From: a virus
Strand: one strand, 5' to 3'
Virus record (IMG/VR): IMGVR_UViG_3300042544_000617
Location: 1 to 26,832 of that record
Length of the DNA: 26,832 nucleotides
The notes under the pieces are model-generated. The model ran no database searches. It worked only from the letters and a program-made list of their open reading frames with translations, and had not been told where the DNA came from. This document shows, piece by piece, positions 1-26,832 of this stretch. How positions within the stretch are numbered: position 1 is the stretch's first letter; the number at the start of each line of letters is the position of its first letter. The translations under genes were made by a program, and so were the position numbers.

Positions 1-20
1 TGATCGTATTTATCGGTCAC
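1..20 (-). CDS. 5' end of a downstream late gene (partial, unknown)
   Basis: A GTG codon at 20 overlaps the TGA stop of the holin-like gene (GTGA). It has an AAGAGGG ribosome site 7 bases upstream. Only six codons (M-T-D-K-Y-D) lie inside the window, so the product cannot be named. By position next to a holin it could be another lysis gene such as a spanin or endolysin, but that is inference. The 4-base overlap matches the coupling seen elsewhere in this operon. Confidence 0.4.
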
Positions 21-424
21 GACTGCACCCTCTTAACAATCATTTTCTGAATCATCAAAATAGCAGAGCCGCCCATGTAGCCACCGATGCCGGCAGAAAT
101 CCCTACGACACCAATCGGCAGACCGAGAGAAACGCACATCAAGACCATCAGGAACCCGGCAAAGCCGCTGACAACCATCCGACCAGCCCACATCTTAAAG
201 CTAACCCTGCCACCGCTTGCGTGCAGCTCCATAAGATAGCTTGATGTGCCGCCCCAAATAGCAAAAAGCCAGTACATAATGTACTGACCATACGGTTTAA
301 AAAACTCGATGACCGCTTTGATAAACGCGCCCTGCCCGTCGATCACATTACCGTCCTCGTAGTCTTTCAGGACTAAAATCACCGCGACTATTAGTACCAG
401 AGTTGTTCCGATCGCGTTTTCCAC
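17..424 (-). CDS. Holin-like membrane protein
   Basis: This is a predicted inner-membrane protein of 135 residues with about four hydrophobic segments (near residues 3-19, 50-67, 86-104 and 106-126). The last pair is glycine-rich (PIGVVGISAGIGGYMGGSA), as in the phage holin family that includes lambda S-like proteins. Such proteins form membrane lesions at the end of infection and release endolysin. I chose the GTG start at 424 because GGAGGA lies 6 bases upstream. The longer ATG start at 451 has no ribosome site. Its first 77 bases overlap the end of the upstream membrane gene in another frame, so translation is probably coupled. No catalytic lysis gene is visible in the window. The holin call rests on topology, size and position at the distal end of the late operon; another small membrane protein is possible. 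Confidence 0.65.
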   Translation of the reverse strand: MENAIGTTLVLIVAVILVLKDYEDGNVIDGQGAFIKAVIEFFKPYGQYIMYWLFAIWGGTSSYLMELHASGGRVSFKMWAGRMVVSGFAGFLMVLMCVSLGLPIGVVGISAGIGGYMGGSAILMIQKMIVKRVQS

Positions 425-737
425 AGAACATCCTCCATAATGTATAGTCAATAATCAACATCACTTCTATGACGTTTAGAGCAGCTTGAGCGCCGTTGTA
501 TGTCTCGTAAGACAGTCCAGCAAAGGAGTCGAAAGCGTTGAGCAGTATCTGGATAATCAACACACTGAACATCGCCCGGCGATGCCGACCGCGATCCATC
601 AGCTTGCTTGCTAAAATGATTAGTGATAACGACACAAGCGACTGATACAGCCCAAAATTCAGGTCGTACCAGTCGCCGGCATGCTGTGGGGCGAAAAATA
701 GCACCGCCCACAGGATTGAAAACAGAACAATCCTCAT
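348..737 (-). CDS. Membrane protein of unknown function, lysis-region candidate
   Basis: The 129-residue product has three or four hydrophobic segments (near residues 3-17, 28-45, 57-72 and 87-103) and a charged, probably disordered tail rich in R, N, S and G from residue 105 on. The ATG at 737 overlaps the stop of a 13-codon ORF (ATGA), so the two are probably co-translated. Its 3' end overlaps the holin-like gene by 77 bases. I do not recognise the family. Position between fibre genes and a holin suggests a role in lysis or holin control, for example as an antiholin, but this is inferred from context only. Confidence 0.6.
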   Translation of the reverse strand: MRIVLFSILWAVLFFAPQHAGDWYDLNFGLYQSLVSLSLIILASKLMDRGRHRRAMFSVLIIQILLNAFDSFAGLSYETYNGAQAALNVIEVMLIIDYTLWRMFCGKRDRNNSGTNSRGDFSPERLRGR

Positions 738-775
738 TTCTTGACTGGAGGCTTTTTCTTACGGCTGCTGGACAT
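734..775 (-). CDS. Tiny lysine-rich peptide (13 aa)
   Basis: The ORF reads MSSSRKKKPPVKK. It has AGGAGA 7 bases before its ATG, and its TGA overlaps the next gene's ATG (ATGA). There is no other explanation for such a well-formed ribosome site in the gap after the large fibre gene. It may be a leader that couples translation of the following membrane protein, or a functional basic peptide. A second peptide of the same kind lies at 22284-22319, also directly before a membrane gene. It is too short for family assignment. Confidence 0.5.
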   Translation of the reverse strand: MSSSRKKKPPVKK

Positions 776-822
776 AATGCGTTCTCCTATGGTTGTTAAT
801 GGTGCTTACGAGTTTATCACAG

Positions 823-2562
823 TTACACTATTTCAAGCTTGAGGATCATATTAGCACTTGTGGGTGTCGCCCAGCGTGTTCGGTTGTTTGCGCCACGAAC
901 AAAGCCGGTGGCGACCGTTGTTGTCCGTGGCTCAAAATTAGCCACCCCAAGGCCGTAGAATGCAATATCTGTCTGCCTGTCTGCAGACAGCAAATTTGTC
1001 TGCACAGTGCCAGTCAGCAAGTTTAGCCCGCTGTCAAGATTTGCTGCCTGCGCCCCTACGGTTGCAGTAGTTGAGCCGGGTAGCGTGGAGATCACTCTTG
1101 ATGCAACCGGGCTTGTGCTGGTGCACGTATACGTGTGGAAAAATGCATTCGTTCCCCCCTGCATCTCCTGCACCAGCACTTCTGCTGTGTCATCGTAAAC
1201 TCTGATGACGTTGCGCGCCGAGCCTGATGCGGGCTGCATGGATGCGATTGGAGTGCCTAACACTGCGGTTCCGTTGTCGTCCGTCAAAATGTTAATTGGT
1301 GTTCCTGACGTAGCGTTGCTCATCGCAAAAAGCCGAAATCCGTTTACCACTGCGCACGTAGCGAAAGTACTGCTTGAGAAAAGCGTCACGGTGCTGAGGG
1401 TTATAGTTGTGCCAGTCAGGGTTATAAGGCTCGCTAACGTGATCCCTGTTGTTGTGTATATAGCACACCAACGTGTTCCCATCGTTACGAGACGATCTAG
1501 GCTTGTGACCACAGCGGTCACAGACACGCCCGTACCGAGGGTTAGAGTTGATCCAGAGACGGTGTACGGCTGCACATGCAGTTGACCACCACCTGCGGAC
1601 ACTGCGATCACTCGGTTGGCCGTTGTTACAAAAATCGGGTTCGCGGCATCGCCCGTCAATGTCGTCTCTGCGCCGATGGTTGACGTAGTTCCGCTGATTG
1701 ATATGGCTCGCAGCGCCCTGACACTACCGGTACGGCTGTAGCCCATCACGAATGAATTGGGCAGGCTGGGAATTGCTTGCAGCGCATCCCCAATCGCGCT
1801 ACTGACATACGTGTCAGCTAGATTAACGTTGGCAGCCGTGCCGGGTGTTAATGCAAGCGTTGTCGGGTTGACAGCAAAAGTACACGCCTGCATAGCGCCT
1901 GCGGTAGTGAGCGTGACGGCAAGAAACTGAGTATCTGTGTGCCTTATCACAGACCTGAAAGTGCAGTTTGCCGTGCGCAGAACGAGAGGATCGCCAAATT
2001 CCCCCGTGCTTTTGCGGTACGCGACTGCTACCGGATGCGTCGAGGTATTGACGCCGTAAACGATCCCGATGTCGCCATCGAGATCAATCTCACAAGTCGT
2101 TTGATTTGTTGCTAAAGATGTAAACGCTGTGGTTTGCAGCGCGGCAGCGTAACCAACACGGGTTGACCCGAGACATCTCCACACACCAGCAGCGCTTGTG
2201 TTATCTACCAGGCTGCACAAAGCGTAATCGCCTGGCTGGACAAACCCAAGCAGAGTTTCATCGTAGTCTAGCAAGCGCAGCGGAAACGGCCCGTCATTGT
2301 AGACAGCGACAATCTGAATACCTGTTTGCAAAGTGAGCGCATCAGCCATCTTTACAAACTGCCCGAAGGCTTCTGTGACCACACTTATGACCGCTGGACT
2401 GGTGGCGGTCAGAACCACCGATCCGCGCGGGGAGTCTGCGCCAGAACCAGGCAAGTTGAGAAATGTGTTTTGCCTCGCATCCAGCGTTTTGTTAATTACT
2501 TCTAGTGTGTTGCTGACCGTAAGGGCGTCAGACGTAACGGGTAATGCAGCAGTAGTAGTCAT
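823..2562 (-). CDS. Large virion/fibre-type protein, possibly beta-propeller
   Basis: This is a 579-residue protein, rich in T, S, A, V and G with few charges. The body, about residues 150-480, consists of recurring short beta-strand-like blocks. It looks like a repeated blade architecture, as in propeller-type receptor-binding or distal tail proteins. Residues 1-60 resemble a short helical attachment region. The ATG follows GAGGG at the usual distance, and the gene starts two bases after the stop of the preceding gene. Its position at the end of the fibre gene run suggests that it is displayed on the virion and may contact the host surface. No enzymatic motif (lyase, hydrolase, sialidase Asp-box) was recognised. 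The specific role is inferred from composition and neighbours. Confidence 0.65.
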   Translation of the reverse strand: MTTTAALPVTSDALTVSNTLEVINKTLDARQNTFLNLPGSGADSPRGSVVLTATSPAVISVVTEAFGQFVKMADALTLQTGIQIVAVYNDGPFPLRLLDYDETLLGFVQPGDYALCSLVDNTSAAGVWRCLGSTRVGYAAALQTTAFTSLATNQTTCEIDLDGDIGIVYGVNTSTHPVAVAYRKSTGEFGDPLVLRTANCTFRSVIRHTDTQFLAVTLTTAGAMQACTFAVNPTTLALTPGTAANVNLADTYVSSAIGDALQAIPSLPNSFVMGYSRTGSVRALRAISISGTTSTIGAETTLTGDAANPIFVTTANRVIAVSAGGGQLHVQPYTVSGSTLTLGTGVSVTAVVTSLDRLVTMGTRWCAIYTTTGITLASLITLTGTTITLSTVTLFSSSTFATCAVVNGFRLFAMSNATSGTPINILTDDNGTAVLGTPIASMQPASGSARNVIRVYDDTAEVLVQEMQGGTNAFFHTYTCTSTSPVASRVISTLPGSTTATVGAQAANLDSGLNLLTGTVQTNLLSADRQTDIAFYGLGVANFEPRTTTVATGFVRGANNRTRWATPTSANMILKLEIV

Positions 2563-2564
2563 TA

Positions 2565-2969
2565 TTAACCCTCCAGAATTGCGGTAATAGCCGCCTCAAA
2601 ATCAGCGGGCGCGGTCGACGTTGTGAAAACGAACGGTACGGCACAATCGCCAGTATATGGACCACCTACCCAGCGGAACTGCAACATGTTGTTATCCATA
2701 TCGTGGCCAGTAATCTCGGCTTGCGGGTGTTTTGTAGCGCCGGTACTAAATATCAACCCGTGGCCGTTTGGCGTCACGGTGATACTCGGGTCGGCAATGT
2801 ACGCGTTAATCCCGGCAACAACGTCGGCTGTTTTTGTATCAACAGTCCACAAAAACGGCAGCGCAACCTTGCCGATGATCGGCAGCGTTGCAGTCATTAC
2901 GTCTTGTACAAAATCAATGCTGTGGACCAAAGCTGTGCCGGTCGATACGGTAAGTGCAAAAGCGGGCAT
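2565..2969 (-). CDS. Small structural protein of the fibre region (134 aa)
   Basis: The 134-residue protein is beta-rich in appearance, with no signal peptide or membrane segment. It ends in an alternating hydrophobic stretch (FTTSTAPADFEAAITAILEG). The ATG at 2969 follows GGAGG with a 6-base spacer, one base after the stop of the LamG-like fibre gene. It is probably a fibre-associated or decoration protein, or a trimerisation/assembly partner of the adjacent large proteins. I do not recognise the family, so the structural role comes from operon position. Confidence 0.6.
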   Translation of the reverse strand: MPAFALTVSTGTALVHSIDFVQDVMTATLPIIGKVALPFLWTVDTKTADVVAGINAYIADPSITVTPNGHGLIFSTGATKHPQAEITGHDMDNNMLQFRWVGGPYTGDCAVPFVFTTSTAPADFEAAITAILEG

Positions 2970-2970
2970 T

Positions 2971-4524
2971 TTACGCCTCCAGAATTGAGTAGCGGATTAC
3001 CCATGCGACGGTCATCGTCGCCGGAAGTGCAGGGGTGGCTGTTAATCGCAAATTTGTACCGTCTGTTGTTCGGCTTAACAGGCTCACATCAAATCCAGGC
3101 ACGATTACAGCGTACCGATCAGCGTCTGCGCCGTTGCCGACATTAACATCTTGCTGATCGGCTCCTGTCACTGTCGCAATGATTGACTCAATATAGGCAT
3201 TAGCCGGCAGAATCGCTTGATTGACGCCGCCAATGTATTGCAGTTCGTTCGTGCCAGACCACGTGTTAGTCCATCTGACCTCACGGGTTTGTGATACAGG
3301 GCGACCAACGACTGTTGCGCCGGATGCAGGCAGCAACGCGTGATTCTTGTTGCCGCTTGTGTCAAATATTTGGCCGGTGTTGCTTTGGGCGTTTGAGGCT
3401 AGGAGTTCGGAGGTTAGGCCGATTTGTTTCACGCTAAAATCCGTGATTGCGAAAGACCCGCCGCCTGCACCTGTGTTTATGTTAAATAATATATTTGCGC
3501 GATCAGCACTCGGCCCAGCAAACTCTACTATATATTTTTGACCAGACACAATTGCCGGTGCTGTGAGTGCAGGCGTGAAGCCTAGTGCGCTACCAGTGCC
3601 AGTTGACGCCGTTATGGACGCTAATGTCGCGTTAGTAAAAGTTGGCGTAAATTCAATTCTATAATTTTTCCCAGTTTTAACTGGTGCGGCAACATATACT
3701 CTAATGCCCGTTTTTGTTGTCGCGTCAGATGCCGTAAAAGCGGACGCCCCTGCACTTGCGAAAGTATCAAAAGATGTTGTGAAGGTATTAAGCCATGCGC
3801 CTGATGACAGCTCAGTCTGACTCGCCCCCCGATCAGTCAGCGCAACGCCGTTGATGCTAAGGTCCAGGACTTCTGCTGCTGACAAAGCGCGGTTATATTG
3901 AAACTGACTAATAAAGCTAGACGCAGCCCTCGTTGAGGCTGCGGTTCCACCGACATTGCCTGCGTTTATGTACCGAACGCCTGCGTTGCTCAGGCTAACT
4001 GTCGCAGCCGCAGTGATGCTGCCAGAGGCAAAAAGAACGCCATTTATATATACCGCATACGACCCTGCAACTGTCGCAGTCTCTCTAATAATTGAAACAG
4101 CGTATCTGGCGGATTGACCGTAGTACGCGGCGATTGATGCCGTAGTAAAACTTATAACAGTCGCGCCGGACACAAAAGCCGCAAAATTCATCACCCCATT
4201 CGTATCGACAAACCAATAAACCCTATTATTAGCATCGACTCGTTTTACAAAAAATGCGTGGAACGAGCCGCTGTACACAGTATCCGTCTGTGCAACTGTA
4301 AAGCTAGATGCGCCGAAATCCAGATTGGCGTTATCAAGCTGCTGTATCCCGCCCACAGTAGTTGATGCCGCCATCTGCACGGCGATGGCTTGTGCCGGTG
4401 GACTCAGCCGAGAGTTCAGCTCTGCAATCGGTACGTAGCCCAGATTGCTATCCTGAGAGGTTCCGTCGGTGACGAGTAGGTGGGTCGGCGTCGTTACCGG
4501 CTGTCTAATATCTTTAGTGCTCAT
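2971..4524 (-). CDS. Tail fibre-type protein with LamG/concanavalin-like domain
   Basis: The protein has 517 residues from the ATG at 4524, which overlaps the stop of the upstream 42-aa gene (ATGA). An in-frame GTG at 4530 is the alternative. Residues ~1-60 form a short attachment segment ending in a conserved-looking VGGIQQLDNANLDF. Residues ~65-230 look like a LamG/concanavalin-fold domain: alternating beta strands, then the typical closing helix motif YNRALSAAEVLDLSINGV. A second beta-sandwich-like region follows at ~245-360. The C-terminus (~400-517) is another beta domain. LamG-like domains in phage fibres bind saccharides or serve as structural modules, so host-surface binding is likely. 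No hydrolase motif was seen. Confidence 0.75.
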   Translation of the reverse strand: MSTKDIRQPVTTPTHLLVTDGTSQDSNLGYVPIAELNSRLSPPAQAIAVQMAASTTVGGIQQLDNANLDFGASSFTVAQTDTVYSGSFHAFFVKRVDANNRVYWFVDTNGVMNFAAFVSGATVISFTTASIAAYYGQSARYAVSIIRETATVAGSYAVYINGVLFASGSITAAATVSLSNAGVRYINAGNVGGTAASTRAASSFISQFQYNRALSAAEVLDLSINGVALTDRGASQTELSSGAWLNTFTTSFDTFASAGASAFTASDATTKTGIRVYVAAPVKTGKNYRIEFTPTFTNATLASITASTGTGSALGFTPALTAPAIVSGQKYIVEFAGPSADRANILFNINTGAGGGSFAITDFSVKQIGLTSELLASNAQSNTGQIFDTSGNKNHALLPASGATVVGRPVSQTREVRWTNTWSGTNELQYIGGVNQAILPANAYIESIIATVTGADQQDVNVGNGADADRYAVIVPGFDVSLLSRTTDGTNLRLTATPALPATMTVAWVIRYSILEA

Positions 4525-4649
4525 ATCCACGATACCTCGTCAGTGTTCCACATAATGGCAGCGGTTCCCCAATATAGCTGAAAGGAGCTAGTCCCGCCAC
4601 CGCCACCGCCAACGATGACACCCATCCGCATCATGCCCATGCCGAACAT
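4521..4649 (-). CDS. Small glycine-rich protein (42 aa)
   Basis: This 42-codon ORF fills the gap between two fibre-region genes. The start is Met-rich (MFGMGMMRMG), followed by a six-glycine run and an aromatic C-terminal half (SSFQLYWGTAAIMWNTDEVSWI region). It starts two bases after the preceding stop and ends in an ATGA overlap with the LamG-like fibre gene. Small proteins with a Met/Gly-rich head and an aromatic tail are common among phage fibre genes, but their role is unknown. They could be capping or assembly peptides. The ribosome site is weak (GGTGG), so it may rely on coupling. Confidence 0.55.
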   Translation of the reverse strand: MFGMGMMRMGVIVGGGGGGTSSFQLYWGTAAIMWNTDEVSWI

Positions 4650-4651
4650 AA

Positions 4652-4960
4652 TTACACCACCGTGATGCCGGCTATTTTCAGCCCAGAGTTAGTTTGCACA
4701 GAAAAGTACTCGGTTGCGTCTGTCGGCATACGCATACTGGTTGCCAGTGCTGTTGGGTTCACCCCGAACAGTATCCCCGTTGGCGCGTCGACGTTGATTC
4801 GCACAAAAGCCGTGCGAGTGTTTAGGGTCGCCGATTGCGCGCTGACACCGCTTACGTCAACACGCTGCTCAGCAATCGGCAGCTGTTTAGCTACCGGAAT
4901 ACTCCGCCCCTTTGTATCGACGCCCTCACTTGAAAATTCCGTTATATACATAAAAGCCAT
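4652..4960 (-). CDS. Small structural protein (102 aa)
   Basis: The 102-residue protein starts MAFMYITEFSSEG. It is beta-rich and contains an aliphatic C-terminal strand (LKIAGITVV). The ATG at 4960 is chosen because GAGGGA lies 6 bases upstream. A longer in-frame start at 5005 lies inside the upstream gene and lacks a ribosome site. Proteins of this size, with pairs of segments such as RVDVSGVSAQSATLNTRTAFVRI, are common in podovirus tail regions. They look like small beta-sandwich decoration or fibre-base proteins. The family name is not known to me. Confidence 0.6.
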   Translation of the reverse strand: MAFMYITEFSSEGVDTKGRSIPVAKQLPIAEQRVDVSGVSAQSATLNTRTAFVRINVDAPTGILFGVNPTALATSMRMPTDATEYFSVQTNSGLKIAGITVV

Positions 4961-4970
4961 GATGTATCCC

Positions 4971-5291
4971 TCAAAAGGTCGCAGCAGAAATAAACAGTTG
5001 GTCAACCTGACTCGAAGTCAAGCCCAATGCCTCAGCACCGGATAACAGAACAGGGTCGGCACGATTCCAGTGTGTAGCCTTGTCGATAAACGCTCTTTCT
5101 GAAAACGTGCGTGACTCACTCGACGCCCACTCAGAATAAGCCTCTGACAGCCCTGCCGCGTTAATCGCTAACAGCCCTTGTAATGCGCTGACCCGAGTCG
5201 GAACAGGGTCAGAAGCCGGCAGAGAGGCCAGCCACGCATCTTGCTCCTGCTGCCCCATTTGTGCCGGAACGCCGTTGACTAATTTTATCAT
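4971..5291 (-). CDS. Small fibre-region protein, assembly-factor-like (106 aa)
   Basis: The 106-residue protein begins MIKLVNGVPAQMGQQEQDAW. It ends with a helical segment containing GLTSSQVDQLFISAATF. This layout, with a short N-terminal strand, a polar linker and a C-terminal GLT..QVD.LF helix, recurs in small proteins next to tail fibre genes (XkdW-like or fibre-assembly type). I infer a role in fibre assembly or attachment. Its ATG overlaps the stop of the fibre gene by four bases (ATGA), so the two are probably made in step. Confidence 0.6.
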   Translation of the reverse strand: MIKLVNGVPAQMGQQEQDAWLASLPASDPVPTRVSALQGLLAINAAGLSEAYSEWASSESRTFSERAFIDKATHWNRADPVLLSGAEALGLTSSQVDQLFISAATF

Positions 5292-6310
5292 GTTCTACGC
5301 ACCCCGTATAACGTGAATATGCCTGACTGAATGTTGCCCGTATTTATGAAGAATCTAACGGCATTTACCGGCAATATTGATCCAACCCTCATCCCTGAAG
5401 ATACGCCGCTATTAATGTTTCCGACGCTGTTAATCTGCATCCATGTCCATAAAAAGGTTTTTTGTTTTACGGCGCTAGATGGATTTATTAACATCATTTC
5501 AAACGAGCCGCCCGGATCTTCTGACACATCATTCCTGACGCTTGTCAGCACACGGAGGCTGCTGCCTGTAGACGGCGCGTCAATGGTGAGGAATGAATAA
5601 TCCGTTCCTCCCGAATCATAAGTCGCGCCGCCGTTTGTTGAAGTCCTCATCAATAACTGCTGACTGGTTGACGCCGGGACTACGTTTAATCCATGAACAC
5701 GATACTCGCTAAAGTCTGCGCTCAACCCGGTAAAGTCTACCGTTGCAGAGTTTGAAGCCGTAACGGTTGCAATAGGAACCATGACCTTGATTGACGACTG
5801 CGTTACATTGCCAATACCTTGCGGGTCTGAAGTATCAACAGTGTATACATTGCCGTTATTAGTGCCATCAAAGCCTATCTGTTTAACAAACAGTCTCCAC
5901 TTTTCCGGAGATAAAAGCGGGTCGTTTGCAATGTTGCTATTATCACGGGATACGTAAAAGTAGCCATCAGAACCAGCAACAACGGCATTGACCGGATAAG
6001 ACACATCAGTCGACCAGGTGGAAAATGATTCATCGCCCGCTGAGAAGTCCCCAACAGGATCTCTTGTCTCAATTATCTCGCCTTCTGAATCCTTCAATAC
6101 AGCCTTCGCCACCCCTGAAAAGAACACATTGGGAAGCCTGCCCGCTGCATCAAGTAACACAGGGTTAGTGTTCTTAATGGTCATGGCTGAGTCTGAATAG
6201 GTATCCTTCAGCGTAGTAGTGCCGGGTTCATAGAAAGTAACCGAGCCACCGCCCAAGACTACGTTGTCATCGGTGAAATACTGTGTGCCTAGTGTTCCGA
6301 AGCGAGCTAT
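5288..6310 (-). CDS. Tail fibre/spike N-terminal-domain protein with ATA start
   Basis: The protein has 340 residues if translated from ATA at 6310. Residues 1-75 form a virion-attachment region with the pattern GGSVTFYEPGTTTLKDTY, then NPVLLDAAGRLP. This resembles the P22 tailspike head-binding and related fibre N-termini. Residues ~95-150 contain a WSTDVSYPVNAVVAGSDGYFYVS carbohydrate-binding-like block. The C-terminal ~170 residues look like a beta sandwich. No in-frame ATG or GTG lies near the 5' end. The ATA has GGGAGGG with a 7-base spacer and overlaps the upstream TAG by four bases (ATAG), exactly like the ATGA overlaps elsewhere. The next usable in-frame codon is TTG at 6256, which has no ribosome site and would remove 18 residues of the conserved domain. 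The ATA probably descends from ATG. Confidence 0.75.
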   Translation of the reverse strand: MARFGTLGTQYFTDDNVVLGGGSVTFYEPGTTTLKDTYSDSAMTIKNTNPVLLDAAGRLPNVFFSGVAKAVLKDSEGEIIETRDPVGDFSAGDESFSTWSTDVSYPVNAVVAGSDGYFYVSRDNSNIANDPLLSPEKWRLFVKQIGFDGTNNGNVYTVDTSDPQGIGNVTQSSIKVMVPIATVTASNSATVDFTGLSADFSEYRVHGLNVVPASTSQQLLMRTSTNGGATYDSGGTDYSFLTIDAPSTGSSLRVLTSVRNDVSEDPGGSFEMMLINPSSAVKQKTFLWTWMQINSVGNINSGVSSGMRVGSILPVNAVRFFINTGNIQSGIFTLYGVRRT

Positions 6311-6813
6311 GATTGTACCCTCCCGTGGTTCGCGTGGAACCCATATCTATTTTCGGCAGACTTCCTTGCACAGCATGCGTCAAGGAAATTGATAAAGCTT
6401 CCCACTTCATGAAAGATGTTAGCGTGCTTTATTCTTACCCTCCAGTTATTGTTATTTTTATTCCAAGCAACGCCCATTATTCCGGTAGTATTATTTGAGC
6501 AAAGCTTTCTATTCTGCATGTTTTCGGAATGGGAAACTCCGCGCAAATTATCCCACGCATTATCAGATGAATCCCCGTTTATATGATCAACTTCTTCCGG
6601 TATATACCCTTGCATTATAAGGAATGCAATTTGGTGGGCGCGGTATATGGTCTTGTCAGCCATAATCACTATTCTGTTACCAAGCCTGTCTAAACTTCCC
6701 GCTTTTTGACCAATTTTAACTACGTTTGAGTTAGAGGCTTTCCACGTAATATCGCCGGTTTCTGGATTGTAATCAAAAAGCTCTTTTGCTCTTGATTGCG
6801 TTAATCTTGCCAT
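6307..6813 (-). CDS. HNH homing endonuclease, free-standing
   Basis: The protein has 168 residues. The HNH_3-type core is at ~53-91 and includes YRAHQIAF, VDHINGDSSDN and WDNLR; the D-H pair at 76-77 is the metal/catalytic site. An AP2-like DNA-binding region (GIMGVAWNKNNNNWRVRI) follows at ~111-129. Such enzymes nick or cut a specific site and spread their own gene between related phages. It lies exactly between the ejection-protein stop (TAATG overlap) and the fibre start, not within an intron or intein. It is visibly AT-richer than its neighbours, which supports recent transfer. Its start context (GGGAG, then ATGGC) probably belonged to the fibre gene, because the first codons M-A-R mirror the fibre's [M]-A-R. 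Confidence 0.9.
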   Translation of the reverse strand: MARLTQSRAKELFDYNPETGDITWKASNSNVVKIGQKAGSLDRLGNRIVIMADKTIYRAHQIAFLIMQGYIPEEVDHINGDSSDNAWDNLRGVSHSENMQNRKLCSNNTTGIMGVAWNKNNNNWRVRIKHANIFHEVGSFINFLDACCARKSAENRYGFHANHGRVQS

Positions 6814-8957
6814 TATTGGTTATCTCCCGCCTTATCCATCGCTGACGCCAAAAACCATGATTCAAGATATGCCGCATCTTGCCTTGCGTTGCCGCCGCTT
6901 AAATTCTTGGTAAGCATTGCCCTATATAATACAGGATCGGTTGCCGCCTCTTTCATTAATCTTTCTGCCTCGTTTGATGTAAGCCCGGCCAAAATTCTGC
7001 GCGCCCTGTTTGACATATACTGAGCCATCACAAGACTCGACCCCATGCCATTGCCTGCAATCGCCTGACCTTGCTTTGCGCCGACTAACGCCGCCGCTAA
7101 CTGCATAATGCTTGCCGGCCCATCTTCAAACAACTGATCCACTGCAGCGGGAGGCTTTTGCTCCAATACAGATATTTCCCGCGCCATTCTAAATGTGCGA
7201 CCTATCTCGTCATCGCTCATGCCGAGCGCCTTCATAACCTGGCGGTTCTCTTGTATGTCTCGGGTCAACTGTCTACCCGACACAAACGCTACGCCCGCAT
7301 CCGTTGTGCTGGCAGACTGTCCTGCAGCTCTGGTGAACAGTGTATTGATAAAATCAGCCTGCACCGCTTTTTTGCCTTGGTCATCCATGCCTCTGACAAA
7401 CATCGACGCCCTTCGCGGGTCTCCAATCACCTCTTCCGTGCTTCTGCCTGATAGCGCAATCTCTCTTAACTCCTGCACTGCAGGGTCTTGCCCCCTTGCG
7501 TACTGTGACTGCGTTGTTAAGCCGCCCATGCGAATAGCTTCAGAAAGCTGATCCGGCGTAAGGTTGCGATCGCCTGCGCTAAATATCGCGCTTTCAACCA
7601 CTTTGTATTTGCGATACTGCGAATCTGCCGCCCTAACAACATCGCGCACATCGTCTGGCAATGAATCTTCAATACGCTGAGTTAAAACCGCCTCTGCCGA
7701 GTTCAGCAAGTCTGCGCGCTCCATGTTTTGCGATCGCATTTGCTTTCGTCTTTCGCTTCTAATCCGGCTTCTAAGGTTTAGCAGGTCGTCACTTGTCAGC
7801 GGCACATCTCTGCCTTCTATAGCGGTCATTTGGTTAGACAGCCATCGGGCTACCGCGTCACGCTCACCATCAGACGCCATGATAAAATCATCTTTTGAAG
7901 CGCCGACAACTGCATTTTTTAAGCCGTCAATCTCTACGGGAATACCTCTTGCCTGATCATACAATGGCTCAAATGATCGGTAAGCACTGTCTAGCATTTC
8001 ATCTGACTGGCCTTTGTCTATTTTGGCTCCCTGTGGCGTCACGCGCTGCAATACAGAAAACTCCCAATCTTGTCGGCTTCTCGGCCTGCCGAACGAGTCA
8101 AGCAATTCATTTTGAGCAAGCAATCGTGCGTCCTGCAATTCCTGCCTGACCACCGGCTCAAGATCAGGGTTGTCCATCAGAAGCCTTGCTTCCTGCGCCA
8201 TTAATCTGGAATCGCCAATCCACTGAGCCGGAGTAACTCCCTCTGGAATGGTGTCTAGCATGGTTGCAAATTTCTGCGCACGATCCTGACCGCCCGCCCT
8301 TTCTTGCATCTGACGCGATGCGCGTATCATACCTCCCTCGGTTGTCATAGGCGCAAGGTTAGCAGCTAATCCTTCGCGTGTTGCACGTATGCCAGCCGGT
8401 ATGCCAGCAACAAGCCCGCCGCCTACAAGGCCACCAGCAACCTCAGCAACCAACTGACCAGCAACGCCCGCTTCAGAGTCTTTCGCCACCTGTCCCGCCG
8501 CGCCTGCTGCTCCAGCCGCACTAAGCTCTGTCCCGAAGTATGTCTTAGGCCGATTTCTTGCGAAGTTGGCAATATCATCCACCATGCTCCTAAAAATACC
8601 AGTTGATCGCGGTATCTGACCGGGCGCAGTGCCAGCCAGCGGAATACCTGCAGCAAATGGAATGGCCGATCCTGCATAGCGCGCAGCCGCGCCTAATGGC
8701 CCCTGTTTTGCTTCCTCATCAGATCGCATAAGCCCCGCGCTTTGTAGTGCTGGGACGGCGCCTGGAATCAGCCCAAGCATGCCCGCGTTAATTTCCTGAG
8801 CTGCAGACCCAGCGCCTTGCACAAACCTTTGCGCCATGTTTTGCCGAGGCTGTCGCGCAGCTTGTTCTGGCTGAACCTGAGCAGACCCCATCCGACGCCT
8901 GCGCTCTTGCTCTGCTAATGCAAGTGCAAGCTGTCTTTGCGTGTTAGCGTCCGGCAT
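6813..8957 (-). CDS. Internal virion / DNA ejection protein (714 aa)
   Basis: This is a 714-residue protein. It has a Q/R/A-rich start (~5-50) and three glycine/alanine-rich hydrophobic stretches at ~54-76, 86-110 and 143-190, followed by a long, mostly helical region to the end. This layout fits podovirus ejection proteins, which are packed in the head and form or line a conduit across the host envelope. No lysozyme or transglycosylase motif was recognised. It begins with GAGAGG upstream and overlaps the preceding gene by 14 bases, and it follows two other ejection-type proteins. The role is inferred from order, size and composition. Confidence 0.7.
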   Translation of the reverse strand: MPDANTQRQLALALAEQERRRRMGSAQVQPEQAARQPRQNMAQRFVQGAGSAAQEINAGMLGLIPGAVPALQSAGLMRSDEEAKQGPLGAAARYAGSAIPFAAGIPLAGTAPGQIPRSTGIFRSMVDDIANFARNRPKTYFGTELSAAGAAGAAGQVAKDSEAGVAGQLVAEVAGGLVGGGLVAGIPAGIRATREGLAANLAPMTTEGGMIRASRQMQERAGGQDRAQKFATMLDTIPEGVTPAQWIGDSRLMAQEARLLMDNPDLEPVVRQELQDARLLAQNELLDSFGRPRSRQDWEFSVLQRVTPQGAKIDKGQSDEMLDSAYRSFEPLYDQARGIPVEIDGLKNAVVGASKDDFIMASDGERDAVARWLSNQMTAIEGRDVPLTSDDLLNLRSRIRSERRKQMRSQNMERADLLNSAEAVLTQRIEDSLPDDVRDVVRAADSQYRKYKVVESAIFSAGDRNLTPDQLSEAIRMGGLTTQSQYARGQDPAVQELREIALSGRSTEEVIGDPRRASMFVRGMDDQGKKAVQADFINTLFTRAAGQSASTTDAGVAFVSGRQLTRDIQENRQVMKALGMSDDEIGRTFRMAREISVLEQKPPAAVDQLFEDGPASIMQLAAALVGAKQGQAIAGNGMGSSLVMAQYMSNRARRILAGLTSNEAERLMKEAATDPVLYRAMLTKNLSGGNARQDAAYLESWFLASAMDKAGDNQ

Positions 8958-10347
8958 TTTTCAACCTCTCGACATAAGCATCTAGAGCCGCGTCATCTAG
9001 CGTCATTGGGTCTATTGTAAATAACTCAGAGTCAGGAACCTGCATCACAGATTCGATTGATCGCTCAATCTTGTTGATTGATGCAAACATTTGCCCTGCG
9101 GCGTCCGGCGTCAATACTCTGCCGATAATGCGCTCAACCTCCCCCGCCCTTCGGCTTGATTCCTCGCGCAATGCGCGCGGGTTCCTTGCGTTAGATGCAT
9201 AGCGCCGGTCGTCAACATATTGCTGGGTCATCAGGTCAATAAATGACAGTGTTTTGCTTTGAGCGTCTCTGGGGTTTTCAAACCAGTCCATAGCCTGCGG
9301 CAATGCCTGAATAATTCTTTCTTGCTCCACAACTGCAGGTCGTGAGCTTGTCGCCAATGCGTTAATAGCATCGCGCTCCAATATCCGCAGATTCTGTGCC
9401 GCATCTGATCGGCTGCTAGATATTGGCAAGATAGGTATTTGACCAAGCGTGCTGTTGTAAAGCCCGAGAAACGATGATGCAAAACCAGTGCCTTTGCCCG
9501 GATCGAATGCCAAGTCCTCAAACTCTGCGCGCATAGGTGTTCCAAGCTGCACAGTGTCTGACGGAATATCCATTTCAACGACTGACCCTGTTTGAGTAAT
9601 AGGGTTGTAGCGCATCAGGTTTCCCGATATTGGATCGGTTATTGTTCTTTCGGTCATTGCTCTAATTGCTTCAGCGCGATTGACGTTAAAGGTTGCCATA
9701 ATGTCTTGAATTTCAGCCTCGCGCGCAGTTGGTCTTTGTTCTGCTGTTGGCTGATTCATTCTTGCCATTTCTGCGTCAAAGTCAGCCTGAGTGATTTTGC
9801 CAGCCGCTAGATCAGCTCTTAACTTGCCAGCCGCTGTTAGAGGTCCTTGTTCTGCTGTTGGCTTAGGAATCCCGCGAGCAATCTCCGTGCCCTGATCATC
9901 ATAACGAACCTCGTCAGCGCCAAGCGTAAACTGCTCAGGCACGCGAGGAGCCGGCAACAACCCATTCTGCATAGAAGCCTGAACAAATAAGCCTAGCTCT
10001 TGACGGGCTTCATCAAGCCTGCCCGGAGTCGTTAGCATTTGACGTATTTCAAGCGTGTCGGTAGGGTCGCCGCCTAGCTCGTTGATGTACTTTACACGCT
10101 GGTCAACAAGGCTAATTGCGTCATCTATTCTGCTGTCGTTTAGGTATTCGTAAACCTTCATGGCATCTTGCGCCATTGCCCGCTGTCGTTGCTGGTCAAG
10201 CTGCTGCCGTTCTTGCTTTTGCATGGCAATAAACTCAGGGCCGAAACCAGCAAGCCCTGCGCCGAAGTTGCGAACAGCGCCCATCGCTCTCTGTCCAAAA
10301 GTGCGCTTCTGCTCAGGCGCTTGAAACATTCCACCCAATGGATTCAT
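8944..10347 (-). CDS. Internal virion / DNA ejection protein (467 aa)
   Basis: The 467-residue protein starts MNPLGGMFQAPEQKRTF and has a small Gly/Ala-rich segment at ~20-40. A Q/R-rich coiled region follows at ~43-65, then mostly helical sequence with a flexible P/T/A/E-rich linker (~165-215). No enzyme motif is visible. It lies between two other ejection-type genes in the slot where P22-like phages encode gp7/gp20/gp16-type proteins. I infer a similar role in DNA delivery. Its N-terminal MNPLGGM motif also occurs near the C-terminus of the 163-residue protein upstream. Confidence 0.65.
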   Translation of the reverse strand: MNPLGGMFQAPEQKRTFGQRAMGAVRNFGAGLAGFGPEFIAMQKQERQQLDQQRQRAMAQDAMKVYEYLNDSRIDDAISLVDQRVKYINELGGDPTDTLEIRQMLTTPGRLDEARQELGLFVQASMQNGLLPAPRVPEQFTLGADEVRYDDQGTEIARGIPKPTAEQGPLTAAGKLRADLAAGKITQADFDAEMARMNQPTAEQRPTAREAEIQDIMATFNVNRAEAIRAMTERTITDPISGNLMRYNPITQTGSVVEMDIPSDTVQLGTPMRAEFEDLAFDPGKGTGFASSFLGLYNSTLGQIPILPISSSRSDAAQNLRILERDAINALATSSRPAVVEQERIIQALPQAMDWFENPRDAQSKTLSFIDLMTQQYVDDRRYASNARNPRALREESSRRAGEVERIIGRVLTPDAAGQMFASINKIERSIESVMQVPDSELFTIDPMTLDDAALDAYVERLKNAGR

Positions 10348-10349
10348 AG

Positions 10350-11864
10350 TTATAGCCCCGCCAACATTGTGCCGACCGCCTGAGAATTCCTGCCCATAAA
10401 TCCGCCTTGCTCTTGAATGCCAGGAACACCCGGCAATCCTGCAAACTGACCCGAACCCGTCTGCGCCGTAGATGCCTGAGACTGAGCCATGATTCTGGCA
10501 ATGTCAGCTTGAGACAATCCAGCTTGTTGAAGTATTGTGGCCAACTGATCGCCGGAAGCACCGTAAACATTGCTAATACCCTGACCCTGATTCTGTGCAA
10601 GGTTGCCCATGTTTGTACTAAATCCAGCCAGAGCGTTTGCCAGAGAGTTACCGGCGTCAGTCCTGGCGCCTGCCAGCAAGTTGCCGCCTTGAATGCTGTA
10701 ACTGCCGAGCAGATTACCTTGACCCTGTGCCGCGTTGCCAAGATTCAGCCCGGCACCATACGTATTGCCGGCTGCTGCCCTGCTCATATCCCCCGCAAAG
10801 CCGAGCAAGTTAGTGCCGGCATTGGCGTACATCTGAGCGCCTTCGCGTCCCAACGACTGATTTAACGTGCCGATGTTAGCGCCGGTCTGACCAAAGACAT
10901 TCGCAAGACTCGCGCCCGTGTTAGCCTGCTGCTGTGCAGCAATGTTTGACTGATTGGCTAATTGACTGCCCGCCGCCTGTTGAGCCTGAGCCTGAGCCGC
11001 AGCCATGCGCGCCGAAGCATCGGAGCCTTGCATACCCATAGCGGATAGGTTCTGAAGGTTGCCAATCTGCTGCTGAATACCTTGTCCTGCCAGCCCTTGA
11101 CCAAAGCGGGTGAGTTCTCGCATGACGTTGCCGCCGCCTCGCCCGCCGAGTGCAGCCGCGTTACGCGTAACCGCCCTGTCTCCCTGTTCCTGAAGGAATC
11201 GGATATAAGGTGACTCAACGTATGCCTGATCGAATGCGTCTTGACCTCGAACGCCTGAGAGAGCCGATTGAACACCTAAAGCCTGACGACCTGTGTCAAC
11301 ATAAGGCTGGAAGAATTGCTGACCCTGACCGAGTGTTGCAACGGCTTGATCCGTACCTCTTTGTATGTCCTGCCGCCCACGTACCAATTCCGCCAAAGCC
11401 GACTCATTGGCGCGGCTCAGTGCGCCCGTTGCCATACCCTCCGCTCGACGGAATTCATCAGTACCTGCGCCGTACGCAGAGCGCATCAGCGCTTCAGCTT
11501 CGCCGAGCTTGGCTAGCTGATTATAGACTCCCTCTTGATACCCTTCACGCAGCAGCCTTTCAGCACCCGCAGTGCCGGCCTGAACGTCTTGTCTTGCCTG
11601 TGCAGTGCCTTGGTTTATATCCTGCCTTGCGCTTGACAAGCCTTGATTAATAGCTTGTTCAGCACCGATAAGTCCGGTCAAAGGATTGTACTGAGCGCGT
11701 GCAGCAGAGTAGCGCCGTGTCGCCTCGTCCATTGGCTGACCAGAAGCGCGTGCAATCTGCGAAGTGGTTACGCCGTATTGATCCATCAACTGGGCTATTT
11801 CAACGTCAGTTAGATCGGGATTGTTCAGCAGGAATTGCCGGATTTCTTCTTCAGTAAATTCCAT
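10350..11864 (-). CDS. DNA transfer/ejection protein (p32-like, 504 aa)
   Basis: This is a 504-residue, very A/G/Q/N-rich protein. It has a short N-terminal helix pair (1-45), heptad-like Q/R-rich repeats at ~70-110, and the recognisable block QQFFQPYVDTGRQAL at ~182-196. ESPYIRFLQEQGDRAV then GRGGGNVMRELTRFGQGLA follow at ~217-260. This block is familiar from podovirus proteins annotated as DNA transfer protein. From ~270 the sequence is low-complexity, with repeats of small residues and a glycine-rich C-terminus. It probably leaves the capsid with the DNA and inserts into the cell envelope. The start follows CGGAGG, four bases after the preceding stop. Confidence 0.75.
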   Translation of the reverse strand: MEFTEEEIRQFLLNNPDLTDVEIAQLMDQYGVTTSQIARASGQPMDEATRRYSAARAQYNPLTGLIGAEQAINQGLSSARQDINQGTAQARQDVQAGTAGAERLLREGYQEGVYNQLAKLGEAEALMRSAYGAGTDEFRRAEGMATGALSRANESALAELVRGRQDIQRGTDQAVATLGQGQQFFQPYVDTGRQALGVQSALSGVRGQDAFDQAYVESPYIRFLQEQGDRAVTRNAAALGGRGGGNVMRELTRFGQGLAGQGIQQQIGNLQNLSAMGMQGSDASARMAAAQAQAQQAAGSQLANQSNIAAQQQANTGASLANVFGQTGANIGTLNQSLGREGAQMYANAGTNLLGFAGDMSRAAAGNTYGAGLNLGNAAQGQGNLLGSYSIQGGNLLAGARTDAGNSLANALAGFSTNMGNLAQNQGQGISNVYGASGDQLATILQQAGLSQADIARIMAQSQASTAQTGSGQFAGLPGVPGIQEQGGFMGRNSQAVGTMLAGL

Positions 11865-11868
11865 TGCC

Positions 11869-12360
11869 TTACCTCCGCAGCATCATGCGTGCAACATCTT
11901 GAGGACTCATCTCGCCTTGCGGCATTCCTTGAGTCATTGGTTGAGGCATTCCGCCCAAAGGATTCATGTTAGGCTGATAGGTCTGCCGCTGAAACATGGA
12001 TGGGTCATATTGAATCTGTGTCATCGGCGTATTACGCGCGAATTGCCCGAAGTTTACGCCCTGACCTAAGATAGCTTGCTGGAACGCCGGCAAACCGCCC
12101 AGAAGATACGCCTGTGCCGCCATATTGCCTTGCTGCTGTGCTTGTATCTGTTGGGGCGCAAATTGCCCTATGACGTCAGCAGCGCCTTGGAAGCCTTGGC
12201 CTGTTGCGCGTTGCATTTCAGGCAAGGCTCCCGCAAGGAAGTTCTGCGCCTGACCTGTTTGAGACCTGATAAAGTCTTGGGATAGTTGATTCTGCGCCTC
12301 AGTTTTACGCTGCGCGCTCCGATCAGTACCGCCGAATATGGATTTGACTGCGTTGCTCAT
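11869..12360 (-). CDS. Small ejection/internal virion protein (163 aa)
   Basis: The 163-residue protein is rich in Q, G, A and M and is helical at ~15-75. Its tail contains NMNPLGGMPQP and MSPQDVARMMLRR. The composition matches the larger ejection proteins that follow. Its ATG overlaps the GNAT stop (ATGA). It may correspond by position to P22 gp7-type proteins, but no direct sequence hallmark was seen. The assignment is by neighbourhood and composition. Confidence 0.6.
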   Translation of the reverse strand: MSNAVKSIFGGTDRSAQRKTEAQNQLSQDFIRSQTGQAQNFLAGALPEMQRATGQGFQGAADVIGQFAPQQIQAQQQGNMAAQAYLLGGLPAFQQAILGQGVNFGQFARNTPMTQIQYDPSMFQRQTYQPNMNPLGGMPQPMTQGMPQGEMSPQDVARMMLRR

Positions 12361-12818
12361 GGTAGCGCCTCAATTTCTGATCTAGTAATGCCTAAACTGA
12401 TTTGATGGTGTATTTTACCACTTTTTCGGAAACTACGCCTATTAATGCCCTCTCTGACCATCCCACACTTTTCTGCGAATCGAATCACGTTTGGGTAAAT
12501 GTCGGGGATCTCGCAGTTAACCTTGTCGAAACTCACGTTAGCCACTATCCATTTGAGAGCGTCTCTTGCTGCTTTGTAGGCTAATTCGCCCCGATACTGT
12601 GGAAGCATCATGATGTGAATCTTCAAAGTGACCGAGTTAAGCGCATGAAGGTTAAGCACGCCAATTAGCGTTTCGCCGTCATAAGCGCCTAACCACCCTT
12701 CAGTTAAATCAGGCTCCCACTTTGCAATATCCATATTATCTTCGCTGATTTCATTCCACAGAACAGGATGGCCGGCTACCGACATAATCAAATCTTGGTC
12801 AGTTAGTGGCTTAATCAT
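12357..12818 (-). CDS. GNAT-family acetyltransferase
   Basis: The protein has 153 residues. The GNAT fold is suggested by a central strand pair (WLGAYDGETLIGVLNLHAL), then IHIMMLPQYRGELAYKAARDALKWI, where the acetyl-CoA loop normally lies. The usual Q/R-x-x-G-x-G/A loop appears here as the variant QYRGELAYKA. The C-terminal part, YPNVIRFAEKCGMVREGINRRSF, is a standard GNAT motif B. The substrate is unknown. GNAT genes of this kind recur inside podovirus morphogenesis modules, possibly modifying virion or host proteins. The ATG at 12818 is chosen because it overlaps the upstream stop (ATGA) behind GGTGGG; an in-frame GTG at 12830 is less likely. Confidence 0.8.
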   Translation of the reverse strand: MIKPLTDQDLIMSVAGHPVLWNEISEDNMDIAKWEPDLTEGWLGAYDGETLIGVLNLHALNSVTLKIHIMMLPQYRGELAYKAARDALKWIVANVSFDKVNCEIPDIYPNVIRFAEKCGMVREGINRRSFRKSGKIHHQISLGITRSEIEALP

Positions 12819-13054
12819 GCCAATTCCCACCCTTGCAAAATGTTCCCGCCAATGTCGGGTAGCATTTTTATGTAAATGCGACTCCCTTGCGCTCCTGTCG
12901 TGTCTATATACAGGCTAAACTGCCGAGCCTTCACTACGCCTTCAGGGCTTCCCGCGCCGGTAGTCGGAGTTCCCAGGTCAGTGCGAGCCATCCACAGCCT
13001 AAAAGCATCAGAAGCCTTGTTATCTGTTACGATGGGTAGCGAATGGTTATACAT
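12815..13054 (-). CDS. Small conserved-looking protein of unknown function (79 aa)
   Basis: The 79-residue protein contains SDAFRLWMARTDLG and KARQFSLYIDTTG, probably a short beta-rich fold. Its start overlaps the stop of the gp10-like gene (TAATG) and its stop overlaps the GNAT start (ATGA), so it belongs to the neck-ejection stretch of the operon. I do not recognise the family. It may be a minor neck or head-completion component; this is inference from position. Confidence 0.6.
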   Translation of the reverse strand: MYNHSLPIVTDNKASDAFRLWMARTDLGTPTTGAGSPEGVVKARQFSLYIDTTGAQGSRIYIKMLPDIGGNILQGWELA

Positions 13055-14466
13055 TACTTTTCACCCGGTATTACTTGAGCCGTCAACGCCATCACCACAA
13101 ACTTAAATGGGTCAGAGAATGTAAACCGCATTACCGCGATTCTTGGCATCCTGCCGCTGCGCCTCCAAATAGCTCTGCGCTCATACTGACCCGCCTTGCC
13201 AATTCCCCTTGGTCTTGCAGCCTCCCACGTTTTGCCGTCTCGGCTTACCTCCATGACAATTTGTGGATCAGTATCAGAACCCGTACCCGATTCAACGGTT
13301 AATTCTATAGATGGGTAGAACATCGACTTCATATCGTTGATAAACGGCATCGTAGAGAATCGTCTAATGATCGTCTCGCCGTACTCAGTGAATACACTTG
13401 AGTCCAATATCCCCAACTTCCCCGTGGTTCGGTCGGTGCAGAACAGCTTATTGAACGCAGTCACGATCCCGTTAACTCGGTACGCGCCTTGCCCTGATTT
13501 GCGCTCATGCCATTTTTTCGTAAGCTGATCAAATACAATCGTGCTGTCAGGTAGCGCAAAGCCGACAAAGAAACTGCCTTTATCCGCATAGGTCCATGAA
13601 TTAATTTGCCTGACTTGTGATTGGGTAATCGACCTTAGCAGCAGATCAATGGCCGGCGTTGATATTTTGGAAACGCTCGATCCGTCACACGCCCACACGC
13701 TCGGAGCCTCGTTTAAGCCAGCACCAACAAACATAAAGCCCGAATCTGTGTTGATCAGACTGAAAGGGGATAGAACGCCCTTCTGTATGAATACGCCAGT
13801 TCTCTGAAATGGGAAGTCAGCGCCTCCGATATTCTGGAGGCCTTCCAGCGTTAATCCGCCCGTAATGAATAGCTGATTCCGATAAACAACCGGAGCAACA
13901 GCATCATCAGGGTTTGATTCGGCCGTTCCAAAGTCCAATGCGTTGTAGCTTGTGCCGTCATTCAAGTCAGATACGATGAATTTATTTTCATCCGTGGTCA
14001 GAACAAAGAACCCATCCACATAAGCAACATAAGTCGGATTACCACTAGCGCGGAAGTCAGGGTCTGTTATCTCAACGAGAGTATTTGTGTTCCGGTTGTA
14101 GATGTAGCCTTTGCCGCCAGGGGAAAGGATTAAAAGCTGAACGCCGTTGTCGGCCATTGACACCCGACCAGATCCCGCAATATTTCCTATGCTAGACAAA
14201 GAATACACAGGGTCGCCGTTGATAAACGTCTCAACCACCTTGTATAGGGTGGTATCGGTGACAACGTAGGGTATACCCTTCATCACGTGTAAGCCACGGT
14301 TGATAGCTCCCGCTTCAGCAGCAAGCCGGATGCCAGGAGTACCAACTAGATACTCAGGATTGATTCCACCAGAAGGATTGATACCCACGTAAACATTCGT
14401 GCACTCTTGGTGCGACACGGGCAAAGATTCACTGACGTAGAACCCATTAGTGAACGGAAGCTGCAT
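13054..14466 (-). CDS. P22 gp10-like packaged-DNA stabilisation (neck) protein
   Basis: The protein has 470 residues, matching the length of P22 gp10. It starts MQLPFTNGFYVSESLPVSHQ, and MQLPFxNGFY-type openings with a following TNVYV segment are characteristic. The remainder is a chain of beta-rich blocks (for example GLHVMKGIPYVVTDTTLYKV and YVDGFFVLTTDENKF), consistent with a ring-forming neck protein. In P22, gp10 binds below gp4 and plugs the portal channel to retain packaged DNA. Gene order here (coat, gp4-like, gp10-like) agrees. The ATG follows TGAGGG and overlaps the upstream stop (TAATG). No gp26-type tail needle was recognised after it. Confidence 0.88.
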   Translation of the reverse strand: MQLPFTNGFYVSESLPVSHQECTNVYVGINPSGGINPEYLVGTPGIRLAAEAGAINRGLHVMKGIPYVVTDTTLYKVVETFINGDPVYSLSSIGNIAGSGRVSMADNGVQLLILSPGGKGYIYNRNTNTLVEITDPDFRASGNPTYVAYVDGFFVLTTDENKFIVSDLNDGTSYNALDFGTAESNPDDAVAPVVYRNQLFITGGLTLEGLQNIGGADFPFQRTGVFIQKGVLSPFSLINTDSGFMFVGAGLNEAPSVWACDGSSVSKISTPAIDLLLRSITQSQVRQINSWTYADKGSFFVGFALPDSTIVFDQLTKKWHERKSGQGAYRVNGIVTAFNKLFCTDRTTGKLGILDSSVFTEYGETIIRRFSTMPFINDMKSMFYPSIELTVESGTGSDTDPQIVMEVSRDGKTWEAARPRGIGKAGQYERRAIWRRSGRMPRIAVMRFTFSDPFKFVVMALTAQVIPGEK

Positions 14467-15032
14467 TAGCTAACCCTCAGCACTGCGCGTGTTACCGTGA
14501 AATCTACGGTGTTACTGTTGTTCTCAATAAATAACTCAATGTAGTCATTTGGAGACAGTGACAGATTCCACAGAGTCGATAAGTGTACGGGGTGGGTATT
14601 CTGCAACCTGTCACTTATCCTTGTTGCGGCAATAACGGTGCCATTCTTCGCGATACACAGCGAGCAATCGGGACTGCCTGACGCCGCGCTAATGGACGCT
14701 ACGGCGTCAACATCGAACACCTGAGCCGATAGCCCTGTGTAAGTTAATCGACCCGCAGCAGAGACAGAGAAGTTATCGGCAGCGCCCGACAGCCAAGTGC
14801 CGCCGACCAATACGGGAACGTCCTGCGTAACAATCACAGTCGCCGTAGAGTTTTCCTGCATGTACGCCATGCCACGCGCTGAATTAAGTCCAACGCCAAG
14901 CTGCGCTTTAAAGTCAGAAACAGTAATCGCAAGGTTTGCGCTTGAACGAACAAGGCTTAACAGGTCGGAGTCGCTCAGTGTTGTTGTCTTAACAAACTGG
15001 CTGGTTTTCACGCCATCAGCATAGTCAACCAT
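14466..15032 (-). CDS. Virion protein with C1q/TNF-like beta domain (unknown role)
   Basis: The protein has 188 residues from the ATG at 15032, which lies 9 bases after GGAGG. The upstream in-frame ATG at 15041 directly abuts GGAGG and is less likely. Residues ~1-50 include a fibre-like linker (SSANLAITVSDFKAQLGVGL). Residues ~60-188 look like a jelly-roll domain of the C1q/TNF type, which is common in phage fibres and decoration proteins. It lies between the gp4-like and gp10-like neck genes and overlaps the gp4 stop by 8 bases. It may decorate the head or neck. The fold is inferred from pattern only. Confidence 0.65.
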   Translation of the reverse strand: MVDYADGVKTSQFVKTTTLSDSDLLSLVRSSANLAITVSDFKAQLGVGLNSARGMAYMQENSTATVIVTQDVPVLVGGTWLSGAADNFSVSAAGRLTYTGLSAQVFDVDAVASISAASGSPDCSLCIAKNGTVIAATRISDRLQNTHPVHLSTLWNLSLSPNDYIELFIENNSNTVDFTVTRAVLRVS

Positions 15033-15504
15033 GTGTTTCATCCTCCAAGCCGATAGCGCCCGTTGTTTCTGTCAAAATCGTTCGTTCAAGGTCGGGATAG
15101 TAATTATCACCCATGCTGAAGGTATCGTAATTGCCTGTACCTCTTGGAAGGGTAGACGGGTAACGAGTTTTACCGATACGCTGACCGATTAGACGCATAG
15201 TCTGCTTGCCTTGTCTTGCCGCAAGGACAAGTGCCTCACTGACCACGCCGCCATAGTCCGGAGACACTTCGATTGCCATGTTAGCAATAAGCCCACGCAG
15301 CGCACCCGTTGGGATGGTCACGGTGTCTTGAATGGTGGAAACCTCAGTGAAACCAAGGTTAATTCCTTCGGCAGCGAGTTGATGCATGTAGTTATTTAGG
15401 GCAAAGATAAAGTCGGCGTATTCGTCAGCCTCTAGGCTAGACTCTGAGCCTTGAACAATTATCCGCTTTAGCGCCGCGTTTGCTACCTGCTCAACTGTTG
15501 CCAT
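15025..15504 (-). CDS. P22 gp4-like head completion / tail accessory protein
   Basis: The protein has 159 residues, close to the 166 of P22 gp4. It shares gp4's layout: VANAALKRIIV near the start, then helical LNNYMHQLAAEGINLGF. IANMAIEVSPDYGGVVSEAL and the RYPSTLPRGTGNYDTF segment follow, where P22 gp4 has a matching SRMPTGSGN-like stretch. In P22, twelve copies bind the portal first after packaging, and gp4 also has murein hydrolase activity. I cannot confirm catalytic residues here. Location directly after coat supports the call. The start lies two bases after the preceding stop. Confidence 0.85.
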   Translation of the reverse strand: MATVEQVANAALKRIIVQGSESSLEADEYADFIFALNNYMHQLAAEGINLGFTEVSTIQDTVTIPTGALRGLIANMAIEVSPDYGGVVSEALVLAARQGKQTMRLIGQRIGKTRYPSTLPRGTGNYDTFSMGDNYYPDLERTILTETTGAIGLEDETHG

Positions 15505-15506
15505 GT

Positions 15507-15794
15507 TTATGCGCTCTTAAATGGTCTGCCGCGTTTCTTTGGCTCGCTTGGCCCAATACTTGGTTCGCTTGGCTCAGAAGCCACGCAGGCGTCAACAACA
15601 TCGCTGAAGTCATCATCGCTATCAGCCGGCTCGTCATCATTCGAGCCAGCAGGTTCACCAACGGGTTCGTCAGAAACCACTTGACTCTGCTGTTCGTGCA
15701 CTTCTTCGGTAATCCACCCAAGGGATAAAGCATACTCAAGTGATTCTGAATTAACGTAGACTTTAACGCCAGATGGTTTGATTAAAGTGACCAT
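15507..15794 (-). CDS. Small acidic protein between coat and neck genes (95 aa)
   Basis: The 95-residue protein starts MVTLIKPSGVKVYVNSESLEYALSLGW, a compact domain of about 30 residues. An acidic, probably disordered stretch (~35-80, rich in D, E, S and P) follows, and it ends with a basic AT-hook-like KKRGRPFKSA. The ATG at 15794 has GGAG 6 bases upstream. An in-frame TTG at 15806 is less likely. Its function is unknown. It may be a head-tail joining accessory or may influence packaged DNA through the basic tail. Confidence 0.6.
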   Translation of the reverse strand: MVTLIKPSGVKVYVNSESLEYALSLGWITEEVHEQQSQVVSDEPVGEPAGSNDDEPADSDDDFSDVVDACVASEPSEPSIGPSEPKKRGRPFKSA

Positions 15795-15820
15795 TGATTG
15801 CTCCAAAGCGGAAAGGAGAA

Positions 15821-15842
15821 AGGGGCCACCGGAGCAGCCCCT
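15821..15842 (-). terminator. Hairpin after the coat gene
   Basis: On the minus strand a 6-bp stem, AGGGGC/GCCCCT, encloses a 10-base loop and is followed by a pyrimidine-rich TTCTCCTTTC tail. It sits between the coat stop and the next start. It could be a leaky terminator that keeps coat mRNA in excess, or a 3'-end stabiliser. The T run is short, so termination is probably partial. Confidence 0.45.
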
Positions 15843-15853
15843 GTCGTTCTTAC

Positions 15854-17119
15854 TTACACGCCATATCCATGTCCGGCGAGGAATGGGTTCATAGCGCCAA
15901 ACGCAGGCAACAAGTCAACACGCATTGAGTTCGTGTTTGCGCGGCCATCAGAATACTGGCTCATGCGAACAGAGATACCGTCACGAGTTGTTCCAATAGT
16001 GTCTGTTGAAAACAGCTTCGGAAGCTTCACGGTCGCAATGGTGAACGCATCACGGTGGAAGAACATGTTGGGCTGATACGCGGTAGACGCTGATCCCAAT
16101 ACGGTCACTATGTCGCCAGACACAATCGCAGCCGTGGTTGTGTTGTACTGACCGTTAGCCTCGAAAATTGCAGGGCCAGTAACAGTCAGCGTCACAGCGC
16201 CTGCGCCGTCAGCAGTCGCGTCAGCAGTGATCACCGCACGCCACAGAACTTGTGCGCCGGCAGCATCAAAGATCGGTTGGCGAGTCGCTATATTGCAACG
16301 GAATCGGCCAGTGATCTGAATAACTTCGCCAGCTCTAAACGTGCCGTTAGCACTGAAGCCACTGCAACTCAGCGTCTGAGTCATAGTGTCTTTTGCGCCA
16401 ACATAAGTCACATTAGGGTTAGCAGCAAGTGCGCCAACTCGGTCAGACGCAGTGCCGGAAGTGTAAGACGCCAGCGTAGTGCAGGCGATTGGCTTCATGC
16501 CTGCAAAGTTGCGGTTGATCTGCGCCCGCTCCCATGAGGTTTTCACTAGGCTATCTACAGCGCCAAGACCGTTCTGCGCGTTAGCCAGATTGACTTGGGT
16601 GAAAGGGTTCATGGCGTAGTACCAATCACTGCCAGGCCAGCCAACAGAATGCGCCAAAGCGCCAGCGCCTGCCACATCAGACCACGAGTCCACCACAGTA
16701 CCCGGTGAACCATAAGCCAGCCCACTGTTACGCACCATAAATGATGCAAAGTTTGTTTCGAGGCGGGTTATGGTTTCATCAACCGCAGGATCAACAATCT
16801 CCTCAAGCTGGTTAAGCTCAAGAGCTTCCTGCTTGTTGGTAAGGTCGATTTCGACTGTGATGTAGTTCTGCACAGTTGCAGTTGCCTTGCCGGCGATAAT
16901 GGCGTTCTTTGTCGCGGCAGTCATATTACCATCAGGGGTCTCCACTGCGCGGTATTGGTGAGGCCGCTTCACGTCAATTTCAGAGCCGCTTGATGGGTTA
17001 ATCTTGCCCTGAAACAGTTGGGTATTTACAGCTTTTGACAGTTCGCGCTTCGCTTCCATCCTTTCCAGAAAAACAGGGATGAGCTTGCGCGCATAGTTAC
17101 TCGATAAATTGTTGCTCAT
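15854..17119 (-). CDS. Major capsid (coat) protein, P22 gp5 type
   Basis: The 421-residue protein is close in length to the 430-residue P22 coat protein and follows the scaffold gene. It starts MSNNLSSNYARKLIPVF. The end has the family pattern: PNMFFHRDAFTIATVKLPKL, then DGISVRMSQYSDGRANTNSM, then LLPAFGAMNPFLAGHGYG. The middle (~220-340) is an inserted beta-rich domain (CSGFSANGTFRAGEVIQITG region), which corresponds to the P22 I-domain position. It assembles with scaffold and portal into a procapsid on a HK97-like fold. The ATG follows GAGGAA 11 bases after the scaffold stop. Confidence 0.93.
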   Translation of the reverse strand: MSNNLSSNYARKLIPVFLERMEAKRELSKAVNTQLFQGKINPSSGSEIDVKRPHQYRAVETPDGNMTAATKNAIIAGKATATVQNYITVEIDLTNKQEALELNQLEEIVDPAVDETITRLETNFASFMVRNSGLAYGSPGTVVDSWSDVAGAGALAHSVGWPGSDWYYAMNPFTQVNLANAQNGLGAVDSLVKTSWERAQINRNFAGMKPIACTTLASYTSGTASDRVGALAANPNVTYVGAKDTMTQTLSCSGFSANGTFRAGEVIQITGRFRCNIATRQPIFDAAGAQVLWRAVITADATADGAGAVTLTVTGPAIFEANGQYNTTTAAIVSGDIVTVLGSASTAYQPNMFFHRDAFTIATVKLPKLFSTDTIGTTRDGISVRMSQYSDGRANTNSMRVDLLPAFGAMNPFLAGHGYGV

Positions 17120-17130
17120 GATTCAATTCC

Positions 17131-17961
17131 TCATTCATATGTGGCTCCCTCCGGGCCTCTGCGTCTTTGACCGGAGCCGGTTGCAGTAGGTGTATCAATC
17201 GGATCGGGAGCCGTGTTTACCTTCGGTTTAAGGGCGGCTGCTTTTTGCTTAACGGCAGTGGCAAGGTATACAGCAGCATTAGGCAGAGGCATTGACATAA
17301 CCTTTTCGAGTTCCAGCACATTGCTTGCTAAGTACTTTGTGATTAGCGGCCCTGTCTCGTCTGCTAGTATCAAAGATGCCAGCGGGTGATAACCATCAAG
17401 GCCAAACGTCTGCACTATACTTGCCGCGTGTTGTAACTCTTCAGGCTTTACGCCCAACTTCGTCGCTTGCTGCGTGTAGCTCTTTACCTGTTCTTCCGTT
17501 TCGCGCTGCTGCTGCTGTTCTTGCTGCGCTCTAATCTGACGCGCTTGTTCGCTGTACTGCGCTTGCCGTGCGTCGAAGGCAATCGCATCACTTAGTGCCT
17601 TGTCCCTTAACTCTTGCGCTTGCCGGTATTGTTCTCCGGTCAGCGTGTACGGGTCAGGAATTGGCGGCACTTCAGGTCGTGTATTAGTTGGGACTTTGGA
17701 GCGTAACTCAGCAAGCTCCTTGGCAAGTCGCTCATTCTCCCTTTCGGTTTCCCGCAGCTTGAATGTCTTTTTGCCAATTACCTCGTTAAATACCTTCTGC
17801 TGTTCCTCGCTAAACTCAACCGCCCGATCTTTATCGGTTTCAGCCGGTGCTGATTCGGCGTTTACAGATTCCTGCTCAGTCTCTTGATTGGGTGTTTCAA
17901 TTACTTCATCGTCACCATAATCAATCGTCAAACCACTATCTGTTTGCAGCGTGTCTGTCAT
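17131..17961 (-). CDS. Scaffolding protein (P22 gp8-like)
   Basis: This is a 276-residue, highly charged helical protein. It has an acidic N-terminus (1-50), a K/R/E/Q-rich coiled segment (~52-90), a Q-rich coil around 135-165 (RQIRAQQEQQQQRETEE), and a short basic end (SGQRRRGPEG). Its size and its place between portal and coat fit P22 scaffolding, which directs procapsid assembly and then exits. In P22 the C-terminus binds coat; the basic end here could do the same. The ATG follows AAGGGG. A promoter lies directly upstream. Confidence 0.85.
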   Translation of the reverse strand: MTDTLQTDSGLTIDYGDDEVIETPNQETEQESVNAESAPAETDKDRAVEFSEEQQKVFNEVIGKKTFKLRETERENERLAKELAELRSKVPTNTRPEVPPIPDPYTLTGEQYRQAQELRDKALSDAIAFDARQAQYSEQARQIRAQQEQQQQRETEEQVKSYTQQATKLGVKPEELQHAASIVQTFGLDGYHPLASLILADETGPLITKYLASNVLELEKVMSMPLPNAAVYLATAVKQKAAALKPKVNTAPDPIDTPTATGSGQRRRGPEGATYE

Positions 17962-18016
17962 GTTGCGCCCCTTGAAGGTAATAAGCCGTGAATGAGGTCA
18001 CGTAGCCTTGTGGCGA

Positions 18017-18043
18017 ATTATACCACTTTTTAGCGAAAAGCAA
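18017..18043 (-). promoter_or_regulatory. Promoter before scaffold-coat
   Basis: On the minus strand, in the 85-base gap after the portal stop, there is a perfect TATAAT (18022-18017) with an extended TGG element directly before it. A weak -35, TTGCTT (18043-18038), lies 15 bases upstream. This would give extra transcript for scaffold and coat, which are needed in far larger amounts than portal and terminase. Confidence 0.55.
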
Positions 18044-18046
18044 TAA

Positions 18047-20176
18047 CTACATGCCTCCGGTGGTCATTTGCCCGATCTTCATAGCGTTGTCAATCTGCCT
18101 CCCTTCCGTCTCCACAGATTCCCTTGTGATCTTAGCTCCTGCCTCCTGAGCCTTGATCTGAGTATTCATCCGCGCCGTCTCTGCCTCATATCCGTCAATT
18201 TGAACACCGCTTGCCCTTGCTTCTGCGATTACCAGTGCAGCCTGAGCCTTGATCTTGTCTGTATCAGCAACCGCCAATTCAGCTTGAGCCTTGAGCATTT
18301 CAGCCTGCGCCAATACCATTGCAGGGTCTTGAGCCTGACCTTGTTGTGCAGCCTTCGCCGCTTGTTTAGCCCTCTCCTCCTCGGTCATCTGTTCTTCAGG
18401 GATTAAGCCCTGAGCAAGCATCTGAGCGCGCTTTCTCTCCGCCAACTGTTTAGCAGCCGGTGAATTGATGTTGTTCAGGAACACATCACCGCCAATCTGA
18501 AGTATTGATGGATCTCTCTCGGCAACATCAAGCATCATAGCCAAGGTCTCTTGCTGCCGATTCTGGAAGGCAGGGCCGGCAGAACAAACCACATCGTATT
18601 TTCCTACGGATAGGTCATTGACCTTGACGATCTGACCAGTCGCTTGATCTATCACCGTCTGATTAATGTTCGTCATCTCATACGTGCCATCTTCGTACAT
18701 TATCCGCACGACTCGTTCATTCTCATACGCGCGAGGTGTGGCAGAGACAAGGAGCATTCCCGTCCTCTGGATAGCAATTTCCATTGATCTGAAATAGTCG
18801 ATAGTTCCGTTGTCACCCTTTTGCTGTAGCTTGCCAATTGCTACGCCTGATTGCAGCGCGGGGTTATCGCCCATGTTTGCAGCAAACATTCCCGATGTGG
18901 CAGTGATGATCTGGCGCATGGATTCGGAGATTGTTCGGAGTCCAGGATTGATCTGTGCACCACCGGACTGCTGAGGAGCGCCGGGCATATTGGGATCAGG
19001 GTTGAAAAATTGCACGGGCTGATTGTTGGTGTTAAGCGTAGCCAATGAATCCTCATGCCCTGCGGCTTGATCCATTGTCATCCACCACTTAGCACGTGGG
19101 GCTAATGCGCCCTCCTCGATCTCCCTTGACAGAGAATAGTTCAATACCCTCTGCGGGTCGTACATCTTTTCCACTGCGCCAAAGTAGAGAGTCTTGTTTT
19201 CAAAAATCTGGTAATTGGCATACACGGGAACAATGGGGATTGAATTAAATACTGTCTTTTGCTTATCTCCTAGCCAATCAGATGCATCAAAGAACCGGCT
19301 GCAAACAGTCTTGACCGGACGCTTGCGCCTGCGAACCTCGGTGACTCCAAGTCGCGCAAGGTCATCAACAATCATCGGGAATTGCTCATCAACCTCATGC
19401 GTCTGCCCGTTGCTCATCATCACAAGTTCACGCTGCTCTGTCTCGATATACAGCAGCTCGCCAATGACCACAACCTCGGCTTTGTCAAAGTACGCCTCAC
19501 CCTCTCTGTCGTCAGAGACGGACTGAGCGGAGCCATCCGGCCATCGGTAGTCGTACTCCTCCCGACTCATCGCGTGCAGAACAACGCACCAGCGCGCATC
19601 TGACTTGTCTTGCCTTTCTGCCGATGGGTCGAACCAGACGCGATCGACAAAGTTATTAATAGGCTCTATGATCAAATCCTGATCAAATGAGTTGTCATCC
19701 GCGAAAGCTTGTTTTACTCGCCACCCCGCAACACCACAGACAACCATTGCTTTGGCCGCTTGGTTATAAGTCGTCTTGGCCTGCGAGATGTTTTCAATAT
19801 TGCGAATCAACCCGTCATAAGTCAGGGCAAGCTCTTTTGTCGCATCACCACCCGCCGGGCTAACACGTATGTCGAAATCTGACTGACTTAACTCTCCCGT
19901 AATCTGCTTGACGATCGGAGACGTTACATCAAACGTATATCGCGGCCTGTCAGCGTTGTTATTCCACCAAAACGGCTCCCACTGCCCATCGCGTTTAGTG
20001 ACAAAAAGCACAGCTTCCCTTGCCATCTCCCGCATGTCGTGTTCGGCGCCCTGGGCTTTCTCAAGCATCGAAAGCACTTCTGACACATCAGAATAAGGAG
20101 CCTCGTAAGCTTTGTCTTTCTTCAGCTTCTCGCGCCTGCTGCTGGTTTTTTTGCCGTCTATTTCGTAGTCCATCAT
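18047..20176 (-). CDS. Portal protein (P22 gp1 type)
   Basis: The protein has 709 residues, against 725 in P22. It has the family opening with VSEVLSMLEKAQGAEHDMREMAREAV, then FVTKRDGQWEPFWWNN and FDVTSPIVKQITGELSQSDFDI. The central DRVWFDPSAERQDKSDARWC and YFGAVEKMYDPQRVLNYSLSR motifs are also present. The C-terminal ~130 residues are A/Q/E/K-rich helix, as in the P22 portal barrel. Twelve copies form the DNA channel at one capsid vertex. I chose the ATG at 20176, which lies behind AAAGGG and overlaps the terminase stop. An in-frame GTG at 20182 and an ATG at 20173 are alternatives. Confidence 0.93.
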   Translation of the reverse strand: MMDYEIDGKKTSSRREKLKKDKAYEAPYSDVSEVLSMLEKAQGAEHDMREMAREAVLFVTKRDGQWEPFWWNNNADRPRYTFDVTSPIVKQITGELSQSDFDIRVSPAGGDATKELALTYDGLIRNIENISQAKTTYNQAAKAMVVCGVAGWRVKQAFADDNSFDQDLIIEPINNFVDRVWFDPSAERQDKSDARWCVVLHAMSREEYDYRWPDGSAQSVSDDREGEAYFDKAEVVVIGELLYIETEQRELVMMSNGQTHEVDEQFPMIVDDLARLGVTEVRRRKRPVKTVCSRFFDASDWLGDKQKTVFNSIPIVPVYANYQIFENKTLYFGAVEKMYDPQRVLNYSLSREIEEGALAPRAKWWMTMDQAAGHEDSLATLNTNNQPVQFFNPDPNMPGAPQQSGGAQINPGLRTISESMRQIITATSGMFAANMGDNPALQSGVAIGKLQQKGDNGTIDYFRSMEIAIQRTGMLLVSATPRAYENERVVRIMYEDGTYEMTNINQTVIDQATGQIVKVNDLSVGKYDVVCSAGPAFQNRQQETLAMMLDVAERDPSILQIGGDVFLNNINSPAAKQLAERKRAQMLAQGLIPEEQMTEEERAKQAAKAAQQGQAQDPAMVLAQAEMLKAQAELAVADTDKIKAQAALVIAEARASGVQIDGYEAETARMNTQIKAQEAGAKITRESVETEGRQIDNAMKIGQMTTGGM

Positions 20177-21579
20177 GACCACCCTTTAAAGTTTATCTTT
20201 TTGGCCTGTTGCGCCCTTAGTTTAGGGCTGAACATCGCCATCATTAACGAGTCGCCCATGTTGGGAGACGGCAATTCATACGGCTTTTTAGCCATGTCAA
20301 TCTTGCTCATGATCTGTATTTTACCATTGTTATTGCGCTTTTGTGGGATTCTGCACACTTCTGAGCGTAATTGGTCAATAGTTAGTATATTTGACGACAA
20401 GGAGATTAGTTCATCTGGGTTAATGTATTGCTTTTTGGTCACCGCGCGATGGGTAGCCTCGAACCTGTCCCGAAGCTTCCACCAATACTGAGCGCGCCGG
20501 TTCATGAACGTATCCCGATTGCTCTTGGCGTTGTTGTACAGCGATTCAGGGTCGTCAGGTGTCTGACTGCCCTTGAACATTTCAAATTGAACCCTCGTCC
20601 CCTCAAGGGCAGCATCAACCTGACGCTTGAGCGATACGCCTAGTCCGTCACAGTCCCACACAAACCAATCAGCGCCATCAGACCGAGCCTTGTCCAATGC
20701 CCAATCCATACCGGCGTTAGTGTCGCCCGTAACCATCTCGCAGACATCAAGGATAACCGAGCCTCGCCTTACCGCGTAGCCCTTGGAATCTCCACCCTCA
20801 TCAGACGGGTCGTGCGCTGCAATGATTGCGCCTTCAGGTTTAAATCCTAACTTCTCATGAGCATCTATGGCAGCGTCAAACCACTCCACGGGGATGATTG
20901 TATCTTCTACTTCGTCGTAGTATTCACCTAACCAAATATGGTTATACAGAGCCGGAGACATATTGGCTTTGTCGTACAGCCGCTCTTGTTCAAGCACATC
21001 GGGGAACATGGGGTTGTCGTCAAAGTTTACCCAGATAATCATGTGAAGATCATCTTCGTAATGCTTGTTACGCCTTAGCTCTTTCTCGAACGGTTTAATA
21101 AATCTCTGGCTGAAGGGGTCGACGGCTGATCGCGGGTTTGCTGTCATCCATATCTCTGAGCCTTCTTCCCGTAGCGTGGGGGTCAAAGCCTTCAGGCTGT
21201 TAAAGCTGAGGGTCTGCGCCTCCTCCACCCAAAATCTCTCAAAGCCGTACATGGATTTAATGCCTTCGGGGTTTCGAGCCAATCCCCTGAACTTAAAAGC
21301 ATCCTGGCCACCGTGCTTGATGACAGTCTGCTGGACCTCAAAGCCCTTTAGCTCAAGACGCTCAATCTCTCCCGACAACAGAGAGTGGACAGAGTCGTCC
21401 ATTGATATTTGAAACTCTCGGAAGCAAGCCGTCTTGATTCCTTTGGTTTGGGCATCCATCAGACAGATGTCGCCGACCGACATGGATTTGCCAGATCCCC
21501 TGCCGCCAATAAGTATTTTGAATCGCTTGGGTCTTTCGATGAGGGGTAGGAGTCTTTCGGGGAGTCGCATCTTAGGCAT
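20173..21579 (-). CDS. terL: Terminase large subunit (Sf6/P22 gp2 type)
   Basis: The protein has 468 residues, as in Sf6 gp2. It is the packaging motor: an N-terminal ATPase followed by an RNase H-fold nuclease that cuts concatemeric DNA. The Walker A motif GGRGSGKS is at 25-32 and the Walker B FWVEEAQ at ~116-122. Nuclease acidic residues are in AHDPSDEGGD (D257) and WDCDGLG (D309/D311). A third acidic residue, expected further on, was not assigned. It acts with the small terminase just upstream and docks on the portal encoded next. The start lies 15 bases after the terS stop with a weak ribosome site, so it may be coupled. The stop overlaps the portal start. Confidence 0.95.
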   Translation of the reverse strand: MPKMRLPERLLPLIERPKRFKILIGGRGSGKSMSVGDICLMDAQTKGIKTACFREFQISMDDSVHSLLSGEIERLELKGFEVQQTVIKHGGQDAFKFRGLARNPEGIKSMYGFERFWVEEAQTLSFNSLKALTPTLREEGSEIWMTANPRSAVDPFSQRFIKPFEKELRRNKHYEDDLHMIIWVNFDDNPMFPDVLEQERLYDKANMSPALYNHIWLGEYYDEVEDTIIPVEWFDAAIDAHEKLGFKPEGAIIAAHDPSDEGGDSKGYAVRRGSVILDVCEMVTGDTNAGMDWALDKARSDGADWFVWDCDGLGVSLKRQVDAALEGTRVQFEMFKGSQTPDDPESLYNNAKSNRDTFMNRRAQYWWKLRDRFEATHRAVTKKQYINPDELISLSSNILTIDQLRSEVCRIPQKRNNNGKIQIMSKIDMAKKPYELPSPNMGDSLMMAMFSPKLRAQQAKKINFKGWS

Positions 21580-21594
21580 AGTTAAGACCGCGCT

Positions 21595-21978
21595 TTATTT
21601 GACAACTTCAATCGTCCATTTGTTGTCTGTCTTGATCGCACCGCCATCGGCTCCGGTGAGTTCTTGCTGAATGCGCTCAGTGTAACCATGCTTGGTCAAC
21701 AATAGCTTCGTAATAGTAGGGTTTAATTCACCTTTAAGAGACCCGTTTACAAGCTTTCTTTCCTGTGTGCTCAGGCATCCAGCAACGATGTCGGAAAATT
21801 CTTTCTTTTCTGGGTCCGAAGCCCACTCGTATACAGTGTCTCGGTTTATTCCAATCACGCAAGCAAGCCCTGCAATCTGCGGAACAACGTCACCGAGTTC
21901 AGCATAACCGCCATCAACGTACAGTCGAGCCTTGCGGCATGTTTCGTCACTGTACTTGCTTGGCCTTCCGGCAGGCAT
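21595..21978 (-). CDS. terS: Terminase small subunit
   Basis: The 127-residue protein starts MPAGRPSKYSDETCRKARLY. It contains an HTH-like region (VPQIAGLACVIGINRDTVYEWASDP, ~31-56), followed by FSDIVAGCLSTQERKLVNGSL. The C-terminal NPTITKLLLTKHGYTER helix is typical of small terminases that recognise the pac site. It starts one base after the stop of the small membrane gene upstream and directly precedes terL. The exact pac site was not identified; in P22 it lies within the small terminase gene. Confidence 0.88.
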   Translation of the reverse strand: MPAGRPSKYSDETCRKARLYVDGGYAELGDVVPQIAGLACVIGINRDTVYEWASDPEKKEFSDIVAGCLSTQERKLVNGSLKGELNPTITKLLLTKHGYTERIQQELTGADGGAIKTDNKWTIEVVK

Positions 21979-21979
21979 A

Positions 21980-22135
21980 TCACTTACCCCATGTCGATGG
22001 CGAATAGCGCCTTAGTTGTGCTGTGCGCTTCATTCTTTTCCAGTCATCGTATGCGGCCCGTAAAAACCCATGAGAAAGCGCCATGATGCTGGCAACTGCC
22101 CACCCCACAAATAGATATTCTACCTGTTCAAACAT
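21980..22135 (-). CDS. Small membrane protein (51 aa)
   Basis: The 51-codon ORF starts MFEQVEYLFVGWAVASIMAL and ends in the basic tail RMKRTAQLRRYSPSTWGK. It has one predicted membrane segment (~6-25), then a positively charged part expected to stay in the cytoplasm. It begins immediately after the stop of the preceding membrane gene (TGA-ATG) and ends one base before terS. The family is unknown. In P22 the lysis genes lie just before the small terminase, so a lysis role is possible but unproven. Confidence 0.6.
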   Translation of the reverse strand: MFEQVEYLFVGWAVASIMALSHGFLRAAYDDWKRMKRTAQLRRYSPSTWGK

Positions 22136-22282
22136 TCACCACCCCATAACAATAGTGATCGGTATAACCACAACGAGCAAAAGCGTAGTAGCTTTTATCA
22201 GCCACCACGCCAGCCTAAGCAGCTCAGGCAAAAATGCTATCACAAACCACGCCAGGATTATTCCTCCGGCCACGGCTAGCAT
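22136..22282 (-). CDS. Small membrane protein with two hydrophobic segments (48 aa)
   Basis: The 48-residue, very hydrophobic product starts MLAVAGGIILAWFVIAFLPE and has segments at about 2-18 and 26-46. The ATG at 22282 has GGGAAG upstream and comes one base after the stop of a tiny lysine-rich ORF. An in-frame start at 22339 would add a basic extension encoded over the tiny ORF and is less likely. Size and topology fit a pinholin or small holin, or a regulator of lysis; no family hallmark was seen. Confidence 0.6.
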   Translation of the reverse strand: MLAVAGGIILAWFVIAFLPELLRLAWWLIKATTLLLVVVIPITIVMGW

Positions 22283-22283
22283 T

Positions 22284-22319
22284 TCACTTCCCGCCCTTCT
22301 TTTTCTTGCCTTTGCACAT
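22284..22319 (-). CDS. Tiny lysine-rich peptide (11 aa)
   Basis: The ORF reads MCKGKKKKGGK and is the first ORF of the late operon. AGAGG lies about 5 bases before the ATG. Its stop is one base before the next ATG. It may be a translational leader or a real basic peptide. It resembles the 13-residue peptide at 734-775, which also immediately precedes a membrane protein gene. Confidence 0.45.
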   Translation of the reverse strand: MCKGKKKKGGK

Positions 22320-22357
22320 CGGCACCTCTGCGCTCCCAATCTTGTAGTTACAGCCTC

Positions 22358-22385
22358 ATTGTATCACGCCCCGAGCGTTGCGCAA
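22358..22385 (-). promoter_or_regulatory. Late-operon promoter
   Basis: On the minus strand, -35 TTGCGC (22385-22380) is followed after 16 bases by -10 TACAAT (22363-22358), with TGA directly before it (extended -10). The first ORF starts 39 bases further on. The -35 overlaps the T run of the terminator just upstream, so the promoter restarts transcription after a stop. A TGTAGTTACA dyad (22344-22353) lies just downstream of the -10 and could be a regulator half-site. Confidence 0.5.
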
Positions 22386-22412
22386 AAAAAATGCCCCCAA
22401 ACTTCGGAGGCA
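22384..22412 (-). terminator. Rho-independent terminator upstream of the late operon
   Basis: The minus strand has a 7-bp stem TGCCTCC/GGGGGCA with one G-T pair and a GAAGTTT loop, followed by eight T residues. It would stop leftward transcripts coming from the early side and so insulate the late operon, whose promoter begins within its T run. Confidence 0.7.
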
Positions 22413-22547
22413 CAAGGCGCGCAAGGACGCGCTGAGGGTCAACACTACTACAATCAACGATTAAGTGTATCTCAACCCGATTAGTGTGGCGATACAAATA
22501 ATCTATTGATCTGCTCTTTATTGATAGAAACGACTGTGCGTTATTTG

Positions 22548-22583
22548 TTGCACCATATAAACCCCTGTAGTACAGTTACTACA
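22548..22583 (+). promoter_or_regulatory. Rightward promoter with operator-like palindrome on the -10
   Basis: The -35 TTGCAC (22548-22553) is followed after 17 bases by -10 TACAGT (22571-22576). A perfect palindrome TGTAGTA-CAGT-TACTACA (22566-22583) is laid directly over the -10, so a bound protein would block polymerase. It drives the 170-residue gene, the ribbon-helix-helix gene and the 28-residue peptide. The half-site TAGTA recurs in the AT-rich island at 23465-23721. The remainder of the ~300-base gap (22413-22547) shows no gene. Confidence 0.55.
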
Positions 22584-22624
22584 TCGGCAGGCACTAATGA
22601 CCGGCCGCTAACAGAGGGTTAAAA

Positions 22625-23137
22625 ATGGACGCAACGGTAAGCAAGGTTTCAGATTCAGGATCAAAAATTGAAGTTAAGTGGTCTGCGTCAATGGTAAACA
22701 CATCTCTTGACGGAGATGTGTGCGGCAAAGAATTAATTTCTTTTGGTGAATTGACCCTGTCCGGCAAAGACGGCAGCGTAGCTGTGTACGCTCGCGGCGG
22801 CCTTAACGCTGTATCGACAAGCTGGCCAAACATGCCAGCTACAGCGGTAGCTGTAGTGCGCGGTATGCGCGGCAGCAAGGAGATTGTGCAACCAATTTCC
22901 AAAAGCACTTACGACCTGATATTGCAGTTGTTTGCTGAGGCAAAAAAATTAGCTGAAGCTGATTGCCAGCAACCAGTGGCGACAAAAAAAGAAGAAGCCA
23001 ACGTTTTTGTTGTCAATCCCCGGTATGCTCACATGAGCCCCGAGCAAATCAGAGCCGCAGAGCGGCGATACTACCTCGTAAATAACGAGGGCGGCGAAGG
23101 GTATAACCCGTACCGTGACAATCTTTTTTCACAATAG
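22625..23137 (+). CDS. Unknown protein, first gene of a short rightward operon (170 aa)
   Basis: The 170-residue product is not recognised. Residues 1-85 alternate polar and hydrophobic residues (SKIEVKWSASM, ELTLSGKDGSVAVYARG) and look beta-rich. Residues ~92-115 are helical (SKSTYDLILQLFAEAKKLAEAD). A polar linker follows, and then MSPEQIRAAERRYYLVNNEG (~136-155). There is no signal peptide or membrane segment. The ATG follows GAGGG. Orientation is opposite to the late operon and its promoter carries an operator-like palindrome, which suggests an early or regulated accessory function such as host takeover, replication support or defence. Confidence 0.7.
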   Translation: MDATVSKVSDSGSKIEVKWSASMVNTSLDGDVCGKELISFGELTLSGKDGSVAVYARGGLNAVSTSWPNMPATAVAVVRGMRGSKEIVQPISKSTYDLILQLFAEAKKLAEADCQQPVATKKEEANVFVVNPRYAHMSPEQIRAAERRYYLVNNEGGEGYNPYRDNLFSQ

Positions 23138-23178
23138 CCAACCAAAGGCCAAGGATGGCCACAAACTAAGGATAAAGT

Positions 23179-23340
23179 ATGAACAAAGATAAAGCGACCA
23201 CCCCAACATCACTAAGGCTGCCTGACGGCCTCTTGCGTCAACTGACAAAGGCTGCACATAAGTGCGAGATGTCACGCACGCAGTATATCACAACCGTCTT
23301 GCAAGAGGCGGTTAACAAAACGCTGGAGGTTAAGAAATGA
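23179..23340 (+). CDS. Small ribbon-helix-helix regulator (Arc-like size)
   Basis: The protein has 53 residues, the size of P22 Arc. A short strand (TTPTSLRLPDGL) leads into a first helix (LLRQLTKAAHKCEM). A turn and second helix (SRTQYITTVLQEAVNKTLE) follow, which is the ribbon-helix-helix pattern. Such proteins bind DNA as dimers on short repeated half-sites and commonly repress their own operon. Candidate sites are the TGTAGTA/TACTACA operator upstream and the TAGTA-rich island just downstream. The ATG follows AAGGA, and the stop overlaps the next start (ATGA). RHH proteins also act as antitoxins or partition factors. Confidence 0.75.
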   Translation: MNKDKATTPTSLRLPDGLLRQLTKAAHKCEMSRTQYITTVLQEAVNKTLEVKK

Positions 23341-23423
23341 CCCGCGCCCAGAAGATTGATGCCCTTTGTGGTGTGCTGACCTGCATCTTGTGTGCTGGGA
23401 TGTTTATGTTGGTGTTGCTGTAA
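23337..23423 (+). CDS. Hydrophobic 28-residue peptide, single membrane segment
   Basis: The ORF starts MTRAQKIDALCGVLTCILCA and ends GMFMLVLL, giving a short polar head and one membrane segment from ~10 to the end. Its ATG overlaps the RHH stop (ATGA), so the two are probably co-translated. It could be a small membrane effector or toxin paired with the RHH protein, or an inner-membrane peptide of the infection cycle. Nothing in the sequence decides between them. It is too short for ordinary gene callers. Confidence 0.45.
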   Translation: MTRAQKIDALCGVLTCILCAGMFMLVLL

Positions 23424-23429
23424 CCCCCC

Positions 23430-23452
23430 TGCGCTGGCTTATGGCTGGCGCA
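23430..23452 (+). other. Hairpin after the rightward operon
   Basis: TGCGCTGGC and GCTGGCGCA can form a 9-pair stem in RNA, including two G-U pairs, with a TTATG loop, just after the last stop of the rightward operon. It is not followed by a T run on the plus strand, so it may stabilise the mRNA end rather than terminate by itself. The T-rich stretch after the next inverted repeat (23502-23523) may do that. Confidence 0.35.
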
Positions 23453-23464
23453 TTCAAAAAAATA

Positions 23465-23501
23465 AACTCTAGTAAAACTATAGTAAAATTTTACTAGAGT
23501 T
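23465..23501. repeat. Inverted repeat A with 13-bp arms
   Basis: AACTCTAGTAAAA and TTTTACTAGAGTT enclose 11 bases containing one ACTATAGT copy. Nested inside is the 16-base palindrome TAGTAAAATTTTACTA (23481-23496). On the minus strand the hairpin is followed by TTATTTTTTTG, and on the plus strand by TATTTTCTTC. It could therefore also act as a two-way terminator between the converging operons. Confidence 0.6.
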
Positions 23502-23596
23502 ATTTTCTTCTAAGTCTTTCTTTTTATTAATTATTTTAAAACTATAGTATTATAGTTATATATATAGAGACACCCTAAAAACAATAAACGAATTTA

Positions 23597-23623
23597 TATA
23601 GTGTCTCTAGGAGAGTCACTATA
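23597..23623. repeat. Near-perfect hairpin D
   Basis: TATAGTG is paired with CACTATA, one mismatch, and then TCTC/GAGA-type pairs surround a TAGG-like centre. An ACTATAGT copy begins in its right arm. The left arm also competes with the GTGTCTCTA/TAGAGACAC repeat (23565-23609), so alternative structures are possible. Confidence 0.5.
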
Positions 23624-23672
23624 GTTACTAGAGTTTCGGAATTCGTATAAAAGACAATAACTTGCGGAGATA

Positions 23673-23721
23673 AAACCTTAGTAAAACGCTACTATAGTTT
23701 TACTATAGTTTACTAAGGTTT
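23673..23721. repeat. Inverted repeat E with tandem iterons
   Basis: AAACCTTAGTAAA and TTTACTAAGGTTT (13 bp each) enclose two tandem copies of TACTATAGTTT. The content is a near inverted copy of repeat A at the other end of the island. It lies 42 bases beyond the primase stop. T-rich flanks on both strands allow a second role as terminator. Confidence 0.6.
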
Positions 23722-23762
23722 CTTTCTAACTTGCTGTTTTCATTATGATAACTGCATTAAAA

Positions 23763-26048
23763 TCATTTTGCTAACATTATTTTCTTAGTAACCGGCCCGC
23801 GCTGCGGCTTGTGTTCTGCCTCAATTAGATGGCCGCTTTTAACCAGCCTGTCCACCGCCTCGCGCACCTGCTCTTTTTTGTATGCCCTGCACTGGTTGCA
23901 CAGTGATCCGACCGTTTCCCCATGCTCGGTAGTCACCAGCGACAATATGCGCGCAAACAAAGCGTCACCCTTGTCTGGTGCGCTGTTGCTGTATGCCAGC
24001 TTCATCTTGCCTTCAATGTCTCGGCGTACCAGTTTGTATGCCCACTGCACATGCTCCAGCGTGCGTAGCCCCGAAGGGATAGCCAGCACCGCAGACACCT
24101 TTGCGACAAGCTCATAACCCCTGCGTGGGATGGCCTGCATCCCTGTTGACTCAGCGTGCTGCGCGGCAATCTCCCAGAAACGCTCCGAGACGTCATCCAG
24201 CGCGTTTACCGCCTCTGCTGTTGTCTGTATATCGCTTTTGTCGCCAATGCGCTCAACGCGCTCGGAGGCGGCGTCGAAGTAGCCGGGCGCGTACAGGTTC
24301 TGCAACGTGTACTTGATCCTGTCCGGCACTTCCTGCCTGCTGCGCTTGTCGCGTGGCTTGATGCGAGGGTTCTTTTCAAGCTCTTGGAATATCAGTGCGC
24401 GTCCCATAAAGCCGTTCGCCACAAGCTCAAAGTCCATCAGGTTGTTAAACTTCTCAGGCGTGGTCAGTCCAAAGATCGACAAAAACGGGTGTTCTATGCC
24501 CATGTCAATGGTGGACAGCGACTGGCCAACCCGCGCAAGCCTAGCCTCTAGCCTGCCGTTTTTGTCCTCGTTGGCGTCCACCGCTTTTTGTAGCCGCGTG
24601 CGCTCGGCAACCAAAGACTGCCTGACCTCCTCTTTGAGATCGCCAGTGATCGCCACAAAGCTGTTCGCCTTGCTGTAAATGTTCATCAGTGTGCCGATGA
24701 CGCCCTCAAGATACACTGCGCCGCCGCGTTTTTGTGCGCTGCTGATCTTTGCGAAATGCTCCCCAAGCTCATCAATGGAGTAGTAAGCCGCTTGATGGCG
24801 TATCAAATTACGATAAATCTCCTGCTCTGACTTAATACCGCCCACCAGTGCCGCGCTTATGCCAGCAGCCTTTAGCAGCTCATTGTGCGCTTGCAGAATG
24901 GCCTCCTTGCCGGTGCTTGAATCTGCCACGCCAAAACAAAACAGGTTAAAAGCAGAATTATCCAGCGGATCTCGGTAGCGCATCCCAGCGCAGTTGCTGA
25001 CCACCATCAGCGCCGCAGCCACTGCAAGGGTTTCGCGTGGAAACAGCGACCGGCTGTTGATCCACTGGACAAGATCGCCGACAAAGCCAGGTGGGCGAAG
25101 CAGATCAACCGTTGCCGCGTCAATGTCCACCGCGTAATCAGTAAAGTCTGGAACGTCCCCGCTGAAGGTCACAGGCTCCTGCCATCCCGCCTGCTCTGCG
25201 TAGTGCATCAGCGTGCCAATGGTGACAGGGTTTGACGACTTACCGAAGCTGTGCCAGCGCGCTTCAATCCTGCTGCCTGATCCGTTCTTTTTGTAGCGTG
25301 GTGACTGCGCCGCCCACTGCTCCCACAGCGCAAGACCTTCTAAGCTCCCATCAGTTGCATCATGGATGCCCATGCCGATGCGGATATAGACCTCATGTCC
25401 AACGTCTGCGCTGTTTGGGATAGACATAACCATCTGCGTCAAATCAGCAAACGACAAATCAACCGCAACGCCGCTGACCTGCTTACGCACGCGATCTGGC
25501 TTTTGCAGCAGCGCAAGGAGCTGGTCTGGTGCTAAGTCTATGTCGTATGGTGAGCCAACAACGGCCTCATACCTGCGCCCACTGGCGTGCAGGGAGCCTG
25601 GCCCGACCACAAAACCGCTGGATTTAAAGTCAATACCCCTGTAGTCGTCATGGTGCTGCGCCAGCGCCATGTTAGCCGGTATGCGAAAATACAAATGCTG
25701 CGAGCCTCCACCGCTGCCGGTTTCTACAATCAACCCAGCCCCAGCGACCTCTGGCACTAACTCCAGCAGCCTGGCGTAGCTCTGTACGCCGCCGTTGCGT
25801 GCGTCAACATCAACGACCAGCAGCCCATCGGCCACCAACACACCGTAACCAGTAGCAAGCTGGCCGGTGATCTCCATAACCTCTATCTGTTCGCCTGACC
25901 ACTGCGGCGTGTGTTGCCAGTTGGACGCCACTGGATGCTTTAATATGGCATTGCAGTGCGGATTGCCGCACATGCAGCGCCCTGCCTTGTCTGCGCCGTA
26001 AAGCCCGAATATTCTATAACCTGCCTCCATAAATTCAGCGTATTGCAT
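23763..26048 (-). CDS. Primase-polymerase / DUF3987-type helicase fusion
   Basis: This 761-residue replication protein starts with a prim-pol domain (~1-185). It has a possible zinc loop CMCGNPHC (25-32), catalytic acids in VVDVD (80, 82), SQH (116-118) and GIDFKSSGFVVGPGSLH (D140), as in the bifunctional primase/polymerase family. A PriCT-2-like helical linker follows (~203-290). The C-terminal part (~320-760) resembles DUF3987 ATPases, with a Walker A-like GVADSSTGKE (373-382) and Walker B YYSIDE (423-428). The residue after Lys is Glu, not Ser/Thr, so ATP binding may be altered. It would prime and unwind phage DNA. The ATG follows GGAGGG and overlaps the HTH gene by 14 bases. The repeat island lies just downstream. 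Confidence 0.88.
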   Translation of the reverse strand: MQYAEFMEAGYRIFGLYGADKAGRCMCGNPHCNAILKHPVASNWQHTPQWSGEQIEVMEITGQLATGYGVLVADGLLVVDVDARNGGVQSYARLLELVPEVAGAGLIVETGSGGGSQHLYFRIPANMALAQHHDDYRGIDFKSSGFVVGPGSLHASGRRYEAVVGSPYDIDLAPDQLLALLQKPDRVRKQVSGVAVDLSFADLTQMVMSIPNSADVGHEVYIRIGMGIHDATDGSLEGLALWEQWAAQSPRYKKNGSGSRIEARWHSFGKSSNPVTIGTLMHYAEQAGWQEPVTFSGDVPDFTDYAVDIDAATVDLLRPPGFVGDLVQWINSRSLFPRETLAVAAALMVVSNCAGMRYRDPLDNSAFNLFCFGVADSSTGKEAILQAHNELLKAAGISAALVGGIKSEQEIYRNLIRHQAAYYSIDELGEHFAKISSAQKRGGAVYLEGVIGTLMNIYSKANSFVAITGDLKEEVRQSLVAERTRLQKAVDANEDKNGRLEARLARVGQSLSTIDMGIEHPFLSIFGLTTPEKFNNLMDFELVANGFMGRALIFQELEKNPRIKPRDKRSRQEVPDRIKYTLQNLYAPGYFDAASERVERIGDKSDIQTTAEAVNALDDVSERFWEIAAQHAESTGMQAIPRRGYELVAKVSAVLAIPSGLRTLEHVQWAYKLVRRDIEGKMKLAYSNSAPDKGDALFARILSLVTTEHGETVGSLCNQCRAYKKEQVREAVDRLVKSGHLIEAEHKPQRGPVTKKIMLAK

Positions 26049-26214
26049 TGCAGGTTCCCTCCAAGTAGGCAGACAGGCGCTCCAGCGTACTAACCTTTAT
26101 GTCTTGCCCGCGCAACGCCCGATAGATGGTCGCCTCGCTGATGCCTGATCTTTTAGCGACTTCTCTGATATTCCTATCAGCAAGCGCCTCGCGCATTTGT
26201 TCTACTGTTAACAT
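26035..26214 (-). CDS. Small HTH regulator
   Basis: The 59-residue protein starts MLTVEQMREALADRNIREVA. Its helix-turn-helix is REVAKRSGISEATIYRALRG (~17-36), followed by a short helix (VSTLERLSAYLEG). The ATG at 26214 has AAGGTG 6 bases upstream; an in-frame ATG at 26247 has no such site and lies in the promoter. It is the first gene of the leftward replication operon and probably controls the divergent promoters directly upstream, in the manner of a Cro-like or XRE-type repressor. Family membership is judged from the HTH only. Confidence 0.8.
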   Translation of the reverse strand: MLTVEQMREALADRNIREVAKRSGISEATIYRALRGQDIKVSTLERLSAYLEGTCNAIR

Positions 26215-26231
26215 TTTGACACCTTTTTCTT

Positions 26232-26241
26232 GCACATGTGC
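26232..26241. promoter_or_regulatory. Palindrome GCACATGTGC, candidate operator
   Basis: This perfect 10-base palindrome lies about where leftward transcription should begin, between the -10 and the HTH start. It is a plausible operator for autoregulation by the HTH protein. A TTGCA block lies on both sides of it. Confidence 0.4.
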
Positions 26242-26274
26242 TTGCATAGTAAATCAAACCATAATAAGATGCAA
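26242..26274. promoter_or_regulatory. Fully overlapping, face-to-face divergent promoters
   Basis: Leftward: -35 TTGCAT (26274-26269), 17-base spacer, -10 TACTAT (26251-26246), for the HTH and primase genes. Rightward: -35 TTGCAT (26242-26247), 17-base spacer, -10 TAAGAT (26265-26270), for the Sak4-like ATPase. Each -35 lies within or next to the other's -10, and the two hexamers form an inverted repeat. Polymerase can occupy only one orientation at a time, which would make a built-in switch. Confidence 0.55.
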
Positions 26275-26291
26275 ACCGTGGAGAGAAAAAC

Positions 26292-26313
26292 AGGTAGATG
26301 GCTCCTGCTACCT
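26292..26313 (+). promoter_or_regulatory. Dyad in the leader of the rightward ATPase gene
   Basis: AGGTAG and CTACCT (6-bp arms, 10-base loop) lie between the proposed rightward start point and the GAGGTG ribosome site. It could be an RNA hairpin in the leader or an operator; nothing in the sequence settles which. Confidence 0.3.
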
Positions 26314-26334
26314 ATACCCAATGAGGTGTTAAAA

Positions 26335-26832
26335 ATGAGTATGTTAAGCCAGATCAGCAAACCTGCTGATCGTCCCGTGATAGTCACCATTCTTGGTGAT
26401 AGCGGCCTCGGTAAAACCACCCTGGCAGCATCGTTCCCCAACCCTATCGTGATCCGCGCAGAGGATGGCCTCCAAGCCATACCAGCAGAACTGCGCCCAG
26501 ATGCCTTCCATTTGGTGCAGAAAGAGGAGGAGGTCTGGCAGCAGATCATGGCACTGTTGCAGGAGCAGCACGATTACAAGACCGTCATCATCGACAGCGT
26601 GACCGCGCTTGAGCGTCTGTTTGTCCAGCACGTAATTGACAGCGACAGCAAAAAGCCCCGCAGCATCAACCAAGCCCTTGGCGGGTATGGCGCTGGACTG
26701 CAAGCGGTTGCAAGTCTGCACCAGCGTGTGCGTAGGGCCTGCGGCTTGTTAAATGAGCGCAAAGGTATGCACGTTGTATTTGTGGCGCACGCCGACACAG
26801 AAACAATTGAGCTGCCCGACCAGGACCCGTAC
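26335..26832 (+). CDS. Sak4-like RecA-fold ATPase (partial, runs off the end)
   Basis: The first 166 residues are present, with no stop before the window end. Walker A GDSGLGKTT is at 21-29, followed by LAASFPNPIVIRAEDGLQAIP. Walker B is in KTVIIDSVTALERL (~86-99), and HVVFVAHAD near ~150 is a sensor-like strand. This is the pattern of phage AAA_24/Sak4-type nucleotide-binding proteins that assist single-strand annealing recombination and replication. The ATG follows GAGGTG. It is divergent from the primase operon and probably heads a rightward recombination/replication operon. Confidence 0.85.
   Translation, partial: MSMLSQISKPADRPVIVTILGDSGLGKTTLAASFPNPIVIRAEDGLQAIPAELRPDAFHLVQKEEEVWQQIMALLQEQHDYKTVIIDSVTALERLFVQHVIDSDSKKPRSINQALGGYGAGLQAVASLHQRVRRACGLLNERKGMHVVFVAHADTETIELPDQDPY

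Follow-up and report, generated by a model that had tools for sequence, protein, structure and literature searches.

The fibre locus

The window, meaning the whole stretch of 26,832 nucleotides analysed here, has a P22-type portal and the gene order portal-coat-ejection-tail, and is thus classed with the P22-like podoviruses. Its portal is related to records annotated as P22-like portals and is 40% identical over 94% to that of Pseudoalteromonas phage vB_PspP-H6/1 (KX257490), the nearest annotated relative by portal; PHROG comparison also gave a match to DNA ejection PHROG 598. A GNAT-like protein (DUF2824, PHROG 651, head morphogenesis) is encoded among the structural genes at 12357-12830. 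No tRNA was found in the window, hence no phage-coded initiator tRNA there. The minus strand carries, in order, an ejection-type gene (8957-6813), an HNH gene (6813-6307) and a fibre gene (6310-5288), with these features:

6813-8957, minus strand: upstream gene, 714 aa, from the ORF list; at the position where phage H6/1 has its last putative ejection protein
6811-6828, minus strand: captured fibre start, Shine-Dalgarno (SD) GGGAG (6828-6824) plus ATG GC (6813-6809), now that of the HNH gene; the TAATGGC junction matches HNH-less relatives
6307-6813, minus strand: HNH endonuclease gene, free-standing, homing type, 168 aa (Pfam HNH_3, PHROG 99)
6327-6341, minus strand: possible 5-bp hairpin just before the fibre SD, GGTTC-CACGC-GAACC; pairs kept in 8/8 ATA loci
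6318-6324, minus strand: GGGAGGG, fibre SD; overlaps the stretch of HNH that encodes its conserved C-terminal His-Gly-Arg
6308-6310, minus strand: ATA, proposed fibre start codon, aligned with ATG (79 loci) and TTG (2 loci)
6307-6309, minus strand: TAG, HNH stop, forming an ATAG overlap with the proposed fibre start; identical in all ATA loci
5288-6310, minus strand: fibre/tailspike-type gene, 340 aa counted from ATA, recognised by N-terminal alignment with the H6/1 putative tailspike
6254-6256, minus strand: TTG at residue 19, earliest canonical start in frame; rejected as the fibre start

The upstream gene has no Pfam or PHROG match and is called a putative ejection protein from position alone, the gene order being that of KX257490. 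The stop of this gene and the HNH start overlap in TAATG. The HNH ORF is well supported, with a Pfam HNH_3 E value of 1.8e-14 (53.5 bits, against a curated cut-off of 24.8) and a PHROG 99 E value of 6.2e-62. An HNH encoded within a group I intron was considered and rejected, since the ORF fills the space from the captured ATG to the fibre and leaves no room for an intron core. An earlier note on this DNA had given 6307-6828 as the fibre gene; that interval spans the HNH gene and its ribosome site, and the fibre ORF is 6310-5288.

The N-terminal part of the fibre aligns from residue 1 with the H6/1 putative tailspike (37% over 164 columns), the residue encoded by ATA lying opposite the initiator Met (MSRY...), and homologous IMG/VR loci begin MARF or MARY... 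where the window has ATA. The frame from ATA begins IARFG..., and across the junction it reads ...REGTI followed by IARFGTLGTQYFTDD. No ATG, GTG or TTG occurs in this frame between the upstream in-frame stop and ATA, nor before residue 19; ATC at 6313 was tried as a start and rejected, the codon not being conserved. Homologues with Met at the codon and the absence of an available canonical start place the fibre among candidates for near-cognate AUA initiation. The spacer from GGGAGGG (6324-6318) to ATA (6310-6308) is 7 nt. This spacing, the missing canonical start and the ATAG overlap had all been described in the earlier note; they hold on re-reading, and the ATA recurs in eight contigs. The ATA observation is thus confirmed, and its interpretation as an AUA start is supported and extended by comparison with related loci. 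As a whole, the fibre looks chimeric, its N-terminal part matching tailspikes of P22-like phages and its C-terminal part (residues 161-337) a protein of Pelagibacter phage HTVC019P (28%).

Start codons in related phages

Relatives were collected by a coat-protein search, which returned 80 related contigs, several with a fibre, and then by an alignment of seven fibre N-termini, which brought 80 more; searches of viral_contigs and genome_contigs with fibre or ejection-protein peptides had given no close relatives. The homologous start codon was readable in 86 other phage loci, being ATG in 79, TTG in 2 and ATA in 5 (L130, L131, L134, L170 and L193), where the counts are of loci and not of independent lineages, as some loci nearly duplicate one another or overlap as parts of a single contig. 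The C-terminus of the HNH protein (FHxNxGR) is encoded directly upstream in 5/5 ATA loci, against 0/81 of the ATG and TTG loci. A second scan, run over viral_contigs with any start codon allowed, looked for fibre N-terminal codons 8-14 nt behind a GGGAGG and added L217 and L223, both ATA with an HNH tail; its sole other new entry was a known TTG locus without HNH, and the pattern scan of genome_contigs gave chance matches only. With the window included, ATA is found in 8/8 contigs that have the HNH tail. The prediction that HNH-less relatives would have ATG directly after the ejection gene was borne out in L152, L132, L141 and H6/1.

These numbers bear on a trivial explanation, that the codon is in truth ATG and that ATA is either a minority variant or a mistake of sequencing or assembly. 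A single G-to-A change would suffice, and the window comes from an uncultured virus in IMG/VR. Yet ATA behind this HNH tail recurs in seven other contigs, each assembled on its own and with protein identities as low as about 57%, which puts the window ATA beyond chance and beyond error. Given recurrence in eight contigs, a base error at 6308 is very unlikely, and we give this explanation practically no credence.

Half of the ATA contigs retain a complete HNH gene (the window, L130, L193 and L223), and the other four have only a short remnant. In L131 and L217 the remnant is a 15-codon ORF (MRFHxNxGRVAP), in L134 a 20-codon-sized ORF (MARKSAELIMGFHANHGRVAQ), and in L170 a stretch with no ATG, GTG or TTG in the HNH frame. 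GGGAGG encodes the Gly-Arg of the HGR conserved at the C-terminus of this HNH family and is invariant in all 8 ATA loci. The window HNH is 58-61% identical to the full HNH proteins of L130, L193 and L223, and the 61% shared with L193 indicates that the arrangement is old. Separately, in two HNH-less relatives, L166 (2501) and L157 (2501), a strong SD precedes a TTG fibre start; weak start codons are thus tolerated by this gene outside the ATA lineages as well.

Evidence for use of the ATA

Across the eight loci the first canonical start downstream of ATA falls at residue 19, 41, 51, 51, 41, 51, 67 and 142, and with positions this variable ATA is the sole common candidate. Production of a slightly shorter fibre from the later start would at least use a normal start codon, TTG 6256 in the window, and the one that gene finders would choose. 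However, TTG 6256-6254 has no SD, as the earlier note had also found, lies inside the conserved N-terminal domain and is not conserved in relatives, where the corresponding starts are 41-142 residues in and the domain would be lost. Moreover, the N-terminal stretch is under purifying selection in ATA lineages. Codons 2-18 across the ATA set have pN 0.133 versus pS 0.615, the L170 branch has 9 synonymous and 0 non-synonymous changes over codons 2-141, and the synonymous:non-synonymous branch counts are 7:1 for L131 and 10:2 for L217; the counts for L193 (7:3), for L217 when L132 serves as the outgroup (1:2) and for L223 (1:3) are weaker or uninformative. The codons between ATA and the next canonical start are still constrained, initiation at 6256 is disfavoured, and we consider a later start very improbable.

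The same counts speak to a second possibility, that phages carrying HNH translate the fibre gene poorly or not at all and that ATA is a damaged start in the course of being lost. It would fit this notion that AUA is a weak start and that HNH has decayed by two or more distinct paths. On the other side, the branch counts favour constraint, the frames are open over 340-927 aa in loci readable to a stop, the SD is unusually strong, and ATA persists after HNH loss though one transition would restore ATG. We judge a silent fibre highly unlikely.

The SD itself is the next line of evidence. Duplex energies at the ATA loci are -10.3 to -10.8 kcal/mol (GGGAGGG of the window, -10.8), versus a mean of -5.55 and a strongest value of -9.5 kcal/mol among 52 distinct ATG contexts, all of them weaker than the ATA loci; the two TTG loci have -8.8 and -10.3 kcal/mol. 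Strong SDs at ATA and TTG loci would fit compensation for a weak start codon, a comparison that is supportive only, as the 8 SD/ATA tails share ancestry and are not 8 independent points. As for conservation of the codon, the A at 6308 doubles as the middle base of the HNH stop, and in the four full-HNH loci its conservation may reflect the stop and not the start.

A third possibility is that GGGAGGG acts as a stimulator of -1 frameshifting, fusing the fibre to the HNH or remnant peptide. Relative to HNH the fibre does occupy the -1 frame, which stays open over the 7-18 codons preceding ATA. A slippery heptamer is missing, though, and the final sense codon differs between loci (TCA, ACA, CCA, CAA); the L170 remnant has no ATG, GTG or TTG in the HNH frame, and with leaders ranging from 15 to 168 aa the fusion products would be very dissimilar. 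We hold frameshifting to be very unlikely, and return to initiation at the ATA itself. On these comparisons, translation of the fibre from AUA is very likely, and the fuller proposition, AUA initiation of a structural gene inherited together with a homing endonuclease whose conserved HGR codons supply the SD, we consider probable.

Origin and maintenance of the arrangement

Presence and absence of HNH at one site can be compared in close relatives. L223, with HNH, and L141, without it, are 89% identical upstream and through ATGGC, beyond which L141 continues as fibre and L223 as HNH; since they diverge right after ATGGC, the ribosome site and ATG that once served the fibre now serve the HNH gene. 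On the downstream side, L193, with HNH, is 92% identical to the HNH-less L152 and L196, and L193/L196 form a sister pair. The remnant-bearing loci have similar partners: L217 (ATA) and the HNH-less L152 (ATG) are 92% identical over 2.7 kb, L170 and the remnant-free L187 are 92% identical, and L131 and L132 align cleanly on either side of the 33-nt remnant. L193 and L223 encode identical HNH proteins and are 94% identical in HNH-fibre DNA, with unrelated upstream genes, similarity breaking off precisely where HNH starts; HNH and fibre would thus seem to recombine together as a modular unit.

We propose that an HNH homing-type gene inserted exactly at the fibre gene start and took over its ribosome site and ATG. 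The fibre would have been left with a new start, in which GGGAGG, a strong SD from the C-terminal HGR codons of HNH, is separated by 7-8 nt from an ATA that shares bases with the HNH stop. Ribosomes that finish HNH or a remnant ORF, or that bind the SD directly, would then begin the fibre at AUA, using initiator tRNA. Codon 2 of the fibre is conserved as GCN (Ala), which makes an ATGA overlap impossible and permits a four-base stop/start overlap only as ATA+G, with TAG as the stop; we infer that this constraint would explain why the codon is ATA.

In the fibre tree, which has few columns, the ATA loci are scattered, with 7 changes, at least 2 of them forced by well-supported branches. The simplest reading is that the HNH cassette carries its TAG stop, and hence ATA, into different fibre alleles, with HNH homing as the presumed route of spread. 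After HNH deletion the ATA would remain, and among the loci compared the arrangement is seen to persist where most of the mobile gene is gone. The earlier proposal that HNH insertion created the ATA stands insofar as all relatives with an HNH tail have it, but it needs recasting, from a single event in this phage to a property of a cassette found in several fibre lineages. Its corollary, a link between endonuclease and fibre expression, is made plausible by the ATAG overlap without being a necessity. Wherever ribosomes read HNH or a leader ORF, coupling to termination of HNH is likely, and L170, with ATA behind a remnant that has no start codon, suggests that the SD alone can suffice.

A broader idea, which we advance tentatively and regard as rather doubtful, is that this HNH family carries a portable translation-start module (hairpin, SD in the HGR codons, AUA overlapping the stop) that would replace the start of the invaded gene, lower the fibre level and couple it to endonuclease translation; after endonuclease loss it might be kept as a short leader ORF, the phages having adapted to the lower or coupled level. 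Conservation of the hairpin as an element is only a weak suggestion. One pair is changed on both sides (A-U/G-C) among the 8 ATA loci, which are few sequences, the hairpin is not the minimum-energy fold in every ATA locus, and control shuffles reach the observed level 20 to 254 times in 500.

Comparison with known systems

The closest parallel to the initiation event is in Staphylococcus aureus, where infC, ccpN and citZ have natural AUA starts with extended SDs and are expressed at about 10-30% of AUG (PMC13009471). In both cases a strong extended SD would guide AUA initiation, with expression in S. aureus lowered but real; here, by contrast, the gene is a phage structural gene and the AUA is tied to a mobile endonuclease gene whose stop it overlaps. 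For E. coli, ATA starts are quoted in PMC12864459, from Hecht 2017, as up to 1% of ATG. Initiation at the E. coli level may be too weak for a structural protein, and E. coli may not be the host.

For the genetic arrangement, the free-standing homing genes of T4-like phages are the nearest known case. The seg and mob genes likewise place an endonuclease gene between two phage genes, with stop/start overlaps that suggest translational coupling, such as the UAAUGA overlap of mobE at nrdA (PMC2988022). In the T4 cases the endonuclease start overlaps the upstream stop, whereas here the HNH gene additionally sits on the start of the downstream gene and leaves it a near-cognate codon. The H6/1 tailspike gene has a homologous N-terminal domain, the same gene order and a start right after the ejection gene (TAATG), but has no HNH gene and an ATG start. 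An SD within HGR codons is not unique to the fibre site: in L087 (start 989) and L104 (start 2025) the HNH HGR codons GGA AGG lie at SD distance from an overlapping downstream gene, although that gene starts with ATG and is not a fibre (ORFs of 177 and 88 aa). A literature search of partial coverage turned up neither an AUA-initiated structural gene of a phage nor any earlier report of HNH insertion combined with an AUA fibre start.

Gene finders accept ATG, GTG and TTG only, and fibres of this kind would thus be annotated 18-141 residues short, with the N-terminal domain lost. If the AUA is used as proposed, these phages would provide a natural and recurrent AUA start in a virion structural gene, for which matched ATG sister phages are available, and they would show a mobile endonuclease rewriting the start of the gene that it invades and leaving a lasting scar.

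Follow-up and report, generated by a model that had tools for sequence, protein, structure and literature searches.

A mirrored array of iterons beside a PrimPol/MCM-like replication gene as a candidate replication origin in a phage genome

The window, the entire 26,832-nucleotide stretch of DNA analysed here, covers 26.8 kb of a phage genome and specifies a Terminase_3 large subunit together with P22-like portal and coat proteins; Rfam and tRNA searches of it produced no matches. A 339 bp gap at 23424-23762, with a GC content of 28.9% as compared to 51.1% for the window, separates a short plus-strand ORF from the stop codon of a minus-strand primase-helicase gene. The AT-richest 150 bp of the window (23451-23600, 18% GC) fall here and represent an AT-rich region adjacent to the repeats, as is found for unwinding in iteron-type origins. 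The gap and its repeats are as follows.

23424-23762, unstranded: AT-rich intergenic gap with the candidate origin, from the short plus-strand ORF to the primase stop (GC content, ORF list and sequence)
23464-23721, unstranded: candidate replication origin, ten iterons, dyad at about 23587.5 (repeat and symmetry analyses)
23464-23476, plus strand: iteron A, AAACTCTAGTAAA (13-mer scan)
23475-23487, plus strand: iteron B, AAACTATAGTAAA (13-mer scan)
23490-23502, minus strand: iteron C, TAACTCTAGTAAA (13-mer scan)
23539-23551, plus strand: iteron D, AAACTATAGTATT (13-mer scan)
23618-23625, unstranded: iteron core E, ACTATAGT, palindromic (exact-copy count and 13-mer scan)
23624-23636, minus strand: iteron F, AAACTCTAGTAAC (13-mer scan)
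23673-23685, plus strand: iteron G, AAACCTTAGTAAA (13-mer scan)
23688-23700, minus strand: iteron H, AAACTATAGTAGC (13-mer scan)
23699-23711, minus strand: iteron I, AAACTATAGTAAA (13-mer scan)
23709-23721, minus strand: iteron J, AAACCTTAGTAAA (13-mer scan)

An earlier sequence-only reading of this DNA took an 8-base palindrome in five copies to be the recurring core of the island. The five exact copies of ACTATAGT (at 23477, 23541, 23618, 23691 and 23702) are real: the palindrome occurs nowhere else in the window, for which 0.14 copies would be expected, five or more copies were seen in none of 100 shuffles, and shuffles of the island itself contained 0.065 copies with a maximum of 2. The true repeat unit is, however, a degenerate sequence of approximately 13 bp, AAACYHTAGTAAA, with ACNNTAGT as its core, which is present at ten positions in the island as compared to 0.56 expected from island shuffles (maximum 6 in 2000) and at only three sites in the remaining 26.5 kb of the window, such that the gap contains the multiple short intergenic repeats characteristic of an iteron-type origin. 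As AAACYHTAGTAAA has two free positions, and its core turns into ACTATAGT when these are occupied by TA, which is the case for five of the ten iterons, the palindrome represents a by-product of the iteron. The tandem spacing of 11 bases that had been reported for the island was reproduced.

Along the plus strand the sites are spaced by 11, 16, 48, 77, 9, 48, 16, 11 and 10 bp. Four exact mirror pairs, comprising A, B, C and D with I, H, G and F, account for eight of the ten sites and share a centre at about 23587.5 (spacings 11-16-48 and 48-16-11), an arrangement equalled by just 3 of 20,000 random placements (a chance of about 1.5e-4). The orientations established by the oriented 13-mer scan are mirrored as well (A plus with I minus, B plus with H minus, C minus with G plus, D plus with F minus), those of B, D and H resting on the flanking bases since these three contain the palindromic core. 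The long inverted repeats and the rough symmetry noted previously, with end repeats that are near inverted copies of each other, are genuine: the arms at 23475-23501 and 23685-23711 are 85% complementary, and the island matches its own reverse complement at 68% of positions over 250 bp. Three hairpins are predicted in the gap.

23457-23509, unstranded: outer hairpin formed by iterons A-C, with T-rich tails on both strands (DNA fold -11.5 kcal/mol, z -4.67; terminator-like match)
23564-23610, unstranded: central stem TAGAGACAC / GTGTCTCTA with an AT-rich loop near the dyad centre, candidate unwinding site (DNA fold z -3.21)
23673-23721, unstranded: outer hairpin formed by iterons G-J, with a perfect stem of 13 bp (DNA fold -13.3 kcal/mol, z -5.61)

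Among the relatives described below, the mean fold z was likewise negative near the iteron clusters, as compared to +0.16 for a coding control.

The statement that the island adjoins a primase-helicase gene is borne out, as the iterons begin 42 bp beyond its stop codon, and the features of that gene and its neighbour are given here.

23763-26048, minus strand: replication protein with PrimPol, PriCT_2, MCM-like AAA+ (DUF3987) and C-terminal winged-helix domains (Pfam, PHROG 3022 DNA primase, AlphaFold2 and fold matches)
23766-23978, minus strand: C-terminal winged helix, residues 691-761, the predicted iteron-binding domain (domain model, winged-helix matches and iteron covariation)
26035-26247, minus strand: small Cro-type HTH gene overlapping the primase start (Pfam HTH_3; similar proteins in many relatives, with 45 tblastn matches among the fetched loci)

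The replication protein comprises 761 residues, in which Pfam identifies PrimPol (PF09250), PriCT_2 and, below threshold, DUF3987. Its AlphaFold2 model, based on 53 sequences, has a mean pLDDT of 87.5, and the placement of the domains relative to each other is uncertain owing to a pTM of 0.60. The N-terminal domain is close in fold to the PrimPol of pRN1 (matches to 1rni and 3m1m), the middle domain resembles MCM helicases (Z up to 17.9, rmsd 3.8 over 268 residues), and the last 74 residues, when modelled alone, adopt a winged helix (pLDDT 91.1) for which winged-helix regulators are the best Foldseek matches (E 2e-3); no solved structure was matched when the primase profile was used in a sequence search. 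The repeats therefore adjoin the gene of a putative initiator with its own DNA-binding domain, as in iteron-type origins, and the predicted domain order fits a self-loading initiator.

Relatives were collected in three scans of viral contigs, yielding 85 non-redundant loci, and iterons were detected as repeated 11-mers within 400 bp past the primase stop. By this measure 36 of the 85 (35 of 84 on a re-run, approximately 40%) are iteron-positive and more than half have no detectable iterons past the primase, although the finder keeps only the best repeated word per region, such that it misses weak islands and may count some that are marginal and due to chance. The same detection was positive in 0/85 and 0/85 coding segments, in 3/60 and 0/18 segments further downstream and in one shuffled island. 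In an earlier set of 60 loci, 41 had their AT-richest 150 bp within 600 bp of the primase stop, and 35 their repeat-densest 300 bp. L003, the closest relative found, comes from a different contig and has a primase that is 77% identical; it shares the iteron of the window just past its primase, at offsets 41, 51, 78 (minus) and 116 as compared to 44, 54, 81 (minus) and 129. Elsewhere the iteron words vary (AAACTnTAGTA, aaAnATACACA, tTACACTTATT and TAAATAGnaga, among others). Iteron orientations flip about a centre in the relatives (0.560 as compared to 0.386+/-0.029; 0/500 permutations), and the layout of the window itself was matched (p<0.05) by position in 12 of 34 relatives and by sign in 11, where approximately 1.7 would be expected, the remainder having the symmetry in common but not the exact layout. 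As regards the conservation of core and spacing that had been proposed as a check, the place and the inverted orientation are kept, whereas the iteron sequence differs and the exact layout recurs in just those 12 of 34; from these sequence comparisons, dozens of related viruses appear to retain a comparable layout in this position, every one with a word of its own. A single universal iteron sequence was ruled out, TAGTA being common to subsets only.

In some of the iteron-negative relatives the island has perhaps been relocated. The gaps after the primase genes of phiHSIC and vB_VnaS-L3 contain no iterons, in the relatives from Ferrovum metagenome bins coding sequence follows straight after the primase with no island, and comparison of the island DNA with cultured phages gave weak matches only, the best being Salmonella phages with related primases, whose repeats do not exceed those of shuffles. 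In Vibrio phage pYD21-A (L243:4005-4470; about 39.0-39.46 kb of the record) the primase operon is preceded on its 5′ side by a gap of 30% GC in which nine ACTTATGATCA-like repeats occur, some of them inverted (mean of 4.1 and maximum of 7 in shuffles), and in Escherichia phage Sa179lw (L244:4185-4501) a gap 5′ of the primase gene carries five CAAATAG-type repeats (maximum of 4 in shuffles) and a ATCAGTAACTTA box. IHF consensus sites were present in 23 of the 85 islands as compared to 2.95 in shuffles, while the window has no good IHF site. The box ATCAATRACTTA recurs with at most one mismatch in 16 of the 85 islands (0.8 in shuffles), including those of L003, L010, L198, L022 and L169; it fits the IHF consensus, yet its four 'free' positions are also kept, and on that sequence pattern it is perhaps a second specific site. 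In L003, the 3′ end of an SSB-like gene (about 4345-4600) also contains a strong tandem repeat (z 33.8) that encodes repeated proline/arginine-rich units. Two plus-strand genes of the window, at 22625-23137 (family unknown) and 23179-23340 (a ribbon-helix-helix, RHH, protein), are absent from all fetched relatives, yet adjoin the conserved island.

When relatives are compared in pairs, the more similar their iterons, the more identical their winged helices tend to be (rho 0.30, partial 0.31, 0/300); there is no such correlation for the PrimPol domain (-0.06) and no appreciable one for the helicase (0.10). In sliding blocks the covariation climbs towards the C-terminus (0.17, 0.23, 0.31, with one earlier block at 0.21), and so gradual a rise towards the 3′ end means that it may be due in part to neighbouring DNA being inherited together. 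A natural contrast among the relatives argues for recognition: L170 and L172 differ from L174 and L173 in their iterons, with cores that are 81-83% identical and winged helices that are 47-50% identical, while L176, with a core of only 74-75% identity and a winged helix of 59-64%, keeps TAAATAG.

The RHH protein had been named alongside the primase as a possible binder. RHH proteins bind tandem short palindromes, the Arc-like repressor gene at 23179-23340 (E 4e-5) lies just 120 bp from the island, and the palindromic 8-bp reading of the repeats together with their 11-bp spacing is akin to RHH operators; nevertheless, that the island is an operator or partition site of this Arc/CopG-like protein seems very unlikely. 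The RHH gene was found in the window only, none of the fetched island-bearing relatives, L003 included, having a homologue beside the island or elsewhere in the fetched locus, which makes the primase-helicase the likelier binder. Moreover, the iterons are located past the RHH gene and not at its promoter, and those of several relatives are not palindromic. Greater doubt still attaches to a pac or cos packaging site bound by the small terminase: terminase genes do lie 1.5-3 kb away, and in the window, H103, L018, L028 and L011 no more than a few kb separate them from the primase, but it is the primase to which the position of the island is tied, with terminase genes kilobases off, and it is the primase winged helix with which the iterons covary, in a comparison that covered the domains of the primase.

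Transcription termination has somewhat more in its favour and is still improbable as the sole function. Genes of the window converge on the gap, both outer hairpins fold far better than shuffles and one of them scores as a terminator, such that a bidirectional terminator could be envisaged in which the T-rich tails and stems of these hairpins would end transcripts of the primase on the minus strand and of the ORFs on the plus strand. However, termination requires neither stems so rich in AT (3 G-C pairs of 15 in the one terminator-like match, an intrinsic terminator being defined by a GC-rich stem and a T run), nor a common degenerate iteron, nor exact mirror spacing. The genes that come next in L003 and H103, as annotated or predicted, are co-directional with the primase, and in 9 of the 36 iteron-positive relatives a separate GC-rich terminator is present near the primase stop. 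With its position 5′ of the primase operon, the island of pYD21-A is more than just a terminator for the primase. The earlier argument that terminators alone would not need the recurring core is therefore upheld by these separate terminators and by an island on the other side of the primase. The window hairpins may stop transcription as a second role, and for the hairpin at 23457-23509 termination may be an additional function.

An iteron-type replication origin bound by the winged helix of the adjoining initiator is the best explanation for the island, and one we regard as highly probable; the candidate put forward from sequence is now backed by the position of the island, the dyad orientation and the covariation of winged helix and iterons in relatives. 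The GC skew of the window shows no switch at the island, so that one of the supports by which the sequence-only reading was to be judged is missing; in Pseudoalteromonas phage H103, with its island at about 31.0-31.5 kb, the GC-skew minimum (33.75 kb) lies about 2.5 kb off the island, at a transcription divergence. We infer protein binding, melting, a bidirectional start and origin activity from these features, and propose that the winged helix of the replication protein would bind the ten AAACYHTAGTAAA iterons, which form two outer clusters and two inner groups mirrored about an AT-rich centre with its stem. Owing to this mirror arrangement there would be two oppositely facing assemblies, probably hexamers, which would melt the DNA at the AT-rich centre, load as helicases and supply the primers for bidirectional synthesis, probably with the assistance of host IHF in some relatives.

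Such an arrangement would, by analogy, work like the origins of the SaPI and SCCmec elements and of pRN1 and phage BPP-1. In SaPI origins and at the SCCmec Cch2 site, iterons lie directly downstream of the helicase gene, the C-terminal domain of Cch2 binds its site, as is also stated for SaPI Rep, the assembly of two hexamers has been proposed, and the putative Cch2 origin consists of three 5-nt iterons (PMC7581432). The window likewise has its iterons directly downstream of an initiator-helicase gene, the first of them 42 bp past the stop; in contrast, the helicases of those elements belong to other families and Cch2, with only three 5-nt iterons, has a separate primase, whereas in the window one protein combines PrimPol, MCM-like AAA+ and winged-helix domains and is accompanied by ten iterons in exact mirror spacing. 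The window is a phage genome with P22-like structural genes, and not a staphylococcal island with a Rep or Cch homologue. In plasmid pRN1 a stem-loop of 100 nt is required downstream of the gene for the PrimPol-helicase-winged-helix protein, and the same authors proposed a stem-loop origin for the Bordetella phages BIP-1 and BPP-1, where no iterons were found (PMC4234260). Here too an AEP PrimPol, a helicase and a C-terminal winged helix are united in one protein and large stem-loops (z -4.7, -5.6 and -3.2) are located 3′ of its gene, as is the stem-loop required in pRN1 and proposed in the phages, and the Bordetella phage protein also carries PriCT_2; stem-loop recognition was, however, proposed for those systems without iterons, while the window has both iterons and hairpins. 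As the pRN1 type is defined by an SF3 helicase and the absence of iterons, the island, with ten iterons and an MCM-like AAA+ fold (Z up to 17.9) in its protein, was not classed with it. In BPP-1 (26573-26809; L247:1074-1310), inverted TTTGCCTCG repeats were seen by eye to flank a centre rich in hairpins; they lie past bbp28, about 0.4-0.6 kb downstream of the primase, and as judged by eye they would fit iterons there. The alpha protein of phage P4 primes, unwinds and binds origin repeats through a winged helix (PMC4234260), and compared by description it similarly unites priming, unwinding and origin binding in one protein, although its primase is of the bacterial Toprim type. PrimPol-PV1 and PrimQH, primases of mobile elements, have the same domain order as the window protein, comprising an AEP primase, PriCT, a DUF3987-type ATPase and a C-terminal winged helix. 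Kazlauskas and colleagues raised the possibility of origin recognition by the winged helices in primases of this kind, although no origin sequence is named there (PMC5862659).

Primase-helicases of this kind are common in environmental phages, with hundreds of relatives in one scan, and the literature found, from a search that left most subscription journals outside, holds no documented origin for the family, although one may be described elsewhere. The conserved layout with changing iterons offers dozens of initiator/site pairs for study, through which the self-loading of a fused primase/MCM-like helicase, the evolution of origin specificity and the replication start sites of these phages could be examined. 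More tentatively, and with some doubt on our part, these islands might constitute a broad class of phage origins, as yet undescribed, that serves PrimPol/MCM-like/winged-helix proteins, in which the dyad geometry of the iteron clusters is kept while iteron sequence and winged helix turn over together, and which would be a bacterial-virus analogue of head-to-head double-hexamer loading of MCM-like helicases at a symmetric origin by one protein that also primes. Elsewhere in the window, a minus-strand ORF at 6307-6813 amid the structural genes looks by eye like an HNH homing endonuclease.
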